Positions 1 through 57,366 of a stretch of DNA of 57,366 nucleotides are shown piece by piece. The DNA is from Pseudomonadota bacterium (GTDB taxonomy: Bacteria > Pseudomonadota > Gammaproteobacteria > Burkholderiales > Rhodocyclaceae). The notes beneath the pieces are model-generated. The model was not told the DNA's origin. It saw only the letters and a list, made by a program, of their open reading frames with translations, and ran no database searches. A program made the translations under genes and the position numbers. The stretch spans positions 1 to 57,366 of the forward strand of contig JAGTRS010000025.1 in NCBI GenBank assembly GCA_018262195.1. The letters run 5' to 3'. The stretch's first letter is position 1. The number at the start of each line of letters is the position of its first letter.

Positions 1-864
<864 letters not shown>

Positions 865-1152
865 ATGTCGCTCACATTAGAACAGGTTAAGCGCATCGCC
901 CATCTCGCCCGAATCGAGATCAGCGATGATGAGGCCCTGACCACCCAGGGCCACCTCAACGGCATCTTCCAGTTGATCGAACAAATGCAGGCTGTTGATA
1001 CTACCGGCGTCGAGCCGATGGCACATGCTCAGGATGTCAGTCAGCGCCTGCGTGAAGATGTGGTTTCTGAAACTGATCGTCGCGCGGCTTATCAAGCCGT
1101 TGCTCCGGAAATCGAAGCCGGGCTCTACCTTGTGCCGAAGGTGATCGAATGA
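865..1152 (+). CDS. gatC: Asp-tRNA(Asn)/Glu-tRNA(Gln) amidotransferase subunit C
   Basis: Small subunit that wraps around and stabilises GatA in the GatCAB complex, which converts misacylated Glu-tRNA(Gln) or Asp-tRNA(Asn) to the correct aminoacyl-tRNA. The 95 residues begin [20 protein letters not shown] and match the family in length and in its N-terminal helix. An upstream in-frame start at 766 would add 33 residues with no family resemblance, so ATG 865 was chosen. The stop overlaps the gatA start by 4 bases (ATGA), implying coupled translation. Confidence 0.96.
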
Positions 1153-2606
1153 TCAATGCCAGCCTGAAAGACTTGTCGCTGGCACTGGCTGCCAAGAAAA
1201 TTTCCAGTGTCGAGCTGTCGTCATTGTTTCTTGAGCGCATCGAGCGTCTGAATCCGACCCTTAATGCCTTCGTGACTGTCGATCGCGAGAAAAGCCTGCA
1301 AATGGCCCGCGACGCCGATGCGCGCATCGCGGCAGGCACTGCTGGTCCATTGACTGGCATTCCCATCGCCCAGAAGGACATCTTCTGTGCCGAAGGCTGG
1401 CTGAGCACCTGTGGCTCGAAGATGCTGGCCAACTTCGTTTCGCCCTACGATGCGACCGTAATCCGCAAGATGCACGCCGAAGCCGGCTTGGTATCGCTCG
1501 GCAAGACGAACATGGACGAATTCGCCATGGGTTCGTCCAACGAGACCTCCTTCTTTGGCTCCGTGCGCAATCCTTGGGATACCGAGCGCGTCCCCGGCGG
1601 TTCGTCTGGTGGTTCGGCAGCAGCCGTGGCTGCCCGTCTGGCGCCTGCGGCAACCGGTACCGACACAGGCGGCTCGATTCGCCAGCCGGCTGCGCTGTGC
1701 AACCTGACCGGCCTGAAGCCAACCTACGGTGTCGTTTCCCGCTACGGCATGATTGCCTTCGCTTCATCGCTTGACCAGGGCGGCCCGATGGCGGCCAGTG
1801 CTGAAGATTGCGCCTTGCTGCTCAATACCATGGTCGGATTCGACGAACGCGACTCCACCTCGCTCGACCGCCCGGTTGAGGACTACGCCCGCGATCTCGA
1901 CAAACCACTCAATGGCCTGCGCATTGGTTTGCCGAAAGAGTTCTTCGGTGAAGGCTGCGATGCCGGGGTGATGTCCGCCGTGCGTGCTGCGATTGCCGAA
2001 TACGAAAAGCTCGGCGCTACGACGGTCGAGGTCTCGTTGCCCAATTCCCATCTGTCGGTACCGGCCTATTACGTGATCGCGCCGGCCGAGGCCAGTTCCA
2101 ACCTGTCGCGCTTCGACGGTGTGCGCTACGGCTATCGTGCCCCGGATTACGGCAACCTCGACGACATGTACATGAAAACGCGGGCTCAGGGCTTCGGTGC
2201 AGAAGTGAAGCGCCGCATCCTGATTGGTGCTTATGTGCTGTCGCATGGCTACTACGACGCTTATTACCTGCAGGCCCAGCGTATCCGCCGCCTGATTGCC
2301 AATGATTTCGTCGAGGCCTTCAAGCATTGTGATGTGATCATGAGTCCGACCTCGCCATCAACCGCCTTCAAGCTGGGCGAAAAGGCTGCCGATCCGGTGC
2401 AGATGTACTTGTCGGATATCTACACGATCGCGGTCAATCTGGCTGGTCTGCCGGGGATGTCGATTCCCTGCGGCTTTGTCGGTGGCTTGCCGGTCGGTTT
2501 GCAACTGATTGGCAACTACTTTGCCGAGGGTCAATTGCTTAATGTGGCTCATCGCTATCAGCAAGCGACCGATTGGCATCAACGTCGCCCGGGCGGGATT
2601 GAGTAA
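1149..2606 (+). CDS. gatA: Asp-tRNA(Asn)/Glu-tRNA(Gln) amidotransferase subunit A
   Basis: Amidase-signature glutaminase of GatCAB: it releases ammonia from glutamine and passes it to GatB. The 485 residues match the usual length. The Ser-cisSer-Lys triad is visible as Lys76 (QKDIF), Ser152 in the [10 protein letters not shown] stretch and Ser176 in DTGGSIRQP. It overlaps gatC by 4 bases and is followed one base later by a lipoprotein gene that lies between gatA and gatB. Confidence 0.98.
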
Positions 2607-2607
2607 A

Positions 2608-3138
2608 GTGCGCCTGATTTTTTCTCTGCTGGCTGCGCTAATGCTGGCGAGCTGCGCTGAAACGCCAAAGGCTCCAGAGGAGCCGGCAGCGCAATCAAGC
2701 GCAGAAAAAACAGTGGCCGCTGAAGAAACGCCGAAACTCAAGAATTCGACCCTGAAATACCTGGCGAACCGCAACCTTAAGCCCCAGCCGACGCGCCCAC
2801 TCAACGTTCGTTCGCGTTGCTCGCACAAGGATGCGATCGGCACCCAGACCCGGCTCGATCTGCTGGTCAAGGATGCTGACGTCAAGAAATTCGATGCCCA
2901 GGTCAGCATGAAGGGCTACGGCACCTGTCGGTTCAATCTGGACGAGTTCGAGCAGGTCGAGAAGTTGCCGCAAGCGCTGCTGCGCCACAAGAAACAGTCC
3001 GATTGCCTGGTTCGCATGTGGGAGCAGGGCCCCAAAGTAACGATTGCATTCAATAGTTGCCCCAAGTCCTGTGAAGGAAAGGCTTTCGACTATCTCTGGC
3101 CAATCATGGTCGAGGCGAAGAGCGGGCAATGTTTCTAA
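2608..3138 (+). CDS. Putative lipoprotein inserted between gatA and gatB
   Basis: No function recognised. The GTG at 2608, one base after the gatA stop, gives 176 residues starting with a lipoprotein signal, [16 protein letters not shown], whose lipobox LASC predicts lipidation at Cys16. A Pro/Glu/Ala-rich linker follows, then a basic region and a C-terminal domain with several cysteines (RSRCSHK, GTCRFN, SDCLVR, NSCPKSC, terminal GQCF) that could form disulfides in the periplasm. GGGCGGG lies 8-14 bases upstream as a possible ribosome site. It is co-directional with gatCAB and 13 bases ahead of gatB, so it is probably co-transcribed. No link to tRNA amidation is evident. Confidence 0.8.
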
Positions 3139-3151
3139 AACGGATGAAGCT

Positions 3152-4606
3152 ATGACTCAGTGGGAAGTGGTAATCGGCATCGAGACGCATGCGCAGCTCT
3201 CGACGGTATCGAAGATTTTTTCCGGTGCCTCGACAGCTTTTGGCGCTGAACCGAACACTCAGGCGTGCGCAGTTGATCTGGCGCTGCCAGGCGTCCTTCC
3301 TGTGCTGAACAAAAAGGCAGTGGAATGTGCCATTCGCTTTGGCTTGGCGATCGGTGCCGAAGTGGCGCAGAAGTCTGTTTTTGCCCGCAAGAACTACTTT
3401 TATCCGGATTTGCCCAAGGGTTACCAGATCAGCCAGATGGATCTGCCGGTGGTGGTTGGCGGCAACATCACGCTGCAGGTTGGGCAGGGTGAGAAGGCTT
3501 ATGAAAAAACCGTTCGCCTGACCCGTGCCCACCTTGAAGAAGATGCCGGCAAGTCGCTGCATGAGGATTTCCATGGCAAGTCGGGCATCGACCTGAACCG
3601 TGCCGGTACGCCATTGCTCGAAATCGTTTCCGAACCGGATATGCGTTCATCCGATGAGGCTGTGGCCTACGCCCGGGCATTGCATGCATTGGTCCGCTGG
3701 ATCGGCATTTGTGACGGCAACATGCAGGAAGGCTCCTTCCGTTGCGATGCCAACGTTTCGGTGCGTCCGAAAGGCCAGGCTGAATTTGGCACCCGTCGCG
3801 AGATCAAGAATCTGAACTCCTTTCGTTTCCTGAAGGAAGCTATCGACTTCGAGGTCCAGTGGCAAATCAATGAAATCGAGGAAGGCCGCAGGATTCAGCA
3901 GGCCACCGTGCTGTTTGATCCGGATACCGGCGAAACACGCATGATGCGGAGCAAGGAAGATGCGCACGATTACCGCTACTTTCCGGACCCCGATCTGCTG
4001 CCGCTTGTGATTCCGGCCGAGTGGATTGCCAGTGTCCAGGGCGAATTGCCGGAATTGCCTGTCCAGAGGTGTGAGCGATTTGCCAGCGAACTGGGCCTTT
4101 CTGCCTACGACGCCACCGCGCTGACAGCGAGTCAGGAAATCGCCGATTATTTTGAGGCGGCCGTAGCGCTTGCCGGCAAGGCCAATGCAAAGCCCTGTGC
4201 CAACTGGGTGATGGTCGATCTGGCCGCCCGCCTCAACAAGGAAGGCAGAGAGATTGCCGAGTCGCCTGTTTCGTCGGTTCAACTGGCCGGTCTGATTCAG
4301 CGTATCGCCGACAACACCATCTCCAACAACATTGCCAAGAAAGTCTTCGAGGCCTTGTGGAATGGTGAAGGCACGACGGCCGACGAGGTGATCGACAAGC
4401 AAGGCTTGAAGCAGATCACCGATACCGGCGCCATCGAAGCTTTGGTGGACGAAGTGCTTGCTGCAAACGCTGCCAACGTGGCCGAATTCAAGGCAGGCAA
4501 GGAAAAGGCGTTCAATGCGCTGGTTGGTCAGGTAATGAAGGCGGCCAAGGGCAAGGCCAATCCACAGCAGGTCAATGACCTGCTGAAGCAGAAACTGGCA
4601 GGCTGA
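3152..4606 (+). CDS. gatB: Asp-tRNA(Asn)/Glu-tRNA(Gln) amidotransferase subunit B
   Basis: GatCAB subunit that binds the misacylated tRNA, phosphorylates the side-chain carboxylate with ATP and amidates it with ammonia from GatA. The 484 residues start [16 protein letters not shown], the conserved N-terminus, and include [18 protein letters not shown] and [10 protein letters not shown], both family hallmarks; the C-terminal YqeY-like tail ends near [15 protein letters not shown]. An upstream in-frame start at 3044 lies within the lipoprotein gene and adds unrelated residues. The stop directly abuts the stop of the convergent DUF4124-like gene. Confidence 0.98.
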
Positions 4607-5254
4607 TCAGCGGATTTGGGGAGCTGCGCCGCTGTTCGGTGCAGCCGGTGGCCGGCGGGTCAGTTCAAAGTAGCGCTTGCGGTCGGCATCGTACTTGGCC
4701 TTGATCGACTCGAAATCCTTTTTCTTGATCTCAAGTAGCTCCTGTTGCAACTTGATTTCGTGGTCGATCGCACGCAGTTCCTTTTCGAGCTCAGGGGGCA
4801 GCGCCTTTTTCTTGTAAAACTCGGCTTCGTCAGCAAATTTTTTGCGCTTGGTGCGTAGTGTATCGATCCGTGCGATCGTGGCCAGGATGGCAAGATTGAC
4901 ATCGGACTCGGCTTTTTTCTGGGCAAGATCGATGTCTTCGGGTGTCGTATAAGTGTCAAGAAGTGCCTGGTCCCGACGCCTCTGCTCGCGGCTGGCATCT
5001 TCAAGCTGTTTCTTGCGACGGTTCTCCAGCACCTGTTCGGCTTTTTGTTCCGGCGTCAGTGGTGGTCCAACTTCCTTGATGATATTGCCGCCGCTGTCGA
5101 GCACTCGATAGGCGCGGCCGCGGCATTGTTCGGGAAGCGTATCACCACAGACCCGACGACCACTGACCGGATCATGGCAGCAGTAGAACTCTCCAGCCGC
5201 CTGTGCCGAAGTGGCCAACAGCAGGAGAAGGGGAAGGATAGCCCGCTTAGGCAT
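4607..5254 (-). CDS. Secreted DUF4124-like coiled-coil protein
   Basis: Exported protein of unknown function. From ATG 5254 it has 215 residues: a signal peptide ([20 protein letters not shown]), a short N-terminal module with paired cysteines ([22 protein letters not shown]) resembling DUF4124, then a long Lys/Glu/Arg-rich region likely to form coiled coil, and a Pro/Ala-rich tail. Starts further upstream (5263, 5305) would put charged residues before the signal peptide and are less likely. It overlaps the end of pyrE by 8 bases and is probably co-transcribed with it. Confidence 0.8.
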
Positions 5255-5888
5255 CGACCCCATACTGCTCCCGGTAACGGGCAACAGCCTCGCGATGCTT
5301 GGCAAAATCAGGACGCTTAGCCAGGAAGGTCATCAGATCCTTGAGTCCGGCAACAGCCACGACTGGGATGCCATAGTCGCGCTGGACTTCCTGAACCGCA
5401 GAGAGGTCGCCCTGGCCGCGTTCCTGGCGATCGAGGGCAATGAGTACGCCGGCCGGGGTGGCGCCGGCGGCGCGGATCAGTTCGACCGATTCGCGGACCG
5501 AGGTGCCAGCGGAAATAACGTCATCGACAATCAGGACACGTCCAGTCAATGGCGAACCGACGATGTTGCCGCCCTCGCCATGATCCTTCGCTTCCTTGCG
5601 GTTGAAGGCGAATGGGAAGTTTTTGCCGCGCTGGGCGAGCGAGATGGCAATCGCTGCAACCAGCGGAATGCCTTTGTAGGCCGGGCCGAACAGCATGTCG
5701 AACTGGACGCCGCCGGCTTCTGCTGCTTTGGCGTAGAATTCGGCCAGACGCCCGAGCGAGTTGCCGTCATTGAACAGTCCGGCATTGAAAAAATAGGGCG
5801 AAAGCCGCCCGGCCTTGGTTTTGAACTCGCCAAAGCGCAATACTTGGCAGCCAACCGCAAACTCGATGAAATCTTGACGAAAATCCAT
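5247..5888 (-). CDS. pyrE: Orotate phosphoribosyltransferase
   Basis: Converts orotate and PRPP to orotidine 5'-monophosphate in de novo pyrimidine synthesis, in the cytosol. From ATG 5888 ([10 protein letters not shown]) the protein is 213 residues, the same as the E. coli enzyme. The PRPP-binding signature [13 protein letters not shown] and the [13 protein letters not shown] loop are intact. An upstream in-frame start at 5936 overlaps the divergent xth start and gives no family-like residues. It is divergent from xth with only 47 bases between the start codons. Confidence 0.97.
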
Positions 5889-5935
5889 AGTTTTCTTTTC
5901 CTGATGGTCGGAAAAATACGACCAATTTGAGCACA

Positions 5936-6715
5936 ATGTTACGCATCATCTCCCTGAATCTCAATGGTATCCGCTCCGCGTGGAGTAAAAATGTGTTGCC
6001 GTGGGCGGTAGCCCAGGCCGCTGACATTATTTGTCTGCAGGAACTGAAGGCACAGTTGCCTGATCTTTCGCCGGAAATGATGGCGCCGGATGGCATGCAC
6101 ACCTACTACCACTGCGCGGAAAAGAAGGGGTATAGCGGTGTCGGTATCTGGAGTCGGCAAAAGCCGGATCGTGTCATCGAGGGCTTCGATGGCGGAGAGT
6201 TCGATGCCGAGGGGCGCTATATTCGCGCCGACTTTGGGAATCTGTCGGTAATTTCACTGTATTTGCCCTCGGGCTCTTCGTCGCCTGAGCGGCAAGAGGC
6301 CAAGTTCCGCTTCCTGGACCTGTTTTTCCCGCAGATGCTGGCTTTACGTGCTGAAGGTCGGGAAATCGTCTTATGTGGCGACTGGAATATCGCGCACCAG
6401 GCAATTGATCTGAAAAACTGGAAGTCGAATCAGAAAAATTCTGGCTTCTTGCCGGAAGAGCGTGCTTGGCTGACGCGGGTTTTCGAGGAGCTGGGCTGGA
6501 TTGATGTATATCGCAGCCTGCATCCGGAGGCCACGGATAGCTGCTACACATGGTGGAGCAATCGCGGTCAGGCCTGGGCCAAGAACGTTGGCTGGCGAAT
6601 CGACTACCAGATTGCGACTCCGGCTATCGCCGGAACGGCCGTTCAGGCAACGGTCTACAAGGATGAGCGATTTTCCGATCATGCCCCGCTGATCATTGAT
6701 TACGACTTTAAATAA
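5936..6715 (+). CDS. xth: Exodeoxyribonuclease III family AP endonuclease
   Basis: Mg-dependent AP endonuclease/3' exonuclease of base-excision repair. The 259 residues contain the EEP-family motifs in order: [10 protein letters not shown] (Asn), CLQELKAQ (catalytic Glu), [25 protein letters not shown] (Asp and Asn), and near the C-terminus WRIDYQIA and [12 protein letters not shown] (Asp-His). Start chosen at ATG 5936 ([11 protein letters not shown]); a TTG at 5927 adds three residues. No good ribosome site is visible for either. Confidence 0.95.
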
Positions 6716-6792
6716 GCATCCAAAGTGCATTGATTTCGCTGCGCCGTAGGGATAACCTGTCACTCTGCTTACTTGTCTAACGAGGTTGAAAA

Positions 6793-7107
6793 ATGTCTGA
6801 ACAAATCACTGCGGCCAACAAGGAAAAGTTGGTCTCCGATCTCAAGGTCGTGATTTCCGATACTGAAGAACTGCTGCGCGCCACAGCTGGTGCTGCTGGC
6901 GAGAAAGTTGGCGAACTGCGCGAGCGTCTGGGTGTTCGTCTGCGCGATGCCAAAGAGCGCGTGATCGATCTTGAAGTGGCACTTGTTGATAAGACCAAGG
7001 CTGCAGCACGCGCTACCGACGATTTCGTGCACGAAGAACCGTGGAAGGCTGTCGGCGTTGCTGCCGCATTGGGGCTTGCTCTCGGTGTACTGATCGGTCG
7101 TCGCTAA
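6793..7107 (+). CDS. DUF883 (YqjD/ElaB-type) inner-membrane protein
   Basis: 104 residues: a long helical, charged N-terminal region (residues 1-80, ELRERLGVRLRDAKERV) and a single C-terminal membrane helix (about 85-101) ending in GRR. This is the layout of E. coli YqjD, ElaB and YgaM, C-tail-anchored proteins reported to associate with ribosomes in stationary phase. It opens a tight operon with YqjE- and YqjK-like genes and a fourth small gene. ATG 6793 is preceded by GAGG. Confidence 0.92.
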   Translation: MSEQITAANKEKLVSDLKVVISDTEELLRATAGAAGEKVGELRERLGVRLRDAKERVIDLEVALVDKTKAAARATDDFVHEEPWKAVGVAAALGLALGVLIGRR

Positions 7108-7111
7108 GCGC

Positions 7112-7519
7112 ATGACACAGCAGTCAGGCGGCGATGGAGGCCGCGAAGGCCTCTTTGCCGCCTTGAAAAATACTGTCGCGACATTGATCGCGATCGGAAA
7201 GACGCGTGCCGAGCTTCTGATTACCGAGCTTGAGGAAGAGAAGTTCCGCCTCATGTCGATGTGGTCCAAGGCTATCGGCGCGGCGTTCCTGCTTGCGGTG
7301 GGTGTCATCATGGCGGTTTTTTGCCTGGCACTTGCTTTTTGGGAACAGCGGGTCGCAGTTTTTGGGCTTTTCGCCGTGATCTTTATCGGGAGTGGTCTGT
7401 TCTTGGTTGGTTCTTTGAAGCGGCAGGCCGCTCAGCCCAGCAAGATGTTCAAGGCTAGTCTGAATGAACTTGAAGCAGATATGGCTGAGCTGCGCCGCTA
7501 TCGCAACAAGTCGGAATGA
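7112..7519 (+). CDS. YqjE-like phage-holin superfamily membrane protein
   Basis: 135 residues with a charged amphipathic N-terminal half (KTRAELLITELEEEKFRL) and two close membrane helices at about residues 50-72 and 78-98, then a charged tail. This matches E. coli YqjE (actinobacterial holin-X / phage holin III-like group). Function unknown; despite the family name there is no lysis context. It lies 4 bases after the DUF883 gene and overlaps the next by 4 bases. Confidence 0.9.
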   Translation: MTQQSGGDGGREGLFAALKNTVATLIAIGKTRAELLITELEEEKFRLMSMWSKAIGAAFLLAVGVIMAVFCLALAFWEQRVAVFGLFAVIFIGSGLFLVGSLKRQAAQPSKMFKASLNELEADMAELRRYRNKSE

Positions 7520-7809
7520 ATCCCAAGCTGCTTGAACTGGCGACGCGACATGGTGCGCTCAAGGTGCGCATCGAAGAACAGCGTCGTCTTCTGGCTCAGC
7601 ACGTACTTCCGTTGGAGTCGGCGCTGGACAGGGGCGATAAGGTTCTGGCCGGTGTCGACTGGCTGAAGCATCATCCGGCGGCCATCGCCATTGCCGTGAC
7701 GACCGTCGTCGTCGCCCGACCGAAGCGTGCCTGGCGCTGGGCACGACGTGGATTTTTCCTCTGGCGTGGTTGGCAGGCGCTCAGGAAATCATTGTCCGGA
7801 GCTCGTTAG
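7516..7809 (+). CDS. YqjK-like protein
   Basis: 97-residue basic protein beginning MNPKLLELATRHGALKVRIE, with a short hydrophobic segment around residues 52-67 (HPAAIAIAVTTVVVAR) and a Trp/Arg-rich C-terminus. In size, charge and position behind YqjD and YqjE it corresponds to E. coli YqjK. It overlaps YqjE by 4 bases (ATGA). Function unknown; probably peripheral or single-pass at the inner membrane. Confidence 0.85.
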   Translation: MNPKLLELATRHGALKVRIEEQRRLLAQHVLPLESALDRGDKVLAGVDWLKHHPAAIAIAVTTVVVARPKRAWRWARRGFFLWRGWQALRKSLSGAR

Positions 7810-7811
7810 CG

Positions 7812-8120
7812 TTGGCAGAAGGACAATCCGAAGAGGCCGTGCTACCAGGCTGGTGGCGGCAGATCATTTCATCGCAACGGCGCGAAGCCCGACGAGTGCT
7901 GGCCGAACTGGTTTCGACGCGCGGCATCATGCCGCTGCTGATGAAGGCACGGAACGGCGAACGTTGGACGCCGGCCGAGAAAGAAGAGCTTCTGGCGCAT
8001 TTGCGCCGGATGGCTCACTTGTCCCCCTATCTGATTGGCCTGATGTTGCCCGGTTCGGTTCTGCTATTACCGGTATATGCCTGGTGGCTGGATCGTCGCC
8101 GTCTCAGACGGGGCGACTAG
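7812..8120 (+). CDS. Small LETM1-like membrane protein
   Basis: 102 residues if translation begins at TTG 7812, two bases after the YqjK stop and 10 bases after a GGAG; an alternative TTG at 7770 would overlap yqjK. The middle part is charged and helical (SQRREARRVLAELVSTRGIM, then WTPAEKEELLAHLRRM). The C-terminal part reads HLSPYLIGLMLPGSVLLLPV, followed by YAWWLDRRR. The Leu-Pro-Gly-(hydrophobic)-Leu-Leu-Pro pattern before a basic tail resembles the membrane-proximal part of LETM1-type ribosome-binding domains. That assignment is by eye. Its stop overlaps the convergent ampG stop by 17 bases. Confidence 0.72.
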   Translation: MAEGQSEEAVLPGWWRQIISSQRREARRVLAELVSTRGIMPLLMKARNGERWTPAEKEELLAHLRRMAHLSPYLIGLMLPGSVLLLPVYAWWLDRRRLRRGD

Positions 8121-9372
8121 CTGAATCTGCGGTTTCGTTCCACGGGGCGACTTTCAGCAGCAGGAACATTCCTGGCACGGCAAGGCCGGCGCACAGCCAG
8201 AAGAAACTGTACCAGCCCAGCATTTCAACCAGCCAGCCAGCCGAGGCATTGATGAAGGTGCGCGGCACGGCGGCCAGGCTGGTGAACAGGGCCATCTGCG
8301 TGGCTGTATAGGCCGGGTGGGTTGAGCGAGCAATGAAGGCAACGAAGGCCGCTGTTCCCAAACCCACCCCGAGTGCTTCGAGTCCGATAACAAAAGCCAA
8401 AGCAAACCGCTCGCTGGCTCCGATGCTGTCGTAGTGCCCCTGGGCCGCCAGCCAGGCAAAGCCGAAGATCGAGACCAGCTGAACCACTCCGAAGAGCCAA
8501 AGGGCACGATTGATGCCGAGCCTGACCATCCATAGCCCGCCGAGCAGGGCGCCAATGACTGCCGGCCATAGCCCGGCATGCTTGGCGATCAGGCCGATGT
8601 CGGTCTTGGTGAAGCCCATGTCCAGATAGAAGGGTGTGGCCAGTGCCGTGCATAGGCTGTCGCCCAATTTGTACAGGAAGATGAAGCCGAGGACCGTCAC
8701 TGCACCCTGCCATCCCTGACGACCAATGAATTCATGGAATGGTTCGGTAACGGCCTGACGTAGCGTTTTGGGTGCGCCCTTGATCGTCGGTTCAGTGACC
8801 AGCCAGGCCATGGCCATACCGGGAATCATGAAGACGCCGGTAATCCAGAAGACTTCGTTCCAGGGCAGGCGATCGGCGAGGATCAGCGATAGCGAGCCGG
8901 GAATCAGGCCAGCGATCCGGTAAGCGTTTACATGTACGGCATTGCCGAGGCCAAGCTCGTTATCGCCGAGAATTTCCCGCCGGAAGGCATCAACCGCGAT
9001 GTCTTGTGTCGCGGAGAGCAGTGAAAGCAGGGTGGCAAGCCACAGGATGGGCCAGATACTTTCCTTTGGGTCAAAGCCGCCTAGGGAACCGATGGAGAAC
9101 AGCAGGCCGATTTGCGTGATCAGCATCCAGCCGCGACGGCGGCCAAAGCCTGGCAGGCTGAAACGATCGAGCAAGGGTGACCAGAGGAATTTCCAGGTGT
9201 AGGGAAACTGGATCAGTGCGAAGAACCCGATGGTCTTCAGATCCACGCCCTCACTGCGCAGCCATGCCGGCAGCAGGTTGAGGAGGAGGTAAAGCGGCAG
9301 GCCGGACGAAAAGCCCGTAAAGATGCAAATCAGCATCTTCCGGGTGAGCAAGGCCGCAAGCCAGGGCGGCAT
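8104..9372 (-). CDS. ampG: AmpG-family muropeptide permease (MFS)
   Basis: 422-residue 12-helix major-facilitator protein. The N-terminus (LICIFTGFSSGLPLYLLLN, then the conserved FPYTWKFLWSPLLDRF) is characteristic of AmpG, which imports GlcNAc-anhydromuropeptides for cell-wall recycling. It shares its first base with the metW stop (TGATG), so ampG follows metX-metW in one transcript, although the functions are unrelated. The 3' end overlaps the convergent LETM1-like gene by 17 bases. Confidence 0.93.
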   Translation of the reverse strand: MPPWLAALLTRKMLICIFTGFSSGLPLYLLLNLLPAWLRSEGVDLKTIGFFALIQFPYTWKFLWSPLLDRFSLPGFGRRRGWMLITQIGLLFSIGSLGGFDPKESIWPILWLATLLSLLSATQDIAVDAFRREILGDNELGLGNAVHVNAYRIAGLIPGSLSLILADRLPWNEVFWITGVFMIPGMAMAWLVTEPTIKGAPKTLRQAVTEPFHEFIGRQGWQGAVTVLGFIFLYKLGDSLCTALATPFYLDMGFTKTDIGLIAKHAGLWPAVIGALLGGLWMVRLGINRALWLFGVVQLVSIFGFAWLAAQGHYDSIGASERFALAFVIGLEALGVGLGTAAFVAFIARSTHPAYTATQMALFTSLAAVPRTFINASAGWLVEMLGWYSFFWLCAGLAVPGMFLLLKVAPWNETADSASRPV

Positions 9373-9983
9373 CAGCGGTTTTGCGTCAGGCGATAGACCG
9401 CCAGGCTGCCGAGGAAATTGATTTCCCGATTGTCGGTGTTATGAACGATATTGCCGTCTTCATCCAGCACATGGCGTTCTCGGATGATCAGGCCCATCTG
9501 CTCGCATAGCGCTTCGAAATCAAGCAAGGTGAAGAAGCGGACGTTGGGCGAGTCGTACCACTGATAGGGCAGGTCTTCGGAGACGGGCATGCGGCCGTCG
9601 AGGACTGAGCGAAGGTTTTTCCAGTAGGCGAAGTTCGGGAAGGAAACGACGGCTTCACGGCCGACGCGCAGCATTTCGCGAAGAATGCCTTCGGTGTGGC
9701 GGACGGTTTGCAAGGTGCGCGACAGAACGACGTGGTCGAAGGCCTGATCGGCGAATTCGTCGAGGCCGCGCTCCAGATTGCCCTGAATGATATTGATGCC
9801 ATTCTTGATGGCGGCCAGAACGTTCGCATCGTCAATTTCGACGCCGACGCCGCGAACGCCGCGGGTCTCAATCAGATGCTTGAGCAAGGTGCCATCGCCG
9901 CAGCCAAGGTCGAGGACGCGATGGCCCGGTTCGACCCAGCCGGCAATGACTTCAAAATCGGGGCGGCCCAAGGTATGCGTCAT
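9372..9983 (-). CDS. metW: Methionine biosynthesis protein MetW
   Basis: 203-residue SAM-dependent-methyltransferase-fold protein with motif [16 protein letters not shown] (residues 23-37) and the MetW-typical [11 protein letters not shown] and [14 protein letters not shown] stretches. MetW is nearly always paired with metX in proteobacteria and is needed with it for homoserine acylation; its own chemistry is unsettled. It overlaps metX by 4 bases. Confidence 0.95.
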
Positions 9984-11104
9984 AGCTTGATATTCCGCAG
10001 ATAGGCATCGACGACGCCGTGATAGTGGGCATCTTCCATCAGGAAAGAATCGTGGCCGAAGTTGAGATCGATTTCGGCGTAGGAAACATTGCGTCCGTTG
10101 GCGAGCAGCGCGGCGACGATCTCCTTGGAGCGTGCCGGCGTGAATCGCCAGTCGGTGGTAAACGAGGCAATCAGGAAATTGGCCTTGGTGCGCGCCATGG
10201 TGGCGGTCAGGTTGCCATCATCTTCCCGGGACGGGTCGAAGTAATCGAGCGCCTTGGTCATCAGGAGGTAGGTGTTGGCGTCAAAATAACCGGCAAATTT
10301 GTCGCCCTGGTAGCGCAAATAGGATTCGACTTCGAACTCGACGTCGTAGCCAAACGAAAAGGCGCTGTTGCGCAGTTCGCGGCCGAATTTTTCGCCCATC
10401 TGATCATCGGAGAGATAGGTGATATGGCCGAGCATGCGCGCCAGCCGCAGTCCACGCACCGGCCGGGTGTTGTGTTCGTAGTAATGGCCGCCGTGGAAAT
10501 CAGGATCGGTCAGGATGGCCTGGCGGGCGACGTCGTTGAAGGCGATGTTCTGCGCCGAGAGCTTGGGGGCGGCGGCGATCACGATGGCGTTCCGGACGCG
10601 TTCCGGGAAGGTGATGCTCCAGCGCAGCGCCTGCATGCCGCCAAGGCTGCCACCCATGACTACCGCCCAGCTGTCGATGCCGAGCAGGTCAGCTAACCGG
10701 GCCTGAGCGTGCACCCAGTCATTGACGGCAACGATCGGAAAGTCGGCGCCCCAGAGCTTTCCGGTGGCGGGATTTAACGAGGAAGGGCCAGTCGAGCCAT
10801 GACAACCACCGAGGTTGTTCAGGCCGACGATGAAGAATTTGTCAGTATCGAGGGGACGCCCGGGGCCAACAATGTTGTCCCACCAGCCAATGTTGTCGGG
10901 CTGGTCGGCATAGTGGCCGGCAACGTGATGATGGCCGGAGAGGGCGTGGCAGACGAGTATGGCATTCGACTTGGCCGCGTTGAGCGTGCCGTACGTCTCG
11001 TAGACCAGATCGTAGGCCGGCAAAACCCCGCCGCTGCGTAAATGCAGTGGCTGGTCGAAGTGGGCGCGCTGTGGCTGGACGGCGCCGACGGATTGTCCTG
11101 GCAT
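9980..11104 (-). CDS. metX: Homoserine O-acyltransferase MetX (probably succinyltransferase)
   Basis: Alpha/beta-hydrolase enzyme that O-acylates homoserine in methionine synthesis. The triad is visible: Ser153 in [10 protein letters not shown], Asp318 in FTTDWRFTP and His351 in [10 protein letters not shown]. The length, 374 residues, is normal. Many betaproteobacterial MetX proteins paired with MetW are assigned as succinyl- rather than acetyltransferases; I infer the same here but cannot prove substrate choice from sequence. The start codon is only 10 bases after the T-tract of a terminator-like hairpin in the leader. Confidence 0.95.
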
Positions 11105-11250
11105 GCTGTTCCTGAAAACAAAAACCCAGTTGGCCGAAAAACGCGAACTGGGTGGTTCCCGTTTTAGCAGTATTTATAAGCGCCCGCAATCAGAGCTCAA
11201 ATCGGCGCCGCTGAAGTGCTTTCAGCGTCTGCAGACAATACCCAGCAGGA
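11105..11250 (-). promoter_or_regulatory. Structured metX 5' leader
   Basis: Minus-strand leader with three elements in order. CTGGGT (11245-11240) comes first. A perfect hairpin follows, CGCTGAA (11227-11221) / TTCAGCG (11215-11209) with a 5-base loop. Third is the terminator-like hairpin at 11152-11115. CTGGGT is complementary to ACCCAG (11153-11148) in the terminator's 5' arm, so a 6-bp antiterminator is possible. A TTGAGC-16-TATAAA promoter-like pair also sits between the first hairpin and the terminator. I do not recognise a known riboswitch class. Confidence 0.5.
11115..11152 (-). terminator. Terminator-like hairpin in metX leader
   Basis: On the minus strand CCCAGTT (11131-11125 complement) and AACTGGG arms at 11146-11152 and 11125-11131 enclose a 14-base loop, directly followed by TTTTTGTTTT (11124-11115). 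AGGA for metX comes immediately after. No minus-strand gene lies upstream that it could end, so attenuation of metX is the natural reading. Confidence 0.65.
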
Positions 11251-11350
11251 TGTCAAAAGTCAATGAAACGAATGATTTATGCAATGATGGTGGGCACGTC
11301 AAGTTTTGTTAAACTCACAAAAAACAAACTTTTAGAAAGACTTCAGCCAA

Positions 11351-11971
11351 ATGTTGGATCAAAGACGGCATCTGCGAATTCGGTTTGCTTCATTGCCAAC
11401 GATACGCCTTGGTTATGGCGGCGCGGCTGGTGAAGGGGTAATCGAGAACCTGTCGTTGTCCGGGCTGATGGTCCGGACTGCCATGCCGCTGGAAATTTCG
11501 CACAATGTCGGCTGCGAGTTTCGTATTTTCCAGTCACCGGTAATCGATGTTCCGGCTGCCGTGGTGAGCCGGGTCGGGGACGTTTTCGGCGTGCGTTTTC
11601 AACCCGGGCCAATCAGTCAGATCCTGATTGAGGATGCGATCAATCAGGCGCTGCTCGATGGCAATGCGTCGATTCTCTCTGTCCACGAATTGGGCGGCAA
11701 GAAGATCATGCGCATTACTGGGGGGCTTTCCGGTGCCTTACGAAATGACTTCATGCACGCCCTGACGCGGATGGGTGTCGACGAAATCGATGTGGAAAGC
11801 GTTACGGCTGTTGAGCAGGCTGGTCTGGCGCTATGTCTGGTGGCAACCACTCGGCATGGTGTGACCATCGGTGCTCAGTCGCAATGTTTTGCCGAGGCAT
11901 GGAGGTTTGCTCAAGCCGTGCCCGGCGAAGTGGCACCGGGGATGTCGGGGCGTGATCAGACCTTGGAATAG
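11351..11971 (+). CDS. PilZ-domain protein with C-terminal STAS-like region
   Basis: 206-residue cytosolic protein. The N-terminal PilZ domain has the c-di-GMP signature: basic RRHLRIRF (residues 5-12) and NLSLSGLMVRT (about 33-43, a D/NxSxxG motif). A second region from about residue 105 (SVHELGGKKIMRITGGLSG, then RMGVDEIDVESVTAVEQAGL) resembles a small alpha/beta STAS-type fold; this is a weak call. The stop lies 20 bases inside the TonB-receptor gene, so the two are translationally linked. A c-di-GMP receptor role fits the neighbouring GGDEF protein. Confidence 0.85.
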   Translation: MLDQRRHLRIRFASLPTIRLGYGGAAGEGVIENLSLSGLMVRTAMPLEISHNVGCEFRIFQSPVIDVPAAVVSRVGDVFGVRFQPGPISQILIEDAINQALLDGNASILSVHELGGKKIMRITGGLSGALRNDFMHALTRMGVDEIDVESVTAVEQAGLALCLVATTRHGVTIGAQSQCFAEAWRFAQAVPGEVAPGMSGRDQTLE

Positions 11972-14018
11972 CTTCTCGCGTAGTCTTCTATTCACTGCCT
12001 TGGCTGCGCTGGGAAGTAGTGCATCCTGGGCCGATGACGAGACGGCCTATTTCAGCGAGTTACCGGTTGTTGCATCGGTCAGCCGGCTGCCGCAGCGCAT
12101 TGCGGATGCGCCAACTGCTGTCACCGTTATCGATCGGGAGTTGATCAAGGCTTCCGGTGCCCGTGATTTGAGTGATGTATTCCGGCTGGTGCCGGGCTTT
12201 CAGACCTTTCCCAATAACACCGAGGCAGCTCAGGTCACCTACCACGGCATGTCGGATGGTGAATATTCGCCGCGCCTGCAGGTGCTGGTGGATGGCCGTT
12301 CGCTGTATTCCCCCCTGTTCAGCAACGGAGTCAATTGGGCCACAATACCGGTAGCGCTTGAGGATATCGAGCGGATTGAGGTCGTGCGCGGCACCAATGC
12401 GGTGTCCTATGGCAGCAACGCCTTTCTCGGGGTGATCAACATCATTACCGTTGACCCCGCACTGGCGCATGGATTTTCGGTGTCGGCCAGCCATGGTAGC
12501 CAGAATGTCCGCGATTACGGCCTGCGAGTAGGGGGGCGGATTGGCGAGGTCGGGGATTTTCGTCTTACCTATCGGCAGCAGAACGACGATGCATTGAACA
12601 ATCGCGGCGACTGGATAGACGATTTCCGGTCACGCTTGTTCGATTTGCGGGCCGACATTGCCATCGACGCAATGAATGCTCTGCAGCTTAATGCCGGGCG
12701 GGTCGAAGGTGTGACGGGTATCGGCCGCCTGAATGGCGGGATGTTCTTCGGTCAGTCGACCAATCCGATTCGCAGCCTGCGTCAGACCGATACCTATGCT
12801 CAACTCCTCTGGCGCCATGTTGTTTCTCCGATGGCTGATTTCCAGTTGCGCTATGCATACGTTTCGGATCGTTCCGATGATGCGTTCAATATCGTTGTCC
12901 CCTTCGTTCCGCCGCAGACGTTTCACATCAATCAGTCTGGTGACGAGGGAAATCGTCACGAACTGGAGTTCCTCCACAATTTAAAGTTGGCGAGTGCCGG
13001 CAGGCTGGCCTGGGGGGCGAGCTGGCGTGAGGATAGCCTGCGTTCCGAATGGGTTTTGCCAGGACAGGGAACTGTGCGCCGCGATACGACCCGGGTATTT
13101 GGTAACTGGGAGGCCAAGCCGGCAACATGGCTGACCACCAACGTTGGTCTGGCTGGAGAGAACGACTCGCTGGCCGGTTTCCTGTGGTCACCGCGGGTCA
13201 GTGCCAATTTTCACGTCAATTCGGACAATACCCTGCGCATCGGCTATTCCAGGGCGCATCGTACCGGCAGCATCTACGACTATCGGGGGGACTACTGGTC
13301 GAGTTTGACCAAATACCAGTACAAGGCTGATTCCAATATGCCGGCAGAAGAGCTGGATACTTGGGAAATCGGCTATCTGGGCAATTGGCGTGCCTGGCGT
13401 GCCAGTCTGGATGTTAGATTGTTCGACGAAACGATGCGCAATCGTTTGTATGTGATCGACCGCGATGCATCCTCTCCGGTGCGCGATTCGGTGCCATCGC
13501 TGACCACTCCAATTCAGGATGTACGGATCGTGGGCGGCGAATACCAGTTCAAATGGCAGCCGTTTGAACCGACCCGCCTGGTGCTGACCCAGTCGTTTGC
13601 CAAGATCGAGAGTGATTACCAGGCTTCGGCATTGGCCTATCCCTACGGAACGCTCGGCCAGCTTACCGCCAACCAAAACATCGAAGCGCTGACCGAGCGC
13701 TCGATGCCACGCCGCTCTACCTCGCTGCTCTGGATGCAGACTCTGCCCTTCGGCATCCAGTTTTCGCTGGCGGGTTACTGGCAGGACAAGATGAAGTGGT
13801 CTGCCAATTCCTGGTCACCCAAGTATCGCCGTTTCGATAGCCGGCTGGCATATCCTTTCCGGGTGGGGGGGATTAATGCCGAAGTGGCCTATGTTGTTCA
13901 GTCGCTCAATGGTGCGCACGGCGAATACAAGGCCTACGATGGCACCGGTAACGATCCGGATGGCACGGGGCGGATCGTTGACCGTCGTCAGTGGATTAGC
14001 TTGCGGCTTGATTTCTGA
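11952..14018 (+). CDS. TonB-dependent outer-membrane receptor
   Basis: 688 residues from GTG 11952 (GGGG four bases upstream). A signal peptide is followed by SWADDETAYFSELPVVASVS (TonB-box region), then the plug domain (DLSDVFRLVPGFQTFPNN; VLVDGRSLYSPLFSNGVNW; IERIEVVRGTNAVSYGSNAF) and a beta-barrel ending with an aromatic residue (SLRLDF). The ligand cannot be read from sequence: it could be a siderophore, another metal chelate or a nutrient. It lies well apart from the cobalamin genes and has no riboswitch, so I do not call it BtuB. It overlaps pilZ by 20 bases. Confidence 0.92.
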   Translation: MIRPWNSFSRSLLFTALAALGSSASWADDETAYFSELPVVASVSRLPQRIADAPTAVTVIDRELIKASGARDLSDVFRLVPGFQTFPNNTEAAQVTYHGMSDGEYSPRLQVLVDGRSLYSPLFSNGVNWATIPVALEDIERIEVVRGTNAVSYGSNAFLGVINIITVDPALAHGFSVSASHGSQNVRDYGLRVGGRIGEVGDFRLTYRQQNDDALNNRGDWIDDFRSRLFDLRADIAIDAMNALQLNAGRVEGVTGIGRLNGGMFFGQSTNPIRSLRQTDTYAQLLWRHVVSPMADFQLRYAYVSDRSDDAFNIVVPFVPPQTFHINQSGDEGNRHELEFLHNLKLASAGRLAWGASWREDSLRSEWVLPGQGTVRRDTTRVFGNWEAKPATWLTTNVGLAGENDSLAGFLWSPRVSANFHVNSDNTLRIGYSRAHRTGSIYDYRGDYWSSLTKYQYKADSNMPAEELDTWEIGYLGNWRAWRASLDVRLFDETMRNRLYVIDRDASSPVRDSVPSLTTPIQDVRIVGGEYQFKWQPFEPTRLVLTQSFAKIESDYQASALAYPYGTLGQLTANQNIEALTERSMPRRSTSLLWMQTLPFGIQFSLAGYWQDKMKWSANSWSPKYRRFDSRLAYPFRVGGINAEVAYVVQSLNGAHGEYKAYDGTGNDPDGTGRIVDRRQWISLRLDF

Positions 14019-14079
14019 CGGGCTGGCTGGTCATTGGATGCAGGAGTCAGCGACGCCCGTTGCTTACCGTGGACACATT

Positions 14080-16164
14080 CTAGCCAGAACGAATGACAGC
14101 GCCTTCGAACCAGACTTCGAAGGGCTCGTTGGGGGCGATGGCCTTGCCCTGAGCGTAATCGATTCCGAGGTCCTTGAGCTGCTCCAGCGTGTCCAGGTCG
14201 TCGATGTCTTCGGCAATCGAGCGGATGTGCTGGTCCGCCGTGATTTCCTGAACGGCCCGCAGTAGCGCAGTCGACGCGCGGTTGCCGCCGAGATCCCGGG
14301 TCAGGCTGCGGCTCAGCTTGACGTGGCTGGGGGTGACGCTGCGCAGGTGGCTGAAAGAGGATAGGCCGCCCCCGAAATCGTCCAGACCGATCTGGCAACC
14401 AAGGGTATGCAGTTGGCGAGAAAACTCCATGGCCTGACTGGTCAGATGGGTCAGGGTATCTTCGGAGAACATGAAGCAAAGCTTGTTGCCGGACATGTTC
14501 TGGCTGGCCAGACTGCGGGCGATGTAGTCGATGGTTTCCCGGCTGCTGATTGAGCTACGCGAAAGTGGCACCAGGCAGAACAGATTGCGATGCTGTCGTT
14601 TGGCGCGGGCCTGCGCAGCGACGGCTGTGTCGATCAGTCGCCGGTCGATGGCGGGTGCCAGATCATAACGTTCGGCAGCATCGATCAGTGCGGCGAGGGT
14701 GACTGGTGGCTGGCCGGGTTCATTGAGGCGGGCAGTCAGTTCGACGATATGCCCCGCGGAAGCATGCTGGAGGGCTCTCAATGGTACCGCTTCGACCAGC
14801 AATCGGTCTTCGGAGAGTGCATTGGCAATGCGGCCGGCCCAGTTGTTGGCTTCGTGACGGCGTTCCTGGCTGAATGTCACTTCCTGCTCACAGACCCGGT
14901 TGCGGCCGCTTTCCTTGGCCCGATGGCAGGCAGCATCACCGGCGGCGAGGATTTCATTGATGTTGCGTACCTTGCGGTTGACCGTGGTTACCCCGATGCT
15001 GGCTCCAATGGCGAACACCTTGTCCTGCCAGATAAAGCGATAGGCGGCGGCCAGGCCGCAAATATCCTCGGCGACCTGCATGGCGCGGGCGCCGGTGCAG
15101 TTGGCCAGCATGATGCTGAATTCGTCGCCGCCGAGGCGGGCCAAGGTATCTTCCTCACGCAAGCGGCCCTGGAAGAGCAGCGACATCTGTCGCAACAATT
15201 CGTCGCCGGCCAGATAGCCGCAGGTGTCGTTGACCTGTTTAAAACGGTCGAGGTCGAGGAACAGGATGGCAAATTCGTCGCCGCCCGCCTGAACGCTGGC
15301 CAGTGCCTTTTCCAGACGGTGTTCAAATTCGCGCCGGTTGAGCAGGCCAGTCAAGGCGTCGTGTCGTGCCTGGAAGGCGAGTTGGGCGGTAGCCTCTTCG
15401 ATCCGGGCCTGCATCGAATGATGGACTTCTTCGATCCGGGTCGCCATTTCGTTGAAGCCGGTTTCGAGGACGCCAATTTCGCCGCTGGAGCTGGCTGGTA
15501 CGCGGGTATCCAGCCGGCCGGATGACATGTCTTTCACCGCCTGGACCAGACGCATGACTGGCCTTGCCAGGTTGTCTGCCATGGCGATGGCCATGGCGGC
15601 GAGCACGAGCAAACCGAAGAGAACGATGACCAGGCCGCGCTGCAGGAGCTGGCGTTGCTTGTTGGCCAGCTCGGTCTTGTCGAATTCGACAAAGACGTGG
15701 CCGATGATTTCCGGAGCGGCGGGCTTGGCAACGTTGGTCTCGAACAGCTGGTCGGTGTCGCTCATCGAGCGTTTGACCGGTGCCCCGAAGGCGATCCATT
15801 GATCAGTTTCGGCGACTTGCTTTGCTTCATTCAGGGTCTGGCGAAGGTCTTCTGCAGCGAGTGAAACCCGGCCACTGACGGCAATGGTGCGACCTTTCTG
15901 ATTGACGACGATGGCCGCCTTGACACCGGATTCCTGCACGGTCGCCTGAGCCAGTCCGTGCAGGCCCTCAACCTGGCCGGCGATGATCCCGTACTCGCTG
16001 ATTGGTGCCAGGTAGCGAACGGTAGCCATGCCCTTGAGGCGAAGTTCGCCTTCCAGCGTCTTGATGCCGCTGAAGGTGAAATAAGCGACCAGCGCGATGG
16101 CGATTAACGTGCTGGGTAGCAACGTCAGCAAAAGCAGGCGATGGCGGAGGGTGAGACGATTCAT
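14080..16164 (-). CDS. Membrane diguanylate cyclase (HAMP-GGDEF) with degenerate EAL domain
   Basis: 694 residues: membrane helix 9-31, periplasmic sensor region 32-172, second helix about 175-196, HAMP (about 197-250), GGDEF domain (about 265-430) and an EAL-like domain (about 440-690). The cyclase motif GGDEF is intact at 345-349, and the RxxD inhibitory site REED (336-339) lies five residues upstream. The EAL domain is decayed: VEAVPL replaces ExL, VPLS replaces the NLS motif, KLSRS replaces KIDRS; DDFGGG is kept. Likely product is a cyclase whose EAL part binds or senses rather than hydrolyses. It overlaps the upstream binding-protein gene by 4 bases. Confidence 0.93.
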   Translation of the reverse strand: MNRLTLRHRLLLLTLLPSTLIAIALVAYFTFSGIKTLEGELRLKGMATVRYLAPISEYGIIAGQVEGLHGLAQATVQESGVKAAIVVNQKGRTIAVSGRVSLAAEDLRQTLNEAKQVAETDQWIAFGAPVKRSMSDTDQLFETNVAKPAAPEIIGHVFVEFDKTELANKQRQLLQRGLVIVLFGLLVLAAMAIAMADNLARPVMRLVQAVKDMSSGRLDTRVPASSSGEIGVLETGFNEMATRIEEVHHSMQARIEEATAQLAFQARHDALTGLLNRREFEHRLEKALASVQAGGDEFAILFLDLDRFKQVNDTCGYLAGDELLRQMSLLFQGRLREEDTLARLGGDEFSIMLANCTGARAMQVAEDICGLAAAYRFIWQDKVFAIGASIGVTTVNRKVRNINEILAAGDAACHRAKESGRNRVCEQEVTFSQERRHEANNWAGRIANALSEDRLLVEAVPLRALQHASAGHIVELTARLNEPGQPPVTLAALIDAAERYDLAPAIDRRLIDTAVAAQARAKRQHRNLFCLVPLSRSSISSRETIDYIARSLASQNMSGNKLCFMFSEDTLTHLTSQAMEFSRQLHTLGCQIGLDDFGGGLSSFSHLRSVTPSHVKLSRSLTRDLGGNRASTALLRAVQEITADQHIRSIAEDIDDLDTLEQLKDLGIDYAQGKAIAPNEPFEVWFEGAVIRSG

Positions 16165-17066
16165 CGTGCATCCCTGTCGGCAAGGATGGCGCGTCGTAGC
16201 GACGCTTCATCGGGAATGTTGAGTCCCAGTGCCTGAGCGACATTCGGATTGATGGCGATGGCAAACTGTGTCGGCCCGGTTGGGGGTGTCAGGTTGACGC
16301 CACTGTTCACGATCATGTCGGCCGTCTGGCGGGCAATCTGGCTCGGGGTGCTATGCAGGGCGGCCAGCGCGCCGGCCGTGACAAAGGCGGTGGAGTAGCC
16401 GATGACCGGTCGCTGGTGGCGGAAGGCCGTAATCAGAATGGCCTTGATATTGTTGCGGTGATAGATGCTGGCATCGGGAAGTGCGACCAGGGCGCTGCTC
16501 CGGGTGAGCAACGTATTCAGGGCAGGCAATAGCGTCTTTTCGGTATCACTGTCTTCGCTGTCCAGCACCAGCCCGGCCCAGGCAAATGCCTGACGGTACT
16601 GGCTGGCGGAGTTTCTTGTTTCGCTGCTGAATAGAATGCCGAAGCGTTTCTGATCAGGCAACAGATGGCGCAGGAAGGCGGCTTGGCGGGTGGCGGGTTG
16701 ATCGAGATAGATGGCAGTGATGCGCCCTGATGTCCGCCGATGCTCGGCCAGAATTTTTTCGTAATTCTGTCGCGGCAATAGTGTCGCGATGATGGGAGTG
16801 CTGTCGCCCCGGCTCAGTGTCCGGCGCAGCGCTTCGCTACCGACGGTCACGATCAGATCGGGGGGGCGGGCAGCCTGGCTTGGCGAGTCGCCTGCGCTGG
16901 TTGAAACAATGTTCCAGGTGGTGCCGTTGAGCGACTCATCCAGGGTGTTGGCGAATTCGCCATACATGCCACCGCTTTCGCTGAGGACGAGCGCAATACT
17001 ACCGCCCCATGCCGGAGCGGCAAGGGCGATCAGTAAAATCAGGAAAAAGCGGGTCAGCCTGCGCAT
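16161..17066 (-). CDS. ABC-type periplasmic substrate-binding protein (PF04392/TrpX-like)
   Basis: 301 residues with a signal peptide (MRRLTRFFLILLIALAAPAW) and a type-I periplasmic binding fold with LIVTVGSEALRR and QRPVIGYSTAFVTAGALAAL, as in the family of orphan ABC binding proteins often called TrpX-like. No permease or ATPase gene is next to it. It is encoded just before the GGDEF/EAL sensor with a 4-base overlap, suggesting that it presents a ligand to that protein's periplasmic domain rather than to a transporter. Confidence 0.85.
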   Translation of the reverse strand: MRRLTRFFLILLIALAAPAWGGSIALVLSESGGMYGEFANTLDESLNGTTWNIVSTSAGDSPSQAARPPDLIVTVGSEALRRTLSRGDSTPIIATLLPRQNYEKILAEHRRTSGRITAIYLDQPATRQAAFLRHLLPDQKRFGILFSSETRNSASQYRQAFAWAGLVLDSEDSDTEKTLLPALNTLLTRSSALVALPDASIYHRNNIKAILITAFRHQRPVIGYSTAFVTAGALAALHSTPSQIARQTADMIVNSGVNLTPPTGPTQFAIAINPNVAQALGLNIPDEASLRRAILADRDAR

Positions 17067-17118
17067 CAGCGGAATATCGCATGGCGGCTATGCCAATGCA
17101 ATGAGGGTAAATCACAGA

Positions 17119-17712
17119 CTAGCGATTGTTGATCAGATTGCTGATGTGTTCCGTGATTTTTGACACAGGCATGGCAAAGGCAAACTTCTTGATGAAGTCG
17201 CCGTCCGGGCCGAGCAGAATCATGCCGGCTGAATGGTCGACCGCATAGCGGTCTGATGCAGCCCCAGGTTCCTGAACCTTGGCGTAGCGTATCCTGAAAT
17301 TCTCGGCGGCGCGCCGGACGAGGGCAGGGGAAGCGGTGAGGCCGAGGATGCGTGGGTCAAAGAACTCGGTATAGGTCTTGAGCACCTTGCCGGTATCGCG
17401 TTCCGGATCGACTGAAATGAAAATGGCCTGGAGGTGTTTGGCGTCTGCACCCAACTGCTTCAGGATTTCGGCCATTTCGACCAGCGTGGTCGGGCAGATG
17501 TCCGGGCAGTAGGTGTAGCCAAAGGCGATGAGCTGATAACGTCCGCGAAAATCCTCACTGGTCACGGAGCGGCCGTTCGGGTCCTGTAGCAGATAGCGCG
17601 GATTGATCCCTTCGGTGCTTCCTTCTTTCAGCAGTTCCAGGCTATGGGAGGCCTGCGCTGCAGCATGTCCGGTGAGCAGCAGCGCAAGGAGGAAAGCCAG
17701 GGTACGAATCAT
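17119..17712 (-). CDS. SCO1/SenC-type copper chaperone
   Basis: 197-residue exported thioredoxin-fold protein used in copper delivery to the CuA site of cytochrome oxidases. The metal ligands are present: Cys69 and Cys73 in YCPDICPTT and His160 in VDHSAGM. The N-terminus is a signal peptide (MIRTLAFLLALLLTGHAAAQ). It overlaps the following small periplasmic-protein gene's stop by 4 bases (ATGA), so the two are co-translated. No oxidase genes are in the window. Confidence 0.94.
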   Translation of the reverse strand: MIRTLAFLLALLLTGHAAAQASHSLELLKEGSTEGINPRYLLQDPNGRSVTSEDFRGRYQLIAFGYTYCPDICPTTLVEMAEILKQLGADAKHLQAIFISVDPERDTGKVLKTYTEFFDPRILGLTASPALVRRAAENFRIRYAKVQEPGAASDRYAVDHSAGMILLGPDGDFIKKFAFAMPVSKITEHISNLINNR

Positions 17713-18044
17713 TTGCTATCGGCAAATGCCGACTTCATGCGCTGTTCAGCCGCGGCCATGTTGCTGGACAGGCTTGCCGCATCGGGGCAAACAGCACCCT
17801 TGCCTTGTTCGAGATAGGCGGCGTTGGTGGCGTTCTCGAAAATTTCGCCGTAGCCGCGGGTCTTGGGGGCCGTGGTGATCACGGCGTTGCGGGCGCGGGC
17901 AACCAGCGCCGGCTGCTGACAGGCGAGGGCAACACCGTTGAGGCGCCCCAGCGCTTCGACAGCCGCAGTGCCGGCATCGGCGGCCATGCTGGTGTTGGTC
18001 AGGGAGGCAAGGATCAGGGCAAGGAGCGGAGCGGCGATCTTCAT
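17709..18044 (-). CDS. Small periplasmic protein upstream of SCO
   Basis: 111 residues: a signal peptide cut near SMAADAG, then a mostly helical mature part with two cysteines (LACQQP and AVCPDA) about 45 residues apart, probably a disulfide. No CxxCH haem motif, so it is not a c-type cytochrome. It is first in a two-gene unit with the SCO gene (4-base overlap), which suggests a role in the same periplasmic copper/redox task. I do not recognise the family. Confidence 0.8.
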   Translation of the reverse strand: MKIAAPLLALILASLTNTSMAADAGTAAVEALGRLNGVALACQQPALVARARNAVITTAPKTRGYGEIFENATNAAYLEQGKGAVCPDAASLSSNMAAAEQRMKSAFADSK

Positions 18045-18101
18045 AGTCGGAATCCTTTAGTTTGGAGAACGATTATAGGCAATGCGCTGCTCACGACCTT
18101 T

Positions 18102-18893
18102 TCACAGATCAAAAATGTCGAGCAATTGCGGCAGGCCTTCGCTGATTGCGACGGGGCCCGGGGTCAGGATGATTGCCGATTTGATTTCGTGCATTTTTCC
18201 GTTCCGGACTGCCGGAATGCTGTCCCAGCCGGGACGGGTGGCGACGCGTTCAGGGCGGAAGTGCTTGCCGCACCAGGAACCGATGATGATATCCGGAGCA
18301 CGCAAGATGACCTCTTCCGGTGTTGGGCGACGATCCTTGGCCAATGGTGAGCGGGCCTGCTCAGCAAAAATGTCTTCGCCGCCGGCGATTTCGATCAGCT
18401 CCGAGGCCCAGCGGATGCCGCTGATCAGCGGTTCGTCCCATTCCTCGAAATAGACGCGTGGCTTTTTGCCGGTTCTGGCGAAGCGTTCGGCGGCGATGGT
18501 GCGGGCTTTTTCGATTTCCGCTTCCAGTCCAGCGACGATTTCCAGCGCTTTAGACTCGGCGCCAACCAGCCGGCCGACCGTTTCGATCATGCCGAGGATG
18601 TCCTCGACGCTGCGCGTATTGAAGGCGTAAACCGGTACGCCGGCCTTGATCAGGTCGCGCGAAATCTCGCTTTGCAGGTCGGAGAAGGTCAGCACCAGAT
18701 CAGGCTGAGTGGCGAGGATCTTGTCGATATCGCCGCTGGTGAAGGCAAAGACCTTTGGTTTTTCCTTGCGGGCTTCAGGTGGGCGCACGGTGTAGCCGGA
18801 AATGCCGACGATGCGATCCTGTTCGCCGAGGGCGTAAAGCACTTCGACGGTTTCGGTGGTCAGGCAGACGATGCGTTGGGGCAGGCGGGGCAT
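18102..18893 (-). CDS. Cobalamin-binding protein, BtuF-like, without signal peptide
   Basis: 263-residue type-III (BtuF/FhuD-like) binding protein: RIVCLTTETVEVLYALGEQD, DIDKILATQPDLVLTFSDLQ and PDIIIGSWCGKHF fit the family. Unlike the neighbouring btuF it begins directly at the folded domain (MPRLPQRIVCL) with no signal peptide, so it may be cytosolic or use another export route. It starts 3 bases after the btuF stop and ends the bluB-cbiB-cobD-btuF transcript. Function in corrinoid uptake or trafficking is inferred from the locus. Confidence 0.85.
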   Translation of the reverse strand: MPRLPQRIVCLTTETVEVLYALGEQDRIVGISGYTVRPPEARKEKPKVFAFTSGDIDKILATQPDLVLTFSDLQSEISRDLIKAGVPVYAFNTRSVEDILGMIETVGRLVGAESKALEIVAGLEAEIEKARTIAAERFARTGKKPRVYFEEWDEPLISGIRWASELIEIAGGEDIFAEQARSPLAKDRRPTPEEVILRAPDIIIGSWCGKHFRPERVATRPGWDSIPAVRNGKMHEIKSAIILTPGPVAISEGLPQLLDIFDL

Positions 18894-18896
18894 GGA

Positions 18897-19787
18897 TTAT
18901 TTGCTCGGGCGGTGGCTACGTGCGACATCGAGGTGGGCGCAGAGTTTCTCGGCGCCATCGAGGATGCGTGGTGTGTGACGTTGCATGATGTCAGGATTGA
19001 TATGGAACAGATTGTTGCGTTTGACTGCCGTCATCCGTGTCCACTTGTCCCAGTCATGCAACCATTCCGGCTTGGCGTCGCCCATGCCGGTGGCGATGAT
19101 GGCTTCGGGGTCCGCTTCGAGCACGGCTTCGACACTGACTGTCGGGGCCATCTTGCCGAGGTGGCCGAAAACGTTGGTTCCGCCACAAAGATTGATTGCG
19201 TCGCTGATGATCTGCGGGCCGCCGACAGTCATCAGTGGTGCTTTCCAGATTTGATAGAACACCCGGACCTTCGGTTTACCGGCATTGGCGGCACGCAGGT
19301 TTTCCAGGTGTTTGCGGAAGCGCTCGGCCGTGGCATTGGCGACGGCCTCGGTGCCGGCCAGTTGGCCGAGCCGGACTAGCTGATCGGCGACGTTTTCCAT
19401 CTTGTTCGGTTGTGAAACATAGACCGTCAGGCCCAGCCCCTTCAGCTTGTCGACCTGCGGCATGTTGTTGCCGCTCTCCCAGGCGAGGACCAGATCCGGT
19501 TTGAGGGCGGCAACGGCTTCCAGATCAATGCGCGAATAGCCACCGACGCGCGGCACCTTCTTGGCTTCCGGCGGGAAGTCGCTGTATTCGACGGTGCCGA
19601 CCAGTCGGTCGCCGGCACCTGCGGCGTAGAGGCTCTCGGCAATGTGGGGGGCGAGGGCGACGATGCGTTTGGCCGGCGCCTTGAGGCGGACTTCCTGGCC
19701 GGTGTCGTCCTTGAAGACGAGGTCTGCATGGGCGGCGGCAGACACGGCAAAGGCTGCAGCCAAGGCCGAAAGCAAGTGGATTTTCAT
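18897..19787 (-). CDS. btuF: Periplasmic cobalamin-binding protein
   Basis: 296 residues with a signal peptide ([20 protein letters not shown]) and a periplasmic binding fold: RIVALAPHIAESLYAAGAGD, LEAVAALKPDLVLAWESGNN, VEAVLEADPEAIIATGMG. It would capture corrinoids for an inner-membrane ABC importer, but no btuC or btuD lies in the window. ATG 19787 overlaps the cobD stop by 4 bases; an in-frame ATG at 19799 adds four residues. The open frame continues far upstream through cobD, but that part is an out-of-frame shadow. Confidence 0.92.
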   Translation of the reverse strand: MKIHLLSALAAAFAVSAAAHADLVFKDDTGQEVRLKAPAKRIVALAPHIAESLYAAGAGDRLVGTVEYSDFPPEAKKVPRVGGYSRIDLEAVAALKPDLVLAWESGNNMPQVDKLKGLGLTVYVSQPNKMENVADQLVRLGQLAGTEAVANATAERFRKHLENLRAANAGKPKVRVFYQIWKAPLMTVGGPQIISDAINLCGGTNVFGHLGKMAPTVSVEAVLEADPEAIIATGMGDAKPEWLHDWDKWTRMTAVKRNNLFHINPDIMQRHTPRILDGAEKLCAHLDVARSHRPSK

Positions 19788-20768
19788 GCAGGTTTCCATT
19801 CGGCAAGTGCCTTGCCCAGACGTTGCCATTCGGTTTCGCCGCCGGGCAGGCCAAAGCGGAGCAGGGGCTGCTGGTCGAAGCGACGGGTCAGGATGCCCTG
19901 GCGGGCGAGGGCTTCGTGTAATTCGGCGGCGTGTTGGGTGGTCAGCGTGGCGAAAAGGGCGGCTGACTTGACCTCGCCGAGGGGCGCGAGCATCTGATTC
20001 AAACGTTCGCCTGCAGCCAGCAGGCGGGGACGGGTTGCGCCCTGCCAGACGGTATCCTGCAGGGCCAGTCTGGCCGCTTCGCGTGAAGGCCCGCTGATGG
20101 TCCATGGGCCCATGGACTCGCTCATCCGGCCGAGCAGTTCGGGGGCGCCAAACACGAAGCCGACGCGGATTCCTGCCAAGCCGAAGAATTTGCCGATTGA
20201 ACGGAAGACGATCAGGTTGGGGGCTTCTTCGCCACCGGCCAGCGGAGTCAGGCTGTCTTCCGGCGTCGCGTCGATGAAGGCCTCGTCGACAATCAGCCAG
20301 CCGCCGCGTTTCTTGAGCTGCCGGGCTGCGTCGAGCACGATGGCGTGCGGATGGCGGTCGGCGGTCGGGTTGTTCGGGTTGCACAGCAGCACGTAAGGAG
20401 TCGCTGCCGCCAGCGCCCGCGGCAACAGGGCATTCTGCAGGAAGCGGATCTTGTGGCCGGCGTGTTGCCAGGCCTGCGGATGCTCGGCGTAGATCGGCGA
20501 AATGCAGGCAACAACGGCGCGAGGCAGCAGGGTGGGCAGCCACTGGATGGCAGCCTGCGAACCGGCAACGGGCAGCAGGTTGCTGTTGCCGTAATACGCT
20601 GCTGCCGCGCTTTCGAGGCCGTCATTGGATTCCGGCAGGCGCTGCCAGACTGCAGGCGGCAGCGCCGGAACCGGCCATGGGTCAGGGTTGATGCCGGTGG
20701 ACAGGTCAAGCCAGTTATCCAGCGGAATGTTGTAGTGTGCCGCGGCTTCACGCAGGCGGCCGCCGTGT

Positions 20769-20776
<8 letters not shown>
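19784..20776 (-). CDS. cobD: Threonine-phosphate decarboxylase (CobD/CobC)
   Basis: PLP enzyme making (R)-1-amino-2-propanol phosphate, the linker between the corrin ring and the nucleotide loop. From ATG 20776 ([12 protein letters not shown]) it has 330 residues. The class-I aminotransferase fold is clear: [17 protein letters not shown], and the PLP lysine in [16 protein letters not shown] (Lys196 from this start). A TTG at 20788 would add four residues. The start overlaps the end of cbiB by 8 bases. In E. coli nomenclature this is cobD; some genomes call it cobC. Confidence 0.95.
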
Positions 20777-22672
<1,896 letters not shown>

Positions 22673-22736
22673 TTTCCTGAAATTCAGGAGGATCGATGGT
22701 GCCATAATTACCGCCTTTTTACACCCCAGACCCACC

Positions 22737-24200
22737 ATGTCCTGTTCGTCGCTAATGGTCCAAGGCACTACCTCCGATGCCGGCAAGTCCACGCTGGTCG
22801 CCGCCCTGTGTCGCATCCTGATGCGTCGGGGAGTGAAGGTGGCGCCGTTCAAGCCGCAGAACATGGCGCTGAATTCGGCGGTGACGGTCGATGGCGGCGA
22901 GATTGGTCGGGCGCAGGCCTTGCAGGCACTGGCCTGCGGCCTGGAGCCGCATACCGATTTCAATCCGGTCCTGCTCAAACCGACTACCGACAAGAAGGCG
23001 CAGGTGATCATCCATGGCAAGGTGGCGATTGATCTCGACGCCAAGGCCTATCACGCCTACAAACCTCGGGCGATGGGGGCGGTGCTGGAATCCTGGGCAC
23101 GCCTGACAGAGAAGTACGAGTGCGTGATCGTCGAAGGCGCCGGCTCGCCGGCCGAGATCAACCTGCGTGACCGCGACATTGCCAACATGGGCTTTGCCGA
23201 GGCGGTCGATTGCCCTGTGATCATCGTCGCCGACATCGATCGTGGCGGGGTTTTTGCGCATCTGGTCGGCACGCTGGACCTGCTGTCGCCCTCCGAGCAG
23301 AACCGGGTCAAGGGTTTTGTCATCAACCGTTTTCGTGGCGACATTGCCTTGCTTGAATCGGGTCTGACCTGGCTGGAAGAACGCACCGGCAAGCCGGTTC
23401 TGGGCGTCCTGCCCTACCTGCACGGCCTGATGCTTGATGCCGAGGATGCCATCGCCACCGCAGCAGTCGGTGGCAAGAAGGCGGCGAAACTGAAAGTGGT
23501 GGCCCCGGCCTATCCGCGTGTTTCCAACCACAACGATCTCGACCCGCTGCGCTTGCACCCGGAAGTCGATTTTCGCTGGATCGGGCCGGGCGAAAGGCCG
23601 CCGGCGGCCGATCTGATTGTTTTGCCCGGTTCCAAGGCCGTGCGCGCCGACATCGACTGGTTGCGGACGCAGGGCTGGGGCGAGGCGATCAACAAGCATC
23701 TGCGCTACGGTGGCAAGGTCATCGGGCTGTGCGGCGGCTACCAGATGCTGGGCAAGATGATCCACGATCCGCAGGGGCTGGAGGGGCAGCCGGGCAGTAC
23801 GGCTGGCCTCGGTGTGCTGGATGTGGAAACGACCCTGGAAGCCGAGAAACAACTGCGCAATGTGAGCGGTCACTTGTCGCTGCCGGGGCGGCCGGCTATG
23901 ACCGGTTACGAAATCCACCTCGGCGTGACGCGCGGTGAAGGATTGGCACAGGGGGCCGTGGAGCTGGCTGACGGCTCGCTTGATGGTGCCGTTTCAGCCG
24001 ACGATCAGGTCTTTGCCACCTACTGCCATGGGGTCTTTGATCACCCGGATGCCCTGACCGCGCTGCTCGCCTGGGCAGGCATGACCGAGACCGAACAAGT
24101 CGATTTCGCGGCGCGCCGTGAGGCCGATCTCGACCGCCTGGCCGATTCGGTCGAAGCAGCGCTGGACTGGGTCAAGCTGTCGCCGCTGCTCCCCGGCTGA
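22737..24200 (+). CDS. cobQ: Adenosylcobyric acid synthase (glutamine-hydrolysing)
   Basis: Amidates four carboxylates of adenosylcobyrinic acid a,c-diamide (CobQ/CbiP). 487 residues: an N-terminal dethiobiotin-synthetase-like ATPase with P-loop [11 protein letters not shown] (residues 10-20) and a C-terminal class-I glutamine amidotransferase with nucleophile Cys332 in GLCGGYQML and His431 in [10 protein letters not shown]. The start is ATG 22737 ([10 protein letters not shown]); the frame stays open upstream through the antisense riboswitch, but that part is non-coding. It is divergent from bluB. Its stop is 5 bases from the convergent response-regulator stop. Confidence 0.95.
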
Positions 24201-24205
24201 GCGCT

Positions 24206-25555
24206 TCAGGCGGCCGGCTTTTCCTCGTGGTGGATGCGCTTGAGCGCCACCTGCTTCTGGATCTCGCGGAAATCCTTTTCCCGGCCGTGCAGCGCATATT
24301 GCGTGCGGATCATCCCGAAAACCTTCTTGGCATCGAGGCCGGCCATCAACTGTTCGGTATGGAGGTCGGCCAGTTCGTGATCGCCGACCGAAAGTGCCGC
24401 CCGCATCACATCGATGCTGGCGGTCGGGCCCAGGTCGCTGCCGAGCAGGGCAGGGCGCAGGCCGGCAAAGCGGGTCTTGCCCTTTTCCGGTGAGCTGATG
24501 GCGAGCAGGGCGGCAAAACTGGCCTGCTCGGCGAGATTCATCGCCTGAACTTCAGCATCGCGCATGCCGACCAGCACCTTTTCCGCCGAAATCTTGTCGC
24601 CGGCATCCACATGGCTGCGGGCCATGGTCAGCCGGTCTTCCGGCGAGATGGCGCCGGGCATGGTGTCGTTGGCGATGACGTCGGCCATTGCAGCGCGTGC
24701 CGTTTCGGTGTCGCCGTTCAGGGTGGCGGCTTCGGCCAGCAGGCGCTTGCGCAGATAGTTGCGGGGCGTTTTCTTCGCCACCTCGTCAAGCACCTTCTGG
24801 GCTTCGGCATGTTCGCCCTGGGCCATGCAGATGCTGGCCTTGAGGTCCGAAGCATCGAAGAAGTGCGGTGTGCCGGCGACGACCTTGTCGATTTCGGCGC
24901 GCGCCTCGGTCAGACGATTCTGCTTGTGCAACGAGCGGGCGACCCCGGCCCGAGCCCACGGGAATTCGTAGTTTTCCAGAATGGTCCGATAGGCCTTTTC
25001 GGATGCTTCGGCATCGCCACTGGCCAGCAGCACTTCCGCTTGCTGACGCAGAATCTCGAAACGATACGGTCGGCCGGTTTCGCTGGCGCGTTGCGCTTCA
25101 AGGATGGCCAGCGCCCTGGCGAACTCCTGTTTGCGCTTTTCCTTGTAGTAGGCGGCGAAGAAGTTCTTTTTGGCGACGATCCGGTCCAGCCGGAGGACGA
25201 GTTTGTCGGGCGAGAACGGCTTGATGATGTAGTCGTCCGGCACCAGCTCGACGGCCGAAACCACCTGCTCGTAGGATTGTTCGCCGGTGACCATCATGAA
25301 GATCGTTTCATCCGGCAGCAGATTGAAGCGCCGCAACTCTTCGAGCAACTGCTGCCCCGAACGGCCTTCGCCCAGCATGTAATCGCAGAGGATCACGTCC
25401 GGGGCGTTATTGCGGATGCGGTAGATGGCATCCTGATAATTGGAGGCGAATTCGACGGCGAAGGCACCTATCGTCTGGGCGATCGTCCGCAGCGCGTCGC
25501 GGGCCTGTGGCTGGTCGTCGATGACGAGAAAACGCTTCTTGTTGTAGTCGCTCAT
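24206..25555 (-). CDS. Response regulator: CheY-like receiver with TPR-rich C-terminus
   Basis: 449 residues. The receiver (about 8-130) keeps the acidic pair DD (14-15 of VIDDQ), phosphoacceptor Asp58 in ILCDYMLGE, the Thr of MMVTGEQ and the Lys of YIIKPFSP. From residue 150 on it is helical and repeat-like (LASGDAEASEKAYRTILENY, KQNRLTEARAEIDKVVAG, AQGEHAEAQKVLDEVAKKT), i.e. TPR-type protein-interaction repeats. There is no DNA-binding or enzymatic output domain. It shares one base with the upstream histidine kinase gene, so they are a cognate pair. Relation to cobalamin is unknown. Confidence 0.9.
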   Translation of the reverse strand: MSDYNKKRFLVIDDQPQARDALRTIAQTIGAFAVEFASNYQDAIYRIRNNAPDVILCDYMLGEGRSGQQLLEELRRFNLLPDETIFMMVTGEQSYEQVVSAVELVPDDYIIKPFSPDKLVLRLDRIVAKKNFFAAYYKEKRKQEFARALAILEAQRASETGRPYRFEILRQQAEVLLASGDAEASEKAYRTILENYEFPWARAGVARSLHKQNRLTEARAEIDKVVAGTPHFFDASDLKASICMAQGEHAEAQKVLDEVAKKTPRNYLRKRLLAEAATLNGDTETARAAMADVIANDTMPGAISPEDRLTMARSHVDAGDKISAEKVLVGMRDAEVQAMNLAEQASFAALLAISSPEKGKTRFAGLRPALLGSDLGPTASIDVMRAALSVGDHELADLHTEQLMAGLDAKKVFGMIRTQYALHGREKDFREIQKQVALKRIHHEEKPAA

Positions 25556-26163
25556 CAGGGCAACCGCAATTCAAAGTGGCCGCCTCCGAGGCTGCCGCCA
25601 TTGCTCAAATGCAGGCTGCCGTGCTGGCCCTTGCGCGTATGCAGTTCGGCCAGCCGGTTGGCGACCATCAGGCCGGTGCCGTGTTCCGGCGGCAGCGCGG
25701 AAAAGCCAGGACCATCGTCTTCGACCCTGAGGACGAGCCAGCCATCTTCTGATGCGGCGCTCAGCCTGATCTGGTCGCGGGCAAAGCGTCCGGCATTCTG
25801 CACGGCATTGTTCAACATGTCAGTGATCAGGTCGCGGTCCAGCGGCCATTCGTCGAATACCTGGCAATCGGCCGTCAGCGTGATGTTTTCGCCGGACAGG
25901 TGTTTCTTTTGGGCAAGCACGACTTCTTCGCACAGATCGGCCACCAGCACCGGCGTGACCCCCAGCGTCGCGTCGTGGCGCAGAACGCCATAGGCAGCCA
26001 GCGTACGGGACAGGCGGTTGCCCGCCGCTTCGATGGCGTAACGGGCTTCGCTCATGGTCAGGCCATGCTTGGCTTCGGCGGCCGCAATCAGCGATTCGGC
26101 GATGAACAGCTGGTTCTTCGCGTCATGAACGCCTGAAGCCAGGATGTCGAGCAGTTTGTGCAT
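25555..26163 (-). CDS. Minimal cytosolic histidine kinase
   Basis: 202 residues from ATG 26163, which has GGAGGGGG about 10 bases upstream. It has a short dimerisation/phosphoacceptor helix (His13 in GVHDAKNQL, an HDxKN H-box), then a HATPase_c domain with N-box NNAVQNA and G-boxes EDDGPGFS and GTGLMVANRLA. There is no sensory, PAS or membrane segment, so the input must come from a partner protein. It partners with the receiver-TPR protein encoded directly downstream. Confidence 0.88.
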   Translation of the reverse strand: MHKLLDILASGVHDAKNQLFIAESLIAAAEAKHGLTMSEARYAIEAAGNRLSRTLAAYGVLRHDATLGVTPVLVADLCEEVVLAQKKHLSGENITLTADCQVFDEWPLDRDLITDMLNNAVQNAGRFARDQIRLSAASEDGWLVLRVEDDGPGFSALPPEHGTGLMVANRLAELHTRKGQHGSLHLSNGGSLGGGHFELRLP

Positions 26164-26273
26164 GTTTGAATCCCCCTCCAAAGACATCTGTCGTGTCTAT
26201 CTGCAGCAAGGATACCGATCTTTTTGTCGTGATGCCTGCCTTCGGAGAAATGCGCAGGGAATTTTCCGCCGGT

Positions 26274-26831
26274 TCAGCCGGCGGCGGACTTGAGGCTCAG
26301 CGGCAGTCCGGCAGCGACCAGTGTTACCTGATCGCACCCCGCGGCGACGCGCTGGTTCAGGCGTCCCTGTTCGTCGGCAAACAGGCGGGAAACCGGATGC
26401 ATCGGCACGATGCCCCAGCCCACCTCGTTGGAGACCAGAATGATGTGGCCGGGCAGTTGCGGCAGCAGTTCGATCAGGGCGTTGGTTTCCGCACGGAACA
26501 GCGGGCAGTCGATGGCCTCGCCAGCTTCGGCCTGCGCAGCGGCCTGGCCGGCGAACAGCAGGTTGGAGAGCCACAAGGTCAGGCAATCGACCAGCACGCA
26601 GGTGTCCGGCGCCGCCAGTTCGCGCAGCCGGGCCGCCAGGTAAAGGGTTTCCTCGGTGCAGCCCCACTCGGCCGGTCGGCGTTCGCGGTGATGGGCCACA
26701 CGGCGGGCCATTTCGCCGTCGAGCGCCTGGGCCGTGGCGAGGTAGGTCACCTTGAGTCCGGAGTCGCGCGCACGTTGTTCGGCCAGAAGGCTCTTGCCGG
26801 ACCTGGCGCCGCCGAGAATCAGTTCATTCAT
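26274..26831 (-). CDS. cobU: Adenosylcobinamide kinase / guanylyltransferase
   Basis: Bifunctional enzyme that phosphorylates adenosylcobinamide and then makes adenosyl-GDP-cobinamide. 185 residues from ATG 26831 with P-loop LILGGARSGKS at the N-terminus, HRERRPAEW (the GMP-accepting His region), VDCLTLWLSNLL and SNEVGWGIVP, all typical of CobU. The open frame extends to 26891 but that part overlaps the promoter of the divergent riboswitch. It stands alone on the minus strand. Confidence 0.95.
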   Translation of the reverse strand: MNELILGGARSGKSLLAEQRARDSGLKVTYLATAQALDGEMARRVAHHRERRPAEWGCTEETLYLAARLRELAAPDTCVLVDCLTLWLSNLLFAGQAAAQAEAGEAIDCPLFRAETNALIELLPQLPGHIILVSNEVGWGIVPMHPVSRLFADEQGRLNQRVAAGCDQVTLVAAGLPLSLKSAAG

Positions 26832-26871
26832 GGCCGGCATTTTGGGTGAAGGCCGGCCCGGCGGCAACCGG

Positions 26872-26877
26872 TATAAT
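26872..26877 (+). promoter_or_regulatory. -10 box of the riboswitch-cobT transcript
   Basis: Perfect TATAAT preceded by ACCGG, about 13-18 bases before the first conserved part of the riboswitch. No good -35 at 16-18 bases spacing. Position is right for transcription of the aptamer and cobT. Confidence 0.6.
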
Positions 26878-26889
26878 TTTGCCTTCGAC

Positions 26890-27042
26890 AATACGGAACC
26901 CGGTGCGAGTCTGACTCAATTCCGGGGCGGGCCCGCCGCTGTAATCGGGGACCGATGCCGCAACAGCCACTGCAATGGGGAAACAGACCCGGCGGGAAGG
27001 CGCGGTAAAGGGACGATCCGAAAGCCAGAAGACGTGTCGAAA
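26890..27042 (+). ncRNA. Cobalamin riboswitch upstream of cobT
   Basis: Plus-strand aptamer: CCGGTGCGAGTCTGACTCAA, GGGCGGGCCCGCCGCTGTAA, TCGGGGACCGATGCC, GCCACTG followed by GGGAAA...CCCGGCGGGAAGGCGC, and the B12 box AAAGCCAGAAGACGTGTC near 27021-27038. The order and spacing match the cobalamin class; the B12 box differs slightly from the common form (GACGTGTC). A strong intrinsic terminator lies 140 bases downstream, right before cobT. Confidence 0.93.
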
Positions 27043-27047
27043 CAAGA

Positions 27048-27129
27048 AACGCCAACAAAATGATCCTGGCGTTGTTGTGCCGCCTTGCCGTACGCCTTGT
27101 ACTGCCTTCGGCGGCACGCCTAGCCAGGA
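27048..27129 (+). promoter_or_regulatory. Alternative hairpins between riboswitch and terminator
   Basis: Two mutually exclusive pairings share the same bases. AACGCCA (27048-27054) pairs perfectly with TGGCGTT (27067-27073). Alternatively TCCTGGC (27064-27070) pairs with GCCAGGA (27123-27129), closing a second perfect stem GTGCCGCC (27077-27084) / GGCGGCAC (27110-27117). Placement in the expression platform suggests a switching role. A 33-codon ATG frame (27060-27161) also runs through it. Confidence 0.5.
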
Positions 27130-27180
27130 CCGCTTCGCTTCATGTTGTCGGTGTTTCTTGATCTTTGAAGCCTGTGGACA

Positions 27181-27231
27181 GGGCTTCGCGGCAGCGTTGG
27201 CCAAACGTTGTCGCGAGGCCCTTTTGCTTTT
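27181..27231 (+). terminator. Intrinsic terminator/attenuator before cobT
   Basis: An 18-bp stem: 27181-27198 (GGGCTTCGCGGCAGCGTT) with 27204-27221 (AACGTTGTCGCGAGGCCC), three G-U pairs and no mismatch, a 5-base loop GGCCA, and then TTTTGCTTTT. GGAGA for cobT follows at once. This is the expected off-state of a transcription-terminating cobalamin riboswitch. Confidence 0.9.
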
Positions 27232-27241
27232 GGAGAATCGG

Positions 27242-28288
27242 ATGCATTCGTTTGAAATTTCTACCCCGGACTGCGGTCTGGAAACTGCCCTGCAAAACAA
27301 GATCGACCGCAAGACCAAGCCGCTCGGCGCGCTTGGTCAGCTTGAAAAAGTCGCCAAAAAAATCGGTCTGGTTCAGCAAACGCTGACTCCACAACTGAAC
27401 AACCCGCAAATGCTGGTTTTCGCAGGCGACCATGGCGCAGCCAAGGCCGGCGTCTCGGCTTACCCGCAGGACGTTACCTGGCAAATGGTCGAGAACTTCC
27501 TGGCCGGCGGTGCCGCGATCAACGTCTTTGCCCGGCAGAACGGGCTCGGCCTCTCGGTCGTCGATGCCGGTGTGGCCCACGATTTCGGCAAGCGGCCCGG
27601 CCTGATCGACGCCAAGGTCGCGGCCGGCACGGCCAATTACATCGAACAAGCGGCCATGACGGCCGCCCAGTGCGAACAGGCGATCCAGAATGGCGCCGCC
27701 ATCGTCCGCCAGTTGGCAGCGAATGGCTGCAATGTCGTTGGTTTCGGCGAAATGGGCATCGGCAATACCGCTTCTGCCTCGCTACTTACGCATTGTCTGA
27801 CCGGCCTGCCATTGGCCGAATGCGTCGGGCGCGGCACCGGGCTGGACGATGCCGGCCTGGCGCGCAAGCAGGATCTGCTTGACCAGGCCCTGCTGCGCTA
27901 CCGCAACGCCGGTGGCGATAACGATGCATTCAAGGTGCTGGCCGAATTTGGCGGCTTCGAAATCGCCGCCATGGTTGGTGCCATGCTGGCGGCTGCCGAA
28001 GCGAAAATGGTGCTGCTGATCGACGGTTTCATCGTCGGTTCGGCTGCCTTGGTGGCTTCCCGACTTGCCCCTGCCTTGCTCGACTACTGCGTCTTCTGCC
28101 ATCGCTCTGCCGAGGCCGGTCATCGCACGCAATTGCTGGCGATGGGCGCCGAGCCGCTGCTCGACCTCGGCCTGCGCCTCGGCGAAGGCACTGGCGCCGC
28201 GCTGGCCTATCCGCTGGTGCAAGCGGCCGTCAGTTTCCTCAACGAGATGGCCAGCTTCGAATCGGCCGGCGTGTCAGACAAGGAATAA
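27242..28288 (+). CDS. cobT: Nicotinate-nucleotide:DMB phosphoribosyltransferase
   Basis: Activates DMB to alpha-ribazole 5'-phosphate. 348 residues from ATG 27242, 10 bases after the leader terminator. Motifs: [28 protein letters not shown] (substrate loop), [13 protein letters not shown] and the catalytic Glu315 in [14 protein letters not shown]. Earlier in-frame starts (from 26975) lie inside the riboswitch and can be discounted. First gene of cobT-cobS-(orf)-cobC. Confidence 0.97.
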
Positions 28289-28308
28289 GCTGGCCAAAAG
28301 AAACCGTC

Positions 28309-28366
28309 ATTCCCTTACCCCAAGGGCACATCCTGCGGGGCGAGAAAGCGGGAATCCAGGAATTCC
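28309..28366. repeat. REP-like palindromic element between cobT and cobS
   Basis: ATTCCC (28309-28314) and GGGAAT (28350-28355) arms flank inner CCCC and GGGG blocks, followed by CCAGGAATTCCAG. The outline, GTCATTCCC...AAAGCGGGAATCCAG, is that of intergenic REP-type palindromes dispersed in proteobacterial genomes. Only one copy is in this window, so its dispersed nature cannot be shown here. Confidence 0.55.
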
Positions 28367-28369
28367 AGA

Positions 28370-29140
28370 ATGATCCGTCGCGAACTTGAATACTTCTTCG
28401 GCGCCATCCGCTTCTTCACGCGGCTGCCGGTGCCAGGCTGGGTCGGGCATTCGGCCGAGGCGCTGAACCACTCGGCCCGCTACTTCCCCGCCGTCGGCCT
28501 GATGGTCGGCGGCATCGGTGCGCTAGTCTATCTCGGTGCCGCCTTGCTCTGGCCGCAGCCGGTCGCCGTGTTGTTGTCGATGGCGGCAACCATCTATGCG
28601 ACCGGTGCCTTCCATGAAGATGGCCTGTCCGATACCGCCGATGGCCTCGGCGGCGGCTGGGAAAAGGTGCGCATCCTGGAAATCATGAAGGACTCCCGCG
28701 TCGGCAGCTACGGCGTCGTCGCGCTGGTGCTGGCACTGCTCGGCAAGTTCGTGCTGCTTTCCTCGTTGGAGCCGGCACTGGTGCCAATCGCCCTGCTCGC
28801 CGGCCACGCCGTCTCCCGCTTCTACGCCACCGTGCTGCTGGCAACCATGGACTACGTTCGCGAAGATCAACTCAGCAAAGCCAAGCCGCTGGCCACCCGA
28901 ATGTCGGGCGGAGCCATGCTGGTGGCGCTGTGCTTCGCGATCGCTCCGCTGCTTGGGCTGCCGTTGTTCCAGGTGTTAGCCGGGGTCGCGCTGGCTAGCA
29001 TGGCTACCCTGTGGCTGGCCCGCAAATTCCACCGTTGGCTGGGTGGTTATACGGGGGATTGCCTAGGTGCGACGCAGCAACTGGCCGAGATTGCGTTTTA
29101 CCTGGGCCTGGTTGCGAATTTTTCGGCCCTTAAGGCTTAA
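28370..29140 (+). CDS. cobS: Adenosylcobinamide-GDP ribazoletransferase
   Basis: Polytopic membrane enzyme that joins alpha-ribazole(-phosphate) to adenosyl-GDP-cobinamide, the last assembly step. 256 residues: FFGAIRFFTRLPVPGWVG at the N-terminus, the DxxxD-type metal site FHEDGLSDTADGLGGGW with MKDSRVGSYG, and a C-terminal GGYTGDCLGATQQLAEIAF, all typical of CobS. Several hydrophobic helices are visible between these. Confidence 0.96.
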   Translation: MIRRELEYFFGAIRFFTRLPVPGWVGHSAEALNHSARYFPAVGLMVGGIGALVYLGAALLWPQPVAVLLSMAATIYATGAFHEDGLSDTADGLGGGWEKVRILEIMKDSRVGSYGVVALVLALLGKFVLLSSLEPALVPIALLAGHAVSRFYATVLLATMDYVREDQLSKAKPLATRMSGGAMLVALCFAIAPLLGLPLFQVLAGVALASMATLWLARKFHRWLGGYTGDCLGATQQLAEIAFYLGLVANFSALKA

Positions 29141-29160
29141 CGAGCAAGCGTTTCTGGAGC

Positions 29161-29192
29161 GCATATCGGTGAAAAGAAGAAAATTGATATGC
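29161..29192. repeat. Inverted repeat over the start of the small membrane ORF
   Basis: GCATATC (29161-29167) and GATATGC (29186-29192) flank an 18-base A-rich spacer; the ORF start codon ATG (29189) is within the right arm. TGCGATAT also occurs twice (29190-29197 and 29219-29226). It could be an operator or a start-occluding hairpin; no protein is known to bind it. Confidence 0.35.
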
Positions 29193-29659
29193 GATATGAT
29201 TCCCAAATGTCCATGAAATGCGATATCGAAACAGTTGCCGCACATCCGCTTCCCTCTTGGGTTCGCTGGGTTAGCTCCGAAGGGCTGTTGATGTTTGGAG
29301 CGCCATTCCTCGGTTGGGTCTTGGTTTTGCTGTTTGCGTTCTTTCTCTCCTCCGATGTTCGAGGCTTCAAGTTTGCGTGCTCGATTATTTGGTGTGGATT
29401 TGCCCTCACTGCTGTCGTGATGCTGCTAGCAACTACAGCCCTTAGTTCAATTGCGACGAGAGTGCCAAATCACGATTTATCAACGAAGAAACCTTTTTCG
29501 TATTTTTATGTACTCGCTCAAGGGCTATCTCAGGGTCATGGAAAGCTAGTGCTTCTTCTTGGCTGGTGCAAAGCATTGTCCCTCAGTGTCATTGGTTTTG
29601 CGTTGTGGGGTGGCCTTCTGGTGATTGGTATGTGGCTCCCCTCTATGGCTAATGGCTAG
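29189..29659 (+). CDS. Hypothetical three-helix membrane protein, AT-rich
   Basis: 156 residues with hydrophobic segments at about 33-55 (GLLMFGAPFLGWVLVLLFAF), 63-88 (ACSIIWCGFALTAVVMLLAT) and 128-150. No family recognised. The start could also be ATG 29207 or 29213. Its base composition is visibly more AT-rich than the flanking cob genes and its codon use differs (TTT, AAA, TTA are common), suggesting recent acquisition. It sits between cobS and cobC, in the same direction, with 48 and 59 bases of spacing. Confidence 0.7.
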   Translation: MRYDSQMSMKCDIETVAAHPLPSWVRWVSSEGLLMFGAPFLGWVLVLLFAFFLSSDVRGFKFACSIIWCGFALTAVVMLLATTALSSIATRVPNHDLSTKKPFSYFYVLAQGLSQGHGKLVLLLGWCKALSLSVIGFALWGGLLVIGMWLPSMANG

Positions 29660-29718
29660 TGTTCACTCCGAATGCCCGAAGGACTCGTGGCAGACTTCGT
29701 AAGCGTTAACTTGCATCA

Positions 29719-30231
29719 ATGCGCCTCCATCTAATCCGCCACCCCAAGCCTGCAATCGAAGCCGGCATCTGTTACGGCCAGCATGATTGTCCGGCCGAGG
29801 ATGTAGAGTTGGTGGCCGGAGCCTTGATGGTGGAACTACCGCCGGGGCTACCGGTGTGGACCAGCCCCTTGCGTCGTTGTCGTGATCTTGCCGAACGGCT
29901 GCACCCGCAGCCCATCATTGACGACCGTCTTGCCGAGATGCATTTTGGCGATTGGGAAGGAAGGCGCTGGGACGATATTCCGCGGGTCGAGCTGGATGCC
30001 TGGGCCGCCGATGTCGCCGGCTATGCGCCGCCCGGCGGGGAATCGCCGCGCCAATTGCAGCGGCGGGCGCTGGATTTTGTGGCGTCGCTGGAAGTGCCGG
30101 AGGCGGTGATCGTCACGCATGCCGGGGTGATTCGTACCTTGCTGGCGCACTGGCAGGGGCTGGCGCCGGAGCGGTGGACGGAACTGAATTTCGCGTACGG
30201 CTCCTGCACGGTGATCGACATTCCCCGGTAA
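29719..30231 (+). CDS. cobC: Alpha-ribazole phosphatase-like histidine phosphatase
   Basis: 170-residue histidine-phosphatase-superfamily enzyme: MRLHLIRHPKP carries the phospho-acceptor His in an RHP (rather than RHG) motif, TSPLRRCRDLAERL the second arginine, FGDWEGRRWDDIP the acid/base Glu region and VTHAGVIRTLL the second His. Location after cobT-cobS supports the role of dephosphorylating alpha-ribazole phosphate or cobalamin phosphate. Confidence 0.88.
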   Translation: MRLHLIRHPKPAIEAGICYGQHDCPAEDVELVAGALMVELPPGLPVWTSPLRRCRDLAERLHPQPIIDDRLAEMHFGDWEGRRWDDIPRVELDAWAADVAGYAPPGGESPRQLQRRALDFVASLEVPEAVIVTHAGVIRTLLAHWQGLAPERWTELNFAYGSCTVIDIPR

Positions 30232-30275
30232 CGCCGGCGTTATCCACAATGGCGGCTGCTAGTAGAATGCCGGGC

Positions 30276-31370
30276 ATGGAAACCTTCAATCCTCTGCGCG
30301 ACGCGGTGCCGCTCGGTGAAATCAAGCGGGCGCTGGTCATCAAGCTGCGCCACCATGGCGATGTGCTGGTCAGTTCGCCGGTCTTCTCGGTGCTCAAGGC
30401 GCATGCGCCGCAGGTCGAGATCGATGCACTGGTCTATGCTGACACGGCCGAGATGGTGATCTTGCATCCGGCGATTGCTGAAGTGCACACCATTGATCGC
30501 AAGTGGAAGCAGTTGGGTGCTCTTGGCCAGCTCAAGGCCGAACTGGCGCTCTATAACACCCTGAAGGCGCGCGGCTACGACCTGATCATCCATCTGACCG
30601 AGCATTGGCGAGGCGCCTGGCTGTGCCGCCTGTTGAAGCCACGCTGGGCGGTTGGCCCGGCGGTGCGGGGGCGGAGCAAGCGCTGGAAGCAGAGTTTTAC
30701 CCATATCCAGACCATGCATAACCCCTTGCGCCACATGGCCGAGAGCAATCTGGATTCGCTGCGCCGCATTGGCATTCAGCCCGGCCCGGATGAACGGCGC
30801 CTGACTCTGGTTCCGGGGCCGGATGCGGAAGCTGCCGTGGCAGCCCATCTGGCCGGCTTTGGCTTGCACGGCAAGGATTTCATCCATGTTCATCCGGCCT
30901 CTCGCTGGTTCTTCAAGTGCTGGCCGGTCGAACGCATGGCGGCGCTGGTCGATCGTCTGCGGGCGGCGGGTCATGTCGTGGTGTTGACGGCCGCGCCGAG
31001 CCAGGATGAAAAGAACATGCTGACGGCCATTCAGGCGCGGCTGGCCAAGCCGGCGTTCAGCCTGTCCGGCCAGTTGTCTCTGAAGGAACTGGCGGCTTTG
31101 ACGCAGGCCTCGAAACTGTTCATTGGTGTCGATTCGGCGCCCATGCACATCGCGGCGGCGGTGGGTACGCCGACGGTGGCCTTGTTCGGGCCTTCCGGCG
31201 ACAAGCAGTGGGGGCCGTGGGGCGTGCCAAGCCGCGTCGTGGCCAGCACGGCGCATCCATGCCGGCCTTGCGGTGCCGACGGCTGTGGCGGCGGCAAGGT
31301 CAGCGATTGTCTGGTGACGATCGCGGTCGACGACGTGATGGCCGCGGCGCAGGAATTACTCGGCGCGTGA
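30276..31370 (+). CDS. GT9 heptosyltransferase III-like (RfaQ/WaaQ)
   Basis: 364 residues from ATG 30276 (METFNPLRD; ATG 30267 would add three residues). GT-B fold glycosyltransferase of family 9 that would add a heptose to the LPS inner core: ALVIKLRHHGDVLVSSPVFS (nucleotide-sugar-type N-terminus), FIHVHPASRWFFKCWPVERM, and the C-terminal donor site GVDSAPMHIAAAVGTPTVAL with GPSGDKQWGPW. A Cys cluster follows (CRPCGADGCGGGKVSDC). RHHGD..S and the FFKCW motif are those of the RfaQ group. First gene of the core cluster; overlaps the next by 4 bases. Confidence 0.9.
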   Translation: METFNPLRDAVPLGEIKRALVIKLRHHGDVLVSSPVFSVLKAHAPQVEIDALVYADTAEMVILHPAIAEVHTIDRKWKQLGALGQLKAELALYNTLKARGYDLIIHLTEHWRGAWLCRLLKPRWAVGPAVRGRSKRWKQSFTHIQTMHNPLRHMAESNLDSLRRIGIQPGPDERRLTLVPGPDAEAAVAAHLAGFGLHGKDFIHVHPASRWFFKCWPVERMAALVDRLRAAGHVVVLTAAPSQDEKNMLTAIQARLAKPAFSLSGQLSLKELAALTQASKLFIGVDSAPMHIAAAVGTPTVALFGPSGDKQWGPWGVPSRVVASTAHPCRPCGADGCGGGKVSDCLVTIAVDDVMAAAQELLGA

Positions 31371-32512
31371 AGATCGCGATCATTCGTCAGCGCTATAACC
31401 CGTTCGGCGGTGCCGAGCGCTTTGTCGAGCGCGCACTTGGCGCGCTGGCTGGCGAAGGCGCCGAGGTCACGCTCATTACCCGCAATTGGGATGGCGCACC
31501 ACGGGAGGGTTTCCGGCAGATTACCTGCGATCCGGCCTATTCCCGGCTGTTGGGCGGACGAGCGGCACGTGACCGCAGTTTCGCCGAAGCGGCGCAGGCC
31601 GAAATGGCCAGGGGCGGGTTTGACATCACGCAATCCCATGAGCGCATCCCCGGCTGCATGATTTTCCGGGCCGGCGACGGCGTGCATGCCGCCTGGCTCG
31701 ACCATCGGGGCCGTATTCTCGGCCCGCTGCAGCGGCTGACGCAGCGCTGGTCGCCCTATCACCGCTACGTAATGGGTGCGGAAAAGGCGATGTTTGAGCA
31801 CCCGGCGTTGCAGGCGGTGATCTGCAATTCCCAGATGGTGGCCGATGAAGTCTCGCGTTATTACAGGGTCGAGCGCAGCAAGTTGCAGGTGATCTACAAC
31901 GGTGTCGATACCGAGATTTTTCATCCGGGGCTGGCCGATGAATTCCGGCGCTCAGTTCGGGCGGCCAACGGCATTCCCGACGAGGCGCCGTTGCTGCTCC
32001 TTGTCGGCAGCGGCTTCGAACGCAAGGGTGTGCCCCAGTTGCTGCGGGCGGCGGTGCGCATGCAGCGGACCGATGCACGGATCGTCATCGTCGGTGCCGA
32101 CCGCAAGCTGAAGTCGATGCAGAAGTTGTCAGAGCTGCTCAGACTGAGCAGACGAGTGCTGTTCACCGGGCCGCTCAAGGATGTTCGTCCCTGGTACGGC
32201 GCCGCCGATGGCTTCGTGCTGCCGACCTTGTACGATCCGTGCCCGAATGCGGCGCTCGAAGCCTTTGCCTGCGGGCTGCCGGTGGTGACTTCGACAACCT
32301 GCGGGGCGCAGGAATGGGTGAGTTCCGGCGAAAACGGCTGGGTGGTCGATGCGGTTGATATCGATGCGCTGGCTCGCCGGCTGGATGATCTGGCTGGTCT
32401 GGCCGGAAATGCCATGGCCCGGAATGCCGCGCGGGCTGTTGCCGAACCGCTGACGCTGCCGGCCATGGCCGATCGCCTGCTGGCGCTCTACCGCACAGTC
32501 GGCCGCCGTTGA
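31367..32512 (+). CDS. GT4 glycosyltransferase (WaaG-like)
   Basis: 381 residues from GTG 31367, overlapping the previous stop by 4 bases (GTGA). It is a GT-B enzyme with MKIAIIRQRYNPFGGAERFV at the N-terminus, VIYNGVDTEIFHPG between the domains, LLLLVGSGFERKGVPQLLRA, and the donor-binding EX7E region in DPCPNAALEAFACGLPVV. The start FGGAERF and overall pattern resemble WaaG, which adds the first glucose to heptose II of the core; the true donor is not predictable. Confidence 0.9.
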   Translation: MKIAIIRQRYNPFGGAERFVERALGALAGEGAEVTLITRNWDGAPREGFRQITCDPAYSRLLGGRAARDRSFAEAAQAEMARGGFDITQSHERIPGCMIFRAGDGVHAAWLDHRGRILGPLQRLTQRWSPYHRYVMGAEKAMFEHPALQAVICNSQMVADEVSRYYRVERSKLQVIYNGVDTEIFHPGLADEFRRSVRAANGIPDEAPLLLLVGSGFERKGVPQLLRAAVRMQRTDARIVIVGADRKLKSMQKLSELLRLSRRVLFTGPLKDVRPWYGAADGFVLPTLYDPCPNAALEAFACGLPVVTSTTCGAQEWVSSGENGWVVDAVDIDALARRLDDLAGLAGNAMARNAARAVAEPLTLPAMADRLLALYRTVGRR

Positions 32513-32522
32513 TGCGGGCGGG

Positions 32523-32528
32523 TATAAT
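32523..32528 (+). promoter_or_regulatory. -10 box upstream of msbA
   Basis: Perfect TATAAT in the 48-base gap before msbA, the only gap of size in the core cluster. GGG precedes it; no clear -35 at normal spacing. It could give msbA and the downstream genes their own promoter. Confidence 0.5.
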
Positions 32529-32560
32529 CGCGAGTTCTACTTTTTGCTTCAAGGATTTGC

Positions 32561-34318
32561 ATGTCTCATGACATGACCAGCCGCGAGCTGTACCTCCGGC
32601 TGCTGACCTATGTCCGCCCTTACTGGAAGGCCTTCCTCGCCGCGCTGGCCTGCATGGGCGTGGCCTCGCTGGCGGAGCCGGTCTTCCCGGCGATCATGAA
32701 ATCGCTGCTCGACGATGGCTTTTCCAAGGCCAATGGCCCGTGGGACTGGTTGTTCTACCCGCTGGCCATCATGGGCATCTTCCTCGTCCGCGCCATTTTT
32801 GGGTTTTTCGGCGACTACCTGATGAGCTGGGTGTCGAACAACGTCGTCGCCGAATTGCGTCAGGCCATGTTCGCCCGCATGGTTCGCCTGCCGACCCGTT
32901 ACTACAGCGACAATCTCTCCGGCCGCCTGATGTCGCGCATCGCCTACGACGTGACTGGAGTCGCCGGTGCGGCAACCAATGCCCTGACCTCGCTGATCAA
33001 GGATTCGCTGTCCATCATCGGCCTGCTTGTCTGGCTGCTCTGGCTGAACTGGCAGCTGACCCTGATCACCCTGAGCGTCGTTCCCTTCATTGCCATCGTC
33101 GTCCGTGTTTTCAGCAAGCGCCTGCGCAGTGTGGCGAGAGGGCAGCAGGAGTCGATGGGCAAGATCACCCAGGTATTGCAGGAAGCCATTGAGGGCCACA
33201 AGGTCGTCAAGATTTTCGGCGGCCAGACCTACGAGGAAAAGCGCTTCTACCAGTCAGTGCGCGAACAGCGCCGGTTGGCCATGCGGGCGACCATGGCCTC
33301 GGCGGCGCAAAGCCCGCTGGTCCAGTTTTTCGCGGCCTCCGGTGTGGCAATCATCATGGGTGTCGCACTCAAGCAGGCCTCCAATGATCAGACCAGCGTC
33401 GGCAGTTTCGTCTCCTTCGTGACCGCCATGCTGATGATCATGGCGCCGCTGAAGCGCCTGACCGACGTCAATGCCCCGATCCAGCGCGGTCTGGCGGCGG
33501 CGGAAAGCGTCTTTTCGCTGGTTGATGAAGAGACCGAGCCCGATAGCGGCAAGGAAGAGCTGGGCCGGGCCCAAGGGCTGGTCGAGTTCGATGGTGTGAC
33601 CTTTACTTATCCCGGTTCCGAACGTCCGGCGCTCAATGCTGTGTCGCTGACCGTGCGGCCCGGCGAGTGCGTGGCGCTGGTCGGTCCCTCGGGTAGCGGC
33701 AAGACGACGGCGGCCAATCTGCTGCCGCGTTTCTACGCCCTTGATGCCGGCGAAATCCGGGTCGACGGCCATGCCCTGCCGAATATCCGGCTTAATAGCC
33801 TGCGCGACAACATTGCACTGGTCAGCCAGGATGTCGTGCTGTTCAACGACACCATCGGCGCCAACATCGCCTACGGCGGCAAGCGCGACGCGACGCTGGA
33901 AGAAATCCGCGCTGCAGCCAAGGCGGCCCATGCACTGGAATTCATCGATGCCCTGCCGGATGGGTTGAATACCATGATCGGCGAAAACGGCGTCAAGCTG
34001 TCCGGCGGTCAGCGTCAGCGTCTGGCCATCGCTCGCGCCATCCTCAAGGACGCGCCGATCCTGATTCTTGACGAAGCCACTTCGGCCCTCGACACCGAAT
34101 CAGAGCGTCACGTGCAGGCGGCGCTCGACGAACTGATGCGCGGCCGCAGCACGCTGGTCATCGCCCACCGTTTGTCGACCATCGAACGTGCCGACCGCAT
34201 CATTGCGTTGGCCCACGGCCACAAGCAGGAAGAGGGTTCGCACGCCGAGCTGCTCGCCCACGACGGCCTCTACGCCCGCCTGTATCGCATGCAGAAGGCC
34301 GAGGAGGCGACGACCTGA
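32561..34318 (+). CDS. msbA: Lipid A export ABC transporter, permease/ATPase
   Basis: 585 residues: type-1 exporter domain with six helices (about 20-310) and an ABC ATPase domain (about 340-580). Walker A GPSGSGKTT, signature LSGGQRQRLAIARAIL, Walker B ILILDEATSALD and switch IAHRLSTIERAD are intact. Homodimer that flips lipid A-core across the inner membrane. AAGGA precedes ATG 32561. Its position within the core-sugar cluster fits. The stop overlaps the next start by one base (TGATG). Confidence 0.96.
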   Translation: MSHDMTSRELYLRLLTYVRPYWKAFLAALACMGVASLAEPVFPAIMKSLLDDGFSKANGPWDWLFYPLAIMGIFLVRAIFGFFGDYLMSWVSNNVVAELRQAMFARMVRLPTRYYSDNLSGRLMSRIAYDVTGVAGAATNALTSLIKDSLSIIGLLVWLLWLNWQLTLITLSVVPFIAIVVRVFSKRLRSVARGQQESMGKITQVLQEAIEGHKVVKIFGGQTYEEKRFYQSVREQRRLAMRATMASAAQSPLVQFFAASGVAIIMGVALKQASNDQTSVGSFVSFVTAMLMIMAPLKRLTDVNAPIQRGLAAAESVFSLVDEETEPDSGKEELGRAQGLVEFDGVTFTYPGSERPALNAVSLTVRPGECVALVGPSGSGKTTAANLLPRFYALDAGEIRVDGHALPNIRLNSLRDNIALVSQDVVLFNDTIGANIAYGGKRDATLEEIRAAAKAAHALEFIDALPDGLNTMIGENGVKLSGGQRQRLAIARAILKDAPILILDEATSALDTESERHVQAALDELMRGRSTLVIAHRLSTIERADRIIALAHGHKQEEGSHAELLAHDGLYARLYRMQKAEEATT

Positions 34319-35403
34319 TGCGCATCCTGCATACGGAGTCGTCCAAAGGCTGGGGCGGTCAGGAAAACCGCACGATGAACGAACTGGTCACCATGCGCGA
34401 CCGGGGTCATGTGCTGGCCGTCGTCGGCCGGCCCGGAGCGCGCATCCTGGATCGCGCCAAGGAGGCCGGTTTCGAGACCTTCGTTGTCGACATGCGTGGC
34501 GCCATCGACTTCCCTGCGGTGTTCCGTTTGCGTAGCGTCATCAAGCGTTTCAAGGCCGATGTCGTCAATACCCACAGCGGCCGCGACACGCAGCTGGCCG
34601 GCATGGCGGCACGGACCATGTTGAATCGGCCCCGTATCGTTCGTACCCGCCACCTGGCGCTGCCGATTACCTCCAGATTCACCTACAGCGTGCTGCCGGA
34701 CCATGTCGTGACAGTCAGCAAGTATGTCGAGAACTATCTGGTCGAGGCCGGCGTGCCGCGCGACGGCATCACCACGGTTCCGACCGGCGTCGATTTCTCG
34801 CGCTACGACCGTTCCAGCGTGCAGGGCAACCTGCGTGAGGAGTTGGGCCTGGAAGCTGATACGGTGCTGGTCGGCACGGTCGCCATCCTTCGTGCCAAGA
34901 AGGGTCATGCCGAAATTCTCGATGCGGCGCCGGAGGTGCTGAAGCGTTTTCCGAAAGCGCATTTCGTCTTTGCCGGCGACGGGCCGCAGACTGACAACCT
35001 GAAGGCGCGCATCGCTGCTGATGGTCTGGAAGGGCGCATCCACCTGCTCGGTCTGCGCCGTGACGTGACCAATGTGCTGGCCTCGCTCGACGTTTTCGTA
35101 CTGCCGACGCATCAGGAAGCCCTCGGCACGGCCTTCATCGAAGCGGGCGCGATGGGGCTGCCGGCCGTGGCGTCGAACGTCGATGGCGTGCCCGAGGTGA
35201 TCCTCGATGGCAAAACAGGCTATCTGGTGCCCGCCCACGACGGCAAGGCGCTGGTCGAACCGATCTGCCGTCTGCTTGATGATCCTGTGCTGTGCCAGTC
35301 GATGGGTGCCAACGCCACTGAGTTCGTCCATCGCAAGTTTGCCCGCGAGGTCATGGCGCAAGGCATGGAGCGCCTGTACCAGAGCCTGCTGGAGGCGAAA
35401 TGA
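34318..35403 (+). CDS. GT4 glycosyltransferase
   Basis: 361-residue GT-B glycosyltransferase. N-terminal HTESSKGWGGQENRTMNEL, hinge TTVPTGVDFSRYDRSS, GTVAILRAKKGHAEILDAAP and the EX7E donor site in THQEALGTAFIEAGAMGLPAV. Donor and acceptor sugars are unknown; by position it acts on LPS core or a related surface polysaccharide. One-base overlap with msbA, 4-base overlap with the deacetylase. Confidence 0.9.
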   Translation: MRILHTESSKGWGGQENRTMNELVTMRDRGHVLAVVGRPGARILDRAKEAGFETFVVDMRGAIDFPAVFRLRSVIKRFKADVVNTHSGRDTQLAGMAARTMLNRPRIVRTRHLALPITSRFTYSVLPDHVVTVSKYVENYLVEAGVPRDGITTVPTGVDFSRYDRSSVQGNLREELGLEADTVLVGTVAILRAKKGHAEILDAAPEVLKRFPKAHFVFAGDGPQTDNLKARIAADGLEGRIHLLGLRRDVTNVLASLDVFVLPTHQEALGTAFIEAGAMGLPAVASNVDGVPEVILDGKTGYLVPAHDGKALVEPICRLLDDPVLCQSMGANATEFVHRKFAREVMAQGMERLYQSLLEAK

Positions 35404-36230
35404 GCTTCGGGCAGCCGCTGCCCGTGCTGATGTACCACCACATCAGCCCGAAACCCGGGCTGGTGACCTGCTCGCCGGATAATTTCCGGGCGCACATGCA
35501 GTGGCTGGCCAAAAACGGCTGGAAAACCCTGTCGACTGACCAATTCACGCAGATTCTGGCAACCGGTGAGGTGCCGAAAAAGACGGTGCTGGTTACCTTC
35601 GACGATGGCTATCTCGACAACTGGGTCCATGCCCATCCGGTGCTCAAGGAATTCGGGCAGCGCGCCACACTGTTCCTGATCACCGGCTGGATGGGTGAGG
35701 GTGAAGTCCGCCCGCATGCCGGCCAGCCCGGCGTGCCGGAGGTGCCGACGCATGGCCAGGCGATGGCCGCTGCCGCTGAGGGCAAGCTGGACGATGCCTT
35801 CCTGCGCTGGTCGGAGGTCGAGGCCATGCGCGATGCCGGTACTTTCGATTTCCACTCACACACTCACACCCATACCCGCTGGGATCGCAAGATCGCCGAT
35901 CAGGCCGAGCGCGATCAGGCGCTGGCCGACGACCTGACCGCCTCGCGAGGCACGCTGGCCACCCGGCTCGGTGTAGATAGTCCGCACCTGTGCTGGCCGC
36001 AGGGCTATTTTGATGCTGCCTACCAGCGCGTGGCGCGGGCGGCAGGTTTCACCCATCTTTACACCACCGAGCATGGTGTGGTGCGCCGAGAAGTTGATCC
36101 GGGGCGGATTCCGCGCCTGGTCATCAAGGACAAGCCGGCCAAGTGGTTCGGCGGGCGGATGGGCATCTATGGCCGACCGCTGCTGTCCGCGCTCTATCTC
36201 GGCCTGAAATTGGGCAAGAAGGGGCACTGA
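35400..36230 (+). CDS. Polysaccharide deacetylase (NodB domain)
   Basis: 276-residue carbohydrate esterase 4 type protein. VLMYHHIS at the N-terminus, catalytic/metal Asp pair in LVTFDDGYLDN (residues 62-72), and the metal-binding FHSHTHTHTRWD motif. No signal peptide, so it probably acts in the cytosol on a lipid-linked core intermediate, removing an N-acetyl group from a hexosamine, as proposed for deacetylases in some enteric core clusters. It lies between a GT4 gene and a GT9 gene with 4- and 1-base overlaps. Confidence 0.9.
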   Translation: MSFGQPLPVLMYHHISPKPGLVTCSPDNFRAHMQWLAKNGWKTLSTDQFTQILATGEVPKKTVLVTFDDGYLDNWVHAHPVLKEFGQRATLFLITGWMGEGEVRPHAGQPGVPEVPTHGQAMAAAAEGKLDDAFLRWSEVEAMRDAGTFDFHSHTHTHTRWDRKIADQAERDQALADDLTASRGTLATRLGVDSPHLCWPQGYFDAAYQRVARAAGFTHLYTTEHGVVRREVDPGRIPRLVIKDKPAKWFGGRMGIYGRPLLSALYLGLKLGKKGH

Positions 36231-37378
36231 TGCGTCTGCGTCTGCGCGAACCCTTGCTCTACCGCTGGCTGCGCCTGAAGCGGGCGCTCGACAAGCGTCC
36301 GCGTCCGGCCGAAGCGCTCGGGACGCCAGCCATCCGCCGTATTCTGGCCATTTCCTGCACAGCACTCGGCGATACGCTCCTGTCGACGCCCGGCCTGCGG
36401 GCATTGCGCCAGACCTATCCGCAGGCTCGCATCACGCTGCTGGTGCATCCTTCACTGCAACAGCTATTTACCGGCCTGGCCGATGTTGATGAATTGATTC
36501 CCTACGATGGCAAGTGGCGAGGTTTTCGCAGTGCCGCCAGCCAGCTCAAGGACTACGACCTCGCCGTCATCCTGCATGGCAACGAGCCGCAGGCGACACC
36601 GCTGGCCTATCTGTCCGGTGCCCGCTATATCTTCAAACTGCCCAACAACAACCGCTGGAATTTCCTGCTCAGCAACCATGAGCCGGTGTTTGGCTGGGAT
36701 GATCTCGGGCATGGCATCGACCAGCGCCTGGCGGTGGCCAAACTGGCCGGGGCCGTCGGCGAATTCGACCGGCACATGACCGTGCCGCCCCATGCCGAAG
36801 GTCAGGCGGCGCTGGACAAGGCGCTGGCCGAGCGCGGCTGGCAGGACGCCACCATTGTTGCCTTTCAACCCGGCGCGTCAACGATGAGCCGGCGCTGGCC
36901 GCGGTCGCGCTTCATTGCAGCGGCGGCCGAACTGGCCAAGGCACGCCCGGATCTGCGTTTCGTGGTGACCGGTTCGCCGGCCGAAGCGGCGTTGTGCCAG
37001 GAAGTGGCTACCGGAATCGAAGCCGCTGCGCCCTTTGCAGGCGGAACCCGGGCGTGGGCTTCGGCCGGGCAGTTGCCCCTGGTCGCCTTGCCCGACCTGC
37101 TGCGCCGTGCCAGCCTGCTGGTCTCAGGCGACACCGGGCCGATGCATTTGGCAGTGACCGTCGATACACCGGTTGTCGCGCTGTTCGCTGTTTCCGACCC
37201 GGCGCGCTCCGGTCCGGGCTACGACCTCGACAAGCACGTGATCATCCGCAAGTGGCGGACCTGCGATCCCTGTTTCTCAAAGAATTGCCCCTACGCCGAG
37301 CCGATCTGCATGGATAACATCGCAGTCGATGAGGTGGTGGCGGCAGTCGACACGATTTTGAGCCGGAACAAAGCATGA
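36230..37378 (+). CDS. GT9 heptosyltransferase-like
   Basis: 382 residues from ATG 36230. After a basic N-terminal stretch (RLREPLLYRWLRLKRALDKR) comes the GT9 core: RRILAISCTALGDTLLSTPG, FQPGASTMSRRWPRSRFIAA, and donor site SGDTGPMHLAVTVDTPVVAL. The C-terminal Cys cluster (CDPCFSKNCPYAEPIC) resembles that of the first GT9 in this cluster. The sugar cannot be read from sequence. Overlaps: 1 base upstream, 4 bases downstream. Confidence 0.9.
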   Translation: MRLRLREPLLYRWLRLKRALDKRPRPAEALGTPAIRRILAISCTALGDTLLSTPGLRALRQTYPQARITLLVHPSLQQLFTGLADVDELIPYDGKWRGFRSAASQLKDYDLAVILHGNEPQATPLAYLSGARYIFKLPNNNRWNFLLSNHEPVFGWDDLGHGIDQRLAVAKLAGAVGEFDRHMTVPPHAEGQAALDKALAERGWQDATIVAFQPGASTMSRRWPRSRFIAAAAELAKARPDLRFVVTGSPAEAALCQEVATGIEAAAPFAGGTRAWASAGQLPLVALPDLLRRASLLVSGDTGPMHLAVTVDTPVVALFAVSDPARSGPGYDLDKHVIIRKWRTCDPCFSKNCPYAEPICMDNIAVDEVVAAVDTILSRNKA

Positions 37379-38583
37379 ATTTGCCCAAACCAGCGCCCAA
37401 ACGCGTCCTGTTGCTCGACACCGGCAACGAATGGGGTGGTGGCACCAACAGCATGTTCGAGCTGCTGAAGCGTATCGACCGCACGCGCTTTGACGTGACC
37501 TGCTGCTTCTACAAAGATTACACGAAGGGCAAGAGTGGCCGCTTGCTGTCCGAGGAACTGGCTGATATCGGTATTCCGCTCATCCTGTTGCCGATTCGCA
37601 AGCAGCCGCTGTGGGCCAAGCTCGCCAAGGAAGTGGCACGCGGCGTGCTGTCGTGGTCTGGCCGCCTCAAGAAGCGCGCCGTACAGGCCATCGAGATGCA
37701 ATGGCGCATCAAGCCGCGGGTCGCGGCGCTGAAGCTGTTGCTGGAAGAGGGCGCTTACGACCTGCTCTACATGAACAACCAGCCATCGTCGAATCTGGAG
37801 GGCTATCTGGCGGCTGAGGCGGCCGGCCTGCCGGTGGTGCAGCATTGCCGCATCGAGCCGGGCCTGCAGGCCAACGAGGCGGCCGTGGTCAATCGGACGG
37901 CGACGCGGATTATCTGCGTGTCGCAGGGCGTAGCCGATGTGCTGGCGGCCCAGCATGTCGCCGAGAATCGCCTGCGCGTGGTCTATAACGCCATCGATAG
38001 CCGCATCGACTTGCCGCCGCCGGTCGAACTGCCGCCCAGGGCCAAGGAGCTGGTCATCGGCACGGTCGGCCAGCTGACGGTGCGCAAAGGCGTGCTCCAT
38101 CTGCTGCAGGCGGTCGCCAATCTGAAGGCTGAAGGGCTGACGGTGACCTGTTTGATCCTCGGCGAAGGTCCGCAGCGCGCCGAACTCGAAAACGCAGTGA
38201 CTCGTTTGGGGTTGATCGATCAGGTCAGTTTCGTCGGTTTCCAGTCGGTGCCGCTGGCTTGGGTGCAGGTGATGGATGTTTGTGTCCTTTGTTCGAGCAA
38301 GGAAGGCCTGCCGCGTGTGGTGCTCGAGGCCATGCTGGCCGGCAAGCCGGTGGTCGGCTCCGACGTGACCGGCACCCGCGAACTGATCGTCCATGAAGAA
38401 ACCGGCCTGCTTTACGCCTATGGCGATGTGCCGGCCCTGACCGCTTCTTTGCGCCGCCTGCTGAATGATGTCGAGTTGCGTCAAAGCATGGGTGAAGCCG
38501 GTCAGCTTCGTGTGGCCGAACGCTATTCGATTGAGGCCTACGTCGCCGGCGTCATGCAGGTTCTGGCGGAGGCTGCGCCGTGA
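37375..38583 (+). CDS. GT4 glycosyltransferase
   Basis: 402 residues. LLLDTGNEWGGGTNSMFELL at the N-terminus, VVYNAIDSRIDLPPP hinge, GTVGQLTVRKGVLHLLQAVA, and EX7E in SSKEGLPRVVLEAMLAGKPV. A basic stretch (about residues 98-116) could contact the membrane. Specific reaction unknown; core or O-chain assembly by context. 4-base overlaps on both sides. Confidence 0.9.
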   Translation: MNLPKPAPKRVLLLDTGNEWGGGTNSMFELLKRIDRTRFDVTCCFYKDYTKGKSGRLLSEELADIGIPLILLPIRKQPLWAKLAKEVARGVLSWSGRLKKRAVQAIEMQWRIKPRVAALKLLLEEGAYDLLYMNNQPSSNLEGYLAAEAAGLPVVQHCRIEPGLQANEAAVVNRTATRIICVSQGVADVLAAQHVAENRLRVVYNAIDSRIDLPPPVELPPRAKELVIGTVGQLTVRKGVLHLLQAVANLKAEGLTVTCLILGEGPQRAELENAVTRLGLIDQVSFVGFQSVPLAWVQVMDVCVLCSSKEGLPRVVLEAMLAGKPVVGSDVTGTRELIVHEETGLLYAYGDVPALTASLRRLLNDVELRQSMGEAGQLRVAERYSIEAYVAGVMQVLAEAAP

Positions 38584-39725
38584 TCTACCTGCTGCTCACC
38601 TGGCTGGCAGCACCCTTGCTGTGGCTTCGGGCGGCGCTTCGTCGTTCGACCGGCACCAACCGCATTCTGGTCATTCAGACGGCCAAGATCGGGGATTTTG
38701 TGGCGACGACACCGGTTTTCCGGGCCTTGCGTAGCCGCCTTCCGGAAGCCGAGATCGTCGCCTTGCTGCATCCGGTCAATGTGCCGCTGGCCAAGGGACT
38801 GGACAGTATCGACCGTATCGTGCCCCTGCCAAAGCACGGGTACAAGGGCTGGGCCGGCAAGCGCTGGCTGCTCGACCTGCTGGCCGAAGGCTACGATGGT
38901 GTGCTGATCCTCAGCCCCAATCTGACCAATCTGCTGGTCCCTTTCTGGTCGGGCGTGCCGAAGCGGGTTTCGGTGCTGGCCGATCGCCGCCAGGGGAGTT
39001 CCTGCCTGGCATGGCCGTTCCTGACACACGGTGAGCCGCACCGGCCGGGACAACTGTTCCGCGAGACGGCACTACAGGCATTGAAAGGCTTTGGCATCGT
39101 GATCGATGCCGCGCTGCTTGGTTTGCCCAACGAGGTTTCCGGCGCTGCTGGCGGCATGGCAAAACTGGAGGCGCTGCATGAGAAAAGCGGCGGCCCGCTG
39201 CTTGGTATTGGCCTGGGCGCCGGTAACCGTATGAAGGCGCTCGACGTCGCCCAGCTCAAGGAACTGGCCGGCCAGATGGTCAGCCGCACGCCGGCAACAC
39301 TGGTCCTGATCGGCACCGCCGCCGATCAGGCTGCGGCCGGCGAATTGCTTGCCCTGTTGCCAGCGAATCGCGTGATTGATACCACCGGCCAATGGGAACT
39401 CAATGAACTGCCCGTTCTGCTTGGCGCGCTAGATTGTTTTGTCGGCGTCGATTCCGGTGCCACCTACATGGCCGATGCGCAGGGTGTCCCGGTCGTCGAT
39501 TTCATGGGCCCGGCTGACGCCGACGACCAGCGGCCGATCGGTCGTCAGGCCATCGTCATCCGCAGCGCCGAACCATGCGCGCCGTGCTCGCATGCTTTTG
39601 ATGCCCCGTACGCCTGCCATCTGGGAACGCGGGCCTGCATTGCCAATTTGCCGATCGCTGCTGTGGTGCAGGCGGTCGAAGCCATATTGGCGTCCAAAAA
39701 CTCTGTCGCCGAGTGTCGAGAATGA
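38580..39725 (+). CDS. GT9-like glycosyltransferase with N-terminal hydrophobic segment
   Basis: 381 residues from GTG 38580. It begins with a hydrophobic/amphipathic stretch (MIYLLLTWLAAPLLWLRAAL) before the GT9 core (RILVIQTAKIGDFVATTPVF), unlike typical soluble GT9 enzymes. The donor site is unusual: GVDSGATYMADAQGVPVVDF instead of the SxPMHLAAA pattern. It has the C-terminal Cys cluster (CAPCSHAFDAPYACH...C). Likely membrane-attached core glycosyltransferase; sugar unknown. Confidence 0.85.
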   Translation: MIYLLLTWLAAPLLWLRAALRRSTGTNRILVIQTAKIGDFVATTPVFRALRSRLPEAEIVALLHPVNVPLAKGLDSIDRIVPLPKHGYKGWAGKRWLLDLLAEGYDGVLILSPNLTNLLVPFWSGVPKRVSVLADRRQGSSCLAWPFLTHGEPHRPGQLFRETALQALKGFGIVIDAALLGLPNEVSGAAGGMAKLEALHEKSGGPLLGIGLGAGNRMKALDVAQLKELAGQMVSRTPATLVLIGTAADQAAAGELLALLPANRVIDTTGQWELNELPVLLGALDCFVGVDSGATYMADAQGVPVVDFMGPADADDQRPIGRQAIVIRSAEPCAPCSHAFDAPYACHLGTRACIANLPIAAVVQAVEAILASKNSVAECRE

Positions 39726-40861
39726 AACTAGCCGTTTTCAAGGACTACGGAGTGGGTCGCTATTTCGCCCAGCTTTTTGACTCCATTCCGGACACGACCT
39801 TTTTCCTGTCCGAAAAGAACAAGTCCGGCCTCAACATCACGCCGCACCGGGTGCATCTGCTGACCAAAAAACAGCAATTGCGCGACTATCTGAAATCGCC
39901 ACTCAAGGCCTGGCGTCGCCTGAAGGAAAACGACAACGACAAGAAGCGCGATTTCTTCTATCAGGAAGTCGAACGCTCTGCAGCCAGCGGCGAGTTCGAT
40001 GTCGCGCTGACCGGCTCTGACCGTTCGCTGCACACGTTGGCCTCACTGAAGGCCAAGGGGCACAAGTTCAAGCTGGTGTACTGGATTCCCTTCACCATTC
40101 CCTTCGTCGACATGTTCGACCCGCGTTCGCTGGCCATTCGCCAGGCGGCTTTTCCGCAGGTCGACCTGTTCGTGGCGATTACCGATACCTGCCGCCGTGT
40201 ACTGCTGCTCGAGGGAATCCCCGAGGAAAAGATCGTGCACGTCTATCCCGGCGTCGATACCGAAGTGTTCCAGCCGCGCCTGTCGCCGGCGAAGGATGGT
40301 GTCTTCCGTATCCTGTTCGTCGGCAAGCTGGTCAGCTGGAAGGGCTGCTACACCCTGCTTTATGCAGCCAAGGAGCTGCTGCCGGAAATCCCCAATCTTG
40401 AACTGATGTTCGTCGGTCAGGGGGCGCAGCGCCAGGGGCTGGAGCAGGCCGCGGAATTGCTCGGCCTGAAGGACAAGGTGAAATTCACCGGTTTCCTCAA
40501 ATACGATGTCCTGCCCGACATCTATGCCCGCTCTGATGCCTTCGTGCTGCCTGCCTTGCCGGCGATCAACCTGGCGGAACAGTTTGGTTTCGTCGTTGCC
40601 GAGGCGATGGCCTGTGGTTTGCCGGCGGTCGTGTCGCGGGTTGGAGGTCTGCCGGAAGTGGTCGGCGGTCGCGAGGAACTGATCTTTACGCCCGGCGATT
40701 TCTGGGAGCTGGCGGCCAAACTGCGCGCCATCCACGCCTCGCGCGAACTGGCTGCCGATCTCGGCCGGCATTGTCTGGAGCATGCGCGCGCCCACTACGA
40801 TGCGCGCAAGAACGGACTCGTGCTGAAGGCGGTGCTGGAACAGATGGAACAGGGCAAATGA
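39722..40861 (+). CDS. GT4 glycosyltransferase
   Basis: 379 residues from ATG 39722 (MKLAVFKDYGVGRYFAQLFD), overlapping the upstream stop by 4 bases; GTG 39713 would add three residues. It has VHVYPGVDTEVFQPRL at the hinge, FRILFVGKLVSWKGCYTLL, and EX7E in LAEQFGFVVAEAMACGLPAV. Reaction unknown. The following gene is the O-antigen ligase, again with a 4-base overlap. Confidence 0.9.
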   Translation: MKLAVFKDYGVGRYFAQLFDSIPDTTFFLSEKNKSGLNITPHRVHLLTKKQQLRDYLKSPLKAWRRLKENDNDKKRDFFYQEVERSAASGEFDVALTGSDRSLHTLASLKAKGHKFKLVYWIPFTIPFVDMFDPRSLAIRQAAFPQVDLFVAITDTCRRVLLLEGIPEEKIVHVYPGVDTEVFQPRLSPAKDGVFRILFVGKLVSWKGCYTLLYAAKELLPEIPNLELMFVGQGAQRQGLEQAAELLGLKDKVKFTGFLKYDVLPDIYARSDAFVLPALPAINLAEQFGFVVAEAMACGLPAVVSRVGGLPEVVGGREELIFTPGDFWELAAKLRAIHASRELAADLGRHCLEHARAHYDARKNGLVLKAVLEQMEQGK

Positions 40862-42180
40862 ACGGAGCAGCGCTAACGGTCGCCGGGAAACCGGACCGGC
40901 TGGTGCAGGTGACCTTGGGCCTGTGGTTCGGCTTGTTGTTCATCCAGCCCTTCGAGAAATTCGTGGCGGTGAAATACCTGTTGATGGTCGGCCTGCTGAT
41001 TGCGGCCATACCGCTCACCATGCGTGCCGATGTCCGCCAGCGCCTGTTCAGCCGGAACAGGGTGCTCGGCCTGGCGCTGGCCATCGTCGTCTGGTGCATT
41101 GCGGTGTCGGCGGCCAGTCCCTATTCCGCCGACAGCCTGCATGCCCTGTCACGGGATCTGTTGCTGCAAGGCGAGCTGCTGTTGGTTGGCTGCTTGCTTG
41201 TACGTAACGTGAGCCAGGCAAGAACAGCCTTGTGGGTGATCATTGCCGGCTTTGCAGCGGTCAGTGTGTTGTCCAGTTTTGAAGTTGCTTCCCATTTGCT
41301 GGAACATTCGTTGAGTGAGGGGCAGATTCCCCGTTCCCACAAGTCTTTCTGGGGGGGCTATGCGACCATGGCCAGCTTCTGCCTGCCGCTGATCATCGCG
41401 TTTGCGGTATCGACCGCTACGAGCATGTGGCAACGCTTGCTGCTGGGCGCTCTGGTGATCCTGGGCGTGGTGCTGACCGGTTTGTATGGTTCGCGCAGTC
41501 CCTTGCTGGTCGTCGCCATATCGGTGATCGTGCTCTTCGGTTTGCTGCGTGCCTGGAAGGCGCTCGCTGCCGTCTTTCTGGTAATCGCCCTCGGCGCGGG
41601 TTGGGTTGCTTCGCAGAGCAATCTTGGTTATCTCGAGAAATACCGCTCCCTGGCCCAGACCGATACCTATGTAACCAACCAGGGCCTGAGCCTCCGTCTC
41701 GATGTCTGGTCAGGCGTCATCGAGCTGATCGAAGCCCGGCCAATGCTCGGTTACGGCTACGGCTGGAAAAAGCTGGCCTGGGCGATCAATGACGGCGGCT
41801 ATGCTGAACGCTGGAAGGCGAACGATCCTGGCAAAACAGCCTATTTCCTAGGCGAAGGTGAGCTGGCCAGCTATGGCAAGGTGAATCCGCACAATTATTT
41901 CCTGCAAGTGGCATTCGAGATCGGGCTTCCCGGTTTGTTGCTGGTGCTTGCTTTCTGGCTGGCTGTGTTCTGGCAGGGGCTGAAAGACATGGTGCGTGGG
42001 CCTGTTGAGAGCCAGCGCTTGCGGGTCGTCATCCTGACCACCTTGCTGGCTTATCTGCTGTGTAATGTGGCCAACGGTTTCTGGGTTGGCGGGCTGGCCA
42101 ACATGGCCTGCGCGCTGGTCGGTATTCTGGTCGGGCTGGCGTTGAACGAGCAACCGGCCGCTGCCGGGGAGAGCAAATGA
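40858..42180 (+). CDS. O-antigen ligase / polymerase family membrane protein
   Basis: 440 residues, about 10-12 hydrophobic helices. The large periplasmic loop has the Wzy_C/WaaL pattern: GSRSPLLVVAIS, then SLRLDVWSGVIELIEARPML, GYGYGWKK, and NPHNYFLQVAFEIGLPGLLL with the conserved Asn-Pro-His. It would join O-antigen (or another undecaprenyl-linked glycan) to lipid A-core in the periplasm. By location WaaL is likelier than Wzy, but the two cannot be separated safely by sequence. Confidence 0.88.
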   Translation: MNGAALTVAGKPDRLVQVTLGLWFGLLFIQPFEKFVAVKYLLMVGLLIAAIPLTMRADVRQRLFSRNRVLGLALAIVVWCIAVSAASPYSADSLHALSRDLLLQGELLLVGCLLVRNVSQARTALWVIIAGFAAVSVLSSFEVASHLLEHSLSEGQIPRSHKSFWGGYATMASFCLPLIIAFAVSTATSMWQRLLLGALVILGVVLTGLYGSRSPLLVVAISVIVLFGLLRAWKALAAVFLVIALGAGWVASQSNLGYLEKYRSLAQTDTYVTNQGLSLRLDVWSGVIELIEARPMLGYGYGWKKLAWAINDGGYAERWKANDPGKTAYFLGEGELASYGKVNPHNYFLQVAFEIGLPGLLLVLAFWLAVFWQGLKDMVRGPVESQRLRVVILTTLLAYLLCNVANGFWVGGLANMACALVGILVGLALNEQPAAAGESK

Positions 42181-43136
42181 ATATCCTGATCATTCGTCGC
42201 GACAACATCGGTGATCTGGTGTGTACCACGCCTATGCTCGCTGCTTTGCGCAAGGCCTTGCCCGATGCCTGGATCGGCGTGCTGGTCAATCAGTACAACG
42301 TTGCTGTCATGCAGGGAAATCCGGATGTGAACGAGGTTTTCGCCTACCGCAAGGCCAAGCACCGTGGCCCGGGCGAGGGCAAGCTGGGGATCTGGCTGGA
42401 GACGGCCGGGTTGCTCTGGAAGCTGCGCCGCAAGGGCATCGACGTGGCCATCGTGGCGTCGCCGGGAGGCGATCGTTACGCCCGCCTGGTTGGTGCTCGA
42501 CGTATCATTGCCGACAAACCGGGCGCACCTTTCCATGAGGTCGAGGCGGTCGGCAAGCTGCTCGCCCCGCTGGGTATCGAGCCAGAACTTGGCCCCCTGC
42601 AGCTGTCGCCGGTTCCCGAGGTGGTTGCTGCCATGCGCCCGAAACTGGCTGAACTGGCCGGCCGGAAAATCTGGGCCATTCACCTGAGCGCCCGCGAGAA
42701 GAGCCGGCGCTGGCCGGCCGAGAAATACATCGAGCTGATCGAACGTCTCGCTTCGCCGGAGCGGGGCTTTGCGCTGTTCTGGTCGCCGGGAGCGGCCGAT
42801 CACCCGGCGCATCCGGGTGACGATGAAAAGGCGGCGCAGGTGCTTGCTGCCTGTAGCGGCAAGGGCGCAGTGCCTGTCGTTACCGAGCGCCTTGAGGAAC
42901 TGATTGCCGCGTTGTCCTTGTGCAATGGCTTCGTGGGGGCGGACGGCGGTGCGATGCACCTTGCTGCTGCGCTTAATCTCAAAACGGTAGCCCTTTTCGA
43001 GAATTCGGAAGCCAAACGTACTCGCTGGTATCCGTGGGGCGCTCGCCATGTGCTGCTGCAGCCGGCGACCTTTGCCGTGGCCGATATTGCCATCGATGCG
43101 GTCGAAGCTGCCGTGCGGGAACTGGACGGCGCTTAA
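42177..43136 (+). CDS. GT9 glycosyltransferase, compact form
   Basis: 319 residues, shorter than the other three GT9 genes. Core motifs are MNILIIRRDNIGDLVCTTPM, AIHLSAREKSRRWPAEKYIE and GADGGAMHLAAALNLKTVAL. It lacks the C-terminal Cys cluster seen in the other three. It is the last gene of the coupled cluster and follows the ligase by a 4-base overlap. Function: addition of a heptose-like sugar is likely but unproven. Confidence 0.88.
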   Translation: MNILIIRRDNIGDLVCTTPMLAALRKALPDAWIGVLVNQYNVAVMQGNPDVNEVFAYRKAKHRGPGEGKLGIWLETAGLLWKLRRKGIDVAIVASPGGDRYARLVGARRIIADKPGAPFHEVEAVGKLLAPLGIEPELGPLQLSPVPEVVAAMRPKLAELAGRKIWAIHLSAREKSRRWPAEKYIELIERLASPERGFALFWSPGAADHPAHPGDDEKAAQVLAACSGKGAVPVVTERLEELIAALSLCNGFVGADGGAMHLAAALNLKTVALFENSEAKRTRWYPWGARHVLLQPATFAVADIAIDAVEAAVRELDGA

Positions 43137-43150
43137 TCTTCTGGCAAAGT

Positions 43151-43171
43151 CATCGGCGCGCCGCGCCGATG
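43151..43171. terminator. Perfect GC hairpin between LPS cluster and polA
   Basis: CATCGGCGCG / CGCGCCGATG, 10-bp perfect arms around a single central C, in the 47-base gap between convergent genes. No U-tract on either strand (ATTGCG on plus, ACTTTGCC on minus), so if it terminates it is a weak or bidirectional terminator. Confidence 0.6.
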
Positions 43172-43183
43172 ATTGCGAATGCC

Positions 43184-45904
43184 CTAGTGAGCAGCTTCCC
43201 AGTTCGGCCCGACGCCGACTTCGACGACCAGCGGTACCTTCAGCTCGGCTACCTGCCCCATCAGGCGGGGCAGGTGGGTACGGACATCCACCAACTCGTC
43301 GTCCGGTACTTCGAGCAGCAATTCGTCGTGCACCTGCAACACGAGCCGTGATTTCAGGGCCGACTTTTCCAGCCAGTTTTGTACGGCGATCATTGCCAGC
43401 TTGATCAGATCAGCGGCTGTGCCCTGCATTGGCGCGTTGATCGCGGCGCGTTCGGCGCCCTGGCGGCGATTGCCGTTGCTGGAGCGGATTTCCGGGAACC
43501 ACAGCCGGCGGCCGAAGGCGGTTTCGACGTAGCCGTGCTGGCGGGCCGATTCGCGGGCTTCTTCCATGTAACGGGCAACGCCGGGGTAGCGGGCGAAGTA
43601 GCGGTCGATGTAGGTCTGCGCGGCGCTGCGTTCCAGCCCTAGTTGGCGGGCCAGGCCGAAAGCGCTCATGCCGTAGATCAGGCCGAAGTTGATGCTCTTG
43701 GCGACGCGCCGCTGGTCGGGGCCGACTTCGAGTGGCGTGACCCCGAAGATTTCGCCGGCCGTTGCCTTGTGCACGTCCTCGCCGTGGGCGAAGGCATCAA
43801 GCAGACGCTCGTCGCCCGATAAATGCGCCATGATGCGCAGTTCGATCTGCGAATAGTCGGCCGAGACAATGCTGCTGTCGGGCGGGGCGATGAAGGCGGT
43901 GCGGATTTTTCGGCCTTCCTCGCTGCGCACCGGAATGTTCTGCAAATTGGGGTCGCTTGAAGCCAGGCGTCCTGTAACTACGGCTGCCTGGGAGAAGTGA
44001 GTATGCACTCGTCCGGTCTGCTGATTGACCATGCGCGGCAGCTTGTCGGTGTAAGTGCCTTTCAGCTTCGACAAGCTGCGGTGTTCGAGTAGCAGTTTGG
44101 GCAGCGGGTAGTCGAGCGCGAGTTCGGAGAGCACTTCCTCGTCGGTAGACGGCCCGCCGGAGGGGTTTTTTTTCTTGACCGGCAGGCCCTGCTTTTCGAA
44201 CAGGATGTCGGCCAGCTGCTTGGGTGAGGCGAGGTTGAATGGCTGTCCGGCCAGTTCGTAGGCTTGCGCTTCGAGGGCCATGATCTTCTGGCCCATCTCG
44301 TGACTTTGTCGGCTCAGAACGTTGCTGTCGATCAGGATGCCATTGCGCTCGATCTGCCAGATCACCTGGCGGGCCGGCATTTCGATGTCGTGGTAAATGC
44401 GCGACAGGCCCGGTTCGCTGGCAAATTGAGGGTGCAGGACATTGTGGATACGCAGCGTGACGTCCGAATCTTCGGCGGAGTAGGTCGCGGCACGCTCGAT
44501 ATCGACCTGGTCGAAGCTGATCTGTTTGGCGCCCTTGCCGCACAGGTCTTCGTAGGCGATGGTGGCCAGGCCAAGGTGGCGGGTACATAGCTGGCCGAGG
44601 TCGTGACCCTTGTCCGATTCGATGACGTAGCTTTGCAGCATGGTGTCGTGGGCGATGCCGGCCAGCGCAATGCCGTGGTTGGCAAAGACGTGCTGGTCGT
44701 ACTTGGCGTTTTGCAGCACCTTCTTGTGGTCGGCAGACTCCAGCCAGGATTTAAGCTTGGCCAGCACTTCCTCGCGCGGCAGTTGGTCGGCGACGCCGGG
44801 GGCAGTGTGGGCGAGCGGGATGTAGCAAGCCTCGCCGGGGGTCACCGACAGCGAAATGCCGACGATACGGGCTTCGAAGGAATCGAGGCTGGTCGTTTCG
44901 GTATCGAGAGCCGTCAGTTCGGCGGCCTCGATCTTGGCCAGCCAGGCATCGAATTGCGGCCAGTTCCACACGGTTTGGTATTTGACCTCGATGGCGGTGG
45001 CCGGCGCCATCGAGGTTGCAGCCAAACCTTCCCGGGCAGGCACGGCGGCGGCCGCTTCCGGTCCGTCGATTTCGCCTAGCCAGGTGCGGAACTGGTAGCG
45101 GGTATAGAGTTCGCGCAGTGTGTCGTTGTCGCGTTGGGCCGTGGTCAAGGTGTTCGGCGCCGGCAGGTTGGACAGGTCGCAGGCGACGGTAACCAGTTTC
45201 TTGCCGAGCGGCAGGAAGCCGAGGTGATCGCGCAGGTTCTGGCCAACCACGCCGCCGATTTCGTCGGCATGGGCAACGACTTCATCGAGGGAACCGTATT
45301 GCGCCAGCCACTTCAGTGCTGTCTTCGGGCCGCACTTGGCGACGCCAGGTACGCCGTCGACGGTATCGCCGACCAGCGCCAGATAATCGACGATCTTTTC
45401 CGGCGGCACGCCGAACTTGGCTTCGACGCCGGCTTCATCGAGCAGTTCGTTGCTCATCGTGTTGTACCAGCGCACGTGCGAGCTGACCAGTTGGGTCAGG
45501 TCCTTGTCGCCGGTGGAGATCAGCGTTTCGATGCCATCGGCCGTCGCGTTGGTGGCCAGCGTGCCGATCACGTCGTCGGCCTCGACGCCATCGACCATCA
45601 ATAGCGGCCAGCCGGCCGCCTTGATTGCCGCGTGCAGCGGTTCGATCTGCTGGACCAGGTCATCGGGCATCGGCGGGCGATGCGCCTTGTATTCGGGATA
45701 CCAGTCGTCGCGGAAGGTCTTGCCCTTGGCGTCGAAGACGACGGCCTTGTAGTCCGCCTTGTAGTCGCTCTCCAGACGACGTAGCATGTTCAGAACGCCG
45801 TAGATGGCGCCCGTCGGCTCGCCGGCCTTGTTGCGCAGGTCGGGCAGGGCGTGGAAAGCGCGATAGAGATAGGACGAACCGTCCACTAACAACAAGAGAG
45901 GCAT
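43184..45904 (-). CDS. polA: DNA polymerase I
   Basis: 906 residues, full length. The 5' nuclease domain (1-290) has LLLVDGSSYLYRAFHALP, VFDAKGKTFRDDWYPEYKAH and GVEADDVIGTLA. The 3'-5' exonuclease domain keeps its acidic residues (LTALDTETTSLD; NAKYDQHVF; TYSAEDSDVTLR), so proofreading looks intact. The polymerase domain has SADYSQIELRIMAHLSGDER, RRVAKSINFGLIYGMS and LQVHDELLLEVP. Used in repair and Okazaki-fragment processing. Its start codon is only 5 bases from the start of the divergent LOG gene. Confidence 0.98.
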   Translation of the reverse strand: MPLLLLVDGSSYLYRAFHALPDLRNKAGEPTGAIYGVLNMLRRLESDYKADYKAVVFDAKGKTFRDDWYPEYKAHRPPMPDDLVQQIEPLHAAIKAAGWPLLMVDGVEADDVIGTLATNATADGIETLISTGDKDLTQLVSSHVRWYNTMSNELLDEAGVEAKFGVPPEKIVDYLALVGDTVDGVPGVAKCGPKTALKWLAQYGSLDEVVAHADEIGGVVGQNLRDHLGFLPLGKKLVTVACDLSNLPAPNTLTTAQRDNDTLRELYTRYQFRTWLGEIDGPEAAAAVPAREGLAATSMAPATAIEVKYQTVWNWPQFDAWLAKIEAAELTALDTETTSLDSFEARIVGISLSVTPGEACYIPLAHTAPGVADQLPREEVLAKLKSWLESADHKKVLQNAKYDQHVFANHGIALAGIAHDTMLQSYVIESDKGHDLGQLCTRHLGLATIAYEDLCGKGAKQISFDQVDIERAATYSAEDSDVTLRIHNVLHPQFASEPGLSRIYHDIEMPARQVIWQIERNGILIDSNVLSRQSHEMGQKIMALEAQAYELAGQPFNLASPKQLADILFEKQGLPVKKKNPSGGPSTDEEVLSELALDYPLPKLLLEHRSLSKLKGTYTDKLPRMVNQQTGRVHTHFSQAAVVTGRLASSDPNLQNIPVRSEEGRKIRTAFIAPPDSSIVSADYSQIELRIMAHLSGDERLLDAFAHGEDVHKATAGEIFGVTPLEVGPDQRRVAKSINFGLIYGMSAFGLARQLGLERSAAQTYIDRYFARYPGVARYMEEARESARQHGYVETAFGRRLWFPEIRSSNGNRRQGAERAAINAPMQGTAADLIKLAMIAVQNWLEKSALKSRLVLQVHDELLLEVPDDELVDVRTHLPRLMGQVAELKVPLVVEVGVGPNWEAAH

Positions 45905-45909
45905 AGGAA

Positions 45910-46638
45910 GTGACGGAAAGCGATAAATTGGTGACTGGGGTGGAGACCGAGGCCATCCTGAAAAGCACGACGGCCCGCGAGTCGTGGCGGATTTTTGGCA
46001 TTATGTCAGAGTTCGTCGAGGCGACAGAGCGCCTGGCGGCGATCAAGCCGGCGGTGACCATCTTCGGTAGCGCCCGGGTTCGCCCGGAGTCTCCCTATTA
46101 CATGCTGACCGAGCAAACGGCTCGGTTGTTGTCCGACTCCGGCTTTTCGGTCATCTCCGGCGGCGGCCCGGGCATCATGGAGGCGGCCAACAAAGGTGCC
46201 TTTTTCGGCAAATCGCCATCGGTCGGCCTGAACATCCAGTTGCCGCATGAGCAAAAGAACAACCCGTATCAGGACATCTCGCAAACTTTCCGCCATTTTT
46301 TCGCTCGAAAATACATGTTCGTCCGTTTTGCCAGCGCCTATGTGGTGATGCCGGGTGGTTTCGGGACGCTGGACGAGTTGATGGAAGCGCTAACCCTGAT
46401 CCAGACCGGCAAGGGCCGCAAGATTCCGCTGATTCTGGTCGGCTCGGCATTCTGGGGCGGCATGATTGCCTGGTTCAAGGACCGTCTGGTGGCCGAGGGG
46501 ATGGTTGATCCGGAAGACATGAACCTGATCCAGTTGATCGATGAGCCGGAAAAGGTTGTCGAAGCCATTTTCAAGCATTACGAATCTCGCCCCTTCGGCC
46601 CCCTGCCGAACGAACACGAGATGCTGCTCAACCTGTAA
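45910..46638 (+). CDS. LOG-family protein (Rossmann, possible nucleotide phosphoribohydrolase)
   Basis: 242 residues from GTG 45910, with AGGAA just upstream. The LOG motifs are clear: IFGSARVRPESPYY, SGGGPGIMEAANKGAF, RKYMF (133-137) and PGGFGTLDELMEAL (148-161). Members either release cytokinin-type bases from nucleotides or act as general nucleotide 5'-monophosphate nucleosidases. The N-terminal 40 residues (ARESWRIFGIMSEFVEATER) look family-like, so the early GTG is preferred to ATG 46003. Confidence 0.88.
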   Translation: MTESDKLVTGVETEAILKSTTARESWRIFGIMSEFVEATERLAAIKPAVTIFGSARVRPESPYYMLTEQTARLLSDSGFSVISGGGPGIMEAANKGAFFGKSPSVGLNIQLPHEQKNNPYQDISQTFRHFFARKYMFVRFASAYVVMPGGFGTLDELMEALTLIQTGKGRKIPLILVGSAFWGGMIAWFKDRLVAEGMVDPEDMNLIQLIDEPEKVVEAIFKHYESRPFGPLPNEHEMLLNL

Positions 46639-46668
46639 AATCAGAGCATAACTACCAAGGAATTGACC

Positions 46669-46998
46669 ATGCGCCGCCTTCTACCCATCCTGCTTCTTGC
46701 CGCTCTGCCTGTCTGGGCGCAGAAGGGCGATCTCCAGCCTTTGCCGGCTGTGCCGCCACCGCCGCCGGGCATGGAAGCCTTCGATGAGGCGCTCGAACCG
46801 CAAGTGACCATCGTCAAGAAAGAGACCGAAACCCGCGAAGAGTTTCGCGTCAAGGGCAAGCTCTACATGATCAAGGTCACGCCGGCCGTTGGTCCGGCCT
46901 ACTATCTGGTCGATCGTCAGGGTGATGGACAGTTCATCGAGGCAGATATCAACCAGAAGCCGGTCAAGCCGCCGATGTGGGTCATTCATAGCTGGTAA
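46669..46998 (+). CDS. DUF2782 exported protein
   Basis: 109 residues with a signal peptide (MRRLLPILLLAALPVWAQK), a Pro-rich segment (LPAVPPPPPGMEAF) and a conserved beta-rich core (REEFRVKGKLYMIKVTPAVG, PPMWVIHSW at the end). DUF2782 genes sit between polA and thrB in many betaproteobacteria; function unknown. ATG 46669 chosen over TTG 46663. Its stop is 3 bases before thrB. Confidence 0.88.
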   Translation: MRRLLPILLLAALPVWAQKGDLQPLPAVPPPPPGMEAFDEALEPQVTIVKKETETREEFRVKGKLYMIKVTPAVGPAYYLVDRQGDGQFIEADINQKPVKPPMWVIHSW

Positions 46999-47001
46999 GT
47001 C

Positions 47002-47928
47002 TTGTCCGTCTATACCAAGGTCGGGCGGAATGAACTCGCCGCCTGGCTCCAGCCCCTGGGCCTGGGCGAGCTGATCGACTACGCCGGTATCGCCGCCGGC
47101 ATGCAGAATTCCAATTATTTCGTGACGACCACCCGCGGTCGTTTCGTGCTGACGTTGTTCGAACGTATCGACCCCTCGGCCCTGGATTTCTATCTGGCGC
47201 TGCAGGACCACCTCGCACGGCGAGACATCCCTTCGCCGCAACCGCTGGCGGATGATGCGGGACGATACTGGCGTGATCTTTGCGGCAAACCCGCTGCCGT
47301 GTTGAGCTGTCTGTCGGGAGTGGCGCTGGAAACGCCTGAGGCGAGTCATTGTCATGCCGTCGGTGAAATGCTGGCCCGCTTGCACCTGGCGGCTTCCGAT
47401 ATGCCGAACCCGCTGCCCAATCCCTGTGGTGTGGCCTGGCGTCAGGCGGTTGGTGCAGACCTGTTGCCTCTGTTGTCGACCGAGGAGCAGGACCTGCTGG
47501 TGGATGAACTGGCTTTCCAGTCCGCCCAGGATTGGTCGAGCCTGCCGCGTGGCGTTATCCATGCCGACCTCTTTCGCGACAACGTCCTCTGGGATTCGAC
47601 TGGCCGACTGACCGGCGTGCTGGATTTTTACTTTGCCGGCGAGGATGCTTGGCTGTTCGATCTGGCGGTTGTCGCCAACGACTGGTGTTTCGACGAAACG
47701 ACACTGGCGGCGCTGATTGCCGGATATGCGGCCCGGCGCCCGCTGAGCGAGGCGGAAAGGGCGGCCTGGCCAGCCATGCGCCGAGCGGCCGCCTTGCGTT
47801 TCTGGCTGCTCCGTTTGGAGGTTCGGCACCAGCCACGCGCCGGGGAAGTGGTAACGATCAAGAATCCGGATGACTTTCGGCACCTGCTGGCCCGTTTTCG
47901 CCTTGCTCCGGAAGCGCTCCCCCGTTAG
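47002..47928 (+). CDS. thrB: Homoserine kinase, APH-fold type
   Basis: 308 residues from TTG 47002 (SVYTKVGRNELAAWL). It phosphorylates homoserine in threonine synthesis. Unlike the GHMP-type E. coli ThrB it belongs to the aminoglycoside-phosphotransferase-like type: GMQNSNYFVTTTRGRFVLTL (nucleotide loop), PRGVIHADLFRDNVLW (catalytic Asp with HxDxxxxN) and VLDFYFAGEDAWLFDLAV (metal Asp). TTG is the only fitting start. Confidence 0.93.
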   Translation: MSVYTKVGRNELAAWLQPLGLGELIDYAGIAAGMQNSNYFVTTTRGRFVLTLFERIDPSALDFYLALQDHLARRDIPSPQPLADDAGRYWRDLCGKPAAVLSCLSGVALETPEASHCHAVGEMLARLHLAASDMPNPLPNPCGVAWRQAVGADLLPLLSTEEQDLLVDELAFQSAQDWSSLPRGVIHADLFRDNVLWDSTGRLTGVLDFYFAGEDAWLFDLAVVANDWCFDETTLAALIAGYAARRPLSEAERAAWPAMRRAAALRFWLLRLEVRHQPRAGEVVTIKNPDDFRHLLARFRLAPEALPR

Positions 47929-47937
47929 CATCCGCGC

Positions 47938-48684
47938 ATGAACGAAACTCCTGCTTTTCCGATGGCGCCGACCCGTTTTACCGGCGAGAGCCGCGAAGTC
48001 GATCCCGGCGCCTGCTTTGACTGGCTGCGCCAGGGCTGGGCGATGTTCCTCGTCAATCCCGGCGTCTGGATCGGTAGCACCGTCCTGCTGCTGATCATCC
48101 TGATGGCCATTTCCATCGTGCCCTTGTTCGGGCAGATTGCGGCCCACCTGTTGGTACCGCTCTTTGGCGCCGGCATGATCAAGCTCTGCCGTCGTCTGGG
48201 TGAGGGTGAGGAGCCGGAGATCGCCGATCTGTTTGCGGGATTCCGCCACAACGCCGGGCAACTGGTCATGGTCGGCGTTTTCTTCGCGATAGGCATTTTC
48301 GGTATCGCCTTCATGGCCTTTCTGCTGGTCAGCGGCGGGGTGATCGGTGGCGGTGTCACCGGCAAGGTCGCCGGTTTCGGCATTGCGCTCGGCGGCGTCA
48401 TGCTGGCTGGTCTGCTGGTCATGGTGCTGTCGGTTCCCATCATCATGGCCACCTGGTTTGCCCCGGCCTTGGTGTTTTTCCACGACATGCAGCCGCTGGA
48501 TGCGATGAAGGCCAGCTTCGCCGCCGGCGCCAAGAATTTCCTGCCGATGACTATCTTCGGCGTGTTCCTGGTCGTCGCACTATTTTTTGCCATGTTGCCG
48601 GTCGGTATGGGTCTGTTGCTGCTGCTGCCGGTCTTCTCCGGCGCGGTGTACGCCTCCTACCGCGACATTTTCGTGGGTAGCTGA
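47938..48684 (+). CDS. BPSS1780-family multi-pass membrane protein
   Basis: 248 residues. After DPGACFDWLRQGWAMFLVNP (cytosolic amphipathic start) there are about six hydrophobic helices. Pattern and length match the BPSS1780 membrane family. Ends SGAVYASYRDIF. Function unknown. It is followed two bases later by a paralogue with a nearly identical ending. Confidence 0.85.
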   Translation: MNETPAFPMAPTRFTGESREVDPGACFDWLRQGWAMFLVNPGVWIGSTVLLLIILMAISIVPLFGQIAAHLLVPLFGAGMIKLCRRLGEGEEPEIADLFAGFRHNAGQLVMVGVFFAIGIFGIAFMAFLLVSGGVIGGGVTGKVAGFGIALGGVMLAGLLVMVLSVPIIMATWFAPALVFFHDMQPLDAMKASFAAGAKNFLPMTIFGVFLVVALFFAMLPVGMGLLLLLPVFSGAVYASYRDIFVGS

Positions 48685-48686
48685 GG

Positions 48687-49460
48687 GTGCGGGCACAAAC
48701 ACTACCCGCTGCCGCTGGTTGGCAATGGATACTCGGCGGTTTCGCGATTTTCCGGCGTAACCCGCTGATGCTCGGCATGCTGGTTGTTTCCTACTGGTTC
48801 ACCGTACTCTTCCTGAATATCGTCCCGGTGATCGGAGTTGTTGTCGCCTCATTGGCCATCCCCGGCTTGTCGGTCGGTTTGATGCAGGCTGCACGCAATC
48901 TGGAACGCGGGCAGCCCATCGGCCTGCAAACCCTCTATGGCAGCCTGAAAGAAAACGCCAGGACACTGATCGCCCTTGGTGCGCTCTATCTGGCTTGCAC
49001 GCTGGGCATTCTGGGTCTGTCATCTCTGGTTGATGGCGGCGATTTCCTGAAATTCATGCTGTCGAGCAGCCGTGCCGAAAGGGCGGCGCTCGAAGACGCC
49101 GATTTCATCTTGCCAGCCCTGTTCATCACCCTCCTGATGACGCCGGTGCTGATGGCCTACTGGTTCGCCCCGGTGCTGGCTGCCTGGCACCGACTGACGC
49201 TGGGTCGCTCGCTGTTCTTCAGTTTCGTTGCCTGCTGGATGAACTGGCGGCCCTTTCTGGCCTATGGTATCGGGCTGGTGGTATTTGCCGGCATCCTGCC
49301 TGGCGTCGTGTTGGGCCTGTTGCTCCTGCTGTTTCCGGGGGCTGCAAGTTTTATCACCGCGCTCGTGACGATCCCGATGGTACTGGTCGTCGCGCCAACC
49401 ATCTTCGCCAGTTTCTATGCCTGCTACCGCGACATCTTCGGCATTTCCGAAATTGTCTGA
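48687..49460 (+). CDS. BPSS1780-like multi-pass membrane protein, paralogue
   Basis: 257 residues from GTG 48687. GWQWILGGFAIFRRNPLMLG parallels the start of the previous gene and IFASFYACYRDIF its end, so the pair arose by tandem duplication, with considerable divergence between. About six membrane helices. Function unknown; probably acts with its neighbour, with which it is spaced by two bases. Confidence 0.85.
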   Translation: MRAQTLPAAAGWQWILGGFAIFRRNPLMLGMLVVSYWFTVLFLNIVPVIGVVVASLAIPGLSVGLMQAARNLERGQPIGLQTLYGSLKENARTLIALGALYLACTLGILGLSSLVDGGDFLKFMLSSSRAERAALEDADFILPALFITLLMTPVLMAYWFAPVLAAWHRLTLGRSLFFSFVACWMNWRPFLAYGIGLVVFAGILPGVVLGLLLLLFPGAASFITALVTIPMVLVVAPTIFASFYACYRDIFGISEIV

Positions 49461-50106
49461 CCCGCTCGGCCTGTTTGGCGGCACCTTCGACCCGGTTCAT
49501 TTCGGCCACTTGCGATTGGCCGAGGAATCCATTGCCCACCTCGGACTGGGCGGCGTGCGCTGGATTCCGGCCGGGCAGCCGCCGCATCGCGGAACGCCAC
49601 AGGTAAAGCCGCAGCAGCGTCTGGAAATGGTGCGTCTGGCCATGGCTGGCAACCACCGATTTTCGCTGGACCCGAGCGAAGTCGAGGCCGAAGCACCGAG
49701 TTACACCGTTCATACGCTGGAACGCCTGCGCCGCGAACTGGGCGCACAGCAATCGCTGGTCCTGCTGGTCGGGGCCGATGCCTTTGCCGGACTGGCGACC
49801 TGGCACCGCTGGCGGGATATTTTTTCGCTGGCCCATGTTGCTGTTTCGCATCGACCAGGTTTTCCTGTTGAAATTTCCAGCCTGCCGCACGAACTTGCCA
49901 CCGAGTTTACCGATCGTCGGTTGACTGATGTGAGCGGACTGAAAGCCTCACCAGCCGGCGGAATCGTTACTTTCGCGATGACCCAGCTGGCCATTTCGGC
50001 GACACAAATCCGCAAATTGGTGGCCAACGAACTATCGGCCCGCTATTTGCTGCCGGATAGTGTTCTCGACTATATTCAAACCCATTCTCTTTATAGAAAC
50101 TCCTGA
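49453..50106 (+). CDS. nadD: Nicotinate-nucleotide adenylyltransferase
   Basis: Makes nicotinate adenine dinucleotide in NAD synthesis. 217 residues from TTG 49453 (SDPLGLFGGTFDPVHFGHLR, with the GxFDPxHxGH nucleotidyltransferase motif at the N-terminus), VGADAFAGLATWHRWRDIF and the ISATQIRKLV motif near the end. ATG 49417 would add 12 residues of no family resemblance and overlap the upstream gene by 44 bases. One-base overlap with rsfS. Confidence 0.94.
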   Translation: MSDPLGLFGGTFDPVHFGHLRLAEESIAHLGLGGVRWIPAGQPPHRGTPQVKPQQRLEMVRLAMAGNHRFSLDPSEVEAEAPSYTVHTLERLRRELGAQQSLVLLVGADAFAGLATWHRWRDIFSLAHVAVSHRPGFPVEISSLPHELATEFTDRRLTDVSGLKASPAGGIVTFAMTQLAISATQIRKLVANELSARYLLPDSVLDYIQTHSLYRNS

Positions 50107-50471
50107 TGGACATCCGCAAGCTGCAAAAAATCGTCGTTTCCGCCCTCGAAGACATCAAGGGCAAGGATATCGAAGTCATCAACACCAGCAAGCTGACTTC
50201 GATGTTTGATCGGATCATCATCGCGACTGGTGATTCCAACCGCCAAGTCAAATCGCTGGCCAACAACGTCCAGGAAAAGGTCAAGGAAGCCGGTGCCGAG
50301 GTTATCTCGACCGAAGGCGAAGACGGTGGCGAATGGGTGCTGGTCGACCTGGGCGATATCGTCGTCCATGTCATGCAAGCCAATGTGCGCCAGTACTACA
50401 ACCTCGAAGAACTCTGGTCGGCTACGCCGGCTCAGCGGCGCAAGGCCGTGGAGCAGGTTCGGGAAGGATGA
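50106..50471 (+). CDS. rsfS: Ribosome silencing factor RsfS
   Basis: 121 residues. RsfS binds uL14 on the 50S subunit and blocks subunit joining in starvation or stationary phase. Motifs: VSALEDIKGKDIEVINTSKL, FDRIIIATGDSNRQVKSLAN and DGGEWVLVDLGDIVVHVMQ, RQYYNLEELW. Part of the common nadD-rsfS-rlmH block. Confidence 0.96.
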   Translation: MDIRKLQKIVVSALEDIKGKDIEVINTSKLTSMFDRIIIATGDSNRQVKSLANNVQEKVKEAGAEVISTEGEDGGEWVLVDLGDIVVHVMQANVRQYYNLEELWSATPAQRRKAVEQVREG

Positions 50472-50938
50472 AACTTGCCGTACTCGCCGTTGGCCATCGT
50501 CAGCCCGACTGGGTTAACGAAGGCTGCGCCGAGTACCTCAAGCGCATGCCGCGCGAACTGCCGGCCAGCGTTACCGAAATAAAGCCCGAAGCCCGTGGTT
50601 CCAAGACCCGGGAGCAGTTGCTTGCCGCCGAAAAGTCGCGCATTCGCGATGCACTGGCTGCCGGTAGCCGCATTGTCGTCCTCGACGAGAAGGGCGATGA
50701 CCTGACCACCTTGAAACTGGCCAAACGCCTGGAAGCCTGGATGCAGGATGGCCGTGACGTGGCGCTGCTGATCGGTGGTGCCGACGGCCTCGATGAAGAA
50801 TTCAAGCAACAGGCCGACGACCGGCTGCGTCTCTCCAGTCTGACGCTGCCCCATGGCATGGCGCGCCTGCTATTATGCGAACAGCTTTATCGTGCTGTCA
50901 GTGTGCTGAAAAACCATCCTTATCACCGGGAGGGATGA
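50468..50938 (+). CDS. rlmH: 23S rRNA pseudouridine-1915 N3-methyltransferase
   Basis: 156-residue SPOUT methyltransferase acting on 70S ribosomes. MKLAVLAVGHRQPDWVNEG, FLIGGADG-type loop LLIGGADGLDEEF and the trefoil-knot ending LTLPHGMARLLLCEQLYRA with VLKNHPYHREG are conserved. ATG 50468 overlaps rsfS by 4 bases; the stop overlaps the maf start. Confidence 0.97.
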   Translation: MKLAVLAVGHRQPDWVNEGCAEYLKRMPRELPASVTEIKPEARGSKTREQLLAAEKSRIRDALAAGSRIVVLDEKGDDLTTLKLAKRLEAWMQDGRDVALLIGGADGLDEEFKQQADDRLRLSSLTLPHGMARLLLCEQLYRAVSVLKNHPYHREG

Positions 50939-51543
50939 TGCGTCTTTACCTAGCCTCGCGCAGTCCACGCCGTCGTGAATTACTGAACCAGATCGGTATC
51001 GATTTCGATACCGTCGTGTTCCGTGATGGCATGCGGGCGGATAGCGAAACCGATGAAACGCCGCAGCCGGGTGAGAGTCCGGTCGCCTATGTCGAGCGGG
51101 TAGCACGGGCCAAAGCCATTCATGGCCTGAAGATCGTCGAGGAGCGCAAGCTGCCGATGCGTCCGGTGCTGTCAGCCGACACGACGCTCGAATTCCATGG
51201 CGAAATCATCGGCAAGCCGGTTGACCGGGCCGATGCCGCCGCCATCCTGCGTCGCCTTTCCGGGCAGACGCACAAGGTGCTGACCGGTGTCGCCATCAAT
51301 CACATGGGGCACACCGAATATGTGCTGTCGACCAGCGAAGTCAGCTTCCGCGAGCTTGATGACGAGGAAATCCGCCATTACGTAATGAGTGGCGAGCCGA
51401 TGGACAAGGCCGGCGCTTATGGCATTCAGGGACGGGCAGGGCTGTTCGTTAAACATCTTTCCGGCAGTTTTACCGGTGTCATGGGCCTGCCGGTCTGCGA
51501 AACCGGCGACCTGCTCAAGAAGCTCGGCTTCAGGCCGCTTTAG
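50938..51543 (+). CDS. maf: Maf-family nucleotide pyrophosphatase (YhdE type)
   Basis: 201 residues from ATG 50938. House-cleaning enzyme hydrolysing dTTP/UTP or modified nucleotides. LYLASRSPRRRELLNQIGI, the metal/catalytic SADTTLEFHGEIIGKPVD, GKAGAYGIQG-like DKAGAYGIQGRAGLFV and SFTGVMGLPVCETGDLL are Maf hallmarks; the details favour the YhdE rather than the YceF subfamily. The 3' end overlaps the convergent phosphopantetheinyl transferase gene by 14 bases. Confidence 0.95.
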   Translation: MRLYLASRSPRRRELLNQIGIDFDTVVFRDGMRADSETDETPQPGESPVAYVERVARAKAIHGLKIVEERKLPMRPVLSADTTLEFHGEIIGKPVDRADAAAILRRLSGQTHKVLTGVAINHMGHTEYVLSTSEVSFRELDDEEIRHYVMSGEPMDKAGAYGIQGRAGLFVKHLSGSFTGVMGLPVCETGDLLKKLGFRPL

Positions 51544-52099
51544 TCGCAACGGCGCCGACGTAGCCGCTCGGCAAGGCCAGAGGCCGCGCGCGGTATTCAT
51601 TCAAAGACGCTTCCAGGATTGAACTCCACTCGGTCAAAGGCAGGCCTTGGCATTTCAGCCGTGCTTCGTGCCTCGTCCAGGCCTGGGCGAATTGTGCCAA
51701 GCGCTCCTGCGGCGCCAGATCGCTGAGTTGCCGGGCCAGCGTTGGGCCGAGATAGTCGCTGGCCAGTGCCGGAATTTGCCCTTCCCAGTCCGGATCATCC
51801 GGAATTCGAAGCAGATCGATGCCGACCGGGCCGGAAAAGTTAACGGCAAGCAGTGACAACCCCGATTCATGGCTGACCGAAATGCCGATCGGGCTGTCAG
51901 CCTGAGCGAGGCGTATCGCCTGGCCCGGAACGGAGATCAGTTCGACATTGCCCAGTATTTCGCGCAGCACGCCACGGACCAGCCGGCGGGCCGTGGCGCG
52001 AACGGACGTACATGGCGTGTCAATCGCAATGAGCAGCAACGATTGAGCTTGATCGAACGGAGCCGGCCAATGCAGGACGGCAGGTGGGCAATCGCTCAT
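51530..52099 (-). CDS. 4'-phosphopantetheinyl transferase superfamily protein
   Basis: 189 residues from ATG 52099, one base after the stop of the large synthetase (TGAAATG). The ACPS/Sfp signature is present: SPIGISVSHESG, GPVGIDLLR (metal Asp) and AQAWTRHEARLKCQGLPL, where the usual WxxKExxxK has His in place of the first Lys (WTRHEARLK). It would transfer phosphopantetheine from CoA to a carrier-protein serine; the neighbouring synthetase with its Ser570 is the obvious client. Confidence 0.87.
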   Translation of the reverse strand: MSDCPPAVLHWPAPFDQAQSLLLIAIDTPCTSVRATARRLVRGVLREILGNVELISVPGQAIRLAQADSPIGISVSHESGLSLLAVNFSGPVGIDLLRIPDDPDWEGQIPALASDYLGPTLARQLSDLAPQERLAQFAQAWTRHEARLKCQGLPLTEWSSILEASLNEYRARPLALPSGYVGAVATKAA

Positions 52100-52100
52100 T

Positions 52101-55100
52101 TCAACGGTTGGCCGGAGCCGCTGGGCAGCCGCTCCAGCTTGATCCGGCCGGCAGGCTTTCACCCTTCATGACCAGCGACAGCGGACCGAGACGGACGTTG
52201 TCACCGACCACGGCGCCGTACAGGACGGTGGTGCGCGGACCAATGTAAACCCGCTGGCCAATGCTGACCAGATCGATCTTCATCACACGATCTTCGAAGA
52301 GATGGGTTTGCGGGCAGGCCAGGGCATTAAGCTCGCTATAATCGCCGATCTGAACACAATCGAATTCCGTGACGTCGGTGGTATCGAGATAGACGCCACG
52401 CCCGATGCGGCAACCTAGCAGATTAAGGGCAATTGGCAGCCATGGGGTGCCACGCAGGTAGTTCATCTGGTTGGGGACGGCCATCCCGACATAAAGGCTG
52501 GTGATCGCCTCGGAGGCCCAGACGAAGGGCGTCCACATCGGCACCGAATACTTCTTGTAGCGCCAGATGCACAGCCATTTGAGCACGGCGACGAAGAGTA
52601 TGGTGCTCAGGCCGAAAAGCACCCCGGCGACAGTCAGGGCGGCGAAAACCTCGGGCCAGCGACCGGCTTCGGCCAGCGACATGACGTTGAGGACAACGGT
52701 GTAGCCAACGGCAATGACCAGCGCGTGCGGGGAAATGATGCGGAAGGCTTCGACCAGGGCGCGACCCAGGCGACGCAGATTGGAGGGGCGGAAGGTCAGT
52801 TCTTCCGGGTAGCCGGCCGTTTGCTCGCGGGCCGGCAGATTGATTGGCGGCGAGCCGAGCCAGGTATCGCCAGGCTGCATGCGTTCATTGGCCGGAGCGC
52901 GTGACTGGACGCCGATCAGGACGTTTTCGGGAAGGATGGTGCCATCAGGGATGAAGGCGCCATTGCCGACGAAGCTGCGACGCGAGATCACCGTCGGCTT
53001 CAGGGTCATCCAGCCGCCGTCCACCTCTTCGTCGCCGAGCATCACGGCATCGGCGATGAAGGTTTCGTCACCCAGCGTCAGCAGGTCGGGGACCAGACCC
53101 TGGGCGGTGGAAATTTCGGCATCGCGGCCCACCTTGGCGCCGAGCAGGCGATACCAGAAGGGGGCGTACACGGTGGCGTAGATGCCGTGCAGGATGTTGA
53201 GGCTCGATTCCTGAATCTGGTTCACCAGCCAGCGGCTGCAATAAATGCGGCTGTGGATCGGCCAGCTGCCGGCCTCAAGTCTCGGCATCAGGGTCCAGCG
53301 CAGGACCGCGGAGCTGAGCATGGTGCCGACGATCAGCACCGCCGTGCCGGGGAAGGCGAGGGCAAAGTACTTGAGGAGCTGGAGGGCGATCGGGATATCC
53401 CGCTGCGCCGGGGTCGGGTCACTGTCCAGCCAGTCCACCAGCATGAAACTGGGAAATACCGGCATGAAAAACAGCGCGGCGGTGGCCAGCATGCCCAGCA
53501 CGTAGAACAGCCCTTCGCGAGCGAGGCGTGTGTCGGAGACTTCGGGGCGCGGTGCGATCGATGCCGGATCGAACTCGCCGATATCGCGGGCCGGAGCGCC
53601 GAGCCAGATCCGTCTTGCCGGCAGCGCCTGGCCTTCGCTCAAGGCAGACTGGCCTTCCAGATGGCCATAGGCGCCGATTGTCGTATTGCCTTCGACGACC
53701 GCGTAGGACCCAATGCAGGCATTGTCCTCGATGGTGATCGGGCCGAGATGAAGCTGGCCGCGTTCAACCCGGGCATTTTCAAGATTGGCGGCATTGCCGA
53801 TGCTGACACCATCACCGACGCAAAGCAGGTCGTGAGCACGCAGGGTGATGTTGCCGATGATTGTTTCGTGACCAATTTTGGCGCCGAGCGCGCGTAGCCA
53901 CCAGATATTGAGCGGCGAACTGCTCAGCATATAGACCGGCGCGCCTTCAATCAGCCGGTTGGCGCACCACCAGCGAAAATAGGTCAGACCCCACAGGGGA
54001 TAGCTGCCGGCTTTCAAACGGCCGGCAATCAGCCATTTCCCGACAATGGCAAAGACGAAGCTGAGTAAGGTGGCAATGAGAAAAACACCGACCGAGATTG
54101 CGACGGCACGGGCAATCGAATCGCCGGGGTCGCCGGTGAAGTAGTGGTAGGTGAAGAAAGGGGCCAGCCATTGGCCCATGCGAATGCCGACCAGCGGTGG
54201 CAGCACGCAGGCCTGGGCGATGGCGCACAGCCAGCGGCGATGGGCTGGTGGTGGCTTCCATTCGCTGGCACTTTGGTCGATGCTCACTTCGACCGTCGCG
54301 CTCAGGGCATCGGCAATCAGACCAACGCGGCGGTGAATATAGATGTCGCGCACCGAAAAGCCGGCAAAACGCGCCTCCTGGCGCAGGGTTGAGGCGAGGC
54401 GGGCGGCGAACAGCGAGTGGCCACCGAGGTCGGCAAAGAAATCGGCTTCGCGCTTGATGGCCTGGCCGGGGAATAGTTTGGTCAGGGCGGCGAAAAGAAT
54501 TTCCTCGGCCGGGGTTTCCGGCGTGTCCGAATCGCCGGGGGCGCCGGCGGGGAGTTCGAGCGGACGGGCGCGCAGGGCCTTGCGGTCGATCTTGCCGGAG
54601 GTCAGGCGCGGCATTTCGGTCAGCATCTCGAAATGCGAAGGCACCATGTAGGGCGGCAAAGAGGTGGCCAGAACGGTACGCAGGGCGGCGCCCGTGGTGG
54701 CTTCGGCATCTTCCGGGATCAGGTAGGCAACCAGTCGCTCGATACCTTCGTCCTGACGCAGGATGACCGCTGCCGTACCGACGCCGGGCTGGCGGGTCAG
54801 GGCCGCTTCGATTTCGCCCAGCTCGACGCGGAAACCGCGAATCTTGACTTGGTCGTCAGTGCGGCCCAGACAGTGGATCTGGCCGGTTTCGTCGATGCGG
54901 GCGAGGTCGCCGGTGCGGTAGAGTCGGCTTTCATGGGCGTTGGCGGCCCATGGGTTGTCGAGAAATTTTTCGGCGGTCAGATCCGGGCGGCCGAGGTAGC
55001 CGGCAGCAACGCCGGGGCCGGTGATGCACAGCTCGCCGGTTTCGTCTTGCGGCAACAGGCGCAGGCCGTTCTCGACGGCAGCGTCGATCACCAGCAGGCC

Positions 55101-56123
55101 GTAGTTGGGTAGCGGGCGGCCGATGGTAACCGGCTGGCCGGGGTGCAGCTCGGCCAGACTGGCCGAGACGGTGGCTTCGGTTGGGCCGTAGGTGTTGAAG
55201 AGCTGGCGACCGGGCCGGGCCCAGCGTTCGACGATAGCTTGCGGACAGGCTTCACCGCCGAGGTTGATCAGGCGCAGGCCGGGTACATCGCAGGTGAACA
55301 GGGCGAGCAGGGTCGGTACGGCATGCAGGACGCTGACCCGGTTGTCGATCAGGGCAATCGGCAGGGCTTCGGGATCGGTCGCGACATCCTTGGGGGCGAT
55401 CCACAGCGTGGCGCCGACCAGGTAGCTGATCCAGATTTCCTCGAAGGACATGTCGAAGGCGACCGAAAAGCCCTGATAAACGCGGTCGTGCTCAACGATG
55501 CCGAGAACGGCGTTTTCGCTGCGCAGGAAATGGCAGATGGCGCCCTGGTTGATCAGGATGCCCTTGGGCTTGCCGGTCGAGCCTGAGGTGTAGATGACGT
55601 AGGCCGGATCGCTCGGGCGGGCATCGTGGCGGTGATTGAGCGGGCCGGGGTGGGCTGCTTGCAGGTCGTCGGCCAGCCAGCAGCGGCGACCGAGGTCGGC
55701 GATATCGGCGACGGTGACCAGGCCGGCACTTTCGGCGTCGCCGAGACAGATCTTGATGCGGTCAATCGGCGTATCGGCGTCGAAAGGTAGCCAGGCGGCA
55801 CCGGTTTTGGCGATGCCGAGTTGCATGACCAGTAGTTCGATGCCGCGCGGCAGCCAGAGGCCGACGATCTGGCCGGGGCGGACCCCTTCGGCGATCAGGC
55901 GCGAGGCGACGCGGTCGGCGGCAGCATTCAGTTGGCCGTAGCTGAGTTCGCGTTCGTCGAAAATCAGCGCAATTTTTTCCGGTGCACGGGCTGCCGTGGC
56001 CTCAAAAAGGTCGGCCAGGATTTCGTGGCGAATCAGTTCGGGGGATGCTGGTCCGCACAGGCGGCTGGTCGGGCAGGACGGGAGGCGGATTTCGAGCATG
56101 CCGAATTGTGCCAAATCCGGCAT
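52101..56123 (-). CDS. Pls-like synthetase: adenylation, carrier, membrane and three left-handed beta-helix blocks
   Basis: 1340 residues. Adenylation domain (about 35-515): A3 YVIYTSGSTGKPKG (175-188), substrate Asp224 in AFDMSFEE, A5 NTYGPTEATV, A7 LYRTGDLARI, A10 Lys511 in LTSGKIDRKA. Carrier domain with phosphopantetheine site Ser570 (FFADLGGHSLFA). Then three rounds of membrane helices (about 665-700, 875-945, 1130-1190) each followed by hexapeptide-repeat beta-helix (about 745-830, 995-1075, 1235-1325). No condensation, epimerase or thioesterase domain. This layout is that of epsilon-poly-L-lysine synthetase and related terminal-domain NRPS proteins. Asp224 suggests an alpha-amino acid substrate; which one is not readable. 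ATG 56099 is an alternative start. Confidence 0.9.
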   Translation of the reverse strand: MPDLAQFGMLEIRLPSCPTSRLCGPASPELIRHEILADLFEATAARAPEKIALIFDERELSYGQLNAAADRVASRLIAEGVRPGQIVGLWLPRGIELLVMQLGIAKTGAAWLPFDADTPIDRIKICLGDAESAGLVTVADIADLGRRCWLADDLQAAHPGPLNHRHDARPSDPAYVIYTSGSTGKPKGILINQGAICHFLRSENAVLGIVEHDRVYQGFSVAFDMSFEEIWISYLVGATLWIAPKDVATDPEALPIALIDNRVSVLHAVPTLLALFTCDVPGLRLINLGGEACPQAIVERWARPGRQLFNTYGPTEATVSASLAELHPGQPVTIGRPLPNYGLLVIDAAVENGLRLLPQDETGELCITGPGVAAGYLGRPDLTAEKFLDNPWAANAHESRLYRTGDLARIDETGQIHCLGRTDDQVKIRGFRVELGEIEAALTRQPGVGTAAVILRQDEGIERLVAYLIPEDAEATTGAALRTVLATSLPPYMVPSHFEMLTEMPRLTSGKIDRKALRARPLELPAGAPGDSDTPETPAEEILFAALTKLFPGQAIKREADFFADLGGHSLFAARLASTLRQEARFAGFSVRDIYIHRRVGLIADALSATVEVSIDQSASEWKPPPAHRRWLCAIAQACVLPPLVGIRMGQWLAPFFTYHYFTGDPGDSIARAVAISVGVFLIATLLSFVFAIVGKWLIAGRLKAGSYPLWGLTYFRWWCANRLIEGAPVYMLSSSPLNIWWLRALGAKIGHETIIGNITLRAHDLLCVGDGVSIGNAANLENARVERGQLHLGPITIEDNACIGSYAVVEGNTTIGAYGHLEGQSALSEGQALPARRIWLGAPARDIGEFDPASIAPRPEVSDTRLAREGLFYVLGMLATAALFFMPVFPSFMLVDWLDSDPTPAQRDIPIALQLLKYFALAFPGTAVLIVGTMLSSAVLRWTLMPRLEAGSWPIHSRIYCSRWLVNQIQESSLNILHGIYATVYAPFWYRLLGAKVGRDAEISTAQGLVPDLLTLGDETFIADAVMLGDEEVDGGWMTLKPTVISRRSFVGNGAFIPDGTILPENVLIGVQSRAPANERMQPGDTWLGSPPINLPAREQTAGYPEELTFRPSNLRRLGRALVEAFRIISPHALVIAVGYTVVLNVMSLAEAGRWPEVFAALTVAGVLFGLSTILFVAVLKWLCIWRYKKYSVPMWTPFVWASEAITSLYVGMAVPNQMNYLRGTPWLPIALNLLGCRIGRGVYLDTTDVTEFDCVQIGDYSELNALACPQTHLFEDRVMKIDLVSIGQRVYIGPRTTVLYGAVVGDNVRLGPLSLVMKGESLPAGSSWSGCPAAPANR

Positions 56124-56147
56124 GAAACGGGGCGTTTACGGGGTGTT

Positions 56148-57212
56148 TCAGGCAGGGATTTGTGCGCTGGCGTGGCAAATGATGGCATTTGCCGCCTGAT
56201 TGATGCCGTTTGCTGTCGGAATGGGGGGTGGTTTTTGATTCAGAAGCGCTTCAATGGCATAACCAAGCTGTCCTCGTTCAAGCTCTGCCGCTTCGATCTC
56301 GAGACACCGCGCATTGCTGCTCAGCCATTCGATCAGGCAATCCTGCTCCGGCCAGTCTTCACGTCGCTGGTAGATGACCGGTGTGCCGTTGCAGGCGGCC
56401 TCAGTGAACGTGCCGTAGCCGGGTTTGGTGATGATCGCATCGACGGAGCGCAGCAGGTCGGTGAAGCTAAGGCCAAAGGACTCGCTGGCCATTGCATCGG
56501 GGTGCCGGCAGTTCCATTCGGCGGGAACCAGCCAGCGCACGCCGGGCAGCCGGGGCCAGTTTTCCACCGGCAGGCGGTGGGTGATGCCGCCCATGGCGAT
56601 CAGGATGGCCTTGTCGCCATTCAGGTCGAGGTCGTGTTTGGTGCCAAGGGCGGCAATCGGTCCGACGGGCTGGATATTGCCCAGCGCATCCATTGCCATA
56701 CCCGGCGTAACTCGCAGGAAAGCCTGCGCCGACCGGTAGGCGGCGAGCATTTCAGCGTGGATGGGCCGCGCCCAAGATTGGTTGCCGAAGAAGTGATCAA
56801 ACAGGTCGGCCCAGTTCAAAGAGCACAGGCTGATGGCGGGAATGCCCGCAGCGGCAGCCCCGGCCAGCGGCAGGTAGCTGACGTTGGTGAGCACCAGATC
56901 GGGCTTTAGGTTGGCGAGAAAAAGGGCTTCATCAGCAACGCGGCTGGCCCAGTCAGTGTGGGTCTGACGATAGGCGGAAGCGCTGGCCGCCAGATCGACG
57001 CGGGTGGCATCGATCATGGCGTAACCAAAATCGCTCGCGGCGCTGATCAGAGTGAAAGGTGTCTTGATCCGTTGCTGCAGCTTGGCGGGGGGCAGGGCGC
57101 TTCTCACGGTCAAGCGGAAATTCGGGGCAATTTCGGCCAGGGCATTGAGCACCGGCGCCGTGATGGCGAGGTGCCCGAAGCCGTGGCTGGAAATGTCGAC
57201 AAACAGGTGCAT
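56148..57212 (-). CDS. GT-B glycosyltransferase-like protein
   Basis: 354 residues. N-terminal FVDISSHGFGHLAITAPVLN is a glycine/histidine loop as in MurG- and UDP-glucuronosyltransferase-type GT-B enzymes; the C-terminal half has LIAMGGITHRLP, VDAIITKPGYGTFTEAACNG and TPVIYQRREDWPEQDCLIEW, typical of the donor-binding domain. It lies 24 bases upstream of the large synthetase on the same strand, so it may glycosylate that system's product. Donor and acceptor unknown. Confidence 0.85.
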   Translation of the reverse strand: MHLFVDISSHGFGHLAITAPVLNALAEIAPNFRLTVRSALPPAKLQQRIKTPFTLISAASDFGYAMIDATRVDLAASASAYRQTHTDWASRVADEALFLANLKPDLVLTNVSYLPLAGAAAAGIPAISLCSLNWADLFDHFFGNQSWARPIHAEMLAAYRSAQAFLRVTPGMAMDALGNIQPVGPIAALGTKHDLDLNGDKAILIAMGGITHRLPVENWPRLPGVRWLVPAEWNCRHPDAMASESFGLSFTDLLRSVDAIITKPGYGTFTEAACNGTPVIYQRREDWPEQDCLIEWLSSNARCLEIEAAELERGQLGYAIEALLNQKPPPIPTANGINQAANAIICHASAQIPA

Positions 57213-57242
57213 TTGGGCTGTCTATTGCCTAAATGACCGGTC

Positions 57243-57366
57243 TCAGCGGTTCTTGAACACCGGTTTTCGCTTCTCGACAAAGGCCGCCATGCCTTCCTTC
57301 TGGTCTTCGAGGGCGAAGGCCGAGTGGAAGACGCGGCGCTCGAACAACAGACCTTCGTTCAGGCTG
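57243..57366 (-). CDS. Enoyl-CoA hydratase/isomerase, C-terminal part
   Basis: Only the last 40 residues are in the window: [20 protein letters not shown], then [20 protein letters not shown] and TGA. The GLxFERRxF and DQKEGMxAFxEKRxPxFxxR pattern is the conserved end of the crotonase family. The N-terminal part lies beyond base 57366. The 30 bases between its stop and the upstream end of the glycosyltransferase gene hold nothing recognisable. Confidence 0.92.

Follow-up and report, generated by a model that had tools for sequence, protein, structure and literature searches.

What would be made by a nonribosomal peptide synthetase (NRPS) that has a single module and no condensation domain, and which of the genes beside it belong to the same system? 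The question is raised by three genes in the stretch of DNA analysed here (the window), which is an entire contig (C6) of 57,366 bases from the 4.23-Mb assembly, in 89 contigs, of a Dechloromonas-like betaproteobacterium. All three genes are on the minus strand. The first encodes a GT-B glycosyltransferase of 354 aa (56148-57212), the second, after a gap of 24 bases, the NRPS of 1340 aa (52101-56123), and the third a phosphopantetheinyl transferase (PPTase) of 189 aa (51530-52099) whose ATG lies 1 base past the NRPS stop codon. The coordinates and the three-gene layout given in the initial annotation are borne out by the positions of the open reading frames and by these gaps. A longer frame listed for the PPTase has a GTG start at 52162, i.e. 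within the NRPS gene.

The PPTase gene is tail to tail with maf (50875-51543). It had been noted that maf is usually followed by rng, the gene of RNase G, and this fits the family: rng is the next sought-for gene after maf in 6 out of 10 family genomes, the two matches being 6 to 540 bases apart. Three related loci (L004-L006) have the synthetase unit within an island, with rng at its far side. The island also carries acyl-CoA-synthetase-like and acyltransferase-3 genes and, in L006, an enoyl-CoA hydratase gene (Pfam, one example of each).

Our reading of the locus, to which we assign a probability of about 0.77, is that the NRPS and the PPTase form a pair that would produce, at the inner membrane, a short poly-L-ornithine joined by delta linkages, with H1274 in the third lobe of the C-terminal domain as the proposed general base and with the glycosyltransferase as a probable bystander.

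Family membership and the adenylation pocket

By its sequence, the NRPS is a member of the already known Pls/PosA family. Its terminal domain scores 799.8 bits with TIGR02353, the model of this family, the curated cut-off being 423.1 (802.3 bits in the genome scan). The architecture first read from the open reading frame, i.e. a single 1340-residue protein with one adenylation and one carrier domain and with neither condensation nor thioesterase domain, is confirmed by Pfam. One AMP-binding and one AMP-binding_C domain make up the adenylation part (residues 35-518, positions 54570-56021, minus strand, delimited by Pfam and by comparison with PosA), and they are accompanied by a weak PP-binding domain (residues 544-605, 54309-54494, minus strand) and by hexapeptide repeats. 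At E<=1, Pfam lists no domain of the condensation or thioesterase type. The PP-binding domain scores 19.3 bits in one scan, which is below the cut-off of 20.8, and 24.7 bits in another, which is above it. The carrier serine, S570 (codon 54414-54416), is a serine in 201 of 201 aligned rows. There are nine PP-binding matches in the genome of the window. The close relatives of the NRPS belong, where named, to Dechloromonas, Azonexus and Azonexaceae, and the protein of Dechloromonas aromatica RCB is 92% identical to it.

The best PDB matches of the NRPS are PosA structures (8g95/8g96, E 6.6e-160). The top matches are four PosA adenylation entries with two distinct sequences, and the adenylation domain scores 537.2 bits with PosA versus 266.3 bits with Pls (7WEW). 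The suggestion that this is a Pls-like polymerising synthetase holds as far as the family is concerned, but the closest characterised enzyme is PosA and not Pls.

The adenylation core is identical to that of A. baumannii PosA in 248 of 391 aligned residues (63%). The residues of the pocket (D224, M225, E228, H267, N287, G289, T311, V319, S320 and K511) read DMEHNGTVSK. Nine of these positions are the same in the sequence of the PosA structure, which ends before the tenth, and K511 agrees with the published code of PosA, given as DMEHNGTVSK in the accessible text of the PosA report (PMC10522769). According to the same text, Asp217 and Glu221 of PosA are essential and Thr304 and Ser313 are important for ornithine, while Met218 sets the limit of side-chain length against lysine (PMC10522769). 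This length-setting position is occupied by M225 in the window NRPS. The exact code is found in 79 of 80 loci (the best 80 of 554 relatives) and in 114 of 120 listed proteins; in the seven remaining cases, one locus and six proteins, a single pocket position differs in each. Since the code is that of PosA and is kept in nearly all of these relatives, the prediction that the substrate is L-ornithine is strong by analogy.

Full-length PosA is described, in the accessible text, as producing free 7-12-mers of delta-linked ornithine in vitro, with no lysine polymer seen, and as also activating D-ornithine and, weakly, L-lysine (PMC10522769). By the same analogy, the product of the window NRPS is likely to be delta-poly-L-ornithine rather than an undefined homopolymer. 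The initial wording, a membrane-synthesised homopolymer or short amide, was too vague in this respect, as a pocket identical to that of PosA points to L-ornithine.

Fold and conservation of the C-terminal domain

The C-terminal membrane/polymerisation domain (residues 636-1335, positions 52119-54218, minus strand) was delimited by TIGR02353 and by a structure model of residues 601-1340, which was built from a 30-row alignment whose other rows are 27-92% identical to the window. The model (mean pLDDT 89.6, pTM 0.89) has six membrane helices and three lobes of short beta strands; the long helix pairs are at about 627-663/670-699, 864-886/912-945 and 1115-1152/1156-1185. Its best fold matches are hexapeptide acetyltransferases with a left-handed beta-helix, and most of the best structural match rows fall in lobe 1 rather than in lobe 3. 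Searched by sequence alone against the PDB, the C-terminal region yields only weak matches, to hexapeptide proteins and gamma-carbonic anhydrases (best E 6.8e-7). In the model, the beta-helices comprise residues 700-862 in lobe 1 (53538-54026), 946-1105 in lobe 2 (52809-53288) and 1186-1340 in lobe 3 (52104-52568), each on the minus strand. Homology among the three lobes is shown by HHalign probabilities of 99.9, 99.8 and 99.3 versus 0.28, 0.40 and 0.18 for reversed-sequence controls. Structure prediction and lobe homology thus bear out the three membrane/hexapeptide beta-helix blocks that had been noticed in the sequence. The published PosA model has membrane helices and lobes as found here, the lobes being packed as in sugar-nucleotide acyltransferases, and in the accessible text it is presented without named catalytic residues (PMC10522769).

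In the alignment of the lobes, H1274 of lobe 3 (codon 52302-52304, minus strand) stands opposite A784 of lobe 1 and E1032 of lobe 2. It is part of a set of lobe 3 residues, Q1272-x-H1274-x-x-E1277, K1282, K1320 and E1322, that is invariant both in 30 of 30 rows, down to 27% identity, and in 201 of 201 rows (198 distinct). At the corresponding positions of the other lobes the 201 rows have mostly Ala or Val (position 784) and Glu, in 200 rows, with a single Asp (position 1032). In the diverse 30-row alignment no histidine other than H1274 is conserved at 90% or above, whereas H660 and H1133, both in predicted membrane helices, are likewise invariant among the 201 closer rows. The loop of H1274 aligns weakly with a His-containing loop of solved galactoside acetyltransferases (whole-sequence E 0.026, domain E about 1.3), and this aligned loop is, we presume, the one that carries the catalytic histidine of galactoside and maltose acetyltransferases.

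Because the H1274 motif is invariant and lobes 1 and 2 have no histidine at that position, we infer that lobe 3, the proposed catalytic lobe, would alone perform the aminolysis of the ornithyl thioester. It is also conceivable that the catalytic site may be shared between lobe 3 and lobe 2, since D1025 and N1054 of lobe 2 are invariant in the 30 rows too, as are, among further polar residues, Q637 in the first membrane pair and R717 in lobe 1. In the accessible parts of the literature searched, which is mostly non-subscription, no catalytic histidine of Pls/PosA polymerisation is named.

The mechanism that we propose would run as follows. The PPTase would attach the phosphopantetheine arm to S570, and the adenylation domain would activate L-ornithine with ATP and load the ornithyl group onto the arm. 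Amide-bond formation would then fall to the C-terminal domain, which is predicted to lie in the membrane and whose single chain has three lobes resembling hexapeptide acyltransferases: the delta-amine of a free ornithine or of the growing polymer would attack the ornithyl thioester. H1274 of lobe 3 would act as the general base and lobes 1 and 2 would be its degenerate partners, and the chain would be unattached between rounds, as is reported for Pls. In the accessible text of a review, the growing chain of Pls is never enzyme-bound and is a free acceptor between rounds (PMC9205021), and these reports fit the aminolysis proposed for lobe 3.

The same features could be taken to mean that the C-terminal domain transfers single ornithines or very short chains to an acceptor in the envelope, such as a lipid or a sugar polymer, and does not build a free homopolymer. 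The lobes resemble acyltransferases that use small-molecule acceptors, the domain is predicted to be in the membrane, and a chain that is never bound to the enzyme, as reported for Pls (PMC9205021), would suit such a transfer. PosA, however, has the same pocket and is reported to make free 7-12-mers in vitro (PMC10522769, accessible text), and we consider transfer to an envelope acceptor unlikely.

The phosphopantetheinyl transferase and the glycosyltransferase

The PPTase matches PF01648 (ACPS) with 26.8 bits, just above the cut-off of 25 (28 bits in the genome scan), and is far below the NCBIfam cut-offs of the HetI and AcpT equivalogs (31.4 versus 370 and 25.9 versus 174, respectively). Two ACPS-family matches were found in the genome of the window, this PPTase and one on contig C50. 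In 62 of 80 loci (tblastn; best 80 of 554 relatives) a related PPTase gene is co-directional with the synthetase and directly downstream of it, so that the adjacent gene, which had been put forward as a partner of the synthetase, is widely conserved. A stricter profile rule gives 61 of the 80, missing L008 where the match starts 48 bases inside the end of the synthetase, and in 18 of the 80 no adjacent PPTase was found by tblastn. An apparent NRPS-PPTase fusion in L048, with 1555 codons, was rejected because its frame is not the reading frame of the synthetase. In a crude clustering of neighbouring open reading frames the PPTase is present at 45 of the 80 loci and the second commonest family at 9 (best 80 of 554), which suggests that the pair stays together while its surroundings change. 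As the 80 loci are the best-kept matches among 554 relatives, the set leans towards betaproteobacteria and pseudomonads.

In a wider Pseudomonadota sample the synthetase family is found in 27 of 398 genomes at E<=1e-60, the window's own included. We examined 18 regions, i.e. those of five other family genomes over the TIGR02353 cut-off and of 13 of the 26 other genomes of the Pseudomonadota sample. A downstream PPTase is present in five of the 18, all five with DMEHNGTVSK; none was found in four further regions with DMEHNGTVSK, one of which (L154) ends at a contig edge, nor in the nine regions with other pocket codes, one of which (L164) has an upstream one. A distant PPTase could escape this search, since the profile was built from the PPTases of close relatives. 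In A. baumannii, posA is reported to be a single-gene operon, and purified PosA was treated with the added PPTase Sfp before the assay (PMC10522769, accessible text). Judging from this operon and from the 18 of 80 loci without one, an adjacent PPTase is not always needed. Given the mixed result in the 18 regions and the single-gene operon of A. baumannii, the synthetase-PPTase pair occurs, as far as gene neighbourhoods tell, commonly though not universally in the PosA-type group. We found no description of a conserved PosA-PPTase pair in the accessible parts of the (mostly non-subscription) literature on Pls/NAPAA enzymes.

The gene upstream of the synthetase had been included in the unit at the outset, with the suggestion that the product is possibly glycosylated. 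Its protein is above no curated family cut-off in Pfam or NCBIfam; in the latter it misses those of MJ1255/VC2487 (11.9 versus 195.9) and of the activator-dependent glycosyltransferases (13.9 versus 440). The model (pLDDT 80.8) matches GT-B enzymes of the UGT/macrolide type (Foldseek best E 6.8e-14), and these fold matches uphold the GT-B assignment. Among the best 80 of 554 relatives, the glycosyltransferase gene precedes the synthetase in six loci, L003-L007 and L009 (L004 is from Azonexaceae, L006 from Rhodocyclaceae, L007 from Azonexus, and L003, L005 and L009 from Proteobacteria). Co-transcription is plausible, as the genes are co-directional, the gaps of 24 and 1 bp are small, and the order is the same in the window and in these six loci. 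A three-gene unit that makes a glycosylated amino-acid polymer or amide would agree with this arrangement, with the UGT/macrolide-like predicted fold and with a report, in its accessible text, of a different cluster that has a Pls/PosA-like NRPS and a glycosyltransferase (PMC13291983).

The distribution of the genes argues against such a unit. No glycosyltransferase match was found in 74 of the 80 loci (best 80 of 554), two of which, L016 and L049, carry less than 400 bases upstream and cannot tell. Of 150 family genomes, 44 have the glycosyltransferase (E<=1e-20) and 6 the full synthetase (G000, G007, G074, G087, G094 and G125, with the terminal domain over the cut-off). Just two, G000 and G125, have both genes, and in G125 these are not on the same contig. 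In two genomes of the same genus, G112 and G062, the glycosyltransferase is the next found gene beside maf and there is no full synthetase; in a third, G147, neither was found. The glycosyltransferase therefore persists without the synthetase-PPTase pair.

G112 has 72 bp in place of the 4577-bp stretch at 51565-56141 of the window, and the flanks are 89.0% and 88.4% identical (blastn). A nine-taxon tree of the proteins of maf, rsfS, rlmH and the glycosyltransferase gene joins G112 to the window and L003 (UFBoot 100), and this group is beside the synthetase-bearing L004-L006 (the tree is rooted on G042 by assumption). Because of this position, loss of the pair in G112 is simpler than repeated gain, and the view that G112 preserves the site before insertion was not adopted. 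On the distribution and on the same-genus genomes without a synthetase, we rejected the glycosyltransferase as a functional part; it is probably a bystander, i.e. a neighbour rather than a member of the unit, and a glycosylated product seems to us quite improbable.

Comparison with known systems

It is instructive to compare the predicted poly-ornithine synthetase with the two characterised members of its family. PosA of A. baumannii (PDB 8G95-8G98) has the same A-T-terminal-domain layout, a 63% identical adenylation core and the same pocket code, and six membrane helices and three beta-helix lobes are predicted in both models. The difference is in the genes, as posA is reported to stand alone in its operon whereas the window NRPS has a PPTase gene 1 base downstream. 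Pls of Streptomyces albulus (7WEW), which makes epsilon-poly-L-lysine, is of the same family and layout, and non-covalent chain growth would be expected in both. The pocket sets them apart: the comparison with Pls of known substrate, which the initial annotation had proposed as a check, shows Met in the window NRPS at the length-setting position where Pls, like other lysine enzymes according to the accessible text of the PosA report, has Ala (PMC10522769), and the match is with PosA. That the window NRPS is an epsilon-poly-L-lysine synthetase as in Streptomyces is very unlikely, as the shared architecture and the modest lysine activity reported for the PosA adenylation domain (PMC10522769) are set against M225 and against a pocket that is, at the positions compared, identical to that of PosA, from which no lysine polymer is reported in vitro.

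According to the accessible text of the review (PMC9205021), it is only incompletely understood how residues are joined by Pls/PosA enzymes, which have no condensation domain. What we add here, and consider useful, is the conserved partnership with a PPTase and the prediction of one active lobe. Since just one of the homologous lobes has the invariant histidine motif, the mechanism can be tested simply by mutation, and the cultured D. aromatica RCB, with its 92% identical protein, makes the prediction testable in the laboratory. The neighbouring PPTase hints at a way in which the synthetase could be loaded in hosts that have few such enzymes, and it is a possible genome-mining marker for members of the ornithine type. 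We further speculate that, family-wide, the polymerising half of Pls/PosA enzymes may be a pseudo-trimer, anchored in the membrane, that arose by fusion of hexapeptide acyltransferases and has an aminoacyl carrier in place of the CoA donor, with two dead sites and with the His site of lobe 3 making every isopeptide bond, and that the PosA type with its own PPTase would be a common two-gene cassette in betaproteobacteria and pseudomonads. This generalisation is tentative, and we would give it slightly less than even odds.

Two further groups of enzymes are of interest in this respect. The PPTase shares PF01648, over its cut-off, with PPTases of the Sfp/AcpT/HetI type, but with its 189 aa it does not come near the equivalog cut-offs of HetI and AcpT. 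The lobes of the NRPS match the left-handed beta-helix of hexapeptide acyltransferases, such as the serine, maltose and galactoside O-acetyltransferases and the N-acyltransferase AntD. What sets the NRPS apart from these enzymes is that its three lobes belong to one polypeptide, which also contains a carrier domain and the membrane helices that separate the lobes, and that, as we propose, a single lobe bears the histidine.

Genes around the synthetase unit

In three of the related loci (L004-L006) maf and the RNase G gene (rng) are set apart by a multi-gene island, in which acyl-CoA-synthetase-like and acyltransferase-3 frames lie alongside the phosphopantetheinyl transferase (PPTase), the synthetase and the glycosyltransferase. 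The same island holds a further frame, which we take to be U32-peptidase-like. Upstream of the glycosyltransferase in the window, the 3' end of an enoyl-CoA-hydratase-like gene (57243-57366, minus strand) is truncated by the end of the contig; a complete enoyl-CoA hydratase gene (Pfam ECH_1) is present at 6017-6790 of L006. On the maf side, the Azonexus relative L007 carries a D-alanyl-D-alanine-carboxypeptidase-like gene (12513-13331) between the PPTase gene and maf.

Partial matches to the terminal domain

Partial matches to the Pls/PosA C-terminal profile (TIGR02353), about one lobe long, were found in family genomes that lack a full synthetase. An example is L099 (G018:C1:3977874-3978398), a 322-aa frame matching at positions 48-219 with 105.6 bits. 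It is possible that such matches are relatives of an ancestral single lobe.

Family members with other pocket codes

The Pls/PosA-family member L155 (G422:C6; 34% identical) has the pocket code DFEALGTVTK and the carrier motif GANSLLM, and Phe occupies the length-setting position, which is Met in PosA. In the PosA study (PMC10522769), Phe at this position is linked to diaminopropionate/diaminobutyrate enzymes. The code of L167 (G372:C1), a divergent family member, is DSECYGGVTK; PMC10522769 reports the same code for an enzyme of the Bdellovibrionales whose activity with arginine is modest.
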